DNA of 64,000 nucleotides. Source: Flavobacterium psychrophilum (GTDB lineage: Bacteria; Bacteroidota; Bacteroidia; Flavobacteriales; Flavobacteriaceae). The stretch spans positions 2,356,001-2,420,000 of the forward strand of contig CP012388.1 in NCBI GenBank assembly GCA_001708385.1. The letters are read 5' to 3'. Below the pieces are notes generated by a model. The model had not been told where the DNA came from and ran no database searches. It was given only the letters and a program-made list of their open reading frames with translations. This document shows, piece by piece, positions 1 to 64,000 of this stretch (position 1 is its first letter; each line of letters begins with the position of its first letter). The position numbers and the translations under genes were made by a program.

Positions 1-878
1 TCAACGAGATTTCCATTGTAATAAGCGATGTATTATGGAACGGCGAGGTGGGCGACAGCCTTCGTAAAAAGCTTGCGGCTCCGGTAGACGGGCTTACACT
101 GGAAGAACCTATTTTTACCCTTAACCAGGTTCACGACAAATCGTTTGACGGCCCTATGAAAAAGGGCCGCAACATTATCGTTGTTGATAAAGCGGTAAAA
201 AAAGTATTCGACTTTAAACGGAATAATTACTGCGCCCCGCAGAATGTATTTACCATTAAAGGCAAATCTATAGACGAAATACTGGATCTTATAGACATGC
301 ATTCGGATGAGATAATCCGAAAGATAAGGGAAACCGAAATCGCCGAAAACCAGCAGAGAAATATAAAGCTTGGGTTACTGGACGAAAAAAAGATAGAGTC
401 GCAGTACAACATCTCTATCAACGTACCGGTTACTTACAGCTATGCTTTACAAAACAATGATTTTGTATGGCTTAAAAAAGATATTCCCAGCGGTAATACT
501 AACATTCTTATTTACAAAGTGCCTTACGATGTTATTGAACACGATAAAACTATCGTGACGAATATCATTAAAATGCGCGATTCTATTGGCAGCCAGTATA
601 TACACGGCCAGGAACCGTCTACGTTCATGATTACGGAAGAAGCGTATTCACCTTACCTGTACATGACCAGTTTTAAAGATAAGCGCACTTTTGAAACCCG
701 CGGTAACTGGGAGATGGAAAACGATTTTATGAACGGGCCGTTTCTTAACTATGCCATCCGCGATGATAAGCACAACTGCTATTTAATTATTGAAGGATTT
801 ATCTACAGCCCTTCGTCACCTAAAAGAGATTTGGTAATAGAACTGGAGTCTATCATTAAATCGGTTCAGTTTTTATGA
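1..878 (+). CDS. DUF4837 family protein (5' end outside window)
   Basis: The reading frame is open from base 3 (first codons AAC GAG ATT) to the TAA-type end at 878, so the gene begins upstream and only the C-terminal 290 or so residues are present. The sequence resembles the DUF4837 family of Bacteroidetes, usually lipoproteins of about 320-340 residues; the expected N-terminal lipobox is outside the window. The family's function is not known. The stop overlaps the start of the next gene by 4 bases (ATGA), so the two are translationally coupled. The internal ATG at 48 is not a likely start, because homologous sequence continues upstream of it. Confidence 0.8.
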   Translation, partial: NEISIVISDVLWNGEVGDSLRKKLAAPVDGLTLEEPIFTLNQVHDKSFDGPMKKGRNIIVVDKAVKKVFDFKRNNYCAPQNVFTIKGKSIDEILDLIDMHSDEIIRKIRETEIAENQQRNIKLGLLDEKKIESQYNISINVPVTYSYALQNNDFVWLKKDIPSGNTNILIYKVPYDVIEHDKTIVTNIIKMRDSIGSQYIHGQEPSTFMITEEAYSPYLYMTSFKDKRTFETRGNWEMENDFMNGPFLNYAIRDDKHNCYLIIEGFIYSPSSPKRDLVIELESIIKSVQFL

Positions 879-1321
879 AACCACAATTTAAAATAAAGCG
901 ATTTAACGAACTTTCTTTAACCGAACTATACAAGACACTGCAATTGCGTAGTGAAGTGTTTGTAGTGGAACAGGATTGCGTCTACCAGGATATAGACGGT
1001 AAAGATGAGAAGGCATTACATGTTCTTGGCGTTTATGACGGTGAAATTGCCGCTTACAGCCGTCTTTTTGCACCCGGTGATTACTTTGATAATGCCTCTA
1101 TAGGCAGAGTTGTTATCGGTGAGAAATTTCGCGACAGAAAATGGGGTCACGATCTTATTGCCGCCGGAATAGTTGCCATTGCAGAAAATTATAAGACATC
1201 AGCTATAACTATTTCAGCACAGTTGTATCTTAAAAAATTCTATGAAACCCACGGTTTTGTTCAGGACGGCGAGCAGTATCTTGAGGATGGCATTCCGCAT
1301 ATCAGGATGAATAGAAAATAG
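875..1321 (+). CDS. GNAT family N-acetyltransferase, ElaA-like
   Basis: A 148-residue protein of the ElaA branch of GNAT acetyltransferases, which transfer acetyl from acetyl-CoA to an amine; the substrate is unknown. Visible family features are the N-terminal LRSEVFVVEQ segment with the following YQDIDGKDE, and the IGRVVIGEKFRDRKWG stretch (about residues 76-91) that corresponds to the acetyl-CoA pyrophosphate-binding motif A. The length is normal for ElaA. The ATG overlaps the stop of the DUF4837 gene (ATGA), so the two probably form a small operon that ends at the strong hairpin at 1371. Confidence 0.85.
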   Translation: MKPQFKIKRFNELSLTELYKTLQLRSEVFVVEQDCVYQDIDGKDEKALHVLGVYDGEIAAYSRLFAPGDYFDNASIGRVVIGEKFRDRKWGHDLIAAGIVAIAENYKTSAITISAQLYLKKFYETHGFVQDGEQYLEDGIPHIRMNRK

Positions 1322-1370
1322 TTTTCAGTTTACAGTCGCAGTGTGCAGAGCGTTGTGCTATCAGAATAAA

Positions 1371-1401
1371 AAAAAGCAGTACTGTGAAGTACTGCTTTTT
1401 T
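1371..1401. terminator. Bidirectional intrinsic terminator
   Basis: A perfect 13-bp stem (1371-1383 with 1388-1400) closes a GTGA loop. It has an A-run on one side and a T-run on the other, so it can serve both converging genes, the acetyltransferase (+) and the M1 peptidase (-). Confidence 0.85.
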
Positions 1402-1432
1402 GTTTTGTACCTTTTAAACTGTCGATTAAGAT

Positions 1433-3319
1433 CTAGTTCCCGGAATAAACATTATTTTCCCTGTTTACATCGGCCATTAATTCTGCAGGATCTATTACAA
1501 GCATTTTAATTGCTTTTTTAGGCTTGTTTATAGTGAAATCGTAAGTTTGGTATGCCCAGTCCCAATCCGGAAGCACAGTGCGCTTTAAATTAGGGTAGGG
1601 GTTGTCTTTTATGTAACGCATCATTCGTAGTGGAACATAAAAGGTTTCCTGTGTACCATCTTCATATACCGCGATAATATCTATAGGCATTGGCATACGC
1701 CCGATACGCTCCAGAGTAACTTTTGTATTATTACCGTCTTCAGCAGCTTTAATGCTGTAGTCAATAGTGTTTGTAGTTTGTGTCCAGTCTACAAGATACC
1801 AGTCCAGCTGGGCACCTGTAAGTTTTTCGGCAGTACGTTTAATGTCGTTTGGTGTTGGGTGCGTAAACTTATAGTCGGCATAAAAACGTTTAATGGTTTG
1901 TGCCAGTTTATCTTCACCAATTACATAGCCAAGCTGCGCAAGAAAGATTGAACCTTTGCTGTATGACGATATGCTGTATAGCATGTTCAGGTCAAATCGG
2001 TCTGCCTGTGTGCTTAGCGGTTGTTCTTTACCACTTTTTACCATATAAAAGTAATTGGCGTATGAACCTGCGAACGGATTGCTTTCTTCTTCCTTTTTAT
2101 CTTTTGGAGGCATAAGCGTATGCATAGCAAGGTCTTCTATATAGGTGGTAAAACCTTCGTCCATCCAACCGTGTTTTGTTTCGTTTGATGCCAGCACATG
2201 CTGAAACCACGAATGCCCAAACTCGTGTGCGGTAACACCTACAAGGCCTTCATAACTACGACCGGTAATAAGTGTACACATTGCATACTCCATACCGCCA
2301 TCGCCACCCTGAATTACAGAGTATTGCTTGTACGGATACGGACCAACTGTTTTATTGTAGAATGCAAGTATCTCCGCCGTTTTCGGCTGAAGCCTTTTCC
2401 ATCCGTCCTGGTTTTCAGGTGTGTTTTTATAGAAGAAGTGAAGTTCTGTATTGTTCTCACCCATTATTTTATCATGGGCGTAATTGTTATCGGCTGCCCA
2501 TGCAAAGTCGTGTACATTAGGCGCTACAAAATGCCATGTAAGGGTTTTGGCCTTTTTAGGGTACGTAACCTGTACGCCTTCATCCTGATATCCTTTACCA
2601 ATCTCGTTTTTGTTTTGAAGATATCCCGACCCACCAATTGTATAGTCTTTATCGATTGTGATCTTCACATCAAAATTACCCCAAACCCCATGAAACTCAC
2701 GGGCTATATAAGGGTTGGCGTGCCAGCCTTCAAAATCGTATTCTGCCATTTTAGGGAACCATTGCGTCATAGAAAGCGCAACACCTTCGCTGCTGTTCCT
2801 TCCACTGCGGCGAATCTGTAAAGGTACCTGTCCTTCAAAATCTAACGTAAAAGTTGACGATTTTCCGGGAAGTAGTGGCTTAGCAAGCGTTACCTCAAGG
2901 ATTGTACCTGCTACTTTATTGGTAGCTGCGGCACCGTCCTGCTTGAGATTTGTAATTTTCAGGTAGCCAATTTCATCGGGCTTAAGGGCGCTTATTCTAC
3001 TTTCAAAAGTAGTTTTGCCCGCATTTTTAAAGCTCTTAACCATCCTTTTATCCGGATCTGAAATGGCTTTAAGGCGTGCATCCATATCGCTGCCCGGCTG
3101 AAAAGCATTATTGTACAAATGATAAAAAACACGTGTAAGTGTGTCTTTAGAGTTATTAGTGTATACCAGCTCCTGTTTACCATTGTAGCGGTACGTCTTT
3201 ACATCCATAGACACATCCATCTTGTAGTCTACGTGCTGTTGCCAGTAGCCGGGATTAGGATTGTTCTGTGCATATAGGCTGCCAGCCGATAGCACTGCAA
3301 GTAAGAGTAGTTTTTTCAT
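1433..3319 (-). CDS. M1 family metallopeptidase (secreted aminopeptidase-like)
   Basis: A 628-residue zinc peptidase. Residues 1-17 form a signal peptide. The gluzincin site is complete: HEFGH at 365-369 and the third zinc ligand E388, exactly 18 residues after the second His, in WMDEGF. The exopeptidase motif, normally GAMEN, reads GGMEY at 341-345, the variant common in the Bacteroidetes secreted M1 group. The N-terminal half is the beta-rich M1 domain. It likely acts in the periplasm or outside the cell to trim peptides. It lies downstream of the S8 protease on the same strand, but a terminator at 3335-3362 separates them. The ATG at 3319 is followed directly by the signal peptide, which fixes the start. 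Confidence 0.92.
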   Translation of the reverse strand: MKKLLLLAVLSAGSLYAQNNPNPGYWQQHVDYKMDVSMDVKTYRYNGKQELVYTNNSKDTLTRVFYHLYNNAFQPGSDMDARLKAISDPDKRMVKSFKNAGKTTFESRISALKPDEIGYLKITNLKQDGAAATNKVAGTILEVTLAKPLLPGKSSTFTLDFEGQVPLQIRRSGRNSSEGVALSMTQWFPKMAEYDFEGWHANPYIAREFHGVWGNFDVKITIDKDYTIGGSGYLQNKNEIGKGYQDEGVQVTYPKKAKTLTWHFVAPNVHDFAWAADNNYAHDKIMGENNTELHFFYKNTPENQDGWKRLQPKTAEILAFYNKTVGPYPYKQYSVIQGGDGGMEYAMCTLITGRSYEGLVGVTAHEFGHSWFQHVLASNETKHGWMDEGFTTYIEDLAMHTLMPPKDKKEEESNPFAGSYANYFYMVKSGKEQPLSTQADRFDLNMLYSISSYSKGSIFLAQLGYVIGEDKLAQTIKRFYADYKFTHPTPNDIKRTAEKLTGAQLDWYLVDWTQTTNTIDYSIKAAEDGNNTKVTLERIGRMPMPIDIIAVYEDGTQETFYVPLRMMRYIKDNPYPNLKRTVLPDWDWAYQTYDFTINKPKKAIKMLVIDPAELMADVNRENNVYSGN

Positions 3320-3334
3320 GTGTTAAAAATAAAA

Positions 3335-3362
3335 AAATGGAAGGGATTGCGCCCTTCCATTT
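3335..3362 (-). terminator. Terminator of the S8 protease gene
   Basis: An 11-bp stem (3335-3345 with 3352-3362) with loop ATTGCG. Read on the minus strand it is followed by a run of T. It lies between the S8 protease stop and the M1 peptidase start, so the two minus-strand genes are probably separate transcripts. Confidence 0.75.
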
Positions 3363-3388
3363 ATAAAAAATTTTCTATTCTGAATTAT

Positions 3389-5002
3389 TTATTTCTTTTC
3401 TCTTGAAACTTTGTCAGCCAGGATAACCGCATTGTATGCATTGATTATTTTACCTGTTCTTGAAATTTCACTGAATGCCCTTTTATCTGCTGGATCACCA
3501 CCAAGGTTAACCTGAAGATCTACCGATAAGCCGGAGTCCATAATAATATGTTTAACTTGTGGAGCCGTTAGCGTTGGGTAGTAAGAGCGGATAAGTGCTG
3601 CTACTCCTGCTGCATTTGGCGAAGCCATAGATGTTCCCTGAAGGTATTCATAGTTATTGTTTGGCGTTGTAGCATAAATTCTAACACCTGGGCTAAAAAT
3701 ATCTACTTCTGTTTTACCATAGTTAGAGAAATCTGCAAGAAGGCTTGAATCGTAGTTATAGCTGATAGCACCAATTGTAAGGAAATTATCTGCAATTTCC
3801 GGTCCGCCAATTCTGCTGTCATTAGGGTAACGCTCTGCTGTTTTACCGTCTGCATTAAGGTCCATGCTTTCGTTACCTGCCGCACATACAATTAGCACAT
3901 CTTTATCAGCAGCATATTTAATAGCATCATATACCCAGTCACTATGCGTAGAGTAATATTTACCAAAGCTTCCGTTGATAACCTTAGCGCCATTGTCTAC
4001 AGCATAACGAATTGCAAGAGCAACATCTTTATCGTACTCATCACCATCCGGCACGGCACGTACAGCCATAATTTCTACATTGCCGCTTGCAACACCGTCT
4101 CCGCCAAGATTATTACCTCTTTGCTGAGCAATGATACCTGCTACGTGAGTACCGTGTTTAGCACCTTCTGCAACCGGGCCGATAACATTGTTATCGCCAT
4201 AGTTTTTATCGTTAATATCGTCCGGGTTATCGCCTACAACCTTACGGCCGTCAAATTTTTGGTTTAGGTTGTACGCCAGCTGATTGTCGTAATGCTCTTT
4301 TCCACCTTCAATTTCTTTATCAAATTCTGCCTTTGGCATACGGCTAAGAATTTGTACTAGCTGAGGTTTTACAGCATTAACAAGCTGATCGTTAGACTTA
4401 AGGTTTTTAAGGTCTTCTACAGTATAGTTGCCTTTTTTAAGCTCAGCCCTGATTTTCTGGTCAGCTTTAGCTATAAAATCCATTTGCTGTTTACCTGCCT
4501 GAGCTTCTCTTGATTCTTTTTCAAATTCAGCTTTAGCCCTTTTGTAAGTGGCCGAACCGTCATCTCCTTTTTTAAGGATACGAACGTATTCAAGATTTTC
4601 ATGCTCTGCTTTTCCCAGAAAGTTCCAGCCATGAATATCGTCAATGTATCCGTTGTTATCGTCGTCTTTATTGTTTCCTGCAGTTTCTTTAGGATTGTTC
4701 CAGATTACCGGTTTTAGATCGGGGTGGTTAATATCAACGCCAGAATCTACAACGCCTACAACAACTTTTTGGCTTTTTCTGCCTTTAAGAAGTTCATAAG
4801 CGCGGTCTACACTCATTCCCGGGATTGTATCGTTTATAAGGTCCAGATGGCTCCAGCGTTTTTCCTGATTTTCTGTAAGAGCTGCTTTTTTAGCAGTTAT
4901 AGGGGTTTTTATGGCAATTGGTTCTGCCGTGATTTTTGAAGTCCCGCAGCTTGCAAGGGCTAATGCCAATGCAACCGACAGGTAAATTGATCTAAATTTC
5001 AT
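3389..5002 (-). CDS. S8 family subtilisin-like serine peptidase, lipoprotein
   Basis: A 537-residue subtilase with a lipoprotein signal peptide (ALASC, Cys19). The catalytic triad is visible: Asp86 in VVDSGVD, His286 in HGTHVAG and Ser458 in GTSMASP. Asp and His are about 200 residues apart, far more than in classical subtilisins, because of a charged, probably helical insertion at about 115-270. No T9SS C-terminal domain is present, so it is probably anchored to a membrane by its lipid and acts on periplasmic or extracellular proteins. The upstream region holds an inverted TTTAG-N7-CTAAA at 5022-5038 resembling the operators of the heme and suf genes. The start at 5002 is fixed by the lipobox. 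Confidence 0.92.
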   Translation of the reverse strand: MKFRSIYLSVALALALASCGTSKITAEPIAIKTPITAKKAALTENQEKRWSHLDLINDTIPGMSVDRAYELLKGRKSQKVVVGVVDSGVDINHPDLKPVIWNNPKETAGNNKDDDNNGYIDDIHGWNFLGKAEHENLEYVRILKKGDDGSATYKRAKAEFEKESREAQAGKQQMDFIAKADQKIRAELKKGNYTVEDLKNLKSNDQLVNAVKPQLVQILSRMPKAEFDKEIEGGKEHYDNQLAYNLNQKFDGRKVVGDNPDDINDKNYGDNNVIGPVAEGAKHGTHVAGIIAQQRGNNLGGDGVASGNVEIMAVRAVPDGDEYDKDVALAIRYAVDNGAKVINGSFGKYYSTHSDWVYDAIKYAADKDVLIVCAAGNESMDLNADGKTAERYPNDSRIGGPEIADNFLTIGAISYNYDSSLLADFSNYGKTEVDIFSPGVRIYATTPNNNYEYLQGTSMASPNAAGVAALIRSYYPTLTAPQVKHIIMDSGLSVDLQVNLGGDPADKRAFSEISRTGKIINAYNAVILADKVSREKK

Positions 5003-5021
5003 AGTCTGTAAGTTACGTATT

Positions 5022-5038
5022 TTTAGGATAGGTCTAAA
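5022..5038. promoter_or_regulatory. Possible operator upstream of the S8 protease
   Basis: TTTAGGATAGGTCTAAA is an inverted repeat with perfect 5-nt half-sites and a 7-nt spacer. Its half-sites are those of the sites after the sufA, hmuR and hmuT promoters. A -7-like TAATTTAG (minus strand, 5034-5041) overlaps it, but the -33 spacing is poor, so this is a weaker member of the set. Confidence 0.3.
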
Positions 5039-5164
5039 TTATCCTCATTTTGTTACACAAAATTAGTTATTAACATTAAATTAGGATATTATTTTAGAAA
5101 GTTTTTATGAATAAAGACTTTTTAGTGAAGCTGGCGAACTACTTTAGATTAAGTGCCTGTTAAA

Positions 5165-5235
5165 AAAGAAACCCGCAGCATATATTGCTGTGATTGTATA
5201 CTAACTCAATCTATTTCAATATCTCCGCGGGTATA
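5165..5235 (-). ncRNA. Candidate small structured RNA, or stand-alone terminator hairpin
   Basis: The 370-base stretch between the S8 protease and the MBL hydrolase (5003-5372) has no plausible gene. It contains a branched fold: an outer stem ACCCGC (5171-5176) with GCGGGT (5227-5232), and an inner hairpin CAGCA-TATAT-TGCTG (5176-5190). On the minus strand the outer stem is followed by TTTCTTTTTT, as at the end of an intrinsically terminated RNA. The terminator of the MBL gene lies upstream (5312-5357), so this would be a second, separate 3' end. No convincing promoter is visible. It could be an sRNA, a second terminator or a remnant. Confidence 0.3.
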
Positions 5236-5311
5236 TATATTTAAAGAATAAATATTCTGTAATTACAATTCGGATATATCTATAGACTGGCTTTATTAAG
5301 AAATGTTACAC

Positions 5312-5357
5312 AAAAAAGGAAGTTTTTTTTCAAAAAGGTAAAAAACTTCCTTTTTTT
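5312..5357 (-). terminator. Terminator of the MBL-fold hydrolase gene
   Basis: A 17-bp stem (5312-5328 with 5340-5356) whose core is AAGGAAG/CTTCCTT, flanked by A- and T-runs, 16 bases downstream of the minus-strand stop codon. Confidence 0.75.
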
Positions 5358-5372
5358 CAAGGATACAGTAGG

Positions 5373-6230
5373 TTAAAGAATATCGTTGAAGTTAAAATGT
5401 TCCTTGAGACGAACACCTTTTTCTGTCTGTTCTACAGTTATAATTTGATTGTGCGCATCATGTTCCAGGAAAAGATAGTAACCTTTTTCTGCTGCGGTAT
5501 TTAAAAAATGTGCTTTCTCATCTATCGTTAAAAGCGGGCGCGTATCGTAACCCATAACATAAGGTAGCGGAATATGTCCAACTGTAGGTAGTAAATCGGC
5601 CATAAAAACAATTGTCTTTCCGTTATATTCAATATGCGGAATCATTTGTTTCTCTGTGTGGCCATCGGCGAAAAATATTCCAAAGCCCAGTTCGCTTTTC
5701 TCTAAAAATCCGGCTTGTGGCCTGTCGATAAATTTAAGCTGTCCGCTTTCCTGCATAGGGATTATGTTTTCCGTCAGAAAAGATGCTTTTTCACGGGCAT
5801 TCGGTCTGGTTGCCCATTCCCAATGATTTTCGTTAGTCCAGAAGTTAGCATTTTTAAATGCCGGTTCGTAACCTGTACGGTCTTTGTTCCACTGAACGCT
5901 ACCTCCGCAATGGTCAAAATGCAGGTGTGTCATAAACACATCGGTAACATCATCGCGGCTAAAACCATGACTTGCCAATGATTTATCGATGCTATGATCG
6001 CCCCACATGGAATAGTAGCCAAAGAATTTTTCACTTTGTTTGTTTCCCATTCCGGTGTCAATTAAAATAAGGCGATTACCATCCTCGATTAGAAGGCAGC
6101 GCGCAGCAAGGTCTATTAAGTTGTTATTATCGGCTGGGTTGGTCTTGTTCCATATTGTTTTAGGCACTACGCCAAACATTGCGCCACCATCAAGTTTAAA
6201 GTTTCCGCTCTCTATTGGGTATAATTTCAT
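5373..6230 (-). CDS. MBL-fold metallo-hydrolase
   Basis: A 285-residue metallo-beta-lactamase-fold enzyme with no signal peptide, so probably cytoplasmic. The dinuclear zinc signature is intact: H102-x-H104-x-D106-H107 (THLHFDHCGG), then H191, bridging D212 (FMADLLP) and a late His in LEHDAH (about 257-260). The overall pattern is that of the lactonase and hydrolase group; the substrate cannot be read from sequence. The gene is divergent from sufA with about 160 bases between them. It ends at its own terminator, so it is probably monocistronic. Confidence 0.88.
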   Translation of the reverse strand: MKLYPIESGNFKLDGGAMFGVVPKTIWNKTNPADNNNLIDLAARCLLIEDGNRLILIDTGMGNKQSEKFFGYYSMWGDHSIDKSLASHGFSRDDVTDVFMTHLHFDHCGGSVQWNKDRTGYEPAFKNANFWTNENHWEWATRPNAREKASFLTENIIPMQESGQLKFIDRPQAGFLEKSELGFGIFFADGHTEKQMIPHIEYNGKTIVFMADLLPTVGHIPLPYVMGYDTRPLLTIDEKAHFLNTAAEKGYYLFLEHDAHNQIITVEQTEKGVRLKEHFNFNDIL

Positions 6231-6325
6231 TACTGTAAATTTATAGGAGGCAATTTAACAAATTTGTAGTAAACAGTTGGTATAACTATTGCTTATACTA
6301 GTATTTGTATAAAAAGAGTAGTGAT

Positions 6326-6356
6326 TATTGCATTATATAAAAATGTGGTATCTTTG
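6326..6356 (+). promoter_or_regulatory. sufA promoter
   Basis: A TATTG -33-type element (6326-6330) is followed by an 18-base spacer and TATCTTTG (6349-6356), which fits the Bacteroidetes TAnnTTTG -7 box. Transcription would start near 6362, leaving a leader of about 30 nt before the sufA ATG at 6390. Confidence 0.7.
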
Positions 6357-6363
6357 CACTAAA

Positions 6364-6379
6364 TTTAGACTAATTATAA
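6364..6379. promoter_or_regulatory. Candidate iron-linked operator of the suf operon
   Basis: TTTAGACTAATTATAA begins 7 nt after the -7 box and covers the expected transcription start. It differs at one of 16 positions from the minus-strand sequence at the hmuT promoter, and a related palindrome lies at the same offset at hmuR. The position suggests repression by blocking open-complex formation. Confidence 0.5.
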
Positions 6380-6389
6380 GTATTAAGTT

Positions 6390-6719
6390 ATGATAAAAGT
6401 ATCTGACACAGCTAAAAAGAGAGTTGTATCTCTAATGGAAGATGATGGCTTTGATGCATCTACCGATTTTGTAAGGGTAGGCGTTAAAAGCGGTGGGTGT
6501 TCAGGTTTGTCATATGAATTGAAATTTGACAAAGCCCTGGGCGAAAATGATAAAGTATTTGAAGACAACAATATAAAAATTGCCGTTGATAAAAAAAGTT
6601 TCCTGTATTTAGCAGGTACTATCCTTGAATATTCAGGGGGATTAAATGGTAAAGGTTTTGTCTTTAACAACCCAAATGCGCAAAGAACATGCGGATGTGG
6701 GGAGAGCTTCTCTCTATAG
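6390..6719 (+). CDS. sufA: HesB/IscA-type Fe-S carrier, SufA
   Basis: A 109-residue A-type carrier that receives a nascent Fe-S cluster and passes it to apoproteins. The three invariant Cys are present: C37 in GGCSG, and C101 and C103 in the C-terminal CGCG. It is first in the suf operon, directly before sufB, and its promoter and operator lie just upstream. The length and the C-terminal CGCGESFSL match the family. The 144-base gap to sufB is mostly filled by the short inverted-repeat element at 6722-6854. Confidence 0.95.
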   Translation: MIKVSDTAKKRVVSLMEDDGFDASTDFVRVGVKSGGCSGLSYELKFDKALGENDKVFEDNNIKIAVDKKSFLYLAGTILEYSGGLNGKGFVFNNPNAQRTCGCGESFSL

Positions 6720-6721
6720 AA

Positions 6722-6854
6722 GTTTAAGGTTTCAGGTTTAAAGTTGCTTAGCGGCCTGAAATAAAAACTCTCTTTTAATAAATTAAAATAGCATTTCAGT
6801 AGTGTTTCCGGATTTGAGTGAGCAACCTTAAACCTGAAACTTTAAACCTGAAAC
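6722..6854. repeat. Short gene-less inverted-repeat element (MITE-like) between sufA and sufB
   Basis: 26-nt terminal inverted repeats (6722-6747 and 6829-6854) match at 24 of 26 positions. The inner end of the left arm is AAAGTTGC; the right region also has an inner GCAACC at 6822. The 26-nt pattern, built from GTTTAA(A/G) and GTTTCAGG units, and the inner motif GTTGCTYAGCRRCC after the left arm are shared with the element around the four-helix-bundle gene at 8322-8786. The interior carries no convincing ORF. It looks like an internally deleted relative of that element. The arms would form a long hairpin in the sufAB mRNA. Confidence 0.65.
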
Positions 6855-6863
6855 AACAAGATA

Positions 6864-8312
6864 ATGAGTAAGTATACTGAAGAGGAATTAAAGATTGAAC
6901 TCGAAAACAAAGAGTACGAGTACGGTTTTTATACTGACATTGAATCTGAAACATTTCCCATTGGGCTTAATGAAGACATCGTTAGGGCACTTTCTAAAAA
7001 GAAAGAAGAGCCTGAATGGATGACGGACTGGCGCCTTGAGGCTTTTCGTGCATGGCAGGAAATGGCTGAACCAACATGGGCTAACGTTCATTATGAAAAA
7101 CCTGATTTTCAGGCAATTTCATATTATTCTGCGCCTAAAGCAATTGATGCTAATAAAACGCTGGACGACGTAGATCCTGAGCTATTGGCAATGTACAAAA
7201 AGCTGGGTATTTCTATTGATGAGCAAAAGATGATGAATAACGTTGCGATGGATATCGTAGTAGATTCAGTTTCTGTTGCTACAACATTCAAGAAAACACT
7301 TGCTGAAAAAGGCATTATTTTTTGCCCGATTTCGGAAGCTATAAAAGAACATCCTGAACTTGTTAAGAAATACATAGGGTCTGTAGTGCCGCAAAAAGAC
7401 AATTTTTATGCAGCGCTTAACTCTGCTGTATTCTCTGACGGGTCTTTCTGCTACATTCCTAAAGGAGTGCGATGCCCAATGGAGCTTTCTACTTATTTCA
7501 GGATTAATCAGGCTGGTACAGGTCAGTTTGAGCGTACGTTAGTAATAGCCGATGAAGGAAGCTACGTTAGTTACCTTGAAGGATGTACTGCACCTTCTCG
7601 TGACGAGAACCAACTGCACGCCGCTGTTGTTGAACTTATTGCACTTGATGATGCCGAAATAAAATACAGTACGGTACAAAACTGGTTCCCCGGTAATAAA
7701 GAGGGTAAAGGTGGTGTATATAACTTTGTGACGAAACGTGGTATCTGCGAAAAGAACGCTAAAATATCATGGACACAGGTTGAAACCGGTTCTGCTGTTA
7801 CTTGGAAATACCCAAGCTGTATCCTTAAAGGTGATAATTCGGTAGGGGAGTTTTACTCTATTGCTGTTACCAATAACTACCAACAGGCAGATACAGGTAC
7901 AAAGATGATTCACCTTGGTAAAAACACTAAGAGTACTATTATTTCCAAAGGTATTTCTGCCGGTAAATCGCAAAACAGTTACCGCGGACTTGTACAAATT
8001 GGTGCAAGGGCAGAAAATGCACGTAACTTCTCGCAATGTGACTCATTATTAATGGGTAACAATTGTGGAGCGCATACCTTCCCATACATAGAATCTAAGA
8101 ATACAACAGCTAAAATAGAACACGAGGCTACTACAAGTAAAATTGGAGAGGACCAGGTTTTCTATTGCAACCAAAGGGGTATCCCAACGGAAAAAGCTAT
8201 TGCCCTTATCGTTAACGGATTTAGTAAAGAAGTGCTAAACAAACTACCAATGGAGTTTGCTGTTGAGGCACAGAAACTACTTGAAATTTCGTTAGAAGGA
8301 TCGGTAGGATAA
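6864..8312 (+). CDS. sufB: Fe-S cluster assembly scaffold SufB
   Basis: A 482-residue SufB, the scaffold subunit of SufBC2D on which clusters are built from SufE-delivered sulfur. It has the parallel beta-helix core and the conserved Cys of the [18 protein letters not shown] segment (C392), equivalent to the essential Cys of E. coli SufB. The length is that of the standard family. The start ATGAGTAAG at 6864 follows the right arm of the inverted repeat by 9 bases, so the hairpin may influence its translation. It is co-directional with sufA, sufC and sufD with no terminator between. Confidence 0.96.
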
Positions 8313-8321
8313 GTTTAATTT

Positions 8322-8786
8322 GTTTAAAGTTTAAGGTTTAAAGTTGCTCAGCAACCCTTATATAAACAATATGGCAACGATAAAAAGATTTGAAGATCTG
8401 GAAATTTGGCAGGAAGCCAGAAGGCTAACCAGAGAAATATATATAATATCTGTTGAGACCGCTTTAAAGTCTGATTTCAGATTACGTGATCAGATAAAGG
8501 CATCTTCAGGATCTATTATGGGTAATATTGCCGAAGGCTTTGAAAGAAATGGCAATACTGAATTCAGGCAGTTTTTATCTATTGCAAAGGGTTCAGCAGG
8601 TGAAGCGAGTTCACAATTATATAGGATTTTTGATTTTGGTTATATAGATCAAGATAGATTTATACATCTAAAAGATAGTTTTGAGAATCTTAGCGGTAAA
8701 ATAAACAATTTTATAATCTATTTGAATAATAAGGATTTTAAGGGTACAAAGTTCCAATAGGCAACTTTAAACTTTAAACCTTAAAC
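8322..8786 (+). mobile_element. Four-helix-bundle gene cassette with 26-nt terminal inverted repeats
   Basis: A 465-bp unit between sufB and sufC. The left arm 8322-8347 and right arm 8761-8786 are inverted and match at 24 of 26 positions; both end inwardly in AAAGTTGC/GCAACTTT. Inside the left arm GTTGC-TCA-GCAAC (8343-8355) forms a small hairpin of its own. The only gene is an S23/IVP-type four-helix-bundle protein whose stop TAG (8758-8760) abuts the right arm. In RNA the arms would pair and put the ORF in a loop, as in 23S rRNA intervening sequences. There is no transposase and no obvious target-site duplication. Mobility is inferred from the repeat structure and the second element at 6722. 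Confidence 0.65.
8371..8760 (+). CDS. Four helix bundle protein (S23 / 23S rRNA IVS-type)
   Basis: A 129-residue protein of the S23/IVP family, the proteins found in 23S rRNA intervening sequences and related to the Avd accessory protein of diversity-generating retroelements. Known members form pentameric four-helix bundles with a basic surface. Family motifs are the N-terminal RFEDLEIWQEAR, NIAEGFER (52-59) and GSAGE (74-78). The start is the ATG at 8371; in-frame sequence back to 8344 belongs to the inverted repeat. The gene fills the space between the repeats and is inserted between sufB and sufC in the same direction, so it should be co-transcribed. It has no known role in Fe-S assembly, and its function here is unknown. 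Confidence 0.9.
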   Translation: MATIKRFEDLEIWQEARRLTREIYIISVETALKSDFRLRDQIKASSGSIMGNIAEGFERNGNTEFRQFLSIAKGSAGEASSQLYRIFDFGYIDQDRFIHLKDSFENLSGKINNFIIYLNNKDFKGTKFQ

Positions 8787-8796
8787 AAAAAAAGCA

Positions 8797-9543
8797 ATGT
8801 TAAGTATTAAGAATTTACACGCGCGTGTTGAGGATAAAGATATTCTAAGAGGTATTAACCTTGAGGTTAAAGCTGGTGAAGTACACGCTATCATGGGGCC
8901 AAACGGTTCAGGTAAGAGTACACTTTCATCGGTTATTGCCGGTAAAGAAGATTATGAAGTAACCGATGGTGAGATCCTTCTTGAAGGGGAAGATATTGGC
9001 GAACTGGCTCCTGAAGAAAGAGCACATAAAGGTGTTTTCTTATCGTTTCAGTATCCTGTAGAAATACCTGGAGTATCTGTAACGAACTTCATGAAAACAG
9101 CGATCAACGAAAGCCGCAAAGCAAAAGGACAAGAAGAAATGCCTGCTAACGAAATGCTTAAGCTTATCCGCGAAAAAAGCGAAATGCTTGAAATTGACCG
9201 TAAATTCCTTTCCCGTTCACTTAACGAAGGATTTTCGGGTGGTGAGAAAAAACGTAACGAGATCTTCCAGATGGCTATGCTTGAACCAAAGCTGGCTATT
9301 CTTGATGAAACCGATTCTGGTCTTGATATCGATGCACTTAGAATTGTTGCTAATGGCGTGAACAAACTACGTAGCGAAGACAATGCTGTAATTGTTATTA
9401 CACACTACCAAAGGCTTCTTGATTATATAGTTCCTGATTTTGTACACGTACTTTACAATGGAAAAATCGTAAAATCGGGCGGTAAAGAGCTTGCTTACGA
9501 ACTTGAAGAAAAAGGATACGACTGGATTAAATCGGAGAATTAA
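8797..9543 (+). CDS. sufC: Fe-S assembly ATPase SufC
   Basis: A 248-residue soluble ABC ATPase that drives the SufBC2D scaffold. Walker A is GPNGSGKST (34-42), the ABC signature is FSGGEKKR (146-153) and Walker B is LAILDE (166-171), followed by the D-loop and a switch His in ITHYQRLL. The length is normal. It begins 10 bases after the right arm of the inverted-repeat element, so the insertion has not broken the gene. sufD follows after one base, a sign of tight coupling. Confidence 0.97.
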
Positions 9544-9544
9544 G

Positions 9545-10861
9545 ATGGAGTTGAAGGAAAAATTATTATCCTCGTTTATGGCTTTTGAAGAGCAGGTTGA
9601 TGTTACAGCCGATCTTCACGATATTCGAACCGAAGCCCTTAAAAATTTTGAGGCTAAAGGCTTTCCTACCAAAAAAGAGGAAGCATGGAAATATACATCG
9701 CTAAATGCGGTGCTTAAGAACGATTTTAGTGTTTTCCCGAAAGAGGAAAGTGTAGTAAGTTACGAGGATGTGAAAAAGTATTTTATTCACGAAATCGATA
9801 CTTATAAAGTTGTTCTTATAGATGGTGTTTTTAGTTCATTCCTGTCGTCTACAACACACGAAGGAGTAGATATCTGTCTTATGTCTTCCGCGCTTACAAA
9901 GCCAAAGTATAAGGAAGTTATTGATACTTATTTTAATTCAATCGCCAATACAGAAGACAGCCTTACATCGCTAAATACTGCGTTTGCAAGCGAAGGTGCC
10001 TACATTAACGTTCCTAAAGGGAAAGTTGTTGAAAAACCAATTGAGCTTATGTGCTTCTCTACAGGCAACGAGGCTGCCATTATGGTACAACCCCGTAATC
10101 TTGTAATTGTTGGCGAAAATGCCCAGGTACAAATTATTGAAAGACACCAAAGCCTTAATGGTAATCCGGTGTTAACCAATTCGGTTACAGAAATATTTGT
10201 ACAGCAAAGAGCTATTGTAGATTATTATAAAATACAAAATGACCTGCAAAGTGCTAACCTGGTAGATAATACTTATATCGCTCAGAAAGCTAATAGTAAT
10301 GCGTCTGTGCATACTTTTTCTTTTGGAGGTAACATTACACGTAACAACCTTAATTTTTACCATCAGGGCGAGCATATTGAAAGTACGCTTAAAGGTATTA
10401 CCATTATCGGAGATAAGCAGCTCGTAGATCATTATACGCTGGTTCAGCATGCCACTCCAAACTGTGAGAGTCACCAAAACTATAAAGGTATTTTTGATGG
10501 TAATTCTACAGGGGTATTTAACGGTAAAATATACGTAGAAAGAGAAGCGCAGAAAACAGATGCTTTCCAACAAAATAACAATATATTACTTAGCGAAAAG
10601 GCTACTATAAATGCTAAACCGCAGCTAGAAATTTTTGCAGATGATGTAAAATGTTCTCACGGCTGTACAATTGGCCAGCTTGACGACAGTGCTATGTTCT
10701 ACATGCAGAGCCGTGGTATTCCTCAGAAAGAGGCTAAAGCTTTACTTATGTATGCATTTAGCAATGAGGTTATAGAAAGTATTAGAATACCGGCATTAAA
10801 AAGCAGAATTACAAAACTTATAGCTTCTAAATTGGGAGTAAGTATGGGTTTTGACCTTTAA
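9545..10861 (+). CDS. sufD: Fe-S assembly protein SufD
   Basis: A 438-residue SufD, the partner of SufB in SufBC2D and needed for iron acquisition by the complex. It has the SufBD beta-helix core and the C-terminal family segment around CSHGCTIGQLD. The start is the ATG at 9545, one base after the sufC stop; an in-frame extension back to 9491 lies inside sufC and is unlikely. A strong terminator at 10882 closes the operon. In many Flavobacteriia sufS and sufE follow here; in this genome they lie 16 kb downstream. Confidence 0.95.
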   Translation: MELKEKLLSSFMAFEEQVDVTADLHDIRTEALKNFEAKGFPTKKEEAWKYTSLNAVLKNDFSVFPKEESVVSYEDVKKYFIHEIDTYKVVLIDGVFSSFLSSTTHEGVDICLMSSALTKPKYKEVIDTYFNSIANTEDSLTSLNTAFASEGAYINVPKGKVVEKPIELMCFSTGNEAAIMVQPRNLVIVGENAQVQIIERHQSLNGNPVLTNSVTEIFVQQRAIVDYYKIQNDLQSANLVDNTYIAQKANSNASVHTFSFGGNITRNNLNFYHQGEHIESTLKGITIIGDKQLVDHYTLVQHATPNCESHQNYKGIFDGNSTGVFNGKIYVEREAQKTDAFQQNNNILLSEKATINAKPQLEIFADDVKCSHGCTIGQLDDSAMFYMQSRGIPQKEAKALLMYAFSNEVIESIRIPALKSRITKLIASKLGVSMGFDL

Positions 10862-10881
10862 AAAATATTTATAATGTCATC

Positions 10882-10916
10882 AAAGCTCCTGTGAAAACAG
10901 GAGCTTTTGTTTTTTT
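10882..10916 (+). terminator. Terminator of the sufABCD operon
   Basis: An 11-bp stem (10882-10892 with 10897-10907) with a GAAA loop, followed by TGTTTTTTT. The rest of the 309-base gap to the next gene holds the hmuR promoter region and nothing else I can identify. Confidence 0.9.
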
Positions 10917-11103
10917 GGAAGGTTTGCTTTATAGTAAAAATAGTAGTGATTGATAAAAATCATAGGATTTATTTCGTACAGTTATTCATGAGTTAACCAT
11001 GATATTTATAAATCGATAATTTATTAACAGCAGATCATTTATCGTTTTTACCTAAATATTTTATATTCTGAAAATTAGCTTTATTTAGAATTAGTAAAAA
11101 TAA

Positions 11104-11135
11104 TTTGCATATCTAAAACTTGACTGTTAGCTTTG
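11104..11135 (+). promoter_or_regulatory. hmuR promoter
   Basis: TTTG (11104-11107), a 20-base spacer and TAGCTTTG (11128-11135) form a near-ideal Bacteroidetes promoter. TTTAGAATTA occurs on both sides of it (about 11084 and 11143). The start of transcription should be near 11141. Confidence 0.75.
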
Positions 11136-11142
11136 CAGTCAA

Positions 11143-11159
11143 TTTAGAATTAATCTAAC
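11143..11159. promoter_or_regulatory. Candidate iron/heme operator at hmuR
   Basis: TTTAGAATTAATCTAAC contains the inverted repeat TTAGA-N5-TCTAA. It starts 7 nt after the -7 box. The 15-bp core TTAGAATTAATCTAA matches the hmuT site at 14 of 15 positions, and the sufA site is a close relative. The half-sites resemble DtxR-family boxes, but the regulator is not in this window. Confidence 0.55.
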
Positions 11160-11168
11160 TTAAGTTAG
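11155..11168. promoter_or_regulatory. Perfect 14-bp palindrome before the hmuR start codon
   Basis: CTAACTTAAGTTAG is a perfect palindrome that overlaps the operator by 4 bases and ends 2 bases before the ATG. It occupies the place of a ribosome binding site. It could be a second operator half-array or a small RNA hairpin that limits initiation. Confidence 0.4.
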
Positions 11169-11170
11169 TA

Positions 11171-13342
11171 ATGCACAAGCAAACACAAGTAATCCTATCT
11201 ATATTATCCCTGATTGGTATTAGCGCCACAGCACAACAAACCGTATCAGACACCATAAAACCTCCTAAAGTGACCCAACTTGAAGAAGTAGTTGTTACTA
11301 CAGGACAGATTGAACCTCAGTCATTAAGAAAATCAATTCAGAATGTTAAGGTTATCACCAGGCAAGATATTGAGCGCCTTGCAGCTAACAACCTCGCCGA
11401 TGTTTTAAATCAATCTTTAAATATTAACGTTAGAACCAACGGAGAAAGTGGACGATCTACCGTTTCTATGTTTGGACTTGACGGCCAATATTTTAAAATT
11501 CTTATAGATAACATACCTGTTATTAGTGAACAGGGACTTGGAAATAACGTAGACCTTACACAGATTAACCTTAACGATGTAGAGCGTATCGAGATAATAG
11601 AGGGCTCAATGGGGGTAACACACGGAGCCAATGCTGTAAGTGGAATATTAAATATCATTACCAAAAAATCTTCACTGGATAAATGGGAGATTAATGCAGC
11701 AATTCAGGAAGAAACTGTAGGTAGTGAATATGCTTTGTTTGATAAAGGGCGACATATACAATCGCTTAAGGTATCTAATAATATTTCAGAGAACTGGTTT
11801 GTGTCGGTAGGAGCTAACAGAAACGATTTTGCCGGGTTTTATGATAATAAGAAAGGTGTAAATTATACAGGTAATGATACGTTAAGGGGCTATAGCTCAT
11901 GGCTACCTAAAGAACAGATAATTACTAATGCACTTATTAATTACAATAAAGACAATTTTAGGGTATTCTATAAATTTGATTACCTGAATGAAGTTATAGA
12001 TTATGCAAGTCCTTTTGTAACGCCTATACCAAATTATCCCTTTGAAGATACTTACTACTCTAAAGACAGACGATATTATGTAGAAAGATTTTACCACCAT
12101 TTAAATTCTTATGGAAAGTTATTTGGTGATATCAATTATAACATATCGCTTTCATACCAAAAGCAGACGAGGGATCTTGAAACTTTTGATTACCTTATTT
12201 TGAGCAGGGATGAAATTAAAAATGACAGATTTACTTATCTGTCTAAAGAAGTTCTATATTCCACTGGTATGTTCACAAACTTCTTCAAAAGTGAACTTAT
12301 AGACTTTCAATTGGGGTATGAATTGGTTAATGATAAGGGATTTGCAGATGGCAGGGCCGGTTTATTTTTAAATGATTCGGGACAGCGTGAATCTAAAAGG
12401 GCAAGACTTGAAAATTATGATATCTATGCTTCAGCAGAGATAAAATGTACCGAGAGATTTTCAATACGTCCGGGATTTAGGTATTCTTTTCAATCAGCGT
12501 TTGAAAATCAACAGGCATCATCTATAGGTTTCAGATACCTGTTTAATAAAAATCTTGAGGTGAGGGCATCATTTGGTAAGTCATACAAAACACCAAATTT
12601 TGACGAACTATATACATACTTTGTAGATAGCAACCATAATGTACAGGGAAATGAAAATTTAGTACCTGAAAACAGTATGTCTTATGAAGGTAGTGTAAAA
12701 AAGACAACATACTTTGATTCTGGTCTTGTGCTTTCTAACAGTATTGTTGTAACGCATCTTAATGTTGAAGACAAAATAAGTTTGGTATTGGCAGCAGTAG
12801 ATCCCGTTCCTGCATACCAATATCTAAACATTAACAATTATAAAACCTGGAATTTTTCTACGCTTCACCAGTTAGCGTATAAAGATTTTGAAGCGAAGGT
12901 TGGAGCTTCTCTTGCAGGAGTAGCACAAAGATTGGATACAGGGGCTGAAAATGCTGTTTCCAGCGATGATTATCTGTATTCGCTTCAGTTAAACGGAAGT
13001 CTTGGCTACACGGTTCCCAAATGGAATACTGTTTTTGCACTGTATTATAAATTTAACGGACGTTTCCAGCAATACCAGCAGGGTGTTGACGCTGATGGGG
13101 AAACTACATTTGAATTATCTAAAGTGCCATCGTTTAGTATGATGGATGCTTCTATAACCAAAACTTTCCTGGATAAAAACCTTGGGCTTACCGTTGGAGC
13201 AAGGAACCTGCTTAATGTGAAAAATGTACAAACAACACAGGCTTCAGGTACAGGTGGTCATGCCGGCCCATCGTCAACATTGCCATTGGGTTACGGCACA
13301 TCATTTTTTGTAAAACTATCGTATAATCTTAATTTTAATTAA
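11171..13342 (+). CDS. hmuR: TonB-dependent outer-membrane receptor, heme/hemoprotein type
   Basis: A 723-residue TonB-dependent receptor. Signal peptide about 1-21, TonB-box-like segment LEEVVVTTGQ (about 37-46), plug domain to about 165 with the usual VNVRTNG and NRIEIIEG-like segments, then a 22-strand-type barrel ending in aromatic-rich FFVKLSYNLNF. The substrate is inferred: the next gene encodes HmuY, and HmuR-HmuY pairs bind and import heme in Porphyromonas. The hmuTUVS operon lies 9 kb away and shares its operator. The spacing to hmuY is 12 bases. The symbol is given by context and the barrel does not prove heme specificity. Confidence 0.8.
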   Translation: MHKQTQVILSILSLIGISATAQQTVSDTIKPPKVTQLEEVVVTTGQIEPQSLRKSIQNVKVITRQDIERLAANNLADVLNQSLNINVRTNGESGRSTVSMFGLDGQYFKILIDNIPVISEQGLGNNVDLTQINLNDVERIEIIEGSMGVTHGANAVSGILNIITKKSSLDKWEINAAIQEETVGSEYALFDKGRHIQSLKVSNNISENWFVSVGANRNDFAGFYDNKKGVNYTGNDTLRGYSSWLPKEQIITNALINYNKDNFRVFYKFDYLNEVIDYASPFVTPIPNYPFEDTYYSKDRRYYVERFYHHLNSYGKLFGDINYNISLSYQKQTRDLETFDYLILSRDEIKNDRFTYLSKEVLYSTGMFTNFFKSELIDFQLGYELVNDKGFADGRAGLFLNDSGQRESKRARLENYDIYASAEIKCTERFSIRPGFRYSFQSAFENQQASSIGFRYLFNKNLEVRASFGKSYKTPNFDELYTYFVDSNHNVQGNENLVPENSMSYEGSVKKTTYFDSGLVLSNSIVVTHLNVEDKISLVLAAVDPVPAYQYLNINNYKTWNFSTLHQLAYKDFEAKVGASLAGVAQRLDTGAENAVSSDDYLYSLQLNGSLGYTVPKWNTVFALYYKFNGRFQQYQQGVDADGETTFELSKVPSFSMMDASITKTFLDKNLGLTVGARNLLNVKNVQTTQASGTGGHAGPSSTLPLGYGTSFFVKLSYNLNFN

Positions 13343-13354
13343 TACCAATATATC

Positions 13355-14776
13355 ATGAAAAAAGGTTTTCTTTTCCTGCTATCGGCATTTGTACTTGCGC
13401 TTACCGTATCATGCGGTGACGATGATAGCAAAACGAACGGGACTGCAATTTCGGTTTCATTTGCTAACCAGTCTACGAATATTACTGCCGCTGCCACACC
13501 AATACAAATAGTATTTTCTGCTCCCGCTTCATCTGCAGGTCAGGTAACGGTTCAGCTTGCTGCTTCAAACGTAGTATATGGTACAGATTTTACAACTACC
13601 CCTGCCGCTACAGGTAATACAGTTGTTGTTCCTTTTAATTCCGGAGCAACCGGAGCAACTTTTACGCTTAACAATCTTGCAGATCTTAGTGAAGAGCAAA
13701 TAGGGAGCGTAACATTTACAATATCTAATATCTCTATAAACGGTACTGCTACAGGTATTACAAGTACATTGGTTAATTTTTATGAGGCTGCATCTTCAGG
13801 TGCTGCTATTGCTGCGCTTACAGGTGGCCCTAATCAGCCTAACCAGGTTTACGTAGACTTAAGCGGTGCAAGTTCAGTTGAAGTACCAAGGGTTTCTTGG
13901 GATCTTGGTTTTTCTGCTGCAGATAATTTCAGGCTTGTAATTAACGGTTCGCTTAAAATGGCTGCAAAAGCACTTAGCTCTACAAATATTGATGAAGTAG
14001 TACAAGAAGATAGTGCATTACTTTTCGGACAAGGCGCCGGTAGTCCCGACATTATCGACGATCCTTCTGGAGATATTACAAAAACAGTAATAAAAGAAGT
14101 TTCGACAACAGATTCTGAAAACCCTGTATATCTTGTTAATCTTGGTAACGGTCCTTCTGCATCAACTCCTGCTATAGGTACAGAAGGTTCTGCAGCGGGA
14201 GCGCACAGAGGCTGGAAAAAAATACGTATTTTGAGAAGTGGTAATGATTATGTTTTACAATATGCAGATATCAACGCTACAACGCACCAGGAAGTTACAA
14301 TTACAAAAAATGCAGCTTTCAACTTTACGTTCTTTAGCTTTACAACGAACAATGTTGTAAATGTTGAGCCTCAAAAAAACCTTTGGGATATTAACTTTAC
14401 TACGTTTACAAACTTTGTAAGTACAGGAAGTAGCTTTATACCTTACTACTATGCAGATTTTATCGTTACTAACGTCAAAGGCGGTGCAAGGTCGTATGAA
14501 GTCATAAATACAGACCAGCTAACATATACAAGCTTTGCACTAAGCAATGTAGACCCGTCTAAATTTACCGAAGACCAGCGTAATATTGGCTCTAACTGGA
14601 GAGCAACAAGCGTTACAGGTTCTGATGGTATACCGGTATCTCAGTTTGTAATAAAAACAGATCGTTTTTATGTAGTTAAAGATGCAGTTGGAAATATTTA
14701 CAAATTAAGATTGACCCAGGGTACTGACGGTGGTGTGAGAGGCTACCCTAAATTTGAATATTCTCTACTTAAATAG
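13355..14776 (+). CDS. hmuY: HmuY family heme-binding lipoprotein with extra N-terminal domain
   Basis: A 473-residue lipoprotein (lipobox TVSC, Cys20) with CGDDD after the Cys; acidic residues there act as a surface-export signal in Bacteroidetes. Residues about 30-145 look like a Calx-beta or Ig-type domain (SVSFANQSTNI, ending in VTFTISNISING). From about 155 the HmuY domain begins (QVYVDLSG, WDLGFSA) and runs to the C-terminus. Classical HmuY is only about 220 residues, so this is a long two-domain version. HmuY-type hemophores capture heme at the cell surface and hand it to HmuR. It is co-transcribed with hmuR and followed by a terminator. Confidence 0.82.
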   Translation: MKKGFLFLLSAFVLALTVSCGDDDSKTNGTAISVSFANQSTNITAAATPIQIVFSAPASSAGQVTVQLAASNVVYGTDFTTTPAATGNTVVVPFNSGATGATFTLNNLADLSEEQIGSVTFTISNISINGTATGITSTLVNFYEAASSGAAIAALTGGPNQPNQVYVDLSGASSVEVPRVSWDLGFSAADNFRLVINGSLKMAAKALSSTNIDEVVQEDSALLFGQGAGSPDIIDDPSGDITKTVIKEVSTTDSENPVYLVNLGNGPSASTPAIGTEGSAAGAHRGWKKIRILRSGNDYVLQYADINATTHQEVTITKNAAFNFTFFSFTTNNVVNVEPQKNLWDINFTTFTNFVSTGSSFIPYYYADFIVTNVKGGARSYEVINTDQLTYTSFALSNVDPSKFTEDQRNIGSNWRATSVTGSDGIPVSQFVIKTDRFYVVKDAVGNIYKLRLTQGTDGGVRGYPKFEYSLLK

Positions 14777-14804
14777 AATTATAAGTTAGTTTTTGTTTTA
14801 TTTG

Positions 14805-14842
14805 TCCCGGCAGTTTTTGTGTATAAACTGTCGGGATTTTTA
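14805..14842 (+). terminator. Terminator of hmuR-hmuY
   Basis: A 12-bp stem (14805-14816 with 14825-14836) with one G-U pair, followed by a T-run, 29 bases after the hmuY stop. Confidence 0.8.
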
Positions 14843-14953
14843 TGCATTGAAATCAAAGTTTTTGAAAGTTTTCTAGCTAGGGTTTATAGGAAGCACAAAA
14901 GTCGCTTAGAGCGGTTTATTTTAGCTTATACGAGCTGCAGATATCAAATCAAA

Positions 14954-14988
14954 AAAGCCCCTGACTGTTCCGTCTGGGGCTTTCTTAA
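14954..14988 (-). terminator. Terminator of the small Ala/Thr/Gln-rich protein gene
   Basis: Stem AAAGCCCC (14954-14961) with GGGGCTTT (14976-14983), extended by GAC/GTC across one T-T mismatch. On the minus strand it is followed by TTTTTTG. It lies about 50 bases after the minus-strand stop. Confidence 0.65.
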
Positions 14989-15037
14989 AGCAGGGAAAAT
15001 AGAAAATCCTGCTTGTTTATATAATGGCGCTAAAAAA

Positions 15038-15307
15038 TTAGTTAGATTTTTTAGCTGGGTCAGCCTTTTTAGTTTCTGTTGTTACCTCTTTTTTAGTAGC
15101 CTCTACCTTTTGTGCAGATGCTGCCTGGGTAGCAGGTTGTGCTGTTGTAGCTGCAGCAGCAGGTTTAGCCTGTGCCGTTGAAGTTGTTGTAGCAGTTTGT
15201 GTTGTCGTTGTTGTTTGTGCCGGCTGAGCTGGTTGTGTTGCCGGTTTTTCCTGTGCCATTGCCATAACGCCTGTTAGCATTAATGCGCTTAAAAATAACT
15301 TTTTCAT
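15038..15307 (-). CDS. Small secreted low-complexity (Ala/Thr/Gln/Lys) protein
   Basis: An 89-residue protein with a clear signal peptide (cleavage after AMA near residue 18). The mature part is built almost only of A, T, Q, K, P and E, Thr/Gln-rich in the middle and Lys-rich at the end, with no predicted fold. It could be a periplasmic or surface linker-type or stress protein; I do not recognise a family. Its own terminator and the clear signal peptide support a real gene. The overlapping plus-strand frame at 14819-15181 is judged a shadow. The 286-base gap to rnpA shows no other gene. Confidence 0.6.
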   Translation of the reverse strand: MKKLFLSALMLTGVMAMAQEKPATQPAQPAQTTTTTQTATTTSTAQAKPAAAATTAQPATQAASAQKVEATKKEVTTETKKADPAKKSN

Positions 15308-15581
15308 ATGTATATATTTTATTTTAATTTTTTGATGTTATATGAAGTGCAACTTTAGTGCCTTATAAATATCCAAATATATTGTTTGCCAGATTTTTGA
15401 TTTTAAAATATTGATTATCAAAGGTTAATATAGTTTTATTGTCGCATTTGCTTTTATTTTAAAAAGGATTTAATGTGTGTAAAATGTAGAAATGTGTAGA
15501 GAAATTTGGGGAGTTTTGTGTGTAAATTTTGTTTATGCTATTTCTGCCAGAATGTAGAATCTAAAAAAATTAAATTAATGT

Positions 15582-15589
15582 TACCTTTG
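15582..15589 (+). promoter_or_regulatory. rnpA -7 promoter element
   Basis: TACCTTTG fits TAnnTTTG exactly. It ends 4 bases before the rnpA ATG (15594), so the predicted transcription start falls at or next to the start codon and the mRNA would be leaderless or nearly so. No -33 element at the right distance was seen. Confidence 0.55.
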
Positions 15590-15593
15590 CGCC

Positions 15594-15983
15594 ATGCAAA
15601 ATGGGCAATACACATATCCAAAACTCGAAAAACTAAAGAGCCGTACCATTATAGACCTAATGTTTACAGAAGGTAAATCGGTTTCGAAGTATCCATTGCG
15701 ATTGGTATATGTGCCTATTGACAAAAACTACACCGACGGATCGCCGTTAAAAATGGGTGTATCTGTGTCGAAAAAATACTTTAAGAGAGCGCATGATCGT
15801 AATTACTTTAAACGTGTATTGCGTGAAGTATATCGCCACCACAAACATATCATTATAGACAGGCTGGATAAGCCGTATGCCTTTATGTTTTTTTACCAGA
15901 CCAAAGACCGTCTTTCTTTTGAAGAAATAAATACCAAATGCATACTGCTTTTTGAAAAGTTTGCAGCACAGGAACAATTGTAA
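15594..15983 (+). CDS. rnpA: Ribonuclease P protein component
   Basis: A 129-residue RnpA, the protein subunit that helps RNase P RNA cut the 5' leader from pre-tRNA. The family core is seen: FTEGKSVSKYPLRLVYV and the basic RNR-type motif KRAHDRNYFKRVLRE (about 64-78). The start at 15594 fits the usual N-terminus of the family (YTYPKLEKLKSR), even though the -7 box is only 4 bases away. Unlike many bacteria, rpmH is not adjacent. The next gene, on the same strand, follows after 64 bases. Confidence 0.93.
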   Translation: MQNGQYTYPKLEKLKSRTIIDLMFTEGKSVSKYPLRLVYVPIDKNYTDGSPLKMGVSVSKKYFKRAHDRNYFKRVLREVYRHHKHIIIDRLDKPYAFMFFYQTKDRLSFEEINTKCILLFEKFAAQEQL

Positions 15984-16047
15984 ATATACTTTAGGTACTT
16001 TACACTAAGTGGGTTGTATTTAGCGTTACAGGATAAATCACCAACCC

Positions 16048-16878
16048 ATGAAAACCACAATTTGTTCACTATTACTTTTGTTAGCCCTTGCTGGCTGTAA
16101 ACAGAAAGAAGAAGCTGTTATGGAAACAGCGATGCTTGGAGAGCCTTCTGTATCCAACGCTCCACTTGCCGATTCTGATAAAGCAGCATCTGTATCGGGG
16201 GTTGCATATCCTACACAAAAAATTATAAAGAACGCCACGTTGCGTTTTGAAAGTGAAGATCTTTCGGCGACTGCTGAAAACATTTACAAAGCAGTAAAAA
16301 AGTATAAGGCTCAGTTACAAAACGACTCTGAAGGTAAAAACGATTACTCGCTTACCCGAACCATGACGGTGCGTATACCATCGCAATATTTCGAAGCTTT
16401 TCTTACCGATATAGGAAAAGGAGTTAAATACTTCGATACAAAAGAAATATCCTCTGAAGATGTTACAGAGCAATACGTAGATACAGAGGCACGTATTAAA
16501 GCTAAAAAAGTGCTGGAGCAACGTTACCTTGAACTTATAGGTAAGGCTAAAAAAGTATCGGAAATACTGGAGATTGAAAAAGAACTATCGGCCATTCGTG
16601 AGGAGATTGAGGCAAAAGAGGGGCAGTTGCGCTATATGCAAAGCCGCGTGGCGCTAAGCACGGTTAGCATAGAGTTTTATAAAGCTACTGCCGAAAAGCC
16701 CGATGCTACAGTGTCGTACGGCTCTAAAATGTGGAACGCTGTAAAATCCGGTTTTAACGGGCTTTCAAGTTTCTTTATCGGGTTGCTGTACATATGGCCT
16801 TTTATCCTTATTTTCGTAATTGCGTTTTTTATTATCAGGAAAAAATTAAAGAAAAAGAAACATGGTGAAAATGCTTAG
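16048..16878 (+). CDS. DUF4349 domain lipoprotein
   Basis: A 276-residue lipoprotein (lipobox LAGC, Cys17). The DUF4349 domain spans about 55-265: a beta segment (NATLRFESEDL), a long coiled coil (about 150-205, rich in Glu and Lys) and a C-terminal membrane helix (about 240-265) followed by a Lys-rich tail. The combination suggests attachment to a membrane at both ends. The function is unknown in the family. The last 17 bases overlap the start of the S41 protease gene, which points to translational coupling. Confidence 0.85.
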   Translation: MKTTICSLLLLLALAGCKQKEEAVMETAMLGEPSVSNAPLADSDKAASVSGVAYPTQKIIKNATLRFESEDLSATAENIYKAVKKYKAQLQNDSEGKNDYSLTRTMTVRIPSQYFEAFLTDIGKGVKYFDTKEISSEDVTEQYVDTEARIKAKKVLEQRYLELIGKAKKVSEILEIEKELSAIREEIEAKEGQLRYMQSRVALSTVSIEFYKATAEKPDATVSYGSKMWNAVKSGFNGLSSFFIGLLYIWPFILIFVIAFFIIRKKLKKKKHGENA

Positions 16879-18496
16879 AAAAAGATACGTGGTGCCGGTT
16901 TTGGCATCGGCGTTTTTGTTTGTGGCGGTAAGCTTTAAGAACGACTTTTTTGAAATAGCCAAACAGCTCGAAATATTTACAACACTGTATAAAACGGTAA
17001 ACAATAACTATGTAGATGAGGTTAACCCGGGGCAGCTTATGGATAAAGCCATTAAAAGCATGCTTGCAGACCTTGATCCCTACACGGTTTACTTTAACGA
17101 GCAGGATGTAGTTAAATTCAAAATCAACAATACTGGCGAGTATACCGGAATTGGTGCACTGATTACCCGTAAAGAGGGTAAGCTTATTGTTAAAGAGCCA
17201 TATAAAGATTACCCTGCCGATAAAGCAGGCCTCAAGGCTGGAGATGAGATTATACAGATTGGTGATGTAAATTTATCTGATTTTAAAGAAGACGCGGGAG
17301 AACTGCTTAAAGGAAGTAAAAATACCAAGGTAGATATTAAGTATATCCGTCAGGGTAAAACGTATAATACCCAAATAGTGCTTAACGAGGTTGATATTAA
17401 GGCAGTTCCTTTCTTTTCTATGATAGGTAAAGAAACGGGTTATATTGTCCTTTCACAGTTTAACAGTAAAGCATCTACCGAAACAAAAGCAGCTTTATTG
17501 CAGCTTAAGGCAGATGGCGCTAAAAATATTATACTGGACCTTCGTGGCAATCCGGGTGGTTTGTTAAATGAAGCCGTAAATGTTTGTAACCTTTTTGTGC
17601 CACAGGGCGAAATTATTGTTACCACAAAATCTAAGAATCAAAATTACAATAACACATACAAAACACAAAAAGCCCCTGTAGATCTTGATATTCCACTGGT
17701 TGTATTGGTTAACGGAAGCAGTGCTTCGGCATCAGAAATTGTTGCGGGTGCACTTCAGGATCTTGACCGTGCAGTGATTGTAGGCAGCAGGAGTTTTGGT
17801 AAAGGGTTGGTTCAGCGTCCGCTTGACCTTACTTACGGTACGCAGGTTAAAGTAACCATTTCACGTTACTATACACCATCAGGTCGTGGTATCCAGGCGC
17901 TAGATTATACGCATAAAGATGCTGATGGTAAAGCCATCCGTATCGATAAAAAAGACTACAATGCTTTTAAAACCAAAAAAGGCAGAACAGTGTATGATGG
18001 TGGAGGCATATTACCAGATGTTGAGCTTGAAGAAGCAAAACAAAGCGCAATTGCCGATGCGTTGGTGCGTAACGATGGTGTTTTTAACTATGCTACAACC
18101 TATTACTATAAAAACCCAACGCTAACAGCTGTACCGGCTGTTTCTGATACTGATTTTGAAGCCTTAAAAGCATCGCTTAAGAAAGACAACTTTCAGTTTG
18201 ACACCGAGACTGAAAAATCGCTTAAGGCTGTAATGGAAGTTGCTAAAAAAGAAAAGATAGATGCAAGTATTTCGGCAGAATACCAGCAACTGCTTACTGC
18301 ACTGCAAAAAAGCGAAGAGAAAGAGCTTAACCTGCACAAACAGGAAATAAAGCAATTACTTACCGATGAGCTTATAAAACGCTACCAATACAAAGAAGGG
18401 TTGTATAAATACTATACTACAAGTAATACCGAGATACAGAAATCGGCGGCATTGCTTGCTAATAGTGCAGAATATAACAAGATACTTAAAAAGTAA
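16862..18496 (+). CDS. S41 family C-terminal processing peptidase
   Basis: A 544-residue CtpA/Prc-type protease. N-terminal signal or anchor helix (about 9-24), PDZ domain about 90-175, protease domain about 185-330. The catalytic Ser-Lys dyad is S289 in GSSASASE and K314 in SFGKG, 25 residues apart as in the D1 protease. A helical C-terminal extension (about 430-540) follows. It should degrade or trim proteins in the periplasm. The first ATG (16862) overlaps the upstream lipoprotein gene; the ATG at 16871 is an alternative. The lipoprotein may be its partner, which is inference from gene order. Confidence 0.93.
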   Translation: MVKMLRKRYVVPVLASAFLFVAVSFKNDFFEIAKQLEIFTTLYKTVNNNYVDEVNPGQLMDKAIKSMLADLDPYTVYFNEQDVVKFKINNTGEYTGIGALITRKEGKLIVKEPYKDYPADKAGLKAGDEIIQIGDVNLSDFKEDAGELLKGSKNTKVDIKYIRQGKTYNTQIVLNEVDIKAVPFFSMIGKETGYIVLSQFNSKASTETKAALLQLKADGAKNIILDLRGNPGGLLNEAVNVCNLFVPQGEIIVTTKSKNQNYNNTYKTQKAPVDLDIPLVVLVNGSSASASEIVAGALQDLDRAVIVGSRSFGKGLVQRPLDLTYGTQVKVTISRYYTPSGRGIQALDYTHKDADGKAIRIDKKDYNAFKTKKGRTVYDGGGILPDVELEEAKQSAIADALVRNDGVFNYATTYYYKNPTLTAVPAVSDTDFEALKASLKKDNFQFDTETEKSLKAVMEVAKKEKIDASISAEYQQLLTALQKSEEKELNLHKQEIKQLLTDELIKRYQYKEGLYKYYTTSNTEIQKSAALLANSAEYNKILKK

Positions 18497-18544
18497 AACC
18501 ATAATCCCTTGCCTTTTAGGCAGGGGATATTAATTTATAACCTT

Positions 18545-19372
18545 ATGGAACCGATTATTCAGCCGGAAGATTTGTTAGAACTTGTAAAAACTACCGACGT
18601 TGTAATTGTAGATGCCGGAAGCAGTATAAGCTATGGTACACAACATCTTAAGGGTGCTGTATATGCAGATCTTAATCTGGATCTTGCCGCTGTGCCCGAA
18701 GATGCCGCAAAAGGAGGGAGGCACCCGTTGCCTGATCCTGCTTATTTCGGTCAGGTTTTATCGCGTTTGGGTATAACCCCGCAAAGTCATGTAGTGGTTT
18801 ACGATGATAAAAACGGCGCACTGGCAGCTGCTCGTTTTTGGTGGATGCTAAGGGCAGCAGGGCATGAAAAGGTTCAGGTGCTTAACGGCGGACTAACGGC
18901 TGCTGTAAAAGCGGGCTTTCCGCTTAGCGACCTCGTGGAAATGCCAATTCCGGTTGCTGAATATACTTTTGCCGATTGGAACCTTCCGCAAGCGTATATG
19001 GATGAGGTAGAAACAGCTGCATTAGGTACAGAACATGTAGTTATAGACGTTAGGGAAGCTGCACGCTACAGAGGTGAAACAGAACCAATAGATCTTATAG
19101 CGGGACATATACCCGGTGCTATAAATTTGCCGTATGCCGGTAACTTAGATGAAAACGGATTGTTTATAAAACCCGAGATCATAGGCCAGAAATATGTAGA
19201 TGAGCTAAAAGGTGTAAATGCTGCTAACTCCATAATACATTGCGGGTCTGGAGTAACGGCCTGCCATACTATATTGGCTATGAATTATGCCGGCCTGCCA
19301 ATGCCAAAACTATATGTTGGCTCATGGAGCGAATGGTCGCGAAATGATAAAAATATAGCGTCAGGCAGTTAA
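18545..19372 (+). CDS. sseA: 3-mercaptopyruvate/thiosulfate sulfurtransferase
   Basis: A 275-residue tandem rhodanese. The N-terminal inactive domain is about 5-130, and the C-terminal active domain carries C233 in the loop CGSGVTA. That loop is the mercaptopyruvate type seen in E. coli SseA rather than the thiosulfate type CRKGVTA. It transfers sulfane sulfur to thiol acceptors in the cytoplasm. The start is the ATG at 18545; the extension to 18509 has no family sequence. It follows the S41 protease by 48 bases. The symbol is given by similarity only. Confidence 0.88.
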   Translation: MEPIIQPEDLLELVKTTDVVIVDAGSSISYGTQHLKGAVYADLNLDLAAVPEDAAKGGRHPLPDPAYFGQVLSRLGITPQSHVVVYDDKNGALAAARFWWMLRAAGHEKVQVLNGGLTAAVKAGFPLSDLVEMPIPVAEYTFADWNLPQAYMDEVETAALGTEHVVIDVREAARYRGETEPIDLIAGHIPGAINLPYAGNLDENGLFIKPEIIGQKYVDELKGVNAANSIIHCGSGVTACHTILAMNYAGLPMPKLYVGSWSEWSRNDKNIASGS

Positions 19373-19462
19373 GTAATCGATTGAAATTCTGTCGAGTAAA
19401 CCTTGTCTTTTTTTTTCAGGTTAAATATTATGGGATTAACGGTCTCATTTTGTAAAAACACA

Positions 19463-19470
19463 TACCTTTG
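19463..19470 (+). promoter_or_regulatory. kup -7 promoter element
   Basis: TACCTTTG, an exact TAnnTTTG match, 20 bases before the GTG start. No -33 box lies at the usual distance. Confidence 0.5.
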
Positions 19471-19490
19471 CTCTTTAATTCAAATTTATC

Positions 19491-21491
19491 GTGAGCACCA
19501 ATCACATACAACTCAACAAGGTAACGCTTGGCGGATTGCTAGTTACCCTGGGAATTATTTACGGAGATATAGGAACTTCCCCCCTATACGTTATGAAGGC
19601 AATAATAGGTTCCCAGCCTATTGATCAACAGGTTGTACTTGGCGCCCTCTCCTGTATCTTCTGGACTCTTACACTGCAAACCACAGTTAAGTATGTTTAC
19701 CTAACCCTTAAGGCCGATAACAAAGGTGAGGGTGGTATCTTTTCACTGTACACACTTGTAAAGCGTCTTAAGAAAAAAGGACTTATAGTACCTGCAATAA
19801 TTGGTGGTAGTGCGCTGTTGGCAGACGGCATTATCACACCTCCCATATCGGTATCGTCTGCCATAGAAGGTATTAAAACCTATCAGCCAAACCTTGATAC
19901 GGTGCCTATTGTTATAGGAATACTATTTGTGCTTTTCTTTATACAGAAATTTGGAAGTAAATTTATTGGTAAGTTTTTCGGGCCAATGATGCTTATATGG
20001 TTTGGTATGCTTGGAGTACTTGGATTTATCCCTTTGGTGGAAAATATTTACGTTCTTAAAGCGCTTAATCCATACTACGCATTCCATTTACTAACCATTC
20101 ACCATGAAGGGTTTTATGTACTTGGCTTTGTTTTTCTGTGTACCACTGGTGCAGAAGCGTTATACAGCGACATGGGTCACTGCGGCAGGGGCAATATTCG
20201 TGTAAGTTGGGGTTTTGTAAAAGCCATGCTTGTAGTTAACTATTTTGGGCAGGGTGCTTTTCTTATAGCAAATTCAGGCAAGACACTTATTGATCTTAGT
20301 GGCGGAGACATTAAAAATCCTGCCAACCCTTTCTATTTGTTGATGCCGGACTGGTTTCTTCCGTTTGGAATTGCCATTGCTACATCGGCCGCTGTAATTG
20401 CATCACAGGCATTAATAAGCGGATCGTTTACACTTATATCAGAAGCGATGAGGTTAAACTTCTGGCCAAAAGTATCGGTTAAATTTCCGACAGAACTTAA
20501 AGGTCAGCTATACATACCGTCAATTAACTGGCTCCTTTTCCTGGGGTGTGTTTTTATAGTGCTCCATTTTAGGGAATCGGGCAATATGGAAGCGGCTTAC
20601 GGTCTTGCGATTGTGTTGTGTATGTTAATGACTACCACATTACTTGGATATTATATGGTAATGAAACGATATAACAAGCTACTTATACTGATAGTAATAA
20701 GTGTGTATTTTGCAATAGAGATATCTTTCCTTATTGCTAACATAAGCAAGTTTCATCATGGCGGTTACGTATCACTTGGTATTGCAGGATTGCTGGCTAT
20801 AATAATGGCGGTATGGTTCTCTGCAAAGCGAATCCGTAGTGAGTACACTGAGTTTACTAAAATTGCCAATTATAAAACTGTATTGTCTGAGCTTAGCAAC
20901 GATATGTCTATTCCTAAATATGCAACGCACCTTGTATACATGACTAATGCACAGTTGGGAGATGAAATTGAATCTAAAATCATTTATTCGATACTTCAAA
21001 AAAGACCAAAGCGAGCCGATATATATTGGTTTGTGCATGTAAATGTTGTAGACGAACCGTACAAAATGGACTATCGCGTACGCGAAATTATGAAGGATGA
21101 TGTTATTCGTGTAGACTTCTATTTAGGCTTTAGGGTGGCGCCAAGAATTAACCTAATGTTTAAGCAGGTAGTTCGCGACATGGTAAAACGAAGCGAAGTA
21201 GATATTACCAGCCGTTACGAGTCACTTAACCGTAACAATGTAATCGGTGATTTTAAATTTGTAATTATAGAAAAATTCCTTTCGTACGATAACGAGTTGC
21301 CATGGTATGAGAGGATAATATTAGATATTTACTTTATCCTGAAAAAGATCAGCCTTTCTGAAGGACGTGCTTTTGGGCTTGATAGCAGTTCTGTTAAAGT
21401 AGAAAAATTCCCTATAGTTATTCACCCGCCGGAAGACTTCACACTAAATAGGATAGAAGACTGTCCCGGAAAAGACCATCACCAGCAATAG
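19491..21491 (+). CDS. kup: KUP/HAK/KT family potassium transporter
   Basis: A 666-residue K+ uptake protein. The family opening is clear: ALGIIYGDIGTSPLYV-type sequence (here LVTLGIIYGDIGTSPLYVM), then GEGGIFSLY and about 12 membrane segments to residue 430. A cytoplasmic C-terminal domain follows. Translation starts at GTG (19491, Met-Ser-Thr-Asn-His), just after the -7 element. The stop TAG is followed directly by the ATG of the OmpA-like gene, so the two are coupled. Import is expected to be proton-driven, as known for E. coli Kup. Confidence 0.95.
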   Translation: MSTNHIQLNKVTLGGLLVTLGIIYGDIGTSPLYVMKAIIGSQPIDQQVVLGALSCIFWTLTLQTTVKYVYLTLKADNKGEGGIFSLYTLVKRLKKKGLIVPAIIGGSALLADGIITPPISVSSAIEGIKTYQPNLDTVPIVIGILFVLFFIQKFGSKFIGKFFGPMMLIWFGMLGVLGFIPLVENIYVLKALNPYYAFHLLTIHHEGFYVLGFVFLCTTGAEALYSDMGHCGRGNIRVSWGFVKAMLVVNYFGQGAFLIANSGKTLIDLSGGDIKNPANPFYLLMPDWFLPFGIAIATSAAVIASQALISGSFTLISEAMRLNFWPKVSVKFPTELKGQLYIPSINWLLFLGCVFIVLHFRESGNMEAAYGLAIVLCMLMTTTLLGYYMVMKRYNKLLILIVISVYFAIEISFLIANISKFHHGGYVSLGIAGLLAIIMAVWFSAKRIRSEYTEFTKIANYKTVLSELSNDMSIPKYATHLVYMTNAQLGDEIESKIIYSILQKRPKRADIYWFVHVNVVDEPYKMDYRVREIMKDDVIRVDFYLGFRVAPRINLMFKQVVRDMVKRSEVDITSRYESLNRNNVIGDFKFVIIEKFLSYDNELPWYERIILDIYFILKKISLSEGRAFGLDSSSVKVEKFPIVIHPPEDFTLNRIEDCPGKDHHQQ

Positions 21492-22307
21492 ATGAAATCA
21501 CTTTACTTATTACTCACCTTTTTAATTACTTACATTGCAGCTGGACAGGAAGAGACTGTTTATTCGGTCTACTTTGATGTAAACAAATATAATCTTGACG
21601 ATAAGCAGGGCAATAATGTTGTTGCATTTATTAAAGCTATAGATACGGCACGTATAGAAACGATACAGATCTATGGCTATTGCGACGACCGGGGTAAGGA
21701 TGAATATAATTTTAAGCTTTCTACCAACAGGGCAAATACCATAAGGGATACCCTTTTAGGCAGAGGGATAAAGAACAAAATTATCGTAACGATAGAAGGT
21801 AAGGGACGTATCTTACTGGAAGAAGACATTGATAATGTAAGCGAGGCACGTTCTAAGAACCGCCGTGTAGACGTTACAGTGAACTTTAAGCCACTTCCCC
21901 CACCCAAATTAGAGCCGGGGGTGTATAATGCCCTTAAAAAGGATTTAATCGTGGGAGACCGCATTTATCTTGACAATATACTTTTTGAACGTGGCAGCAG
22001 TAAACTAACTACAAAATCTAAGCTTGAGCTTGATAAAATGGTGCGCTTTCTTCAGAAATACAAAACCATTAAGTTTGAGATACAGGGGCATATATGCTGT
22101 ACGCCTACATTCCAGAAAGAAGCTATAGATAAAGATACCAAAAAGCGTGAACTATCTAAAAACAGGGCGTTTGCGGTTTTTAAATATTTAGTGTCAAAAA
22201 AAATAAGCCCTAATAGAATGACACACAAAGGTTACGGTAATACCGTGCCGCTGGGTAAAGGCACAGAATACGATCGCAGGGTAGAACTTGCCATTACAGG
22301 GATATAA
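21492..22307 (+). CDS. Tandem OmpA-like domain protein
   Basis: A 271-residue protein with a signal peptide (about 1-18) and two OmpA-like peptidoglycan-binding domains, about 22-130 (YFDVNKYNLD, GYCDDRG, NRANTIRD) and 155-271 (ILFERGSSKLT, IQGHICC, SKNRAFAVFKYL, RRVELAITG). In the first, the YFDV start and the GYCDDRGKDEYN signature are well kept. It has no beta barrel, so it is probably a periplasmic wall-binding protein. It starts at the base after the kup stop. A role tied to potassium uptake is not known. Confidence 0.85.
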   Translation: MKSLYLLLTFLITYIAAGQEETVYSVYFDVNKYNLDDKQGNNVVAFIKAIDTARIETIQIYGYCDDRGKDEYNFKLSTNRANTIRDTLLGRGIKNKIIVTIEGKGRILLEEDIDNVSEARSKNRRVDVTVNFKPLPPPKLEPGVYNALKKDLIVGDRIYLDNILFERGSSKLTTKSKLELDKMVRFLQKYKTIKFEIQGHICCTPTFQKEAIDKDTKKRELSKNRAFAVFKYLVSKKISPNRMTHKGYGNTVPLGKGTEYDRRVELAITGI

Positions 22308-22321
22308 ATAACGATATTTAT

Positions 22322-22356
22322 AATAAGAAAGCCACTCATTAAGTGGCTTTCTTATT
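22322..22356. terminator. Terminator after the kup-OmpA pair
   Basis: A perfect 15-bp stem (22322-22336 with 22342-22356) with a CATTA loop, 14 bases after the stop. Its A/T arms allow use in both directions. Confidence 0.8.
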
Positions 22357-22365
22357 TGATACCAC

Positions 22366-22397
22366 AAAAAAACCGCCCTCTCTCGAAGGCGGTTTTT
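22366..22397 (-). terminator. Terminator of the hmuTUVS operon
   Basis: Stem AAAAACCGCC (22368-22377) with GGCGGTTTTT (22388-22397) and a 10-base loop. On the minus strand a run of T follows. It is about 25 bases after the hmuS stop. Confidence 0.85.
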
Positions 22398-22422
22398 ACA
22401 TTGTATATAACCTGATTAAAGA

Positions 22423-23460
22423 TTATAGAGAAGCTACAAGCTCTCTCCACTCTGTAAGTTCAGGGATACCCGGTTTTCTTTTTCCGAAGAACTGAACGAT
22501 GATCTCTCCCATTTCGTTGTATACTTCAAGAGCAGTAACCTCGCCATCTGCAGTTGGTTTACGTACAACCCATACCTGAGCGATCTTGTCTGTATCAAGG
22601 TGAAGGTTAAAATCAGGATCCATTACATTAAACCACTGGTTGTGCCACATTGTTTTGCGCACCAGGCCTGTGTGAATTTGTATGTTACCCCTGTTACCAA
22701 CAAATACCATGATAGGTAGTTTTTGCTCTGCAGCACCTTCAAGCATTTTAGCAACAACAGTTTTGTCTAACTGTTTAGCAAGGTGATCGTTTGGAGCAAG
22801 GCGAAGTGCCTGTGTTCTTGTAACACCGAATTTTTTAAGCATACCAAAGAAAGCGTGCGTATCAGGTAATGATAACCATGCCTCGTGGAATTCAGCAAGG
22901 TTAATTTCGCTGTCCGGTTTTTCATCAATGATAAGTGGCACTTCTGCAACCGTTTCTTCTGTGCTTTGGTTATCAGATTTAAACTGCTCAACAAGAGCGT
23001 CAAAAGCAGCTTCGTTACTGTCTTTTGTCAGGTATATTTTGTGGATAGCAAGACCGTCTTTACCGAAAAACTGAAGGCTTTTTCTATCGCCGTGCTCGCT
23101 TTTTTCTGCTACTGCAAAAGCTTTATCCCAATGTGTAAGGAACATACGTAAATCGATATCCTCACCAACAAAGATACTTGCAAAAGGAGAACTGAAATCT
23201 CCGTTAAGATAAACACCTTTACGCTCATGTACGCACTCTTCGTTACGTGTAAGTGCCATAACTTTATCAAGTTTTACAACTTCAGTCAGTATAGCAGCAA
23301 ACTCAGGACGGAGGCGTGTTACTGTATCGCCAACGCTTGTTGCAACAAGTTCAGCTTCGCTTACGCCAAGCTGATCTGCAGCATTTCTTATTCTTAAATG
23401 TGGGTTTTCTGCTTTAAGCGCTTCCCACTGAGATTTCAGTGAATTTGTTATTGTACTCAT
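22423..23460 (-). CDS. hmuS: Hemin-degrading/heme-trafficking factor, HmuS/HemS family
   Basis: A 345-residue cytoplasmic protein of the HemS/ChuS/HmuS family, with two similar halves (about 25-165 and 200-345). In each half an HTQALRLAPND- or RNAADQLGVSEAEL-type helix is followed by the beta core. These proteins take heme from the ABC importer and bind or degrade it to free iron. It is last in the hmuT-U-V-S operon, 12 bases after hmuV, and followed by a terminator. Whether it degrades heme or only carries it cannot be told from sequence. Confidence 0.88.
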   Translation of the reverse strand: MSTITNSLKSQWEALKAENPHLRIRNAADQLGVSEAELVATSVGDTVTRLRPEFAAILTEVVKLDKVMALTRNEECVHERKGVYLNGDFSSPFASIFVGEDIDLRMFLTHWDKAFAVAEKSEHGDRKSLQFFGKDGLAIHKIYLTKDSNEAAFDALVEQFKSDNQSTEETVAEVPLIIDEKPDSEINLAEFHEAWLSLPDTHAFFGMLKKFGVTRTQALRLAPNDHLAKQLDKTVVAKMLEGAAEQKLPIMVFVGNRGNIQIHTGLVRKTMWHNQWFNVMDPDFNLHLDTDKIAQVWVVRKPTADGEVTALEVYNEMGEIIVQFFGKRKPGIPELTEWRELVASL

Positions 23461-23472
23461 ATTGTGTATAAA

Positions 23473-24249
23473 TTAAGTTCCAAAAATTATTAACGGGTTG
23501 TTATTGACAGGGTTTGCACAAATAGTGCAGGGAAAATTGTAAACCGAGCTAATGGTTTCTTTTGTAAATACCTTTTCGGGTATATCATAGCTTACTATTT
23601 TACCCCTTTTAAGCAGCATAACCCTGTCGGCAAATTGGGCTGCAAGATTAAGGTCATGCAGCACCATTACGGCCGTATGCCCTTTTTGGGTAAGTTTTTT
23701 AATAGTATTTAATATTCTGTGCTGATGCAGCACATCAAGGTTGTTAAGCGGTTCGTCTAAAAACACAAGGGTGTTTTGTACATCGTTATCCAGTTGGGTA
23801 AGCACCCTTGCCAGGTGCACACGTTGCTTTTCTCCGCCCGAAAGCGAATTGTAGTCCCTTTGTGCCAGATGAACAACGTCAGTCTCCTGCATAGCCTTTA
23901 AAACCGCTTCTTCATCTGTTGTATGAGGAATGGAATTAAAATATGGGTAACGCCCCATCATTACTACATTGCTCACTGTAATAGGAATGTCATGGCTGTT
24001 GTTCTGTGAAAATTTAGCCTTGCTTTTGGCAAGTTCTTTATCATCCCACTGCTTAAAGGTTTTTTTCTTAAAGAAGATGGTATCGGCAGTAGCGCTCATT
24101 TCGTTAGCCAGTACACTTAGCAGGGTAGATTTTCCTGCACCGTTAGGCCCAACGATAACGAGAAGCTCTCCGTTGTTTACCGAAACATCTATACCTTCCA
24201 GTATAGAAAATTTTCGATGTGCATATGATATTTTTTCAGCTGTTAACAT
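23473..24249 (-). CDS. hmuV: Heme ABC transporter ATP-binding protein
   Basis: A 258-residue ATPase of the heme/siderophore importer group. It has Walker A GPNGAGKST, the signature LSGGEKQRVHLARVL and Walker B LVFLDEPLNNLD. The start is the ATG at 24249; a TTG two codons upstream (24255) would abut the hmuU stop and is less likely. With HmuU it forms the inner-membrane heme importer. The gap to hmuU is 6 bases and to hmuS 12 bases. Confidence 0.93.
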   Translation of the reverse strand: MLTAEKISYAHRKFSILEGIDVSVNNGELLVIVGPNGAGKSTLLSVLANEMSATADTIFFKKKTFKQWDDKELAKSKAKFSQNNSHDIPITVSNVVMMGRYPYFNSIPHTTDEEAVLKAMQETDVVHLAQRDYNSLSGGEKQRVHLARVLTQLDNDVQNTLVFLDEPLNNLDVLHQHRILNTIKKLTQKGHTAVMVLHDLNLAAQFADRVMLLKRGKIVSYDIPEKVFTKETISSVYNFPCTICANPVNNNPLIIFGT

Positions 24250-24255
24250 AGTCAA

Positions 24256-25290
24256 TTACATTGATTTCCTGCTTTTTACCAGAATAGTTATAAAAATAGG
24301 TGCTCCCATAAAAGCAGACAATATGCCTATCGGTATTTCTGACGGAGGTGCTATAGTCCTGCTTATAGTGTCTGCCGACACAAGCAGTATGCTTCCAAAA
24401 ATTGCTGCCAAGGGCAAAATCACACGATAATTCGACTTAAAGATAAGCCTTAGTATATAGGGCACTATCAATCCTACAAATCCTATATTGCCTGCAAAAG
24501 CTACACAGGTACCTATAAGCAATGCCGTTAAGATAACTATCTGTTTTTTTATGCGTTCTACGGGTATACCCAAATGTTGCGCATCTTTTTCTCCAAGCAT
24601 CATGGCGTTAAGTGCTTTGCCTTTCGGTAGGAGCACAAGGTAGCAACATACTATAACAACGGCAAGAATACCATTTTTTATCCATGTAGCACCACCAAGG
24701 CTACCCAGGTTCCAGAAAGTAAGGTCGCGAAGTTCTTCTTCTTTAGAGATATATATAAGTAATCCCATAATGGCGAATCCCAACGCTGTTATAGCTACGC
24801 CTGTTAAAAGCATAACAACAACGTTTGTCCTTCCGTCTATGGTACTAATTCGGTATACGAGTATCATTGTGAGTAATGCGCCAACAAATGCCATTACACT
24901 TAATATTGAAAAATGAAAAGCCTCGGGTATATAAGGCTTAATATGGCTTCCTAACACTATTGTTATGGCTGCCATTAAAGATGCCCCTGCCGTTATACCA
25001 AGTAAATCTGGCGAGGCAAGCGGATTACGGAACATACCCTGAAGGCAGGTGCCCGAAACTGCAAGTGCGCTACCAATAAGCACGCCCATAACAATGCGGG
25101 GCAGGCGAAGGTCCATAAGCACGAAGCGGTCGCTGTCGGGTATGGTACCATCGTTATTAATTGCTCCGGTTAGTATTTCTACAACCGAATGTTTTTCAAA
25201 AACATATACACCCATAAATAGCGAAACTACTGCCAGTGCAACCAGCAGTAGTAAGCTAAATACTACGTATATTGAAAGCTTATTTTGCAT
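24256..25290 (-). CDS. hmuU: Heme ABC transporter permease, FecCD family
   Basis: A 344-residue FecCD/BtuC-type permease with about 10 membrane helices. Typical motifs include LRLPRIVMGVLIGSALAVSG near residue 65-85 and the coupling-helix region GEKDAQHLGI (about 233-242). It moves heme across the inner membrane together with HmuV. The start ATG at 25290 overlaps the end of hmuT by 11 bases, so the two are translationally coupled. Confidence 0.93.
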   Translation of the reverse strand: MQNKLSIYVVFSLLLLVALAVVSLFMGVYVFEKHSVVEILTGAINNDGTIPDSDRFVLMDLRLPRIVMGVLIGSALAVSGTCLQGMFRNPLASPDLLGITAGASLMAAITIVLGSHIKPYIPEAFHFSILSVMAFVGALLTMILVYRISTIDGRTNVVVMLLTGVAITALGFAIMGLLIYISKEEELRDLTFWNLGSLGGATWIKNGILAVVIVCCYLVLLPKGKALNAMMLGEKDAQHLGIPVERIKKQIVILTALLIGTCVAFAGNIGFVGLIVPYILRLIFKSNYRVILPLAAIFGSILLVSADTISRTIAPPSEIPIGILSAFMGAPIFITILVKSRKSM

Positions 25291-26170
25291 TCTCTAATAA
25301 AAGGGCGTTCAGTTGTGCAGCACCTTCGCCCAGACGTGGGCCAAAGCCTGAAAGCAGCGCGCCGTCCATTGCAATGATTTTTTTATTTTTACCAGCGTTT
25401 GTTTTATCAACTCCGGGAATTTTTAGTACACCCTGAGGTCCGCCAAGGCTTCCAAGTCCTGAATCAAATAACAAAATTACGTCCGGGTTACCTTTTATAA
25501 GTGCTTCAGGGGTAAGAGGTTTAAAGTCTTCAAAGTCGGTAACTGCATTTGTACCGCCAGCAAGTTTAATAAGTCTTTCAACCGGCGTACCAGTTCCAGA
25601 AACCATCATCATGTTAGCACCACGAGCATAAATAAATAATACTTTAGGAGCTTTAGCGATAGGTTTCACATTTTTAAGGTCGGCATCAATTTTATCTTCA
25701 AGTGCTTTGTAGTCTGCATGGTTAAGTGCTTTTGCTACATCGCCGATAAGTTTTTTAGTTCCTTCAGGAGTAAATTCCTGATTAAATACTTCAGCTTTAA
25801 CACCAGATTTTTTTAGTTTTTCTAAAAGCTCAGGGCTTAGGTCTTTTTCTGTAGCAAGAATTACAGTTGGCTGTAATGCCATAATAGCCTCTATAGAAAC
25901 CGAACGAACGTGTCCAAGGTCTTTTGCTGTAGTTTTAAGGCTTTCGGGATAAGTACTTGTAACATCTGTACCTAAAATTTCTTTTTCGTGACCAAGTGCA
26001 GCGATAATTTCGGTAACTGCACCATTAAGCGAAACTATTTTTTCTGTTTTTGCAGGCGCTACAGAATCTGTTTTAACTGTAGTGTCTTCGGTAGTTTTTT
26101 CTTCTTTTTTACAAGAAACGGCTGCCGATAAAACAAAGGCAAGCATAACTATGTGTTTGATTTTTCTCAT
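25280..26170 (-). CDS. hmuT: Heme ABC transporter substrate-binding lipoprotein
   Basis: A 296-residue cluster-A type binding protein with a lipobox (AVSC, Cys20), so it is lipid-anchored in the periplasm. The core has the typical two-lobe pattern joined by a long helix: KIVSLNGAVTEIIAALG near residue 43 and the HmuT-like signature GTDVTSTYP. It hands heme to HmuUV. It is first in the operon, and its promoter (26211-26241) is followed by the shared operator at 26188-26204. Confidence 0.9.
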   Translation of the reverse strand: MRKIKHIVMLAFVLSAAVSCKKEEKTTEDTTVKTDSVAPAKTEKIVSLNGAVTEIIAALGHEKEILGTDVTSTYPESLKTTAKDLGHVRSVSIEAIMALQPTVILATEKDLSPELLEKLKKSGVKAEVFNQEFTPEGTKKLIGDVAKALNHADYKALEDKIDADLKNVKPIAKAPKVLFIYARGANMMMVSGTGTPVERLIKLAGGTNAVTDFEDFKPLTPEALIKGNPDVILLFDSGLGSLGGPQGVLKIPGVDKTNAGKNKKIIAMDGALLSGFGPRLGEGAAQLNALLLENAK

Positions 26171-26187
26171 TAGAAAATGATTGATTG

Positions 26188-26204
26188 TTTATAATTAATC
26201 TAAA
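26188..26204. promoter_or_regulatory. Candidate iron/heme operator at hmuT
   Basis: Minus-strand TTTAGATTAATTATAAA starts 6 nt after the -7 box. It differs from the sufA element at one of 16 positions, and its 15-bp core differs from the hmuR palindrome at one position. Confidence 0.55.
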
Positions 26205-26210
26205 TTAGCG

Positions 26211-26241
26211 CAAACTTACTCTATAAATCGTTATCGGCAAA
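26211..26241 (-). promoter_or_regulatory. hmuTUVS promoter
   Basis: On the minus strand, TTTG (26241-26238), a 19-base spacer and TAAGTTTG (26218-26211): an ideal Bacteroidetes promoter. Transcription would start within the operator. Confidence 0.8.
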
Positions 26242-26315
26242 AACAAAACGGGTTAAATTTAGGTTTCGTTACTAGTTTAGAAATACATAGACGGCAATGA
26301 TATTGGGTTAAAAGC

Positions 26316-26353
26316 AAAAAATGCGCAAAGCTAAGGGCAGTGCGCATTTTTTT
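26316..26353 (-). terminator. Terminator of the lipoprotein gene upstream of hmuT
   Basis: A 12-bp stem (26316-26327 with 26341-26352) containing TGCGCA. On the minus strand it is followed by TTTTTTG. It ends transcription before the hmuT promoter. Confidence 0.75.
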
Positions 26354-26369
26354 GTAGTTTCCGCGTGTT

Positions 26370-26975
26370 TTAAGGATTTGCTAGTCGATATAGCGGATCA
26401 TCTTTTGGTTTTACTCTCTTTATTTTTAACCCGTCGAAATCTTTATTTCTAAATTCTGTAGTAGAAGGTAAGTTCGTAATTCCGCTTTTCTTCATTAAAA
26501 GATATATAGCTACCGAAGCATATCCGCTGTCGCGGTAGGACGTTGTTTTATTATGCGAAAGATCGATAAAGTCTAACCATCCATTATTGTGTTTGTCAAT
26601 ATAGTGTACCTGTAAATATTTTATCTGGTTTGCCTTTAAAGGCTCATTATTGCAGAGATCGGCCCCCTCGGCAAGCAAATAAAAATGATACGTAGAATCG
26701 GCGTTATATTTTTTAGTGACAGCTGCCAGGGCGGTAGTAAAATCTATCTTGTTTAGCTCGAGATGTCCATAACAAAAGTGAGGATAGTCTTTATACTCCT
26801 GATCGCGAACATAATCCAGTTCATACTTGAGGCTATCGGTAAGCGTAACTGTTGTGGTTTTTCGGGGTATAGTACCATCTCGTACAGCATCCAGATACGG
26901 CCTGCACTTTGGTTCTTCTTTCCTGCACCCTGTAATTGCGAGTGCTGAAAATAAGATAATTAGTGAGTTTTTCAT
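26370..26975 (-). CDS. Hypothetical lipoprotein
   Basis: A 201-residue lipoprotein (lipobox AITGC, Cys17), with the start at the ATG at 26975; the frame extends to 27035 but that part has no signal sequence. No family is recognised. The mature part has three or four Cys (KCRPYLD, HFCYGHLE, ADLCNNE) and a charged C-terminus. It stands alone between the hmu operon and sufS with its own terminator, and is divergent from sufS. A role in iron metabolism would be guesswork. Confidence 0.7.
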   Translation of the reverse strand: MKNSLIILFSALAITGCRKEEPKCRPYLDAVRDGTIPRKTTTVTLTDSLKYELDYVRDQEYKDYPHFCYGHLELNKIDFTTALAAVTKKYNADSTYHFYLLAEGADLCNNEPLKANQIKYLQVHYIDKHNNGWLDFIDLSHNKTTSYRDSGYASVAIYLLMKKSGITNLPSTTEFRNKDFDGLKIKRVKPKDDPLYRLANP

Positions 26976-27079
26976 ATATAATTGGTTTAGTTGGCAATCA
27001 AATATATAGAAAATAGGCATTTGCAATAACCACATTCTTAAATGTTACGGCAAAAAACCGTTATTAAAAAAACATGCCG

Positions 27080-27087
27080 TAAATTTG
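27080..27087 (+). promoter_or_regulatory. sufS -7 promoter element
   Basis: TAAATTTG, an exact TAnnTTTG match 50 bases before the sufS start. There is no good -33 box. None of the TTTAGA-type operators is near it, so this block may be controlled differently from sufABCD. Confidence 0.4.
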
Positions 27088-27137
27088 CATGTAAAATGTT
27101 TGCTATGCATACATCTATAAATTCAGAAAGGACCATA

Positions 27138-28352
27138 ATGTTAGATATACAAAAAGTCAGGAACGACTTCCCCATACTAAACCAAACCGTAAATGGCAAA
27201 CCGCTTGTTTATTTTGACAACGCTGCTACGTCTCAAAAACCTCAGGTAGTTATAGATGCTATAAGTAATTATTACAGCACTATAAATGCTAATATTCACC
27301 GCGGAGTTCATACACTTAGCCAGTTGGCTACCGATGCGTATGAAGCTTCAAGGCAAACGGTTCAAAAGCATATTAATGCCAAACATGCGTACGAAGTGCT
27401 TTTTACAGCAGGAACTACACATGGCATTAATTTAGTAGCCAATGGTTTTGCTGCCCTGGTAAAAGAAGGCGATGAGATTATGATCTCTGCAATGGAACAC
27501 CACAGTAATATTGTGCCATGGCAAATGCTTTGCGAACGCACAGGTGCAAAACTTACTGTGATACCCATGAACCAAAAAGGTGAACTTATCATTGAAGAGT
27601 TTGACAGGCTGTTGTCTGAAAGAACAAAACTGGTTTCGGTAAATCATATTTCAAACTCACTAGGTACCATCAACCCTATTGAATATATTATAGAAAAAGC
27701 ACATGCCGTCGGAGCTGCCGTATTTATAGACGGGGCACAGGCAGCACCACATTTAAAAATAGACGTTCAGGCACTGGATTGCGATTTTTATGCTTTTTCA
27801 GGCCATAAAATTTGCGGAGCTACAGGATCAGGTGCTTTATACGGTAAGGAAGAATGGCTTAACAAGCTGCCACCGTACCAGGGCGGAGGAGAAATGATTA
27901 AAGAGGTGTCTTTTGAGAAGACCACTTATGCTGACCTTCCGCATAAATTTGAAGCCGGTACTCCAAACATAGAAGGTGGTATAGTACTTGGCACAGCAAT
28001 TGATTATCTTAACGCAATAGGACTGGATAACATAGCAGCCTACGAAAATGAACTGCTGCAATACGGTACAGAAAAACTTCTTGAAATAGAAGGATTAAAC
28101 ATTGTAGGTACAGCAGCGCACAAAACATCGGTAATATCGTTTAACATAGCAAACATACATCCGTATGATATTGGTGCTATTGTAGATAAAATGGGTATCG
28201 CGGTGCGAACAGGGCACCATTGCTGCCAGCCGGTAATGACCTTTTTCGATATTCCGGGTACAGTAAGAGCATCCTTCTCTTTTTACAACACTAAAGAAGA
28301 GATAGATGCATTAGTACAGGCTTTGCTTAAGGCACAGCGCATGCTGGGATAA
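27138..28352 (+). CDS. sufS: Cysteine desulfurase SufS
   Basis: A 404-residue PLP enzyme that removes sulfur from L-cysteine as a persulfide and passes it to SufE. PLP Lys is K224 in FSGHKICGATG, and the catalytic Cys is C362 in RTGHHCCQP. The start at 27138 gives the conserved N-terminus (LDIQKVRNDFPIL); in-frame ATGs at 27096 and 27105 are alternatives. It is the first gene of the second suf block (sufS, lipoprotein, sufE, sufT), 16 kb from sufABCD. Confidence 0.95.
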   Translation: MLDIQKVRNDFPILNQTVNGKPLVYFDNAATSQKPQVVIDAISNYYSTINANIHRGVHTLSQLATDAYEASRQTVQKHINAKHAYEVLFTAGTTHGINLVANGFAALVKEGDEIMISAMEHHSNIVPWQMLCERTGAKLTVIPMNQKGELIIEEFDRLLSERTKLVSVNHISNSLGTINPIEYIIEKAHAVGAAVFIDGAQAAPHLKIDVQALDCDFYAFSGHKICGATGSGALYGKEEWLNKLPPYQGGGEMIKEVSFEKTTYADLPHKFEAGTPNIEGGIVLGTAIDYLNAIGLDNIAAYENELLQYGTEKLLEIEGLNIVGTAAHKTSVISFNIANIHPYDIGAIVDKMGIAVRTGHHCCQPVMTFFDIPGTVRASFSFYNTKEEIDALVQALLKAQRMLG

Positions 28353-28376
28353 AAACATAACCAAACAATCATAACC

Positions 28377-28829
28377 ATGAAAAAAATTGCATTAGTAATA
28401 ATGACCATCGCTTTGGCAGTAGGATGTTCGTCAACAAAAAAGGCTACAGCAAAGGCTGATACGGCAAATTCGCTTTCGTTTGAATATACAGCTTCTACAA
28501 GAGGTTTATATAACAAAGTAGTTGTAACACAGGATAGTGTTGTTACTATTAAAGACCACGAAATGAAAAACGTGTCTACAAAATCGTTAAAAAAGGCAGA
28601 TTGGGATAAACTGGTTGCGGATACAGAGAAAATAGATCTTACTACACTGCAGAGTATCAAGGCTCCGTCAACAAAACATCAGTTTGATGGTGCTCTTGGA
28701 GCCAACCTGAAAGTAATTAAAGATGGTAAAGAATACAACAGCGCTACTTTTGACCACGGTACTCCTCCGGCCGAAATTGCAGGCATAGTAACCAGGATCT
28801 TAACAGTGTCTGATTTACAGAAGAAGTAA
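28377..28829 (+). CDS. Small lipoprotein between sufS and sufE
   Basis: A 150-residue lipoprotein (lipobox AVGC, Cys17) with no recognised family. It has a short beta-rich body (SLSFEYTASTRGLYNKVVVTQDS) and a conserved-looking DGALGANLKVIKDGKEY segment. It sits 24 bases after sufS and 6 bases before sufE, so it is co-transcribed with cytoplasmic Fe-S genes although it is exported. A periplasmic role linked to iron or sulfur is possible but unproven. Confidence 0.8.
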   Translation: MKKIALVIMTIALAVGCSSTKKATAKADTANSLSFEYTASTRGLYNKVVVTQDSVVTIKDHEMKNVSTKSLKKADWDKLVADTEKIDLTTLQSIKAPSTKHQFDGALGANLKVIKDGKEYNSATFDHGTPPAEIAGIVTRILTVSDLQKK

Positions 28830-28835
28830 TATATA

Positions 28836-29255
28836 ATGAGCATAAAAGAAATACAGGACGAAATTATTGATGAGTTTTCTATGTTTGATGACTGGGAAGA
28901 ACGTTACCAATATGTTATAGACCTTGGTAACTCGCTTCCGTTAGTTGATGAACAATACAAAACCGAAGAGAATATTATTAAAGGATGCCAAAGCAAAGTA
29001 TGGCTGCACGGCGAACAGAACGATGGAAAAGTTGTTTTTACTGCCGATAGCGATGCTATACTTACCAAAGGTATCATAGCAATACTTATCCGTGTTTTCT
29101 CTAACCAGAAACCAACTGATATTCTTGATGCAGATACTGCATTTATAGATGAGATAGGCCTAAAAGAACATCTTTCGCCTACACGTGCCAACGGATTGGT
29201 ATCAATGATCAAACAAATTAAAATGTACGCGTTGGCTTTCAGCGCAAAAAGCTAA
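28836..29255 (+). CDS. sufE: Sulfur acceptor SufE
   Basis: A 139-residue SufE that accepts persulfide sulfur from SufS and hands it to SufB. The acceptor Cys is C51 in GCQSKVWL, and the length is normal. It lies 6 bases after the small lipoprotein gene and 10 bases before sufT. Confidence 0.95.
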   Translation: MSIKEIQDEIIDEFSMFDDWEERYQYVIDLGNSLPLVDEQYKTEENIIKGCQSKVWLHGEQNDGKVVFTADSDAILTKGIIAILIRVFSNQKPTDILDADTAFIDEIGLKEHLSPTRANGLVSMIKQIKMYALAFSAKS

Positions 29256-29265
29256 GACTACTGTT

Positions 29266-29589
29266 ATGGAACACGAAATAGACACTGCACAATTGGGAGA
29301 AGACATCGTTAAGGTGCTAAAAACAATATACGATCCTGAAATTCCGGTTGATATCTACGAACTTGGGCTTATTTACGATGTTATGGTAAATACAGACTAT
29401 GAAGTTAAGATACTTATGACACTTACATCGCCTAACTGCCCTGTGGCGGAAAGCCTTCCGATGGAAGTAGAAGAAAAAATAAGAAAAATTGAAGGAGTTG
29501 TTGCCGCTGAGGTTGAAATTACTTTTGATCCACCATGGAGCCGCGACCTTATGAGCGAAGAAGCAAAACTGGAACTTGGAATGCTGTGA
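29266..29589 (+). CDS. sufT: SUF system protein SufT (DUF59/MIP18 domain)
   Basis: A 107-residue DUF59/MIP18 protein, known to aid Fe-S cluster maturation. The family segments TIYDPEIPVDIYELGLIYD (with the DPE turn) and TSPNCPVAESLP, with its reactive Cys, are intact. It is last in the sufS block. The next gene lies beyond a 40-nt dispersed repeat. Confidence 0.9.
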   Translation: MEHEIDTAQLGEDIVKVLKTIYDPEIPVDIYELGLIYDVMVNTDYEVKILMTLTSPNCPVAESLPMEVEEKIRKIEGVVAAEVEITFDPPWSRDLMSEEAKLELGML

Positions 29590-29624
29590 TAGGGTTACAG
29601 TAACGATTTATAGTATTGTCGCTC

Positions 29625-29664
29625 TGTCATTCTGAGCGCAGCGCAGCGTAGTCGAAGAATCTCT
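29625..29664 (+). repeat. 40-nt dispersed intergenic repeat, copy 1
   Basis: The core GAGCGCAGCGCAGCGTAGTC is identical in copy 2 at 52497-52536. The whole 40-nt unit begins TGTCATT and ends ATCTCT, and matches at 38 of 40 positions. It lies after sufT and before the DUF2480 gene. Confidence 0.8.
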
Positions 29665-29715
29665 ATTTAATTATCTATGCTATCTACTAGGAGTAAAAAC
29701 CTTAAATCAGAAACA

Positions 29716-30225
29716 ATGGAAGAACAGGAAATTATAAACCGCGTTGCCAATAGTGTCCTTCAGGTATTTGACCTTGAAGATTATTATCCGGCAGGCGAAC
29801 GTGTTGGTATAGATATATCGGGCTGGTTATGGGAAGGTTTTGTGCTTCGCGAAAAAGAATTCCGTGACACTCTAAAAAACCATGACTGGCAGCAGTATGA
29901 AGGTAAATTTACATCTTTATATTGCAGTACAGATGCTATAGTGCCTGCCTGGGCTTATATGCTTATAACTACTTACCTTCAGCCATATGCTAAGAAGGTG
30001 GTTCAGGGCAGGGCGGAAGATATAAATATCCAAATTTATCAGGAGATACTTAATAACCTTGATTACAGTGAGTACGAAGGTAAGCCTGTTATCATTAAGG
30101 GTTGTTCTAAAAAACCTGTTCCGCAGGAAGCCTATGTAATGGCTACCCAAAAGCTTATGCCTGTCGCTAAGAGCCTTATGTTTGGAGAGGCGTGTTCGTC
30201 TGTGCCTTTGTACAAAAGAAAATAG
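29716..30225 (+). CDS. DUF2480 family protein
   Basis: A 169-residue protein of the Bacteroidetes DUF2480 family, function unknown. Conserved-looking segments are SGWLWEGFVLREKEFR (about 36-51) and the C-terminal MFGEACSSVPLYKRK, with Cys residues in IIKGCS and FGEACS. The start is the ATG at 29716 (MEEQEIINRV). It commonly follows the suf genes in Flavobacteriia, which hints at an Fe-S link but does not prove it. The repeat at 29625 separates it from sufT. Confidence 0.85.
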   Translation: MEEQEIINRVANSVLQVFDLEDYYPAGERVGIDISGWLWEGFVLREKEFRDTLKNHDWQQYEGKFTSLYCSTDAIVPAWAYMLITTYLQPYAKKVVQGRAEDINIQIYQEILNNLDYSEYEGKPVIIKGCSKKPVPQEAYVMATQKLMPVAKSLMFGEACSSVPLYKRK

Positions 30226-30243
30226 GGATTTAACAGGGCTTGC

Positions 30244-30274
30244 TTGGGGCTTTTTTAATTTATAGTTATATTTG
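30244..30274 (+). promoter_or_regulatory. DUF3078 gene promoter
   Basis: TTG (30244-30246), a 20-base spacer and TATATTTG (30267-30274), 18 bases before the ATG at 30293. Confidence 0.65.
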
Positions 30275-30292
30275 TGTAAACAGCAATTAATT

Positions 30293-31171
30293 ATGAAGAA
30301 AAAGATACTTTTACTGCTTAGCCTGGGGAGCATAGTGGTAGTAAATGCACAGGATGCCGCTCCGGTGCAGGACACTATAGGTCCGTGGACAACTAAGGGC
30401 AATGCCTCATTACTGTTTAACCAGTCAACTTTTGATAACTGGATAGCAGGGGGTGAAAACAATATATCCGGTACGCTGGGTCTTAATTATGATTTTAATT
30501 ATAAAAAAGAAGACTGGTCGTGGGATAATAAAGTAATCGCTTCATACGGTATTGTAAAGACCAAAACTTCGGCATTTGCCAAAAAAACAGATGACCGTTT
30601 AGAGATTAATTCAGTGCTTGGTAAAAGGGCTACAGAAAGATGGTACTATTCGGCATTTTTAAATTTCAGGACGCAATTTACCAAAGGATATAACTATACA
30701 AGAGACGATAACGGCGCGGAACAAAGAGAAGAATTTACAAACTTTCTTTCGCCTGCCTACCTAATGGTTGGTCCGGGTATGTTGTATAAAAAGGATGATA
30801 ATTTCAATTTCAACCTTTCGCCGGCAACATCTAAATTTACTTTTGTAGATGCTTCATTTACATTGCCTGACGAAGCTTATTTTGGTGTAGAAGAAGGTAA
30901 AACCATGCGTTACGAACTTGGTTTTAACGCATCGTTATACTATAAACTCGATGTTATTGCTAATGTTACTTTTGAAAACATTTTAGGCTTATATTCTAAC
31001 TATCTCGAAGATCCGCAGAATGTAGATGTTAACTACCAGCTTAATATAGTAATGCGTATTAACCGTTATCTAACCACAAATTTATCTTTCCAGATGATTT
31101 ATGATGATAATGCTTATCAGGGATTGCAGGTTAGGCAGGTGTTTGGTGTTGCAGCCAATTACGGATTCTAA
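30293..31171 (+). CDS. DUF3078 domain outer-membrane beta-barrel protein
   Basis: A 292-residue protein with a signal peptide (cleavage after VNA near residue 20) and a DUF3078 domain. The pattern of alternating aromatic and polar strands (SLLFNQSTFDNWIAGGENN, WYYSAFLNFRTQF) and a C-terminal Phe after VAANYG are typical of a small outer-membrane barrel. Its function is not known. It is monocistronic, with its own promoter and a terminator at 31194. Confidence 0.85.
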   Translation: MKKKILLLLSLGSIVVVNAQDAAPVQDTIGPWTTKGNASLLFNQSTFDNWIAGGENNISGTLGLNYDFNYKKEDWSWDNKVIASYGIVKTKTSAFAKKTDDRLEINSVLGKRATERWYYSAFLNFRTQFTKGYNYTRDDNGAEQREEFTNFLSPAYLMVGPGMLYKKDDNFNFNLSPATSKFTFVDASFTLPDEAYFGVEEGKTMRYELGFNASLYYKLDVIANVTFENILGLYSNYLEDPQNVDVNYQLNIVMRINRYLTTNLSFQMIYDDNAYQGLQVRQVFGVAANYGF

Positions 31172-31193
31172 ACAACCGAAAACGATATATAGT

Positions 31194-31227
31194 AAAGCCC
31201 GGAAGAATTAACCCTTCCGGGCTTTGT
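31194..31227 (+). terminator. Terminator of the DUF3078 gene
   Basis: A 12-bp stem (31194-31205 with 31214-31225) containing GCCCGGAAG, 23 bases after the stop. The following T-run is short. Confidence 0.75.
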
Positions 31228-31305
31228 TATTGTATTAAATAACGTTAAATTACACAGTTGTAGTCTTATAATCTGTAACTTAACGGTAATTTAAATACTA
31301 CAATT

Positions 31306-33042
31306 ATGGCAAAAAAAGTAGCCGACCAAATCGTAGAGATGCTGGTTGAAAATGGTGTAAAAAGAATATATGCAGTTACGGGCGACAGCCTAAATGAATT
31401 AAATGACGCTGTTAGGCGAAGCGGCAAAATTAAATGGATACACGTTCGCCACGAGGAGGCAGGTGCTTATGCTGCTGCTGCCGAGGCTGAACTTGATGGA
31501 CTTGCCTGTTGCGCAGGCAGCTGCGGACCGGGACATGTACATTTAATAAACGGTTTATATGATGCCCACCGCACGGGCGCGCCACTTATTGCCATTGCAT
31601 CTACCATAAATACTCCCGAGTTTGGTGTCGATTACTTTCAGTCTACCAACACAATACGCTTATTTGACGATTGCTCGTGTTATAACGAAGTGGCGTCTAC
31701 AGCAGGACAGGTTCCGCGTATGCTTCAGTCGGCGATACAGCATGCTATACATAATAAAGGGGTTGCGGTTTTAGGACTTCCCGGAGATGTATCTGCCCTT
31801 CCGGCGGAAGAAAGCGTTACAGCTATGCACAATTACAGGAACAACCCTGTGATACGTCCCTCAGATTTTGAACTTTCACAACTTGCAGATGTGCTTAACA
31901 GTAGTGCTAAAACCACTATTTTTTGTGGTATAGGCGCGGGCAAAGCACACGATGAGGTAGTTCAGCTAGCTGCCTTGCTAAATGCGCCTGTAGGGTACTC
32001 GTTTAGAGGCAAGATGGATATTCAATATGATAATCCGTATGAGGTGGGGATGACAGGCTTATTAGGGCTGCCATCGGCTTACCACAGCATGCATGAAGCA
32101 GATGTTGTATTGCTGTTGGGTACCGATTTTCCGTACCAGGCTTTTATGCCATTAAAAAACAAGATTATCCAGATTGACGACAAACCTGAGAAACTAGGTA
32201 GACGTGCTAAGCTTGAAATGGGACTTTGCGGTAAAATTGAAGATACTATTAAGGCGTTGCTGCCTCTTTTAAATCAAAATACAGATGACAGTTTTTTAAA
32301 AGCGCAGCTAAAACTGTACGATCATGTAAAAGAGAACCAGAATATATATGTTAAAGATCAGGGTGAAACAGACAAGATATCACCCGAATTTGTGGCACAT
32401 ACAATTAATACCCTTGCCAATCATGATACTATTTTTACGGTAGATACCGGTATGTGTTGTGTATGGGGTGCGCGTTACCTGCATGCTACAGGGCAAAGAA
32501 AGTTGTTGGGTTCGTTTAATCATGGGTCTATGGCTAATGCCATGCCTATGGCAATTGGGGCGTCTTTAAGCTACCCTGACAGGCAGGTAATAGCACTTTG
32601 TGGCGATGGTGGCCTTTCTATGATGCTGGGCGATCTGGCAACTATAAAACAGTATAACCTGCCTATAAAACTCGTTGTGTTTAACAACAGGGCATTAGGA
32701 ATGGTAAAACTGGAAATGGAAGTACAGGGATTGCCGGATAACGAGACTTATATGGTTAACCCCAATTTTGCTTTAATAGCGCAGGCTATGGGCTTTACGG
32801 GTATTACTGTTCATAATCCCGGTGCATTGCCTGAAATTTTACAAAAAGCTTTTGCAGAAGAAGGGCCTGTACTTATAAATGTAATGACCAACCCTGCATC
32901 GCTGGCCATGCCGCCTAAAATAGAATGGGATCAGGTTAAAGGTTACGCTTTAAGTATGGGTAAGCTTATATTAGGTGGACGGATGGATGAGGTTCTGGAT
33001 ACCGTAAAAAGTAACTATAAGCACCTTAACGATTTGATATAA
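31306..33042 (+). CDS. poxB: TPP-dependent pyruvate oxidase/dehydrogenase, PoxB-like
   Basis: A 578-residue TPP enzyme similar in length to E. coli PoxB (572), which decarboxylates pyruvate to acetate and CO2 and passes electrons to quinone. It has the catalytic Glu E50 in HVRHEEAGAYAAAAEA, the PYR domain SCGPGHVHLINGLYDAH, and the TPP motif beginning GDGG at 433 and ending NN in VVFNNRALG. Related TPP enzymes (acetolactate synthase and others) differ around the substrate loop, so the substrate is likely rather than proven. A terminator overlaps its stop. Confidence 0.85.
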   Translation: MAKKVADQIVEMLVENGVKRIYAVTGDSLNELNDAVRRSGKIKWIHVRHEEAGAYAAAAEAELDGLACCAGSCGPGHVHLINGLYDAHRTGAPLIAIASTINTPEFGVDYFQSTNTIRLFDDCSCYNEVASTAGQVPRMLQSAIQHAIHNKGVAVLGLPGDVSALPAEESVTAMHNYRNNPVIRPSDFELSQLADVLNSSAKTTIFCGIGAGKAHDEVVQLAALLNAPVGYSFRGKMDIQYDNPYEVGMTGLLGLPSAYHSMHEADVVLLLGTDFPYQAFMPLKNKIIQIDDKPEKLGRRAKLEMGLCGKIEDTIKALLPLLNQNTDDSFLKAQLKLYDHVKENQNIYVKDQGETDKISPEFVAHTINTLANHDTIFTVDTGMCCVWGARYLHATGQRKLLGSFNHGSMANAMPMAIGASLSYPDRQVIALCGDGGLSMMLGDLATIKQYNLPIKLVVFNNRALGMVKLEMEVQGLPDNETYMVNPNFALIAQAMGFTGITVHNPGALPEILQKAFAEEGPVLINVMTNPASLAMPPKIEWDQVKGYALSMGKLILGGRMDEVLDTVKSNYKHLNDLI

Positions 33043-33076
33043 AAATAAATGCCCGCAACTGCGGGCATTTATTTTT
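33041..33076. terminator. Bidirectional terminator between poxB and hflX
   Basis: A perfect 16-bp stem (33041-33056 with 33061-33076) with an AACT loop, A-rich on one side and T-rich on the other. It starts inside the poxB stop codon and serves both converging genes. Confidence 0.92.
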
Positions 33077-33083
33077 ATAAAAT

Positions 33084-34319
33084 TTATTCGTCGTCTTTTT
33101 CTTCGGCGTGATTGTCTTTGTAGTCAGGATAAAGAAATTTGTTATAAGGAAAACGTGTAATATGTATTTCCCGTACAGCCTCATAGATCTTCTCTCTAAA
33201 TTCTTCGAAGTTTTCTTTGTTTGTAGCCGAAATAAATAATGCATTTTCTTCACCTACATTACTCATCCATGTAGCTTTCCATTCTTCTAAAGAATAGTGG
33301 CGTGTTGTCCTTTCTGTAATAAGATCATCGGCATCTATAGTAAGCGGTTTGTATGCATCAATTTTATTGAAAACCATAATAGTAGGTTTATCAATACTTT
33401 TTATGTCCTGCAATATTTGGTTTACCGATGCAATATGGTCTTCAAATTCAGGATGCGAAATATCTACAACATGTAATAAAAGGTCGGCTTCGCGAACTTC
33501 GTCCAGTGTACTTTTAAACGATTCGATAAGCTGGGTAGGTAGTTTTCTAATGAAACCTACGGTGTCAGATAATAAGAAAGGAAGGTTTTTAATAACCACT
33601 TTTCTAACGGTGGTATCAAGCGTTGCAAAAAGTTTGTTCTCAACAAACACCTCACTTTTACTGATAACATTCATAAGTGTAGATTTGCCAACATTGGTAT
33701 ATCCTACTAATGCTACCCTTACCATTGCGCCACGGTTACCGCGCTGTACAGACATTTGCCTGTCTATTGTCCTTATTTTTTCTTTAAGTAATGATATACG
33801 ATCGCGAACAATACGTCTATCTGTCTCAATCTCAGTTTCACCGGGTCCGCGCATACCAATACCTCCACGCTGACGCTCAAGGTGGGTCCACATACCCGAT
33901 AGTCTTGGCAATAAATATTGATATTGTGCAAGTTCTACCTGTGTACGCGCATACGACGTTTGTGCACGCTGTGCAAAGATGTCGAGAATAAGGTTTGTTC
34001 TGTCCAGTACCTTGATGTCAAAAATTCGGCCTAAGTTTTTTTGCTGAGCGGGTGTAAGCTCATCATCAAAAATTATTGTAGAGATGTCATTCTCTTTAAT
34101 ATATAGGTTTATTTCTTCAATTTTTCCGGTTCCCAGAAAGGTCTTAGGATTAGGACGTTCCATCTTTTGAGAGAAACGTTTTACTACCTCTCCACCTGCA
34201 GTAAAAGTTAAGAACTCAAGTTCGTCAAGATATTCATTTAGTTTTTCTTCGCTTTGGTTTTGGGTTATAACACCTGCAACTACCGTTTTTTCGAATTTAA
34301 CTGTCTCTTTTTCAAGCAT
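33084..34319 (-). CDS. hflX: Ribosome-associated GTPase HflX
   Basis: A 411-residue HflX, a GTPase that splits stalled or heat-damaged ribosomes. N-terminal nucleotide-binding domain (FLGTGKIEEI near 61-70), then RGPGETEIETDRR, then the G domain: G1 GYTNVGKST (206-214), G3 DTVGF, G4 NKID. The C-terminal tail is acidic. The start is the ATG at 34319; the frame upstream to 34382 is AT-rich leader and not conserved. Confidence 0.95.
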   Translation of the reverse strand: MLEKETVKFEKTVVAGVITQNQSEEKLNEYLDELEFLTFTAGGEVVKRFSQKMERPNPKTFLGTGKIEEINLYIKENDISTIIFDDELTPAQQKNLGRIFDIKVLDRTNLILDIFAQRAQTSYARTQVELAQYQYLLPRLSGMWTHLERQRGGIGMRGPGETEIETDRRIVRDRISLLKEKIRTIDRQMSVQRGNRGAMVRVALVGYTNVGKSTLMNVISKSEVFVENKLFATLDTTVRKVVIKNLPFLLSDTVGFIRKLPTQLIESFKSTLDEVREADLLLHVVDISHPEFEDHIASVNQILQDIKSIDKPTIMVFNKIDAYKPLTIDADDLITERTTRHYSLEEWKATWMSNVGEENALFISATNKENFEEFREKIYEAVREIHITRFPYNKFLYPDYKDNHAEEKDDE

Positions 34320-34445
34320 AAAATTGTTATAAAAATGTAAAATTACGAAAAATATGCTCAATACTGATATTTTCCCCAGCAATATGGGAATTTTCAGAAA
34401 GTGTGTTAAATTTCACTAAAATGTTATGTATATGTTATATTTTTT

Positions 34446-34453
34446 TAAATTTG
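34446..34453 (+). promoter_or_regulatory. -7 element upstream of the giant surface protein gene
   Basis: TAAATTTG fits TAnnTTTG and lies 28 bases before the ATG at 34482. No clear -33 element. Confidence 0.4.
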
Positions 34454-34481
34454 AAGATTAAATTTAGCTAAACCATAAATT

Positions 34482-37400
34482 ATGAAAAAAATTACTTTGA
34501 TGATCTTTGTGTCATTGATGTCCTTTTTTGCGTATGCCCAGCTGCCAGAGTATCAGTTTGAAGATGCCTGGACCGGCTCTCCCGCGGCCCCGCCTAACTG
34601 GATTGTAATCAATGAACATGGACCTACTTACACCTGGGCTCGTACTGTGCCGGGTATTCCTACCCAACCACCTTATGGCGGTACGGGTTACTCTGCCTAC
34701 ATAAGAAGGGAAGAAGCCCCACCAACAGGTGCAATTCCTACAGACTGGCTTGTAAGCAGTGCTTTTCCTATGGTTAATAATGCCGAGCTGAGATTTCAGT
34801 CGAGGTTATTTACAGAGGGAGACCAGGGAAGTTTATTCAGAATTTATATTGTTAAGGATACCGGTAACCCGGCTGATATGACAGTTGATAAAATTCAGGA
34901 TGAGGGAGTTATGATATTTGGCTCCAGCCCTTATACAGAAAGCCAGTTAATGCCCGGACAACAAACTGTCTGGAAAGAATTAACCTATGCACTTCCTGCC
35001 AATACATTATGGCCGGCAGGTACTAATGTTCGTGTTGCCTTTGTAATGGAAGGTAACTTTAAAGATCAGTGGTTTATAGATAACGTAAAAGTTTCGGCGC
35101 TATGTATTGCGCCTACAGGCGTTTCTAATACCGCTGCAACAGACACTACTGCAACTTTTACATGGACAGATGCTGCGGCGTCTAACAAATGGGAGGTAGC
35201 AATTGCTAAAGAAATTGATGCAGTTCCTACATCAGGAGATATTGTGATGGGACCGCTTCCATATACAAAAACAGGTCTTGAGCCTTGTACAGATTATAAG
35301 GTCTTTGTACGATCGGTATGTCCTGACGGCGGAACCAGCCCGTGGACTAATGTGTTGTTTTTCTCCACGCGGTGTTTAGGTGAAACCTGTGCTTTGCCTA
35401 TTGTAATTCCTCCGGCAAATGCATATACTACCACAGATAATACTGCAAATTATGCAGATATGTATGAGGCTACAGGTGCAGCCGGATGTAATACTTCGGG
35501 TAATTACCTTTCGGGTAACGATGCTGTGTATTCTTATACTCCGGGTACATCGGGTAATTATAACATAGAAATTAAAAATGGTGTTACCTCTGCAGGAGTT
35601 TTTGTTTTTGCAAGTTGCGCTAATTTATCTCAGGCAACTACAGGATGTTTAAATGGAGCTGTTGTTACTTCAAGTTCGGCAGGGGGTGCTAAAATAGCCT
35701 CAATGCCATTGGATGCAGATACAACATATATTATTGTTGTTTCTTCAGGATCATCGGCATCGACTACACCATACAGACTAACTATACAACAGGTGTTTTG
35801 TACAGAGCCAACTCTAGGCGTGTTTAACACTCCTACAAGTAGCTCTGCAACCCTAACCTGGACTAAAGCTGCAACAAGCATAGATGCATGGCAGGTAGCT
35901 GTACAGCCGTTAAACTCTGGCTTACCAACAGGTAACGGGGTGCCGGTTACAGGTACACCTAGTTATAATGCAACGCAGACTGTTGGGGGACAATCACTTC
36001 AGCCTGCTACGACATATGAATTTTACGTAAGAGAAACGTGTCCGGGCGGTACTTCATACAGCCCATGGGCAGGTCCATTCTTATTTTCAACTACACAGAT
36101 ACCTACCGGTCTGCCATATCTTCAAAATTTTGAAAATGGCAATGCAGGTATGTCTATCAGTAATGGTTTGCAAACAAATGTTTGGAAGTTAGGTACAGAT
36201 GCAACTACAGGTATAACTAGTAATTCGTTGTTTATTACAAACAACAATACAACAAATGAGTATACTACAACAGTAGCGTCAACTGTTCATGCTTACAGAG
36301 ATATACAGATGCCGGGCGTTATTGGCCAGTTGAGCCTTAGCTTTGATTGGAGAGGGATTGGCGAATCGTCATTTGACCGTTTAAAGGTATGGATGGTTCC
36401 TGCGAGCTATGTCCCTGTTCCTGGTACTCAGATAACTACAAGCAACGGTATGCAGATAGGCGGCAACTTTAGTGCTAAGGCTGAATGGTCCAACTCACTT
36501 TTAGTATTTAATGCCCCCGCTGCATGGAACGGTGCTGTAATGAGACTGGTTTTTGAATGGAGAAATGATACTTTTACGGGAACTCAGCCTCCCGTGGCTA
36601 TTGATAACATTAATTTATCATTAGTAACGTGTCCTCAGCCTACAGCGCTTACACTTGATTCTTTGGCAATTGGTCAGGCTGTTGTAAAATGGACAGCGCC
36701 GGCAATTGTTCCTCCGACGTATGATTTGTTTGTAACTACAGATCAGGCGCAAGTTCCTACCACAACTACTGTTCCATCATATAATGGTATTGCAGGTACT
36801 ACATATACTATACCATCGCTTATACCGTCAACAGCATATTATGTTTATGTAAGAGCACATTGTAGTGATACCGATACAAGTTATTGGACAGGTCCTTTAA
36901 CTTTTTATGCACCGCAGATTCCTGCGGATATGGACTATAGCCAGAATTTTGATACCGGAGCTCACGGATTTACTTTAAATAACGGTACTCAGCCTAATAA
37001 ATGGTATGTTGGTACTGCTACAAGCAATAGTCCATCATCATCATTATATATTTCTGATACTAACGGAACAACAAATACCTATAATGTAGAGTTGTCTTCT
37101 GTTACACATGCGTACAGAGATATAAAAATGCCGCAAACTATCCCTTCAAATCAGGTTAGCCTTACTTTTGACTGGAAAGCCAATGGAGAGGGTACTTCAG
37201 ACCGATTAAGAGTATGGCTTGTGCCTATTACTTTTACACCAACTGCCGGCACGGCGATGGGTGCTTCGAGTGGACAGTTGATAGGTTCATATAGCCAAAA
37301 TGGCACTACGTGGTCTACTGTAAGTACTATTTTTAATGCTACAGATTGGCCTGATACTACAAAAAGACTTGTTTTTGAATGGATAAATGACAGTTTTGGA

Positions 37401-40400
37401 GGTTCTTCGCCAGCAGCAGCTATAGACAACATAAACCTTAAGGTTGTTTCTTGTCCTGCGCCAACCGGCTTAACGATTGCCTCTACGGCTCCGGGATCTG
37501 CTTCATTTACATGGACGGCTCCTGCGGGAACTGTTGTGCCTGAAGGCTACCAGTATTATTATAATACAACCGGTGTTCCTCCTACAGATGCTACCGAGCC
37601 AATAGGTTCTGTAACAGGTGTAACAACAGCAACAATATCAGGTTTTGGCGAATCGATAAATTATACGGTATGGATAAGAAGTAATTGCGGATCTGGCGGA
37701 ACCAGTTTATGGGCACCTCCGGTAAGTTTCCTTTCACCACAAACTCCTGCTACTATAGATTATTCTCAGAACTTTGATACCGGCGCTCACAATTGGGCAT
37801 TGAGTAATGGTACTCAGGTTAATAAATGGATAGTAGGGTCTGATACAAGCAACAGTGCTCCTAATTCGTTATACATTAGTAGTAATGGTTCTACTAATAC
37901 ATATAATATTAACCAGGCATCTGTAGTACACGCCTACAGAGACGTGATTATACCTGACAACTCAGACCAGCTTCTTCTTCAGTTCGACTGGAAAAGTATA
38001 GGCGAAATAAACGACTACTTTAGGGTATGGCTTGTTCCCGCAAGTTATTCACCAGTTCCCGGAACGCAAATAACGGCTACTAATAGTGGTGGTGGTATTC
38101 CTATAGATGGCGGTAATTTTACAGGTTCTACAATCTGGAAAACACGACAGTCTATTATTGGAGCCGCAAGTTTTAGCGGACAGGTGAGAAGACTCGTATT
38201 TGAGTGGAGAAATAATGGCTCTAACGGAGACCAGTCTCCAGCGGCAATAGATAATATTAAATTATCGGTAGTAAAATGTCCTCAGCCACTTGCACTTGCT
38301 TTAACAAGTAATACCACGGCAGGTACTACATTTACGTGGTCGCCACCGGCATCGGGAGCACCAGCTTCTTACGATTACTACTACACATCCAGTGCTACGC
38401 TCCCAACAGAAGACACTGTAGAGTCTGGTAATACCAGTGCAACAACTGTAACATTGAATTTACCAAATTCAACCAACTACTTTTTCTATGTTAGAAGTAA
38501 TTGTGGAGGAGATGGTACAAGTATCTGGACAGGGCCTATAAACTTTAATACGCCTCAGGTTCCAGTAAACATGCCTTATGCTCAGTACTTTGAAGAGCCT
38601 ACTCATGGCTTTGCGTTAAGCAGTGGTGCTCAGGTAGACAAATGGTACTATGGTACTGCTACCAGCAGTAGTGCAACTCATTCACTTTACATAAGTAATG
38701 ATGGAGGTGTAACAAACAATTATACCATAACAACTGCAAACGTTTCGCACGTTTATAGAGATATAAATATTCCTGCAGGAACTACTCAGCTTGATATTGC
38801 TTTTGATTGGAGAGCGGCGGGACAAACTGCTCAGGATTATTTAAGGGCATGGTTTGTGCCGGCGACATTTGAACCTGTACCTGGAACTCAGATCGTTCCG
38901 GCTAACGGAATTCAGATTGGAACAAACTATAATCAAAAAGCAGAGTGGACACATGCAGATGCTATTATTACCCTTCCGGCTGCTTATCAGGGGCAGACAG
39001 GAAGAATAGTCTTTGAATGGAAAGCAAATAACAGTACCGGTGCGCAACCTGCCGGCGCTGTAGATAATATTGAAGTAAAAGCCTACTCATGCCCTAAGCC
39101 TACAGCATTAGTTGTAGACCAGGTTGGTGTAACCACAGCCAGGTTAAATTGGGAAGAGCAGGGTACTGCGAGCCAGTGGGAAGTTTACGCCGTTCCTGTA
39201 GGATCGCCAATACCAACAACTGCTACAGTTGGAGAAATTGCATCTTCTAAACCTTATGTGTTAGGGAATTTACAAGGAGCAACAAACTATCAGTTCTATG
39301 TAAGGGCGATATGCGGCCCCGGCGACAAAAGCCGTTGGTCTGGCCCAATTGAATTTAGAACAACTGTTTGCGAGGTAGAGGAGCAGTGTGTTGTTAACTT
39401 TATACTTACTGACGGTGGCGGAGACGGCTGGAATACCAATACAATTACTGTGAGCCAAGGTGGTTTTGTTGTAGGAGTGCTTGGTCCTCAGATTACAGGA
39501 GCAGGGCCTACTACAGTAACATTAACACTATGTAAAGGTTTACCTTATGAAGTATTCTGGGGTCCTGACGGATATGATTCTGACGAAATAGGATTGGAAA
39601 TTGTTAATCCGTTTAATGGGCAAACAGTTTTCAGAAGACCTATGAATACTTTAAACTCAGATCAAAACACATTGTTATATACAGGTATTGCCTTCTGCGA
39701 GGATATTACATGTCCTCAGCCTGTAAGTCTTGCAAGTAAAAATGTTGTTAACGCGCCAAACACAACAGAATTAAGTTGGACTCCTGGTGGTGCAGAGACA
39801 CAATGGGAAATTGTTGTTCAGGTTCAGGGAACTGGTTTCCCGGCAGCTCCGGGGTCTACTCCAGAGATTATTAGTGTAAGCGAGCCTAGTTATACTTACG
39901 CTAACCTTACACCGAGCACTCCTTACGAGTTTTATGTAAGAGCTATTTGTGGTACTGATGATCAGAGCTACTGGTCAGGACCTCTTAAGTTCTCGATATT
40001 TACGCCGCCTGCTTGTGCAGATGTAGTGGTGTTAGATAAGGATCTTGAAATTATTGCACCCGATACAGAATATTTAATATGCTCTGGTGAAGATGTGTGT
40101 GTAGATTTTTCTGCAAACTATTTTACAGCAGCAGCAGAAACAACATCTTATTCAGTAGAAAGCATTCCGTTTAACCCTCCATTCCCTACGCTTGGTGGTA
40201 CATCATTACCTGTAGGAAGTGATGATATCTGGTCGCCGAAAATTGATTTACCGTTTGAATTTTGTTTCTATGGTAATTCTTATAACTCAGCACAGGTTGG
40301 TGCAAATGGCCTTGTAAGCTTTAACGTTGACCATTATTCAGGTGAGGGAAGTGGATACATATTCCCGGAACAGGCACCTAATACAGATTTTGTTGAGCGA

Positions 40401-42884
40401 GAAATTAGTAACGCTATATATGGTGTAATGCAGGATACAGATCCTTCAATATTCAACTATTTTACCGCACCAAACATCAATTATCAGGTGTTGGGTAATT
40501 ACCCTTGTCGTGCACTTGTAGTTAGCTTTAATGAGCTGGCTCAGTATGGGTGTAATTCAGACGAGACTGTTGGAGCGCAAAGTTCTCAGATCATAATATA
40601 TGAAGTTACTAATATAATTGAAGTATATGTAAAAAGAAGGGTTCCTTGTAACGCACACCAAGCAGGTAGAGGAATTATTGGTATTCAGAATGCAACAGGA
40701 ACTGCTGCAGTTATTCCTCCGGGAAGAAATACAGGAAACTGGTCTGTACTTACACCGGAAGCATGGAGGTTTACACCAAACGGAACTCCAACGGTTAACT
40801 TTGAGTGGTTAAAGAACGGAGAATCGTATAGTACAGATAAAGATATTAATGTATGTGGCGAAACAGGAACAACTGTTATGACTGCCCGTGCAACATATTC
40901 TTTATGTAACGGTGAAACTATTGTTAGGGAAAGTGAGTTTTCTTTAACTGTAACAGAACAAATAGTTCCTGATACAGATCCGGTAGACATTACTAAATGT
41001 GGTAATGGTGGTGAAGTTACAGTTGAACTTACAGATGCTGTTGCCGATTTATTTGCTAATCCGGCAGGATATGATGTAACATTCTTTGCTACAGAGCAAA
41101 ATGCAATAGATAATGTAGATAACATACCAAGCACTTTTGTTACAGATGTAACTACTACCATTTGGGTAAGAGTTAGCAGAGGTACAGAGCCGTGTTTTAT
41201 TACAAGATCATTCCAGGTAATTGTATCTAATCAGGGTCCTGTATTTACAATAACACCGGACGTATCTATTTGCGAGGGCAGTACAACTATAATCTCTGTA
41301 ACGCCGGGCGACTTTAATGAAACCGAGGCAACGTACGAGTGGACACTGGATGGTGTTTTACTACCAGACGTAACAAGGTCTATTACTGTTTCGGCAGCCG
41401 GAGAATACAAAGTGGTCGTAACTAAAAATGAGTGCGAAAGTACAGCTACAACAACTGTAACTGTAGTACCGCTACCGGTTGCAGATACCCAGCCAGATGT
41501 AACAGAATGCGAAAGCTATCTACTACCTGTGCCGAGCGCCAACAACAGTTATTATACTGCTCCTGGCGGGACTACAGGTTCTGGAACTCTAATAGATCCT
41601 ACGCAGCCTATTACTGCTACGCAGTCAATTTATGTGTATGCCGTATCGACGGATCTGGCTACGTGTACAAGTGAAAGCTCGTTCATAGTAACTATAGAGC
41701 AGAAACCGGTTATTAATACAAGTACAGAAGATGTGCTTGCATGTGGAACGTATACGCTTCCTGCACCGGCAGCAAATGAGGTGTATTACACTGCTACAGG
41801 TGGCCCTAACGGATTTGGTACTATTATAGACATTACTACCCCAATGCCGATTGGTACCTATGAGATTTTTGTATACGAAGAGTCTGTCAGCTGTTCTGCT
41901 GAAGATAGCTTTATTGTAAAAGTATCTCAGATACCTACGGCAGATGCTCCGGCAGATGAGGTTCGTTGTGATGCATATGTGCTTCCGGCACTAAGCTTCC
42001 AGAATGAATATCGCACTCAGCCGGGCGGACAGGGAGATGTCATAGCAGCAGGTACTTCTATTACTTCTACACAAACCATTTATGTATACGCCTTTATTGA
42101 AGGAAATACAAATTGTTTTGCTGAAAGCGAATTTACAGTAACTATTACTCCAACACCGGCATTCAATCTTGGTGGACCGTACAATGTTTGTCAGCCATCA
42201 AATGCTGTAATAAACGTTAATAACGCAAACTTTACAGATGCAGACGTTACTTATGAATGGACTCTAAACGGTAATCCTATTGCAAATAACACAGGTAGTC
42301 TTATCGCTACTGAGTTTGGTACATATTCATTAACTGTAACCAGAGGAGATTGTGTTCATACAGAAAGTGTTGAGGTAGTATTAAACAACACTTCTTTTGA
42401 CCTTGGCTTTACTGATGGATGCGACGGAAACACTTATTCTGTTGAAGTAGTTGATGTTAACGGTTCATTTAACATCGATACTGCTACATATTCATGGTCA
42501 GGTCCCGGAGGGTTTACGGCTACAGATCGCGAAATATTCCCGAAAGTGATTGGAGATTACACTGTAGTTGTTACAAGTGCAGATGGATGTGTTTCTGAAG
42601 ATGTATTCCCTGTAATAAGTACAACCTGCGATATACCACGTGGTATATCTCCTAACAACGATGGATTGAATGACAATTTTGACCTGAGCGGACTTGGTGT
42701 TAAAAAGCTTGTTATTTTCAACCGTTACGGACAGGAAGTGTATTCAAGGAATAACTATAAAGATGAATGGCATGGACAGGGACGTGGTTCGGAAGAACTG
42801 CCAACAGGTACATACTTCTATATGGTAGAACGTACAAACGGTGAGTCTAAAACCGGATGGGTTTATATCAATAGAGAAGAATAA
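34482..42884 (+). CDS. Giant multidomain T9SS type B cell-surface protein
   Basis: A 2,800-residue secreted protein. In order: signal peptide (1-20); choice-of-anchor-J (cAJ) domain about 22-205; fibronectin III (FN3) about 209-298; a PPC-like domain about 300-440; FN3 about 441-540; four cAJ+FN3 modules starting at about 544, 819, 1092 and 1365; a TDGGGDGW-containing domain about 1631-1745; FN3 to about 1843; a Cys-containing beta domain about 1844-2125; then Ig/PKD-like domains, including three 80-residue repeats with YTLPAP-type motifs; and a type B C-terminal domain (about 2715-2800: ISPNNDGLNDNF, FNRYGQEVYS). It is exported by T9SS and anchored on the surface, probably for adhesion or binding. 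PorP/SprF and PorE-like genes follow. Confidence 0.9.
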   Translation: MKKITLMIFVSLMSFFAYAQLPEYQFEDAWTGSPAAPPNWIVINEHGPTYTWARTVPGIPTQPPYGGTGYSAYIRREEAPPTGAIPTDWLVSSAFPMVNNAELRFQSRLFTEGDQGSLFRIYIVKDTGNPADMTVDKIQDEGVMIFGSSPYTESQLMPGQQTVWKELTYALPANTLWPAGTNVRVAFVMEGNFKDQWFIDNVKVSALCIAPTGVSNTAATDTTATFTWTDAAASNKWEVAIAKEIDAVPTSGDIVMGPLPYTKTGLEPCTDYKVFVRSVCPDGGTSPWTNVLFFSTRCLGETCALPIVIPPANAYTTTDNTANYADMYEATGAAGCNTSGNYLSGNDAVYSYTPGTSGNYNIEIKNGVTSAGVFVFASCANLSQATTGCLNGAVVTSSSAGGAKIASMPLDADTTYIIVVSSGSSASTTPYRLTIQQVFCTEPTLGVFNTPTSSSATLTWTKAATSIDAWQVAVQPLNSGLPTGNGVPVTGTPSYNATQTVGGQSLQPATTYEFYVRETCPGGTSYSPWAGPFLFSTTQIPTGLPYLQNFENGNAGMSISNGLQTNVWKLGTDATTGITSNSLFITNNNTTNEYTTTVASTVHAYRDIQMPGVIGQLSLSFDWRGIGESSFDRLKVWMVPASYVPVPGTQITTSNGMQIGGNFSAKAEWSNSLLVFNAPAAWNGAVMRLVFEWRNDTFTGTQPPVAIDNINLSLVTCPQPTALTLDSLAIGQAVVKWTAPAIVPPTYDLFVTTDQAQVPTTTTVPSYNGIAGTTYTIPSLIPSTAYYVYVRAHCSDTDTSYWTGPLTFYAPQIPADMDYSQNFDTGAHGFTLNNGTQPNKWYVGTATSNSPSSSLYISDTNGTTNTYNVELSSVTHAYRDIKMPQTIPSNQVSLTFDWKANGEGTSDRLRVWLVPITFTPTAGTAMGASSGQLIGSYSQNGTTWSTVSTIFNATDWPDTTKRLVFEWINDSFGGSSPAAAIDNINLKVVSCPAPTGLTIASTAPGSASFTWTAPAGTVVPEGYQYYYNTTGVPPTDATEPIGSVTGVTTATISGFGESINYTVWIRSNCGSGGTSLWAPPVSFLSPQTPATIDYSQNFDTGAHNWALSNGTQVNKWIVGSDTSNSAPNSLYISSNGSTNTYNINQASVVHAYRDVIIPDNSDQLLLQFDWKSIGEINDYFRVWLVPASYSPVPGTQITATNSGGGIPIDGGNFTGSTIWKTRQSIIGAASFSGQVRRLVFEWRNNGSNGDQSPAAIDNIKLSVVKCPQPLALALTSNTTAGTTFTWSPPASGAPASYDYYYTSSATLPTEDTVESGNTSATTVTLNLPNSTNYFFYVRSNCGGDGTSIWTGPINFNTPQVPVNMPYAQYFEEPTHGFALSSGAQVDKWYYGTATSSSATHSLYISNDGGVTNNYTITTANVSHVYRDINIPAGTTQLDIAFDWRAAGQTAQDYLRAWFVPATFEPVPGTQIVPANGIQIGTNYNQKAEWTHADAIITLPAAYQGQTGRIVFEWKANNSTGAQPAGAVDNIEVKAYSCPKPTALVVDQVGVTTARLNWEEQGTASQWEVYAVPVGSPIPTTATVGEIASSKPYVLGNLQGATNYQFYVRAICGPGDKSRWSGPIEFRTTVCEVEEQCVVNFILTDGGGDGWNTNTITVSQGGFVVGVLGPQITGAGPTTVTLTLCKGLPYEVFWGPDGYDSDEIGLEIVNPFNGQTVFRRPMNTLNSDQNTLLYTGIAFCEDITCPQPVSLASKNVVNAPNTTELSWTPGGAETQWEIVVQVQGTGFPAAPGSTPEIISVSEPSYTYANLTPSTPYEFYVRAICGTDDQSYWSGPLKFSIFTPPACADVVVLDKDLEIIAPDTEYLICSGEDVCVDFSANYFTAAAETTSYSVESIPFNPPFPTLGGTSLPVGSDDIWSPKIDLPFEFCFYGNSYNSAQVGANGLVSFNVDHYSGEGSGYIFPEQAPNTDFVEREISNAIYGVMQDTDPSIFNYFTAPNINYQVLGNYPCRALVVSFNELAQYGCNSDETVGAQSSQIIIYEVTNIIEVYVKRRVPCNAHQAGRGIIGIQNATGTAAVIPPGRNTGNWSVLTPEAWRFTPNGTPTVNFEWLKNGESYSTDKDINVCGETGTTVMTARATYSLCNGETIVRESEFSLTVTEQIVPDTDPVDITKCGNGGEVTVELTDAVADLFANPAGYDVTFFATEQNAIDNVDNIPSTFVTDVTTTIWVRVSRGTEPCFITRSFQVIVSNQGPVFTITPDVSICEGSTTIISVTPGDFNETEATYEWTLDGVLLPDVTRSITVSAAGEYKVVVTKNECESTATTTVTVVPLPVADTQPDVTECESYLLPVPSANNSYYTAPGGTTGSGTLIDPTQPITATQSIYVYAVSTDLATCTSESSFIVTIEQKPVINTSTEDVLACGTYTLPAPAANEVYYTATGGPNGFGTIIDITTPMPIGTYEIFVYEESVSCSAEDSFIVKVSQIPTADAPADEVRCDAYVLPALSFQNEYRTQPGGQGDVIAAGTSITSTQTIYVYAFIEGNTNCFAESEFTVTITPTPAFNLGGPYNVCQPSNAVINVNNANFTDADVTYEWTLNGNPIANNTGSLIATEFGTYSLTVTRGDCVHTESVEVVLNNTSFDLGFTDGCDGNTYSVEVVDVNGSFNIDTATYSWSGPGGFTATDREIFPKVIGDYTVVVTSADGCVSEDVFPVISTTCDIPRGISPNNDGLNDNFDLSGLGVKKLVIFNRYGQEVYSRNNYKDEWHGQGRGSEELPTGTYFYMVERTNGESKTGWVYINREE
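36112..39066 (+). repeat. Four tandem cAJ+FN3 coding modules
   Basis: Modules begin near 36112, 36937, 37756 and 38574, so the period is close to 820 bases. Each opens with a Y-Q-x-F segment (such as DYSQNFDTGAHGF), has a conserved HAYRDI and FDW core, and ends in a Trp-rich FN3. The DNA copies have diverged, so the duplication is not recent. Confidence 0.8.
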
Positions 42885-42908
42885 CAACATTTTATAAAAA
42901 AAAGTATG

Positions 42909-42948
42909 GACAAACCCTCGCTACATAGTGAGGGTTTGTCTTTTTTTT
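42909..42948 (+). terminator. Terminator of the giant surface protein gene
   Basis: A 15-bp stem (42909-42923 with 42926-42940; the top of it will open into the loop) with one G-U pair, followed by eight T. It separates the adhesin from the sprF-type gene, so they are probably different transcripts. Confidence 0.85.
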
Positions 42949-42985
42949 ATATTTTTACCCAAAACCATAGCATAACACACATTAC

Positions 42986-43921
42986 ATGAAGAAACTTTAC
43001 CTTGCAGCACTATTGGCGCTGGGCGGCCTTGCGGATGCTACTGCACAGCAGGATCCTCATTACACACAGTACATGTATAACATGAACGTGATTAACCCGG
43101 CATACGCCGGTAGTAAGGAAAACCTATCTTTCGGGTTATTATACCGTAAGCAGTGGGTTGACATTGAAGATTCACCCACTACGATGACCTTTTCAGGGAG
43201 CAGCCCTGTAGGCAAGAACGTAGGTTTGGGGTTATCAGTTATCAATGACAAGATTGGCCCTGTAGAAGAGACCAATGCATACGCAGATTTCTCTTATACG
43301 CTAAACTTAGGTGGCGAGCACCGTTTGGCATTAGGATTAAAAGCGGGAGCTACTTTCCACAAAGTAGGACTATTTACAGACATTGGACGTGACAACGTAC
43401 CACAACCGGGCGACCCTGCCTTTAGCGAAGACATCAGCAGGACGTATTTTAACGTAGGTGCAGGTTTCTTTTACTACACACAGAAGTATTATTTAGCGTT
43501 CTCGGTACCAAACATGCTTAAGAGCAAGCACCTTGATTACAGGGATGTTAATGGTACAAGACAATTCGGATCAGAGACATCACATTACTTCTTAACGGGA
43601 GGTTATGTATTCCAGTTGGGCGATAACCTAAAGATGAAGCCATCATTCATGTTAAAATCATCATTTGATGTATCACCATCAGTAGACGGATCTTTAAACT
43701 TCTTATTCTTTGAGCGTTTTGAGATAGGGGCAACTTACAGGCTTGATGATAGTTTTGGAGGAATGGTAAACTTTGCCATTACACCAAACCTAAGGATAGG
43801 TTATGCGTATGACCACATCGTGTCAGACCTTAATGTAACTACGCCTGCATCACACGAGGTAATATTACTGTTTGACCTGAACTTCCCTAAAAAAGTATCA
43901 CGTTCACCACGTTATTTCTAA
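42986..43921 (+). CDS. PorP/SprF family T9SS membrane protein
   Basis: A 311-residue outer-membrane barrel with a signal peptide (cleavage after ATA near 21). The opening QQDPHYTQYMYNMNVINPAYAGSKE is the PorP/SprF signature, and the C-terminal strands end in FDLNFP. Members associate with type B T9SS cargo; SprF is needed for SprB secretion in F. johnsoniae. This one follows the giant type B protein, so it is probably its dedicated partner (inference from position). Confidence 0.93.
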   Translation: MKKLYLAALLALGGLADATAQQDPHYTQYMYNMNVINPAYAGSKENLSFGLLYRKQWVDIEDSPTTMTFSGSSPVGKNVGLGLSVINDKIGPVEETNAYADFSYTLNLGGEHRLALGLKAGATFHKVGLFTDIGRDNVPQPGDPAFSEDISRTYFNVGAGFFYYTQKYYLAFSVPNMLKSKHLDYRDVNGTRQFGSETSHYFLTGGYVFQLGDNLKMKPSFMLKSSFDVSPSVDGSLNFLFFERFEIGATYRLDDSFGGMVNFAITPNLRIGYAYDHIVSDLNVTTPASHEVILLFDLNFPKKVSRSPRYF

Positions 43922-43942
43922 ACCTAAAAGCGACTTAAGAAA

Positions 43943-45808
43943 ATGAAGAATCTATACATTACACTTGGTTTTATGCTCGCCACTATGGCTGTAACAGGGC
44001 AGACAAAAGAAACCGAAAGAGCCGATAAATTATACGCACGCCTTGATTATATGGATGCTGCCAAAGAATACCAGAAACTGGATGGCAGCCCATATGTTTA
44101 CAAGCAGATAGCTGACAGCTATTATAACATATTCAACTCAAAAGAGGCAGTGCAGTGGTATGCTAAGGCAACCGAGACACAACAGGACTCAGAGACATAC
44201 TACCGCTACGCACAAATGCTAAAGGCAGAAGGCAAGTATGAGGAGGCCAACGTTCAGATGAAGAAATTTGCATTGTTAGCACCATCAGACCAAAGGGCAG
44301 TATTGTTCAACCAGGACCCTAACTACCTTCCAAAACTAAAGAACCAAACAAAACTGTTTGATGAGAAAGTATTGGACATCAATGATGACAAATACGGATC
44401 ATTCGGTGGTGTGCTTGCAAATGATAACAGCTTCTATTTCTCATCAACCCGTAACACGGCAAGAAAGAAATACGGAACTAACGAAGAGCCATTCCTTGAC
44501 ATCTATACCTCAACTTACAATGCAAACGGCACCTTCAGTGAGCCGGTACCGGTATCAGAGGTAAATACCAAATGGCATGATGGCCCTGTGGCAATCAGCG
44601 CCGATGGCAAGACAATGTACTTTAACAGCGAGAGCTTTAACGAGAAGAAGCAGTTTGAGAGAGATAAGGAAATGAACCTTAAATTAGGGCAGGTGTTCCT
44701 TTACAAAGCCGTAAAAGAAGGCGACAAATGGGGCGAGGCACAATTGCTACCCTTTAACAGCAAAGAATGGTCAACACAAAACCCATCGATCAGCAAAGAC
44801 GGTAAAACACTTTACTTCTCCTCTGACAGGACAGGTACAATGGGTGGCCAGGATATCTGGAAGGTAGAGGTAAAAGCAGACAACACCTATGGTGAGCCTG
44901 TAAACCTTGGTCCAAAAGTAAACACAGAAGGTAAAGAAAGCTTCCCATTCATTACAGATGATAACAAGCTATACTTCTCATCAGACAGGCCAAAAGGCTT
45001 TGGAGGGTTAGATGTATTTGTAATCGACCTTAACAAAGGTACAGAAGCTACAAACGTAGGGGCACCGGTAAACACACCGAAAGACGACTTCGCCTTTAGC
45101 TTCAACACGACAAAAAACATCGGTTTCTTCTCAAGTAACCGTACAGGTGTAGACAAGCTTTACCTTGCAACACCGGTATGTGGTGTAGAGGCACTTGTAC
45201 TTGTAAGGGACAAGAAAACAGGAAAAGTACTTGGCAATGCTAAAGTTGCAATACTTGATGAGAGAAACAACGTAATTGAGACAAGGACAGCAGGTGCAGA
45301 CGGTAAGGTAGATTACAGCATTGACTGTAACAGGGCTTACACAGTTCAGGCATCCATGGAAGGCTATGCTAATGGCAGCTTCCCTGTAGCTAAGACAAAC
45401 GGCGGTGTTGTAAACGTAGTAGCAGACCTTGACCCAATTGAAACCATTGTAACACCAACAGACGTTGTACTTAACGATATCTACTTTGAGTTCGATAAGA
45501 GCAATGTAACGAGGGAAGGCGCATTTGAACTTGACAAGTTAGTTGAGGCAATGAAAGCTAACCCAACAATGGTTATCATGGCTAAATCGCACACTGATAG
45601 CAGAGGTTCAGACAAGTACAACATGAACTTATCAAACCGCAGGGCAAAATCTACAGTTCAGTATGTAATCTCAAAAGGTATTGCTAAGAGCCGTATTTCA
45701 GGCCAGGGTTATGGCGAGAGCCAGCCTAAGGTAAACTGTGGTGGTGACTGTACAGAAGAGCAGCATGCACAAAACAGGAGAAGTGAGTTTATCATCGTTA
45801 AGAAATAA
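43943..45808 (+). CDS. OmpA family PD40/TPR protein, PorE-like
   Basis: A 621-residue protein. Signal peptide about 1-19, TPR region about 25-115, WD40/PD40 beta-propeller about 140-400 (repeats ending in LYFSSDR), a carboxypeptidase-regulatory-like beta domain about 415-495, and an OmpA domain about 505-620 (IYFEFDKSNV, SHTDSRGSDKYN, NRRSEFIIVK). This layout matches PorE, the peptidoglycan-binding T9SS component. It follows the PorP/SprF gene by 21 bases as an operon partner. Whether it is the core PorE or a paralog for this cargo is not clear. Confidence 0.88.
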   Translation: MKNLYITLGFMLATMAVTGQTKETERADKLYARLDYMDAAKEYQKLDGSPYVYKQIADSYYNIFNSKEAVQWYAKATETQQDSETYYRYAQMLKAEGKYEEANVQMKKFALLAPSDQRAVLFNQDPNYLPKLKNQTKLFDEKVLDINDDKYGSFGGVLANDNSFYFSSTRNTARKKYGTNEEPFLDIYTSTYNANGTFSEPVPVSEVNTKWHDGPVAISADGKTMYFNSESFNEKKQFERDKEMNLKLGQVFLYKAVKEGDKWGEAQLLPFNSKEWSTQNPSISKDGKTLYFSSDRTGTMGGQDIWKVEVKADNTYGEPVNLGPKVNTEGKESFPFITDDNKLYFSSDRPKGFGGLDVFVIDLNKGTEATNVGAPVNTPKDDFAFSFNTTKNIGFFSSNRTGVDKLYLATPVCGVEALVLVRDKKTGKVLGNAKVAILDERNNVIETRTAGADGKVDYSIDCNRAYTVQASMEGYANGSFPVAKTNGGVVNVVADLDPIETIVTPTDVVLNDIYFEFDKSNVTREGAFELDKLVEAMKANPTMVIMAKSHTDSRGSDKYNMNLSNRRAKSTVQYVISKGIAKSRISGQGYGESQPKVNCGGDCTEEQHAQNRRSEFIIVKK

Positions 45809-45850
45809 TCAAGACGGGATACGATAAACACCCTTTATCCACCTATATAG

Positions 45851-45878
45851 AAACTCCCGCCATTGGCGGGAGTTTTTT
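45851..45878 (+). terminator. Terminator of the PorP-OmpA pair
   Basis: An 11-bp stem AAACTCCCGCC/GGCGGGAGTTT (45851-45861 with 45865-45875) with an ATT loop, followed by a T-run. Confidence 0.92.
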
Positions 45879-45905
45879 GTTTTTAGCGCATCAAAATATT
45901 TCATT

Positions 45906-45931
45906 AATAAATGAACGATCATTCATTTATT
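45906..45931. promoter_or_regulatory. TetR-type operator
   Basis: AATAAATGAA-N6-TTCATTTATT: perfect 10-nt inverted arms around CGATCA. It ends 4 bases before the -7 box TATCTTTG (45936-45943) and covers the place of the -33 element, as expected for an autorepressor site of the adjacent tetR gene. Confidence 0.65.
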
Positions 45932-45935
45932 GAGT

Positions 45936-45943
45936 TATCTTTG
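45936..45943 (+). promoter_or_regulatory. tetR -7 promoter element
   Basis: TATCTTTG, an exact TAnnTTTG match, 16 bases before the ATG at 45960; the leader would be only about 10 nt. Confidence 0.6.
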
Positions 45944-45959
45944 TCGAAAAAATTTTGGA

Positions 45960-46553
45960 ATGCGCACACGGGATGCCGATAAAGAAAAGCTTGTTATAGC
46001 AAAAGCCATTGAACAGATTGTGCATGACGGGCTTCAGGGCTTTAGTATGAACAAGCTTGCTAAAGCCTGCAATATATCTGTAGCTACATTGTATATCTAT
46101 TACAAAGATAAGGATGATCTTATTATTCAGATAGGCAGTAAAATAGGCGAGCAGTTTTTTACAACGGCTATAAAAGATTTCTCTTCGGATATGACTTTTA
46201 AAGAAGGGCTTTGGAAACAATGGCAAAACCGTGCGATGTTTGCTATTGAAAACCCGGTAGAGGTAAAATGTTTTGAAGCTATGAAACACACGCCCTATGC
46301 CGAAGCGATAATGAAATCGGGCTTGCTGAGTCAGTTTAAAGAATTACTGGACGGCTTTACTAAAAATGCAATTCGCAATAAGCAACTGGTAGAACTGCCG
46401 CTCGATGTTTTTTGGAGCATAGCTTACGGACCGTTATATACACTACTTAATTTTCACCGTGAAGGCAAATCGTTAGGGGGAAAGCCATTTACACTTTCAG
46501 AAGAAAAAATGGAACAGGCTTTTAACCAGGTAATAAAAGCACTTACACCATAA
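45960..46553 (+). CDS. TetR/AcrR family transcriptional regulator
   Basis: A 197-residue regulator. Residues about 5-55 form the TetR DNA-binding domain; its helix-turn-helix is FSMNKLAKACNISVATLYIYYKDKDDLI. The rest is a helical ligand-binding domain. The start is the ATG at 45960, after the -7 box; the earlier frame would include promoter sequence. It is directly upstream of an MFS pump, which it probably represses through the palindrome at 45906. The inducer is unknown. Confidence 0.9.
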   Translation: MRTRDADKEKLVIAKAIEQIVHDGLQGFSMNKLAKACNISVATLYIYYKDKDDLIIQIGSKIGEQFFTTAIKDFSSDMTFKEGLWKQWQNRAMFAIENPVEVKCFEAMKHTPYAEAIMKSGLLSQFKELLDGFTKNAIRNKQLVELPLDVFWSIAYGPLYTLLNFHREGKSLGGKPFTLSEEKMEQAFNQVIKALTP

Positions 46554-46592
46554 TCAATTATAATCATCAAAGTTCAATCATCAATCAAAAAA

Positions 46593-47867
46593 ATGAAAAA
46601 GGAGAAAATTAAAGCCCCCGCTTTTACCGGATATCAGAAATTTATAATTGCGTTGCTGGCACTTTTGCAGTTTACTATAATACTCGATTTTATCATAATT
46701 TCACCACTGGGCGATATCCTTATGAAAAGCCTGGAGATGACACCTGCAAAATTTGGTATTGCTGTATCGGCATATGCCTTTAGTGCAGGAGCATCGGGGT
46801 TACTGGCGGCAGGATTTGCCGATAAGTTTGACCGTAAAAAGTTATTGGTGTTTTTTTATACAGGGTTTATAATCGGAACGATATTCTGTGCAATGGCAAC
46901 CAATTACTGGACGCTGCTTTCGGCGCGTATATTTACAGGATTATTTGGAGGTGTAATTGGGTCGGTATCGCTGGCTATCGTAACCGATCTGTTTGAACTA
47001 AACCAAAGAGGCCGTGTTATGGGCTTTATACAGATGGCGTTTGCTACCAGCCAGATATTGGGTATTCCAATCGGGTTGTATTGCGCTAACCATTGGGGAT
47101 GGCATTCGGCCTTTTTAATGATAGCAGCTATTGGTGTCTTAATACTGCTGGGTGTAATTATTAAGCTTCAGCCGGTAAACAAACATTTAGCGTTGCAGGC
47201 CGACAAAAATGCATTTCTTCACCTTTGGCATACTTTAAACAATAAAAAATATCAAATTGGTTTTACGGCGATTGCTTTTCTTTCGGTTGGCGGGTTCATG
47301 CTTCAGCCTTTCGGGAGTGCCTTCTTAATCAATAATATCGGAATCCCACAGGCAGATCTTCCAACTGTGTATTTCTTCACAGGATTATCTGTATTATTCA
47401 TTATGCCATTGGTTGGCAAGCTGAGTGACAAGGTTAGCAAAGTAAGATTATTTACTGCTGGTTCGTTTATATCTATTATAACAATACTAGTATATACCAA
47501 CTTAAGCCATGTGCCGCTTTGGGAAGTAATACTTATCAATATGGTTATGTTTATGGGGGTAATGAGCCGAATGATTCCCGCAACCACACTTAACACTGCA
47601 ATACCCGAAATGAAAGACCGTGGTGCTTACATGGCAATAACCTCATCGTTACAGCAAATTGCGGGCGGCATTGCAGCGGTATGTGCAGGTTACATTGTAG
47701 TACAGGAAACCAAGACGAGTCCTCTACAGCATTACGACACGCTCGGCTATGTAATAGCAGGCGTTACGTTAATATCAGTTTACCTTATTTCCAGAGTAGG
47801 TAAGATGGTTAACGATAAAAGTACTCCTGTAGACACACAGGCTGCGACTGAAGCGTTTAGTCAATAA
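46593..47867 (+). CDS. MFS transporter (DHA-type efflux)
   Basis: A 424-residue transporter with about 12 membrane segments. The loop 2-3 motif is ADKFDRKKLLVF, and loop 4-5 has ARIFTGLFGGVIGSVSLAIVTDLF. It resembles the AraJ/drug-H+ antiporter group; the substrate is not predictable. It is co-transcribed with the TetR gene (39-base gap), so it is likely an inducible efflux pump. Confidence 0.9.
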   Translation: MKKEKIKAPAFTGYQKFIIALLALLQFTIILDFIIISPLGDILMKSLEMTPAKFGIAVSAYAFSAGASGLLAAGFADKFDRKKLLVFFYTGFIIGTIFCAMATNYWTLLSARIFTGLFGGVIGSVSLAIVTDLFELNQRGRVMGFIQMAFATSQILGIPIGLYCANHWGWHSAFLMIAAIGVLILLGVIIKLQPVNKHLALQADKNAFLHLWHTLNNKKYQIGFTAIAFLSVGGFMLQPFGSAFLINNIGIPQADLPTVYFFTGLSVLFIMPLVGKLSDKVSKVRLFTAGSFISIITILVYTNLSHVPLWEVILINMVMFMGVMSRMIPATTLNTAIPEMKDRGAYMAITSSLQQIAGGIAAVCAGYIVVQETKTSPLQHYDTLGYVIAGVTLISVYLISRVGKMVNDKSTPVDTQAATEAFSQ

Positions 47868-47927
47868 TTGTAAACAATGACATGATGATCTTAAAACAGA
47901 GCCGCTAAGGGCTTTATAGTGCTTATA

Positions 47928-47970
47928 AATTGAAAAACCCGGAAGTTATCGGCCTCCGGGTTTTTCAATT
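47928..47970. terminator. Bidirectional terminator between the MFS pump and the lipoprotein
   Basis: A perfect 16-bp stem (47928-47943 with 47955-47970) with an 11-base loop. It lies between converging genes and touches the stop of the minus-strand one. Confidence 0.9.
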
Positions 47971-48546
47971 TTAATATACCTTCACATTATCTAAATAATA
48001 ACCTGCTTCTTTGGTAGCGTGTGTGGCCTTAAAACCAATGTAGACTTTACCCTGATATCCGTCGAGTCTTATTTCTCCCGATGAAATAAACTTATACCAT
48101 TCGGTATATATTGTTGGTGTTTTTGCCTGAAGCGGAATCCATTGCGCTGCAGTAATATCCGATCCGTTATAATTTATAGAAATAAATACTTCCAGTTTAC
48201 TACCTTCCTGAGGCATGTGATGCTGCGCCAACTGAAAATGTAATGTGCGTGTACTATCTCCTAAATCTATCTGGGGAGTAATCAGCCATGCGGCAGATGG
48301 AGAATCTGTATCATTCAGGAATTCGGTGTAGCCATTCCCGTCATATTTTTGTTCAGTCCATAACATTGTTCCGGTCTCAGCACTATTTGTAAAGCCTTCT
48401 GTATTTAAAATGGTATTGTTCTCGGCAGTTTCAAAATCTTCAAGATACAACAACGATGTGTAAGGAGGCAGCGACGTATCATCATCACAGCTTATGGGAA
48501 TGATTATTACTATCAGAAGGGAAATTATAAATAGAAGTTGTTTCAT
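47971..48546 (-). CDS. Choice-of-anchor-J domain surface lipoprotein
   Basis: A 191-residue lipoprotein (lipobox PISC, Cys20) with CDDD after the Cys, a Bacteroidetes surface-export signal. The rest is a single cAJ jelly-roll domain (LYLEDFETAEN, SAAWLITPQIDL, GYYLDNVKVY at the end), as in the T9SS proteins of this window. It starts 3 bases after the TonB receptor stop, so the two form an operon. It is likely the surface partner of the receptor, like SusD-type lids, although it is not SusD. Confidence 0.82.
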   Translation of the reverse strand: MKQLLFIISLLIVIIIPISCDDDTSLPPYTSLLYLEDFETAENNTILNTEGFTNSAETGTMLWTEQKYDGNGYTEFLNDTDSPSAAWLITPQIDLGDSTRTLHFQLAQHHMPQEGSKLEVFISINYNGSDITAAQWIPLQAKTPTIYTEWYKFISSGEIRLDGYQGKVYIGFKATHATKEAGYYLDNVKVY

Positions 48547-48549
48547 AAC

Positions 48550-51318
48550 TTAAAAATTCAGGTAAACATTAATGTAATAATTGCGCCCGTAACCGTAGTA
48601 ATATTTCGGTCCGAATGATGGCGTACCATCTGCTATATCATTGTTCAGTTCCCGATAATTGGTATTGCGTGCCTGCTCAAACCCGCCAGTTTTATACGTT
48701 GTATCGAATATATTATTTACGCTGGCAAAAAAACCAAGGTATATGCCACGCTTTACTTTCCACGATTTGCCACCTACTACATTAAACAGGTAAAAAGCAT
48801 TAAATTTTTCCTGATTCAGTAATTGGCGTGCGCGGTTTTCATCGATATCTTCAAACACATTTCCGGGGCTGTCTGGGTTTTCAAAGAAATGCTGTGTTCG
48901 CAGTAATGCCGAAACATCAATATAATTACTGGCAAGATAGTTCGCATTTCCACCAATCCACCAGTAGTTTGGGTCGCGGTATTCTGCACCTATAGATATC
49001 GCCTGTTGTGGCATGCCCGAAAGTTTATAATTTTTAAGGTAGGCTTTACCAAAGTTTGTCGTGGTAAGCGGCAGATTAGGAATAGGATTACCGTCATCGC
49101 CATTTATTATTGCCAGTGCATCGTTGTTAAGCGATACATTAGGATTGTTGCTGTAAATATAAGTACCCAAAGCCGCCGAAACCATTAGCTTAACTGTTGG
49201 CGCAAGCTGATATTCTGTACCAAGTTCAATACCCATCATGCGTTTGTTAATTCCGGTTACGTTTTCGGCAACAAATGCATCGGCATCGTCGCCTTCAAAA
49301 ATACCTTCACCATAAAAAGAAGATGTTTCAGATGCATTTTCTATCGTAGTATAAAAACCCGTAAAACGTGCTTTTAACTTTGGCATGCGCAGTATGTAGG
49401 AGGCATCTATGTTTGATAATGTTTCATTGGTAATATTATCCATCACCACGTTATTAAGCCTTGCGTTAGAATAAGTGTTGCGTAGCGACGGTACCCTGCT
49501 TTGGCGCAACGCATTTAATACAAACAAATGCCTGCCGCTGAATTTATAGGTAAGTCCACCCTTAAATCCGAAATTTTCAAAGACTGTTTTTTGGCTTTCA
49601 CCGAAAGAATTGCCGGGATATAAGCCATTTCGATATAAACCTACTCTTTGATATGCCGAATGGCTAAATGATTGAGACAGATAAAAATCCACCTTTTTAT
49701 AACTGAATCGGAACTGTGTAAAGGCATCAAGCACATTGGCAAACAAGTTATAATTGTAGCCAAAAGTATCACCTTCGCCTACCTGGCGGTTAGGATGGTT
49801 TAAGTCGGGCTGGGAAAAATCGCCATAATAAAAATGGTCTATGTCCAGAAAATATTGACCGCCAAGAAGGCTGGTCAGGTTTTGGTAGTTGTGCGATTTC
49901 AGCCTTTTATAGCTAGTGCCTGCATTAAACGTAATTGCCGATGATAGGCGGGTATACAAAATTGTACTTGCTGTAAAGGTTTTATCATCGGTACGGTCTT
50001 CGTATTCGATATATTTACTCCTGCCATCGGGCGAAAGCCTGTTGGTGTCGTACATAGACTGCCAATTTAGTTGCCTTTGGGTTAAAAAGGGAGCGGAGGC
50101 GGCTTCGGCAGGATCATCAAAATAATTAGGTGTTTTAGTATAATATGTAGGGTCAGGGTTTGGAGCGTACTGATAATCCAGCCTGCTGTTGCCAATTTTC
50201 CCAAACTGGTAGGCAATGTTGGTGTTTAGCGTAGTTTTATTGTCAATTTTCCAATAATGATTCAGCATTAGTATAGGTTCTTCTACATCTTTGTTGCGTG
50301 AATTGCGCTTATTACCATTAAAGTCGCCCCAATATGCATTGTACTTTACTCCGGCAATGTTTGTTACTTCCTGCGTGTTAGGTGAATTGCGTCCGCGCTC
50401 GCTTTGTGCATAGATACCCGTAAAGTTAAGACTGTGCTTGTCGCTGAAACGTTTTTCAACAGCAAGAAATAATGAATTTCCACCGTAGTTGGTACCGTCA
50501 AAATAACCTTCATTGGCACCTCTTCTCGATGCCGAGACCACATAAGCAAATCCTTTGGCATTAAGCCCTGAAGCATAAGTAACCATTGCCCTGTAATTAT
50601 AATATGTATTTGTGCCGGCAAACGATAAACGTAATCCTTTTCTAAACGACGATGCCCTTGTGTTAATAGACTGTGTACCTAATAAACTTCCAAAAGTATA
50701 ATCGCTGGGTGCAGTTGCAGTAGTATACTCCTGATTTCGGGTCGCATCATTGAGCCCGCCCCAATTGGCCCATTGCGGCCTGCCATCGTAGAGTCGGTTC
50801 ATGGTGATGCCGTTTATAAGTATCGAACCATATTCAGTATCCAGTCCGCGCATCTTAAAACGGGCCGGCCCCCAGTTGAACGCCGCAGCCTGCTGAAACA
50901 CATCGCGTGACGCCTGCAACAATCCGGCTGAATTCTCAGATCCGCTGTTGCCATCTGCAAGGTCATTATCTGTAAGGGTTATAAGTCCGAGTTGCTGTTC
51001 AGAAGTAATGTCTTCTTCAAGTATAATTATACCTAGATCTAGCGCACGTCCTGCAACAATTTTAAGGCTAAAGTTTTGCGGGATATATCCGGTGATCGAT
51101 ATAGTAAGAAACTGATTGCCTTCGGGTACTTTATCAAGTACAAAAAAGCCGTCGGCATTAGTTAAAACTTCGCGTCCGTTACTTTGCAGCGAGGCTGTTG
51201 CTCCGGGCAGGGGTTCCTGGGTCTTGTAGTCGATTACTTTAGCAAGTACAGATGCCGTTTGCTGTGCCTGCAGGGTCATAGCCTGAAGCAGCAACAGAAT
51301 GAGTAGCAGTCTACGCAT
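48550..51318 (-). CDS. TonB-dependent receptor with carboxypeptidase-like N-domain
   Basis: A 922-residue receptor. Signal peptide 1-18; CarboxypepD_reg-like domain about 22-100 (VIDYKTQEPLPGATASLQS); plug about 115-240 (AGLLQASRDVFQQAAAFNWG, FKMRGLDTEYGSILINGITMN, then NRLYDGRPQWANWGG); large barrel ending YYGYGRNYYINVYLNF. It has no DUF4480/SusC signature that I can see. The substrate is unknown. It is followed by the cAJ lipoprotein and divergent from a secreted nuclease-like enzyme with a shared palindromic promoter region, which suggests uptake of products of that enzyme. Confidence 0.9.
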   Translation of the reverse strand: MRRLLLILLLLQAMTLQAQQTASVLAKVIDYKTQEPLPGATASLQSNGREVLTNADGFFVLDKVPEGNQFLTISITGYIPQNFSLKIVAGRALDLGIIILEEDITSEQQLGLITLTDNDLADGNSGSENSAGLLQASRDVFQQAAAFNWGPARFKMRGLDTEYGSILINGITMNRLYDGRPQWANWGGLNDATRNQEYTTATAPSDYTFGSLLGTQSINTRASSFRKGLRLSFAGTNTYYNYRAMVTYASGLNAKGFAYVVSASRRGANEGYFDGTNYGGNSLFLAVEKRFSDKHSLNFTGIYAQSERGRNSPNTQEVTNIAGVKYNAYWGDFNGNKRNSRNKDVEEPILMLNHYWKIDNKTTLNTNIAYQFGKIGNSRLDYQYAPNPDPTYYTKTPNYFDDPAEAASAPFLTQRQLNWQSMYDTNRLSPDGRSKYIEYEDRTDDKTFTASTILYTRLSSAITFNAGTSYKRLKSHNYQNLTSLLGGQYFLDIDHFYYGDFSQPDLNHPNRQVGEGDTFGYNYNLFANVLDAFTQFRFSYKKVDFYLSQSFSHSAYQRVGLYRNGLYPGNSFGESQKTVFENFGFKGGLTYKFSGRHLFVLNALRQSRVPSLRNTYSNARLNNVVMDNITNETLSNIDASYILRMPKLKARFTGFYTTIENASETSSFYGEGIFEGDDADAFVAENVTGINKRMMGIELGTEYQLAPTVKLMVSAALGTYIYSNNPNVSLNNDALAIINGDDGNPIPNLPLTTTNFGKAYLKNYKLSGMPQQAISIGAEYRDPNYWWIGGNANYLASNYIDVSALLRTQHFFENPDSPGNVFEDIDENRARQLLNQEKFNAFYLFNVVGGKSWKVKRGIYLGFFASVNNIFDTTYKTGGFEQARNTNYRELNNDIADGTPSFGPKYYYGYGRNYYINVYLNF

Positions 51319-51351
51319 TAAAAGGTTTATTGGTTGGGTTAATGGTCTTCA

Positions 51352-51382
51352 AAAGTAAATAATTAAATATATTATTTACTTT
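51352..51382. promoter_or_regulatory. Palindromic divergent promoter/operator
   Basis: AAAGTAAATAAT-N7-ATTATTTACTTT: perfect 12-nt inverted arms in the 94-base gap between the TonB receptor and nuclease genes. The left arm contains, on the minus strand, TACTTTTG (51357-51350), a TAnnTTTG -7 box for the receptor. The right arm holds TACTTTAG on the plus strand, one base off a -7 box for the nuclease. Confidence 0.5.
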
Positions 51383-51412
51383 AGTGCTGTAAAAAACGGA
51401 ATAAAATCTTAC

Positions 51413-52486
51413 ATGAACAGAATCTTTGCAGTCCTATTGGTGTTGTTTTCACTTTCTGCCACAAGTCAAAAACGCAGTTTTAAAATACATACCATTGCTT
51501 TTTACAATACCGAAAACCTGTTCGATACCATAAACGATTCGGGCTATGGCGATGATGAATTTCTGCCGAAAGGCAGCTATGCATGGACGGGGGAGAAGTA
51601 TCGTGCCAAGCTAAGCAATATTGCCAGGGTGCTTGCTGATATTGGGAGAGATGAAAATACCGAAGCTCCAACTATCATCGGGCTTGCCGAACTGGAAAAC
51701 CGCCGCGTATTAGAAGATTTGCTAAAGCAGCAATCGCTTATAGAAAAGGGATATGGTATTGTACATTTTGATTCGCGCGATTCCCGTGGTACCGATGTTG
51801 GATTATTGTACAGAAAAGCATCGTTCAGGCCTACAAGCTATAAAAACATACCGTTGATTATTAAAGATAGCCTTCCGGCAGATAAGAAGCTGGTAAAAGG
51901 AAAAAAGAAAAAGCCTGCTCCCGCACTTTTTACGCGGGACCAGTTATTGGTAAGCGGAATGCTTGAGAATGATGAAATTCATTTTATTGTAAATCACTGG
52001 CCGTCGAGGTATGGCGGGGAGAAAAAGAGTAGTCCGCTACGGGAAGCTGCGGCTGCTTTAAACCGAAAGATCATAGATTCGCTTACGGGTATCAATCCGA
52101 ATGCGAAGATCGTTACGATGGGCGATTTTAACGATGGGCCTTATAACAACAGCATTACAAAAGTACTCAACGCCAAACGTTTTAAAGATAACCTTAAACC
52201 CGGCGATCTCTTTAACCCTATGGATGCCATTTCTAGGGAAGGTAAAGGTACCGTTGCCTATAACAACGCGTGGGATCTTTTCGACCAGATCATTATCACA
52301 CCTTCGCTGGTTTCTAAAGACTATACTTCGTTCAGATACTGGAAAGCAGGCATTTTTGATAAAGTGTACCTGTGCGAGCCAACAGGCAAGTACCGTGGCT
52401 ATCCGTTGCGTAACCGTTATGGGGAAGCAGGGTTTAGTGATCATTTTCCGGTATATATGTATTTGATAAAAGAAATCGTGAAATAA
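51413..52486 (+). CDS. Secreted endonuclease/exonuclease/phosphatase family protein
   Basis: A 357-residue EEP-fold enzyme with a signal peptide (about 1-18). The catalytic residues are present: N and E in FYNTENLF and GLAELENR, H in NHWPSR, GDFND, and the final SDHFPVY. The fold covers DNase I-like nucleases and phosphodiesterases; here it is predicted to act outside the cell or in the periplasm. It is divergent from the TonB receptor. Its real substrate (DNA, or a phosphoester) cannot be read from sequence. Confidence 0.9.
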   Translation: MNRIFAVLLVLFSLSATSQKRSFKIHTIAFYNTENLFDTINDSGYGDDEFLPKGSYAWTGEKYRAKLSNIARVLADIGRDENTEAPTIIGLAELENRRVLEDLLKQQSLIEKGYGIVHFDSRDSRGTDVGLLYRKASFRPTSYKNIPLIIKDSLPADKKLVKGKKKKPAPALFTRDQLLVSGMLENDEIHFIVNHWPSRYGGEKKSSPLREAAAALNRKIIDSLTGINPNAKIVTMGDFNDGPYNNSITKVLNAKRFKDNLKPGDLFNPMDAISREGKGTVAYNNAWDLFDQIIITPSLVSKDYTSFRYWKAGIFDKVYLCEPTGKYRGYPLRNRYGEAGFSDHFPVYMYLIKEIVK

Positions 52487-52496
52487 ATGGAGGCGA

Positions 52497-52536
52497 TGTC
52501 ATTTTGAGCGCAGCGCAGCGTAGTCGAAAAATCTCT
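52497..52536 (+). repeat. 40-nt dispersed intergenic repeat, copy 2
   Basis: Begins 10 bases after the nuclease stop. It differs from copy 1 (29625-29664) at two positions and is in the same orientation relative to the upstream gene. The rest of the gap to 52680 shows no gene. Confidence 0.8.
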
Positions 52537-52679
52537 AACTGGCTTTTAATCATATTACGTTATATAATAAGTTCTTTTGTCTTGAACCAGTCAGCATCAA
52601 AAGTTCAAAGAGTCGGTTTTTATCATATTTTTTTATTTATATCTCCGTACCTTAGTACTTCAATTCAAAAACCTTTCTC

Positions 52680-53219
52680 ATGGCACTCATGAAACCCTTT
52701 AACCTGAACAAATGGATAGACGATAACCGCCATCTTTTAAAACCACCGGTAGGTAACAAAAATATTTATCCATTGTCAGACAATTACATTGTAATGGTTG
52801 TTGCAGGGCCTAATGCCCGTAAAGATTACCATTATAATGAAACGGAAGAGCTGTTTTATCAGTTAGAGGGCAGCATTAAAGTTATTGTTCAGGATGAAGG
52901 TGAACGTAAGGAAATGGAACTGCATGCCGGAGATATGTATCTGCATCCGGGTAAAGTGCCACACAGCCCGGTAAGAAGCGAGGGGTCAATTGGCCTTGTG
53001 ATAGAAAGGGTACGTGCAGGCCGTGGATTTACAGATGGTTTGCTATGGTTCTGCGAAAACTGTAACAACAAATTGCACGAAGTATATTTTGAACTTCATG
53101 ATATAGAAAAAGACTTTTTACCTCACTTTAAGCACTTCTATAACTCGGAAGATTTGCGTACCTGCAATAAGTGCGGACACGTTTTGGAAGCTGACGCGCG
53201 CTTTGTAGAGAAAAAATAA
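52680..53219 (+). CDS. 3-hydroxyanthranilate 3,4-dioxygenase
   Basis: A 179-residue cupin dioxygenase that opens the ring of 3-hydroxyanthranilate on the route from tryptophan to quinolinate and NAD. All residues keep the numbering of the Cupriavidus enzyme: metal ligands H51, E57 and H95, substrate Arg R47 and R99, and the second-iron Cys C125, C128, C162 and C165. This supports the ATG at 52680 as the start. The active site is complete. No other kynurenine-pathway gene is in the window. Confidence 0.95.
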   Translation: MALMKPFNLNKWIDDNRHLLKPPVGNKNIYPLSDNYIVMVVAGPNARKDYHYNETEELFYQLEGSIKVIVQDEGERKEMELHAGDMYLHPGKVPHSPVRSEGSIGLVIERVRAGRGFTDGLLWFCENCNNKLHEVYFELHDIEKDFLPHFKHFYNSEDLRTCNKCGHVLEADARFVEKK

Positions 53220-53253
53220 ATAGGCTTTTAACAGCTAATAGAATCATAAGCAG

Positions 53254-53261
53254 TACCTTTG
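53254..53261 (+). promoter_or_regulatory. corA leader -7 promoter element
   Basis: TACCTTTG, an exact TAnnTTTG match, 21 bases before the leader-peptide ATG (53283). The -33 element is weak. Confidence 0.55.
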
Positions 53262-53282
53262 CACCAAATTTTAAAACAACTA

Positions 53283-53324
53283 ATGGACGATTATCATCAT
53301 CGGGAATTAATTAATTTACGATAG
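53283..53324 (+). CDS. 13-residue leader peptide (uORF) of corA
   Basis: ATG to TAG encodes MDDYHHRELINLR. It lies directly after the predicted transcription start and 49 bases before the corA ATG. Its stop codon (53322-53324) lies within the first arm of hairpin A (53321-53328). Translation to the stop would cover that arm. I do not know this peptide from any named family, and a real uORF rests on its position and the RNA fold, not on homology. Confidence 0.55.
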   Translation: MDDYHHRELINLR

Positions 53325-53370
53325 GGAACCTGCCCTGGTGCATTCCCTATTGTCTAACATTTGGAATGCA
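53321..53370 (+). promoter_or_regulatory. Two mutually exclusive hairpins before corA
   Basis: Hairpin A pairs ATAGGGAA (53321-53328) with TTCCCTAT (53343-53350), extended inside by TGC/GCA across a CC bulge. Hairpin B pairs TGCATTCC (53339-53346) with GGAATGCA (53363-53370), plus a G-U pair, and ends 3 bases before the corA ATG (53374). They share bases 53343-53346, so only one can form. B would cover the start region and A would leave it open. Confidence 0.55.
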
Positions 53371-53373
53371 TTT

Positions 53374-54303
53374 ATGATTACGTACTACAAAAACAACGCT
53401 ACCGGCATTGCGGAGGCTGCTACTCACGCTGAATCTATTTGGATTAGTGCCGTAAACCCAACAGACATCGAAAAACGCAGGCTTCTTGAAGAATTCAGGA
53501 TACCTGAAGCTTTTTACAACGATATTGAAGATATAGACGAACGCCCCCGTATTGAGTTTGAAAACGGATGGTGCCTTATCATTGTAAGGATTCCGTTTAA
53601 AAGCGACGACCTGAAGTTGCCGTATACTACTGCGCCTTTGGGTGTAATTTTTAATGAAAACGTTTGTGTATCGCTCTGCTTTGTTGAAAATGAACTAATA
53701 GACGATTTTATTACCTATTCTCAACGCAAGAATATTAATGTAGGCGATAACTTTGCTTTGGTATTCAGGCTATTGCTTTCATCAAGTATCTGGTTCCAGA
53801 AATACCTTAAGCAGATAAATCTGGGCATTAAATATGCCGAAAGCAATCTTGAGAAATCGGTGCGTAATGAAGACCTTCAGGCACTTTTTAGAATGGAGAA
53901 ATGCCTGGAATATTTTATTACATCGCTAAAGGGTAATGAACTGCTCTTTTACCGCATTAAAAACCTCAAAACACATAAAGACTTATTTGATCCTGAGATG
54001 GTAGAAGATGTTGAAATCGAGATCAAACAGGCACAGGACACGACCAATATTTACAGCAACATCCTTACTGGAATGATGGATGCTTATGCATCTGTAATTT
54101 CTAACAACCTGAATGTGGTTATGAAAAGGCTTACGTCGATATCATTAATATTAATGATACCTACACTTGTTGCCAGTTTATATGGAATGAACGTGCCCAA
54201 TTCGTTGCAGGATAATCCGTACGGATTCCCAATCGTGGTTTGCATGTCTTTACTCCTGTCTTTTATAGGGGTGGTAATGTTCAGGAAAAAGAATTTGTTC
54301 TAG
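53374..54303 (+). CDS. corA: CorA family divalent-cation transporter
   Basis: A 309-residue CorA-type channel. A large cytoplasmic N-terminal domain with long helices is followed by two C-terminal membrane helices (about 253-275 and 284-303). The selectivity motif is YGMN (GMN 271-273), with the usual periplasmic loop after it. It imports Mg2+ and perhaps Co2+ or Ni2+. The ATG at 53374 is chosen because it gives the family N-terminus; a GTG at 53338 in the same frame lies inside the hairpins. Regulation by the upstream uORF and hairpins is proposed in the findings. Confidence 0.9.
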   Translation: MITYYKNNATGIAEAATHAESIWISAVNPTDIEKRRLLEEFRIPEAFYNDIEDIDERPRIEFENGWCLIIVRIPFKSDDLKLPYTTAPLGVIFNENVCVSLCFVENELIDDFITYSQRKNINVGDNFALVFRLLLSSSIWFQKYLKQINLGIKYAESNLEKSVRNEDLQALFRMEKCLEYFITSLKGNELLFYRIKNLKTHKDLFDPEMVEDVEIEIKQAQDTTNIYSNILTGMMDAYASVISNNLNVVMKRLTSISLILMIPTLVASLYGMNVPNSLQDNPYGFPIVVCMSLLLSFIGVVMFRKKNLF

Positions 54304-54442
54304 GCTATTATCAAATTATTGAACACAACCTTTTATCTTTAACGAATCATTCATTTAAAATTAATTTAAAGGGATATAAATTACGGATTAGGCAAAATTC
54401 AATACATTTGTAAAATATAACAATTTTTAATAGAAAAGTTAA

Positions 54443-55990
54443 ATGGCAACACTTACTGACCAGTTCGGCATTCAGGAGGCCTTATCAAAATTAGGCATTA
54501 AAGACATTAACGATGGTACATCAACCGGAAGCAACTCGTTTGCCAATGGTAATATTATAGAATCATACTCGCCGGTAGATGGTACGCTTATTGCAAAAGT
54601 AAAAGCATCTACCGCAGCAGATTATCAGGCAGCTATGGCAAAAGCCCAAGAAGCTTTTAAAACATGGAGACTTGTTCCTGCGCCCAAAAGAGGTGAAATT
54701 GTTCGCCAAATGGGCGATGAGCTTCGCAAAAATAAAGAAGCATTAGGCCAGCTTGTTTCTTACGAAATGGGTAAAAGCCTTCAGGAAGGTTTAGGAGAAG
54801 TTCAGGAAATGATTGATATCTGTGACTTTGCAGTGGGTCTTTCACGCCAGTTATACGGACTTACAATGCACAGCGAAAGGCCAATGCACAGAATGTATGA
54901 GCAATGGCACCCGTTTGGTGTTGTAGGTATTATTTCGGCATTTAACTTCCCTGTTGCAGTATGGAGCTGGAATTCTATGCTGGCTTGGGTTTGTGGTGAT
55001 GTTTGTGTCTGGAAGCCAAGCTCTAAAACGCCGCTATGTGGTATTGCATGCCAAAACATTATAAGGACTGTTCTTGAAAGAAACGATATTCCTGAAGGCG
55101 TTAGCTGTCTTGTTACAGGTAATGAATCGGGCGATTTAATAAACAACGACAAACGTATTCCGCTTGTATCGTTTACAGGTTCTACACGTATAGGACGCCA
55201 CGTATCTAAAACCGTTGCAGAGCGTTTTGGTAATACTATCCTTGAGTTAGGTGGTAACAATGCTATCATTGTTTCAGAACATGCAGATATCAGCATGGTA
55301 TTGGTGGGTGCTGTATTTGGTGCAGTAGGTACTGCGGGTCAGCGTTGTACATCTACAAGACGTTTAATTATCCACGAAAGTGTTTACGATAAAACGGTTG
55401 AAGTGCTTAAGAGCGCGTACAGCCAGCTAAAAATTGGTAACCCTCTTGACAGCAACAACCACGTTGGGCCGCTTATCGACAAAGGTGCGGTAAACGATTA
55501 CCTTAACGCTATTGAAAAGGCGAAAAAAGAAGGTGGAAAAATTATTGTTGAAGGCGGTGTTGTTGAAGGCGATGGCTACGAAAGCGGATGCTACGTTAAG
55601 CCTTGTATAGTTGAAGCAGAAAATCATTTCGATATTGTACAGGAAGAGACATTTGCTCCGATATTATATATTATGAAATACAACACTATTGAAGAAGCTA
55701 TTGCACTACAAAATGGTGTACCTCAGGGACTTTCTTCTTCTATTTTTACCAACAACATGAGGGAAATGGAATTATTCCTTTCTCAGGCAGGGTCAGATTG
55801 TGGTATCGCTAACGTGAACATAGGAACATCGGGTGCTGAAATTGGTGGCGCTTTTGGTGGTGAAAAAGAAACAGGCGGAGGCCGCGAAAGTGGATCTGAT
55901 GCATGGAAAGCATACATGAGAAGGCAGACAAACACTATTAACTACGGTACACAATTGCCATTGGCACAAGGTATCAAATTCGATCTGTAA
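54443..55990 (+). CDS. ALDH7-type aldehyde dehydrogenase (L-piperidine-6-carboxylate/aminoadipate semialdehyde)
   Basis: A 515-residue NAD-dependent aldehyde dehydrogenase of the ALDH7 (antiquitin) type. The catalytic set is N168 (SAFNFP), E268 (LELGGNN) and C302 (GQRCTSTRR). The C-terminal [18 protein letters not shown] is the ALDH7 signature, which separates it from ALDH8 (aminomuconate) enzymes. It oxidizes alpha-aminoadipic semialdehyde in lysine degradation in known members. It is preceded by a 139-base gap after corA and ends at a terminator, so it is probably a single-gene unit. Confidence 0.9.
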
Positions 55991-56019
55991 TCTACAAATT
56001 ATAAGGTTTTTATAAATGG

Positions 56020-56046
56020 AAAGGCTGTCGAATGACAGCCTTTTTT
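56020..56046 (+). terminator. Terminator of the aldehyde dehydrogenase gene
   Basis: A 10-bp stem AAAGGCTGTC/GACAGCCTTT (56020-56029 with 56034-56043) with a GAAT loop and a T-run. Confidence 0.88.
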
Positions 56047-56077
56047 ATTTTCTACGTATTTGCTATTGGGTTTGAGT

Positions 56078-56100
56078 CTTCCCCTCCTTTGGAGGGGAAG
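56078..56100. repeat. Short perfect hairpin in the ALDH7-egtD gap
   Basis: CTTCCCCTCC-TTT-GGAGGGGAAG: perfect 10-bp arms. It is unusually GC-rich for this DNA and lacks a T-run, so it is probably not a terminator. It looks like a small dispersed repeat of the kind seen in Flavobacterium genomes. The 3' part of the gap (56148-56180) is a low-complexity AACC-rich stretch. Confidence 0.5.
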
Positions 56101-56179
56101 ATATTTACGTGAAAATCTTTGTAAGTAATTATCAATCACACATGGTTTAACTCGTAACCTGCAACCTAATAACCCGTAA

Positions 56180-57133
56180 CTATTTAACCCACAAACTATC
56201 GGTAAAATAGTGTTTGCAGTCTAAAAAGTTATGTTTTGCGGTAAATCCTGCTGCTTTAGCAAGATCGTCAATTTCGGTAAAGCTATATTTTTTGGAAAGT
56301 TCTGTCCATATTAGCTCATCCCTTTCAAAGTGAAAAGTAGTGTTAAGCACAGTACTGTGAAAATGCTGTTTTTTAAGGCTGACAAGGTAACTGTTCACCT
56401 CGCCGGTTTGCGGGTCGTAATCGCAGTAAAAATCGAATTGATCCAAATGTATATCGGCATCCAGCTCACGGTTTATGCGTTCTAAAAGGTTCATGTTAAA
56501 AGCACGGGTAATACCATGCGGGTCGTCATACGCTTTCTGAATAACACGCGGATTCTTTTGCAGGTCCATTCCCATAAGCAGCATATCGCCTTTTTTCATT
56601 CCGGCATTGAATTTTTTAAGCAGGGCAAGGGCATCTTCTTTTTTATAGTTGCCTATGTTGCCGCCCAAAAAAAGAAATAGGTTGGGTGTTTTACTGCCCT
56701 GAAGCGTATCTAGCACCTCAAAATAATCTCCCGTACGCGGTTCGATATTCAGTTCCGGTAAAGCTGTTTTCATGTTTCGCTTTAGCGTATCGTTGGCTTC
56801 CTGCGAAATATCAATGGGTATGTATGTAAAGTCGGCACCTTTGGTAAGAAATGCTTTTAACAGCTGACGGGTTTTGCTGCCATCGCCACTGCCAAATTCT
56901 ACAATATTGAATTTACCTTTCAGGTTTATAGTGTCATAAATAGTACCCGATTGCTGCGACAGAATCTCAAATTCGCAGGCAGTGGGGTAATATTCGGGCA
57001 TTTGCATGATCTGAACAAAAATGCGGCTGCCGTTATCGTCATAAAAATATTTAGAGGATAAATGCTTTTGTTTTGCCGTAAGTCCTTCTAAAACATCTTC
57101 AGCAAAGGGGCTATGTACTGTCGTTGTGTTCAT
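56180..57133 (-). CDS. egtD: L-histidine N-alpha-methyltransferase
   Basis: A 317-residue EgtD that trimethylates histidine to hercynine with S-adenosylmethionine. The SAM motif is EFGSGDGSKT (GSGDGSKT 81-88), with PEYYPTACE upstream and GGNIGNY downstream, as in the family. It is downstream of egtB with a 3-base gap, so the two are co-transcribed. Length and motifs are normal. Confidence 0.94.
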   Translation of the reverse strand: MNTTTVHSPFAEDVLEGLTAKQKHLSSKYFYDDNGSRIFVQIMQMPEYYPTACEFEILSQQSGTIYDTINLKGKFNIVEFGSGDGSKTRQLLKAFLTKGADFTYIPIDISQEANDTLKRNMKTALPELNIEPRTGDYFEVLDTLQGSKTPNLFLFLGGNIGNYKKEDALALLKKFNAGMKKGDMLLMGMDLQKNPRVIQKAYDDPHGITRAFNMNLLERINRELDADIHLDQFDFYCDYDPQTGEVNSYLVSLKKQHFHSTVLNTTFHFERDELIWTELSKKYSFTEIDDLAKAAGFTAKHNFLDCKHYFTDSLWVK

Positions 57134-57136
57134 AAA

Positions 57137-58291
57137 TTATCGTTTTACAAGACGAATGCCGTTAAATTGCCAGCGTTCCTCAGGATGAAAAAAGTTTCGG
57201 TATGTTTTTCGGCTATGGCCTTCGGGTGTAGCACACGATGCACCGCGCAACACCATTTGGTTCACCATAAATTTGCCGTTATATTCGCCTACGGCACCAT
57301 CGGGTTTAGAAAAACCGGGATAGGGCAGGTAGGCACTGTGTGTCCATTCCCATCGTCGTCCCCAGTTAAGCTGGGTGGAGGCAACTTCCCATTCGGCTTC
57401 GGTGGGCAGGCGCATTTTTTTCCATTCGGCAAATGCCAAAGCTTCATAAAAGCTAATGTGTGTAAGCATAGCTTCCGGGTTTATATCCTGCACGCCGGAT
57501 AGTGTGAAGTGCTGCCATCCCGTTTCGGCCTTGTGCCAGTATAAGGGAGCCGTTATATTGTTTTGATTCACCCAACTCCAGCCTTCGTCCAGCCATAAGT
57601 TAAAATCGGTGTAGCCGCCAGCGTTGATAAAATCGATAAACTCACCGTTCGTGACAAGTGTTTTGGCAATCTCAAAAGTATTGAGGTATACCTTATGCCT
57701 GTTGTGTTCATTATCAAAGCTAAATCCCTCACCCGTATACCCAATTTCGTAAACCCCTTCATCGACGGTTACAAAGCCATCTTCAGAATTAAGCTGGTTT
57801 TCCCATGCAATATCTTCACTGTATACAGGTGATATAGGGTTGCAGGAAAAGATGTATTTAATATCGGTAAGCAGTAACTCCTGGTGTTGCTGTTCGTGGT
57901 TCAAACCAAGCTCAACAAGGTTATGAATATCGTGCTGTTCGGCTTTCATTTGAAGCAGCAGTTCCATATGCATGTCTACATACTGCCGATACTCAATAAC
58001 CTGCGAAGTTGCAGGGCGGGTTAAGGCTCCTCTGTTATTGCGAAGTACCCTTTTGCCTACATTGTTGTAGTAACTATTGAATAAAAAGCTAAAATCATCA
58101 TTAAATACCGCATAGCCCGGCAGGTGTTCTTTAAGGATAAACTCCTCAAAAAACCATGAGGTATGTGCAAGGTGCCATTTGGGCGGACTCACAAAGGGTT
58201 CCGGTTGCGGCACATGATCTTCGGGCTGCAACAGGCTGCAAATCTGCTCGGTGTGCCTACGTGTTTTGTGGTATTTATCTAAAATCGTCAT
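57137..58291 (-). CDS. egtB: Ergothioneine sulfoxide synthase EgtB
   Basis: A 384-residue non-heme iron enzyme that joins a sulfur donor (cysteine or gamma-glutamylcysteine) to hercynine. The N-terminal DinB-like domain carries iron ligands in WHLAH (39-43) and H132-x3-H136-x-E138 (NHEQQHQE); the C-terminal FGE-sulfatase domain has LPTEAEWE and GIRLVKR. It is first of the egtB-egtD pair. egtA, egtC and egtE are not in the window. Confidence 0.93.
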   Translation of the reverse strand: MTILDKYHKTRRHTEQICSLLQPEDHVPQPEPFVSPPKWHLAHTSWFFEEFILKEHLPGYAVFNDDFSFLFNSYYNNVGKRVLRNNRGALTRPATSQVIEYRQYVDMHMELLLQMKAEQHDIHNLVELGLNHEQQHQELLLTDIKYIFSCNPISPVYSEDIAWENQLNSEDGFVTVDEGVYEIGYTGEGFSFDNEHNRHKVYLNTFEIAKTLVTNGEFIDFINAGGYTDFNLWLDEGWSWVNQNNITAPLYWHKAETGWQHFTLSGVQDINPEAMLTHISFYEALAFAEWKKMRLPTEAEWEVASTQLNWGRRWEWTHSAYLPYPGFSKPDGAVGEYNGKFMVNQMVLRGASCATPEGHSRKTYRNFFHPEERWQFNGIRLVKR

Positions 58292-58485
58292 TTGTTGTTT
58301 GTTGTTACTACTAATTTACGAATAATTGGAACCCGCTTTAGATTTTTATAATCATGTTTAACTTAATACTAACATTTGTTTTAAGTAACTATGTTTATGG
58401 CTTACGGACTATGGATTTCAACCTATCTAACTATATTTTAGAAAAAAATATTGATTGATATTCAGCGTATTTATTGAGATTGTAG

Positions 58486-58748
58486 CTAAAAACTGAATTT
58501 AAGGTACTGCTTTGCACAAAAAAAGTCATTAAGCTTAACAAACTGGAAGAAGCGTTAAAAATTATAGAGGCTTCTCACAGGGTACTGGGCACAGATACTT
58601 TTGTAATGGCTTATTTTAAGGGGTTCCTGTATGAGAAGTGTGAAATGTACAGCACTGCGGCAGACTATTACAAAGAGGCTAAAAAGTGTCGCTTTACAAT
58701 TATTTTTGTGACACCATGAATGAAAAAGAGCTATTGATAAAAGTCTAA
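58486..58748 (+). pseudogene. Decayed TPR-protein fragment
   Basis: The 590-base gap 58292-58881 has no intact gene, but the plus frame from 58486 is open without a start codon and reads like TPR helices (KLNKLEEALKIIEASHR, then YSTAADYYKEAKK). It meets a stop at TGA (58717-58719) while another frame continues (NYFCDTMNEKELLIKV) to TAA at 58746-58748, as after a frameshift. It is probably the remnant of a larger tetratricopeptide gene. A terminator follows. Confidence 0.4.
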
Positions 58749-58790
58749 AAAGAAAGATAGGGAAAAGAAAAAAGAGAAAGCTTCCTGATG

Positions 58791-58818
58791 AAAAATGCCG
58801 CCTTTAGGCGGCATTTTT
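58791..58818. terminator. Bidirectional terminator
   Basis: A perfect 12-bp stem AAAAATGCCGCC/GGCGGCATTTTT (58791-58802 with 58807-58818) with a TTTA loop. It closes the minus-strand phosphatase gene and the plus-strand remnant. Confidence 0.88.
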
Positions 58819-58881
58819 ATATTTTTAGCGGTAGAGGTTTACCCTTCATTGAGACTGTAAACTGACCACTGAATGTGTAAA

Positions 58882-59610
58882 TTAGTTCCTCCCGTTTTCG
58901 TCGGGGTATAAAGTATAGGCGGGGTCGCTCTGCCAAAATTCTTTAGTGTCAATATCCATAATGGTAACGGGGCCTTTAAAAGCGGCTCCTGTATCAACAT
59001 TCCAAACGTTAGCACGGTTTATAGGTACGGTTTCACCAATGCGGGTTACCGGTGTATGGCCTATAAAAATCTCTTTGTATAGCGTCAGTCTCTTAGGGTA
59101 TTCGGGGTGGTTGCGGTCCATTGTTTTATCGAGTGACATTGCTGTTTCCCAAAGGGTTCTGTCCCAAAAAAACATGCGTGTAAAATATTCATGCTTTATG
59201 CCGTTAAGGCTGGTAAACCCTGCGTGTACAAAGAGGCGGTTGTTGTCATCCAGAAAATAATCGGTAAGGCTTTCCAGAAAAAGAATATGCATTTTTTTCC
59301 GGTCTTCCGACAGGTGCTTATAAGCTTCTGTGGTACTTCTTCCGCCATGAAAAAACCATTCTTCGGTATACGTCCCGTCTCTTAACCAATCCAGGAATAA
59401 ATCGTCGTGATTGCCCCGGATGTAGATACAATGATGTGTTTGTTTAAGATCGATTAAAAAATCTAAAACTTCCGGCGACTGTCCCCATCCGTCAACATAA
59501 TCGCCTAAAAATATAAGTTTATCTGCCGGAGTAACTGCGGCACGTTCCAGTAGTTGTAGTACGGCTTTATAGCTTCCGTGGATATCTCCTATTACAAATG
59601 TCCTGCTCAT
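58882..59610 (-). CDS. PPP-type metallophosphoesterase
   Basis: A 242-residue phosphatase of the PP1/ApaH superfamily. It has the full metal motif series: GDIHG (8-12), GDYVDG (36-41), GNHD (66-69), HAGF and GHTPV. It may be a protein Ser/Thr phosphatase or a dinucleotide (Ap4A-type) hydrolase; the sequence does not decide. It has no signal peptide and is a single gene with a terminator. Confidence 0.9.
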   Translation of the reverse strand: MSRTFVIGDIHGSYKAVLQLLERAAVTPADKLIFLGDYVDGWGQSPEVLDFLIDLKQTHHCIYIRGNHDDLFLDWLRDGTYTEEWFFHGGRSTTEAYKHLSEDRKKMHILFLESLTDYFLDDNNRLFVHAGFTSLNGIKHEYFTRMFFWDRTLWETAMSLDKTMDRNHPEYPKRLTLYKEIFIGHTPVTRIGETVPINRANVWNVDTGAAFKGPVTIMDIDTKEFWQSDPAYTLYPDENGRN

Positions 59611-59776
59611 ATTACAAGTTTACGAAATTTTTAAACGCTTCAGATGCGGATGAACTTTAGAAGCGATAAATAGCATTTTATCTGAAAATTTACAAATATT
59701 AAAGTAATTGTATGTGTGTTTTGTTAATGGTTTTAAATAATCATTAATTTTAATCCATCAATCCAACCTTAATTAT

Positions 59777-61930
59777 ATGAAAAAATTTTTACTAACCGCA
59801 TTGCTGGCAGTTTCCTTTACAAATTATGCCCAGACAGCAATATTCGAAGATTTTGAATCGCTTACTTTTCCACCACCGGGCTGGCTAGTTAATAATGTTT
59901 CAGGTGCTAATGTTACCTGGAGAGGATCCGATCCTAATGTTCCGGGAGAAAATGCGGTTTTAGGGTATCACGCAGCCCTGCTGAACGGAGAAAGTACTGA
60001 GAGCGGTGCCGAAGACTGGCTTATAAGTCCGCCAATTGTAATGCCCGATAATCCCCACATTGCATTTTATTCGCAAATGCAGCAAGCGGGCGATCAGGGT
60101 GGGGTTTATAAAGTAATGATAGGTACAGATCCCCATGATTTGAGTTCTTTCACCCTTTTAAAGCAGTGGACAGAATTGGAGATCAATCCGCAACAAGGTG
60201 TATACGCAAATGCTGAAGTAGCACTGCCGGCAACGCTGGAAGGTGAGACACGATATATTGCTTTTGTTGGTATGGGTAATAACGCCGACCGTTGGTCTAT
60301 AGATGTTTTCACTGTGAAAGCTTTATGCGAAAAGCCCATTTCTGCCTTTATATATGATATTACAGATACTTCTGCTACAATACTATGGGAATCTTTTTCA
60401 AGTGTACATGAGATAGAAATTCTTGAAGCCGAACAGACGCCAACAGGCGTTGGTATTCCGGTTACAACAAATGGCGTTTTTGTTGTAGCGGGTCTTGTAC
60501 CCAGTACAATATACAAATGTTATATAAGAAGCATTTGCGGAAACTCGCTTGTAAGTACATGGGCTGGTCCGTATTACTTCACAACAGCAGGCGGTAAGCT
60601 AAGTGGTTTCGTAACATTTGACGCAAATGGCGATGCATTCTGCGATAACTCTGACATATTGAGTGGTTTGGAAGTGCAGATAACTGTAAACGATGAAGAA
60701 CCGGTTTCGGTATATACCAATGCCCAGGGCGAGTATGTTTTTTATGGCCTTGGAACAGGAACAAATTCGGTAAGTATTTTGGCTAATTCACCAGTAGGCT
60801 TTTCCGGTATAACTCCTGTACTACAGGATGTTACTTTTAACAATGAAATAACAACGGCAGAAATAAATATCTGCCTGCCACAACCGGAGGAAGTTACAGA
60901 TCTTTCTGTTGTATTAGTGCCCGAAAATGTGGCGAGGCCCGGAGTTGCAGCCCGTTACAACCTGGTAGTAAGAAATGAGGGAAATACTTTTATTGAGAAC
61001 GCAGAAGTGGTGGTGAATTTTAATTCTACGAGGTTAGACTTTGAAGTATCTGATTTTACTTCGGCTACTGTAACGGGAGATAATATAACAATTAGCCTAA
61101 GCGCACTGGCTGCCTATTCTTCGCAATCAGGATATTTACAATTCACAGTTAAGCAGCCTCCCTTTAATATTGGAGGCGAAGCTTTATATTTTATAGCAGA
61201 TTTAACCGCTCCTGAAACAGACGATAATTTAGAAAATAACAGCTCTTCTTTTGTGCAGATTATCGTAAATTCTTACGACCCTAACGATGTTACAGTGTTG
61301 GAGGGACCGGAAATTTACCTTGATCAGGCGGGTGATTACTTAACGTATGTTGTTCGTTTTCAAAATACAGGAAGTGCTGAAGCTTTAAGGATACGAATCA
61401 AAAATACGCTTGACGGTTTACTGGATTGGGATACTTTTCAGCCAATAAGTTCAAGCCATGCCTACAGCTTAACACGCAAAAACAATGAACTTGATTTTCT
61501 GTTTGAAGATATCAATCTTACTTATCAATCAGACAGTGAAGAAGAAAGCCAGGGATTTGTCAGCTATAGAATAAAACCAACAGCCGCGTTTGGCCTTGGT
61601 GATATTGCTTCTAATACAGCAGATATTTATTTTGATTTTAATCCTGCTGTAACCACTAATACTGCCACGACAGAAGTTGTAGCTGTAGTTGGGCTTGCAA
61701 CTCATGAACAGCCTTTGGTTACATTGTATCCTAACCCGGTTAGAGACCAGCTTAAGGTTGAGGTTAATCAAGGGGTGCTTCAGTCGGTTACAGTGCACGA
61801 TGTTAACGGCAGGTTATGCCTTTCGGCGAATGCCAATACAATAGATACAAGTGTTTTAAACGGAGGGATATACTTTGTAAAAGTTACTACAGATGCAGGA
61901 AGCACAACTTACAAGATTATAAAACATTAA
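59777..61930 (+). CDS. T9SS type A cargo with cAJ, FN3 and SdrD-like domains
   Basis: A 717-residue secreted protein: signal peptide 1-19; cAJ domain about 20-185; FN3 about 190-270; SdrD-B-like domain about 275-360 (VTFDANGDAFCDNSD); CARDB/DUF11-like about 372-490; a DUF7619-like domain about 500-630 (SYDPNDVTVLEG, FQNTGSAEA); and a type A C-terminal domain about 645-717 (LYPNPVRDQLKV, GIYFVKV). It shares the cAJ+FN3 start with the giant protein at 34482, but the sorting domain is type A, so it is anchored by a different route and needs no SprF. The role is unknown. Confidence 0.88.
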   Translation: MKKFLLTALLAVSFTNYAQTAIFEDFESLTFPPPGWLVNNVSGANVTWRGSDPNVPGENAVLGYHAALLNGESTESGAEDWLISPPIVMPDNPHIAFYSQMQQAGDQGGVYKVMIGTDPHDLSSFTLLKQWTELEINPQQGVYANAEVALPATLEGETRYIAFVGMGNNADRWSIDVFTVKALCEKPISAFIYDITDTSATILWESFSSVHEIEILEAEQTPTGVGIPVTTNGVFVVAGLVPSTIYKCYIRSICGNSLVSTWAGPYYFTTAGGKLSGFVTFDANGDAFCDNSDILSGLEVQITVNDEEPVSVYTNAQGEYVFYGLGTGTNSVSILANSPVGFSGITPVLQDVTFNNEITTAEINICLPQPEEVTDLSVVLVPENVARPGVAARYNLVVRNEGNTFIENAEVVVNFNSTRLDFEVSDFTSATVTGDNITISLSALAAYSSQSGYLQFTVKQPPFNIGGEALYFIADLTAPETDDNLENNSSSFVQIIVNSYDPNDVTVLEGPEIYLDQAGDYLTYVVRFQNTGSAEALRIRIKNTLDGLLDWDTFQPISSSHAYSLTRKNNELDFLFEDINLTYQSDSEEESQGFVSYRIKPTAAFGLGDIASNTADIYFDFNPAVTTNTATTEVVAVVGLATHEQPLVTLYPNPVRDQLKVEVNQGVLQSVTVHDVNGRLCLSANANTIDTSVLNGGIYFVKVTTDAGSTTYKIIKH

Positions 61931-61946
61931 AAGTGTTTTTTTGAGA

Positions 61947-61984
61947 AAAAAAGTCCAGACTATGTAAATGGTCCGGGCTTTTTT
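61947..61984. terminator. Bidirectional terminator
   Basis: A 14-bp stem (61947-61960 with 61971-61984) with one G-U pair and one A-C mismatch, followed by T on the plus side and A on the minus side. It lies between two converging genes. Confidence 0.7.
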
Positions 61985-63128
61985 ATGCATATTTCATTTT
62001 ACGTAGAACGCGCATGGCTTCTTTAAATGAAATATAGGCCTGCTCGTCGGGGTAATTCTTTAGCAGTGGTTTTGCTTCTGCAAGTTTTTGCTTGGCATCA
62101 TTAAAGCCATTGAGCTGGCATATCATGAGTGTAGAAGGAAGGTTTAGCAAATCTTTATGTTCCCGTTCCGATAGTGGTATTTCTTTTTCAAGTTTTTTTA
62201 TAAGCGCAAGGTTGGCATTATAAATATGGAACATCATTTTGCGGTTATACTGCGGTGGATCAAACAACAGCGTAGATTCCATTTTATAATACCCATTCTC
62301 TTCAAAACGTATGCTTACTTCCTCCAACGGATAATAGCTCGTTTTATCGTTAAGCCCCAGGGCTACATATTCGGTAATGGCAAAACTATCGTCATCATAG
62401 GCAATGCTAACCTCATCCAGTGCCGAATAAAATAGCTTGATCTGTTCGTTTATCAGCTCAATATCTACACGTGAATAGTAGGTTTGCCCTTTAACTACCT
62501 TTTTATGACCGGCCCAGCAAACTACAAACAGTTCTTTAAACACTTTGTATTTGGCGGCCATATCTTTATGGCGGTTGGTAACAAAGTCCATAACACCTTC
62601 AAGAGTATATTCTATACTGTTGCGCGATCCGTTTTCTATGGCAGTTACAGTCTCGGCATTATGGTCGGTAAAGGCCACATCAACACCAGGTTCTAATGGT
62701 ATCGAGTTGCTGCCCCTGCGGGCAAAAACAGCTCCGCCTAAAATCGTGTAAATATTCTTTTTAAAGTACGATGTCCCGCTTTTTGGCTGAATAGTTACCA
62801 GGCCCACTACTTTGTCTTTCGGGAGGTTTGGGAAAGGCACATTTTCGTATTGTATCGTTGGCGGATTTACCAAATAGGCATTCACAAGATTCTGAATGCG
62901 GCTATCGTCGTAAAAATCGGTACCCAAAATTTCATTGTCATGGTCTTCTACACCTACTACAATGTACGAGTTATTGGCAGGATTAGAATTGGATAACGCA
63001 CAAATATGTTTTACAAATTTGGCTTTACCTTCTTTGGTGTGAAGGTTCAGTTGACGCTTTTTATCATAAAAACTGCTCTCATCGTTGTGAGCCAGCAGGT
63101 TTTTAATTAAAAGGCGCTTATTTATCAT
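61983..63128 (-). CDS. AlbA_2 (Schlafen-like) domain protein
   Basis: A 381-residue protein whose N-terminal half is an AlbA_2 domain: Glu/Asp-rich start (NDESSFYDKKRQLNL), the FVKHICALSNSNPANNSYIVVGVED core (about 39-63), and the Arg-rich GAVFARRGSNS (about 133-143). Members are predicted nucleic-acid-binding or NTP-related regulators. The C-terminal half (about 170-381) has no recognised family. It stands alone, next to a T9SS cargo and an SDR gene. Its function is not known. Confidence 0.75.
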   Translation of the reverse strand: MINKRLLIKNLLAHNDESSFYDKKRQLNLHTKEGKAKFVKHICALSNSNPANNSYIVVGVEDHDNEILGTDFYDDSRIQNLVNAYLVNPPTIQYENVPFPNLPKDKVVGLVTIQPKSGTSYFKKNIYTILGGAVFARRGSNSIPLEPGVDVAFTDHNAETVTAIENGSRNSIEYTLEGVMDFVTNRHKDMAAKYKVFKELFVVCWAGHKKVVKGQTYYSRVDIELINEQIKLFYSALDEVSIAYDDDSFAITEYVALGLNDKTSYYPLEEVSIRFEENGYYKMESTLLFDPPQYNRKMMFHIYNANLALIKKLEKEIPLSEREHKDLLNLPSTLMICQLNGFNDAKQKLAEAKPLLKNYPDEQAYISFKEAMRVLRKMKYA

Positions 63129-63194
63129 GGTGGTTTATCGGGTTGCGGGTTGTTGGGTGCGGGATTATTTATCAACTAGCAAGGCTTAAATAAA

Positions 63195-63221
63195 CCTACA
63201 AGGTCTTTAAGACCTTGTAGG
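63195..63221. repeat. 27-nt near-perfect palindrome
   Basis: CCTACAAGGTCTT-T-AAGACCTTGTAGG: perfect 13-bp arms around one base, between the SDR stop and the AlbA_2 gene start. There is no T-run, so it is probably a dispersed repeat and not a standard terminator, although it could act as a hairpin for the SDR mRNA end. Confidence 0.6.
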
Positions 63222-63232
63222 ATATGTAATAG

Positions 63233-63985
63233 TTAAAGCTGTTTATTTACTATTGTAGCTGACGCCTGAGCGGTTGGCAAAATAAGCAAATCGGCAATAT
63301 TTACATGGTATGGCCTTGAAACCACAAAATGAATAACATCGGCAATGTCTTCTGCTTTAAGCGGTTCAAAACCTTTGTATACACTGGTGGCACGTTCGGT
63401 ATCGCCTTTAAAGCGCACTTCGCTGAATTCGGTATCTACCATACCCGGATTAATTGCCCCTACGCGGATACCGTACTGATTTAAATCCATACGCATACCT
63501 TGGTTTATAGCATCTACAGCATGTTTGGTAGCGCAGTACACATTGCCGTTAGTATAGGTTTCTTTACCTGCAATAGACCCAATATTAATTATGTGTCCGC
63601 TTCGGCGTTCTACCATTCCGGGGATAATATGTTTGCTAACATAAAGTAACCCTTTTATATTAATGTCTATCATGGCATCCCAATCGTCTGTATCGCCATT
63701 TTCTATCGGGTCAAGGCCGTGGGCGTTACCGGCGTTATTTACAAGGATATCAATCTTTGCAAAATCGGCAGGTATCGATTTGATAGATTGCCCTACCGCT
63801 TTTTTGTTACGCACGTCAAAATTAAGAGTGTGCACTTTGGTTAGGGCAGCAAACTCATCCTGTAATTCTGCAAGACGGTCTTCGCGCCTCCCGCAGATAA
63901 TGAGGTTATAATTGTTTTTTGCCAGCAGGCGGGCAGTAGCGCGGCCAATACCGCTGGTAGCACCTGTTATTAATGCTGTTTTCAT
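63233..63985 (-). CDS. SDR family NAD(P)-dependent oxidoreductase
   Basis: A 250-residue classical short-chain dehydrogenase of the YdfG-like group. It has TGATSGIG (7-14), NNAG (83-86), and the catalytic S137, Y150 and K154 (YCATK). The CGRREDR after strand 2 suggests NADP. It probably reduces or oxidizes 3-hydroxy acids such as serine or 3-hydroxypropionate, but the substrate is not proven. Only 15 bases remain beyond its start, so its promoter lies outside the window. Confidence 0.92.
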   Translation of the reverse strand: MKTALITGATSGIGRATARLLAKNNYNLIICGRREDRLAELQDEFAALTKVHTLNFDVRNKKAVGQSIKSIPADFAKIDILVNNAGNAHGLDPIENGDTDDWDAMIDINIKGLLYVSKHIIPGMVERRSGHIINIGSIAGKETYTNGNVYCATKHAVDAINQGMRMDLNQYGIRVGAINPGMVDTEFSEVRFKGDTERATSVYKGFEPLKAEDIADVIHFVVSRPYHVNIADLLILPTAQASATIVNKQL

Positions 63986-64000
63986 ACTTTATTTAAAAAT

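Follow-up and report, generated by a model that had tools for sequence, protein, structure and literature searches.

Ahead of the corA gene of Flavobacterium psychrophilum lies a leader with a short acidic reading frame and two hairpins, which we read as a candidate three-segment translational switch. According to this reading, to which we give a probability of roughly 0.55, early failure of the ribosome at Met-Asp-Asp under low Mg2+ would turn corA ON. The leader was studied in a 64,000-nucleotide stretch of DNA (the window, to which all positions below refer), and comparison with related leaders supports, at the level of sequence, the leader ORF, both stems, their mutual exclusion and their placement.

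The proposed controlled gene, corA (53374..54303, forward strand, ATG at 53374), encodes a CorA-family divalent cation channel with a GMN motif and lies between a gene for 3-hydroxyanthranilate dioxygenase on one side and an aldehyde dehydrogenase gene on the other. Its product may import Mg2+: it falls in the CorA family by a profile search (PF01544, E 3.7e-48) and by its relatives among solved CorA proteins in the PDB (to E 1e-18), while the match to TIGR00383 (E 1e-28) falls below the curated cut-off of NCBI's corA equivalog model. The nearest named relatives of the gene are those of Flavobacterium sp. AG291 (89% identity) and NRK1 (86%). Upstream of corA, a −7 promoter box can be read in the sequence (TACCTTTG, 53254..53261, forward strand), and it is followed by a leader ORF of 13 codons (MDDYHHRELINLR, 53283..53324, forward strand) that starts at ATG 53283 and ends with the TAG at 53322-53324. 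Both elements of the original prediction are thus present. The box is of the TAnnTTTG type, the −7 consensus given in the study of the B. thetaiotaomicron transcriptome (PMC7366714, excerpted text). With no filter on the peptide applied, 89 of the 92 distinct upstream regions showed a −7-like box with an ATG 12-50 nt downstream; the box was spelled TACTTTTGC in 68 and TACCTTTGC in 10.

These upstream regions were obtained from a base set of 97 loci, made up of 80 named corA loci and 17 strong matches among 60 relatives. In each region we used the −7-like box furthest downstream that had an ATG at a distance of 12-50 nt, and took the first ATG, so that the 89 resulting ORFs were scored blind to their peptide. 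Residue 2 was acidic (Asp/Glu) in 87 of the 89 leaders, and Asp or Glu stood at both residues 2 and 3 in 83. The leaders thus begin with the acidic codons that are a trait of MgtL/MgtQ-type leaders, and the locus has the conserved short ORF ahead of a regulated gene that is expected of an attenuator. The exceptions were a locus with an extra ATG ahead of the usual MDDYYSLVLN (L015) and one in which corA is broken (L097). No ATG lay in range in L069, L095 and L096; the latter two do carry MDDYHPKRNYQLL, and in L069 no such acidic leader ORF was seen.

With 27 further leaders, 25 of these from genera other than Flavobacterium, the set grew to 113 distinct related leaders, which come from this genus and from other families of its class and encode 62 distinct peptides. 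At residue 2, 111 of them have Asp and 2 have Glu; residue 3 is Asp in 108, and residue 4 is Tyr in 88 and Ser in 20. The acidic counts in this set are partly built in, because its leaders, like those of the codon-use set and of an earlier leader set, were picked by their acidic residue 2. One further locus (L147) fitted this rule but was dropped before counting, as its ORF was judged by eye to be part of another coding sequence. At codon 2, GAC, GAT and GAA all occur. Changes in codons 2-3 numbered 3, 4 and 17 at codon positions 1, 2 and 3, a count that includes the 27 regions picked by acidic residue 2; in the unfiltered codon 3 alone they numbered 3, 4 and 9. The conservation of the peptide across related corA leaders, which had been proposed as a check, is therefore found, and it is confined to the N-terminus, M-D-D-[Y/S]-[Y/H/N]. 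Beyond residue 5 the peptide continues for 3 to 14 residues, with a variable C-terminus and length. A strain of Flavobacterium johnsoniae (L018), for instance, carries the leader MDDYYSLVFN.

Two stable hairpins follow in the window. Hairpin A (segment 1:2; 53319..53352, forward strand), the proposed 'corA open' form, was predicted at -14.7 kcal/mol (z -3.73), and none of 200 shuffles was as stable. Its 5′ arm holds the leader stop, as had been claimed. Hairpin B (segment 2:3; 53337..53372, forward strand), the proposed 'corA masked' form, was predicted at -12.8 kcal/mol (z -3.11), with 2 of 200 shuffles as stable. The original prediction let the two hairpins overlap by 4 bases; they do share bases, but these are 7 (53340-53346), and A and B therefore cannot coexist. 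Likewise, B ends 3 bases before the corA ATG, as stated there, if its two G-U pairs are left out, but one base before it if they are counted. Taken as a whole, the leader (53267-53382) shows no exceptional stability (z -1.51; 17 of 200 shuffles reached it), and B, not A, is present in its one best fold.

Related leaders were then compared for the same pair of hairpins. A rule requiring A and B each at -5 kcal/mol or lower, with at least 5 shared bases, held in 81 of 86 singly folded leaders, compared to 114 of 2,580 shuffles; five leaders missed it, and at least 4 bases were common to A and B in 84 of the 86. In addition, partners were swapped among 28 divergent leaders (<70% identical between the ORF stop and corA), in which both stems are kept. 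Stem 1:2 reached -9.72 kcal/mol with its own partner versus -3.70 with swapped ones, and stem 2:3 reached -9.11 versus -4.68 kcal/mol; for either stem, 0 of 20,000 permutations were as good. The own partner was the best of all in 13 of the 28 leaders for stem 1:2 and in 11 for stem 2:3. RNAalifold on the 86 leaders returned 5 pairs, all within A and with double changes at each, and no pair of B. Since B does not align across families, its support comes from the swap and shuffle tests. Weak stems were seen in L043 and L065, which were poor both for sharing and in the swap test, and in L009 and L036, which were poor in the swap test. Covariation of both stems, the other check that had been suggested, thus gave a positive outcome.

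Placement of stem A and access to the corA start were analysed in 48 leaders (<85% identity) drawn from the 113. Measured downstream from the leader ATG, stem A starts at a median of 35.5 nt, and measured from the first base of the leader stop, at 3.5 nt, in both cases with a median deviation of 3.5 nt; L043, L057 and L186 were outliers. Judged by the usual size of a ribosome footprint, stem A would be clear of a ribosome that occupies any of the first five codons and would be covered by one at the stop. In predicted folds of the 48 leaders, the unpaired fraction of the corA start region was 0.58 with A imposed, 0.35 with a ribosome at the stop and 0.37 with neither, and the start was more open with A imposed than with a ribosome at the stop in 45 of 48. 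Among 86 leaders, predicted pairing of the start was 0.62 without a ribosome versus 0.72 with a ribosome at the stop, and it was higher with the ribosome in 54. In these models a ribosome at the stop therefore shifts start pairing modestly, from an equilibrium that already favours B. Because the equilibrium fold already favours B, the ON state would need A to be formed and trapped during transcription. As judged from sequence and predicted folds, the leaders have the mutually exclusive hairpins of an attenuator, one within reach of the ribosome and the other masking the next start.

From this anatomy we infer the following order of events and assignment of the OFF and ON states. Transcription of corA would start a short way past the −7 box. 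On finishing the leader ORF, a ribosome would sit on the stop and cover segment 1, so that segment 2 would pair with segment 3 (hairpin B), hiding the corA start or Shine-Dalgarno sequence and keeping corA OFF. If the ribosome instead paused or dropped off early, in the opening codons, segment 1 would remain free and could pair with segment 2 during transcription (hairpin A), leaving the corA start open and corA ON. Because of the Met-Asp-Asp start, low Mg2+ would promote early abort or pausing, and corA would be induced as cytosolic Mg2+ falls. Mg2+ as the signal, and ribosome destabilisation by acidic residues as the sensor, we infer by analogy with the acidic leader peptides MgtL and MgtQ. 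In the original prediction the ribosome at the leader stop decided between the hairpins. The stems, their exclusivity and the peptide N-terminus stood up to comparison, but early abort or pausing is now favoured over arrest at the stop, since only the N-terminus is conserved. As the first six codons are the most conserved, what is sensed probably happens early in the leader; the variable C-terminal residues make arrest at the leader stop less likely. Also considered was an intrinsic terminator, which is not favoured, as no T run was seen by eye after the hairpins of the window.

Two points count against destabilisation by the acidic residues: the residues after the two Asp (Tyr/His) are bulky, and two Asp are few compared with the classic destabilising runs. 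The genome of the window encodes a protein that scores over the cut-off of TIGR03719 (926 bits), which we take to be the EttA family. Drop-off that depends on Mg2+ and is eased by bL31 or EttA is a trait of the MgtL/MgtQ class. In E. coli, ribosomes drop off at the acidic residues of MgtL when Mg2+ is low, and EttA eases this drop-off (PMC11282234, excerpted text).

When 60 related genomes were scanned with a sequence model of the leader (R1, built from 38 leaders, which include those of some of the scanned genomes), 17 matches were found at E<=3.2e-5, and the next best was at 9.7e-4. The same 17 of 60 genomes carry a strong match to corA, and each R1 match abuts corA by coordinates. None of five weaker matches inspected (L213-L217) resembled the leader. 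In one genome (G019, locus L209) corA is broken and the leader appears to be decaying, with its ATG lost and its later parts still recognisable.

In a sample of the class, 43 of 295 genomes matched corA at E<=1e-40; 29 new loci were examined and 13 matches were left out. The leader was present in 11 of the 29 loci (L132-L141 and L143; two were duplicates of leaders already in the set) and was not seen in the other 18, all with a CorA of <=43% identity (by eye for L145 and L155). Relatives of genome G131 have the leader at 19 of 26 corA loci, with MDDSNPR, MDDYH and other forms, and many of these loci show a Shine-Dalgarno-like AAGGAGG ahead of corA. Six of the 26 lack the leader ORF (L172, L183, L185, L187, L188, L192) and one was left unscored (L189); L172, L183, L185, L187 and L188 lack an MDD ORF despite a close corA (74-80% identity to the query). 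L172, which is near the MDDSNPR leaders, has no ORF and carries a hairpin-forming stretch straight after the −7 box. It is perhaps a natural deletion of the ORF, for which constitutive expression of corA would be predicted.

In the phylum sample, all nine newly examined loci of the same genus have the leader. Outside the class, a short ATG ORF starting with MD or ME was absent from the 170 nt ahead of corA at all 13 loci (L243-L255). As the CorA proteins of these loci are 56-60% identical, the leader follows the class and not the protein as such. One of the loci outside the class (L248) has a short ORF starting MHDD.

A pattern search of 395 genomes of the class, for a −7-like sequence followed by an MDDY[YH]-type start, returned 13 places, spread over 11 genomes. 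Of these, four adjoin corA loci known from the protein search (G279 contig C13, G159, G157 and G309), a fifth (G391) has a corA-like reading frame downstream, and the other eight have no recognised corA start within the next 200 bases. Among these eight, L127, L128 and L131 (genomes G255 and G162) resemble one another, each with an MDDYHVSKID start after a −7-like sequence and no corA start nearby. Neither this pattern search nor R1 in the 60 genomes revealed a second target gene for the leader. A looser pattern gave 8 matches in the organism's own genome, the leader of the window among them, versus 15 for a reversed control, and a phage collection gave no match.

In nine genomes without the usual leader, another ATG lies 7 nt ahead of that of corA and opens an out-of-frame ORF overlapping corA (L150, L151, L153, L154, L157, L158, L160 and L162, mostly of family f18, and L169 of family f32). 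This ORF starts with MDDD in seven genomes, with MNDD in L162 and with MEDDPDI in L169 (three were read by eye). Such an acidic overlapping ORF may represent a second architecture, competing with the corA start or reinitiating at it.

The constraint on leader codons 2-6 reaches past the peptide, to the nucleotide level. Codon 2 is GAC in 105 of the 113 leaders, compared to 33% of Asp codons in corA genes, and codon 3 is mostly GAT. NAY codons make up 98, 96, 82 and 88% at codons 2, 3, 4 and 5 of the 113 leaders, versus 18% in corA genes; at codon 6 NAY falls to 8% and G-ending codons make up 79%, versus 18% in corA. Counted among the 62 distinct peptides, NAY occurs 60, 57, 45 and 49 times at codons 2-5 and then 4 times at codon 6. 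Slow or modified-tRNA decoding may contribute to this constraint. The NAY codons for Asp, Tyr, His and Asn are all read by queuosine-type tRNAs, and the same switch might thus respond to another signal, with the run of NAY codons and the G-ending codon sensing decoding speed, tRNA modification or tRNA charging. The codon bias speaks for this reading, but residue 4 is Ser in 20 of the 113 leaders, the acidic pair is more constant than the other residues, and why corA should follow such a signal is not obvious. We regard this reading as quite improbable. Somewhat more plausible, though still unlikely, is a switch without a specialised sensor, which would follow overall translation capacity or initiation and release corA when ribosomes are scarce or slow. 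Its anatomy alone would suffice for that, and the C-terminus and length of the peptide vary freely; it would, however, need neither a Met-Asp-Asp kept across families nor the link to corA, the sole target found in the 60 genomes.

A direct response of A and B to Mg2+, as in a protein-free metal riboswitch in which the short ORF is incidental, seems to us very improbable. Both hairpins precede an ion channel gene and Mg2+ stabilises RNA helices; on the other hand, an Rfam scan of the window gave no match at the gathering score, including none to a Mg2+ riboswitch, and the N-terminus of the ORF is the most conserved part of the leader. No conserved RNA core was seen, because the stem sequences turn over. 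Short ORFs and hairpins are common, and one ORF and two hairpins might meet by chance in an AT-rich leader, but comparison across relatives refutes this, given the hairpin rule (held in 81 of 86 leaders, as opposed to 114 of 2,580 shuffles), the 0 of 20,000 permutations and the occurrence of leader and corA in the same 17 genomes.

Early ribosome failure at Met-Asp-Asp, the reading we prefer, combines traits of several known systems. Translational attenuation of the ermC type also relies on a leader peptide together with hairpins in which the start of the downstream gene is hidden, and it differs in being induced by a drug-stalled ribosome, with another polarity and signal. The closest precedent is mgtQ of the Salmonella mgtCBRU operon, an 8-aa uORF with Asp2 and Glu5, on which mgtQ depends; these acidic residues lower the output of the uORF and raise the transporter, while its authors state that ribosome destabilisation itself is undemonstrated in mgtQ (PMC8092293, excerpted text). 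As proposed for the corA leader, a short acidic uORF is combined with alternative hairpins that mask or free the ribosome binding site of a Mg2+ transporter gene, at the translational level. Unlike the corA leader, mgtQ has four segments and sits between genes of an operon, in another phylum. Loss of its start codon lowers mgtB, meaning that ON is favoured by a ribosome on segment 1. For the corA leader the opposite is predicted: such a ribosome would favour OFF, and loss of the start codon would raise corA. The original prediction had called the corA leader a separate invention; this holds in so far as no sequence relation is seen in the papers' descriptions, but the logic has a precedent in mgtQ (PMC8092293, excerpted text).

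MgtL of mgtA (E. coli, Salmonella) shares the acidic N-terminal residues in a short leader, and completed translation of MgtL turns the Mg2+ importer off while drop-off at low Mg2+ turns it on, as predicted for corA; MgtL differs by acting through Rho-dependent transcription termination and by its motif EPDP (PMC11282234, excerpted text). CorL of E. coli and Salmonella is likewise a uORF before corA whose translation is inverse to corA expression. It differs in being Rho-dependent, with a leader structured like that of mgtA, a UUG start in E. coli and fewer acidic or proline residues than MgtL (PMC11552253, excerpted text). The corA leader described here would thus join an MgtL/CorL-like polarity with an MgtQ-like level of control and peptide, and judging by the published descriptions we see no relation to these leaders in sequence. 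In the titles and abstract beginnings of the open-access papers searched, no corA leader, Mg2+-responsive or other, is described for this phylum. corA is absent from the main text, as excerpted, of the B. thetaiotaomicron transcriptome study (PMC7366714), and the uORF4u paper (PMC10219788) contains no occurrence of corA, Bacteroid- or Flavobacter-.

A broader proposal, which we make tentatively and hold at somewhat less than even odds, is that the class has an independently evolved Mg2+ sensor, in which survival of the ribosome at Met-Asp-Asp would gauge cytosolic Mg2+ and would be read by the three-segment translational switch on corA; in one family it may have been rebuilt as the acidic ORF that overlaps the corA start. 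With its compact size of about 110 nt, the system would allow a direct look at which features of the first five codons cause ribosomes to fail. If the proposal is true, Mg2+ sensing via ribosome instability on acidic nascent chains arose independently in each of two phyla, which use different peptides, RNA architectures and levels of control, and it would therefore be a general principle and not an enterobacterial oddity.
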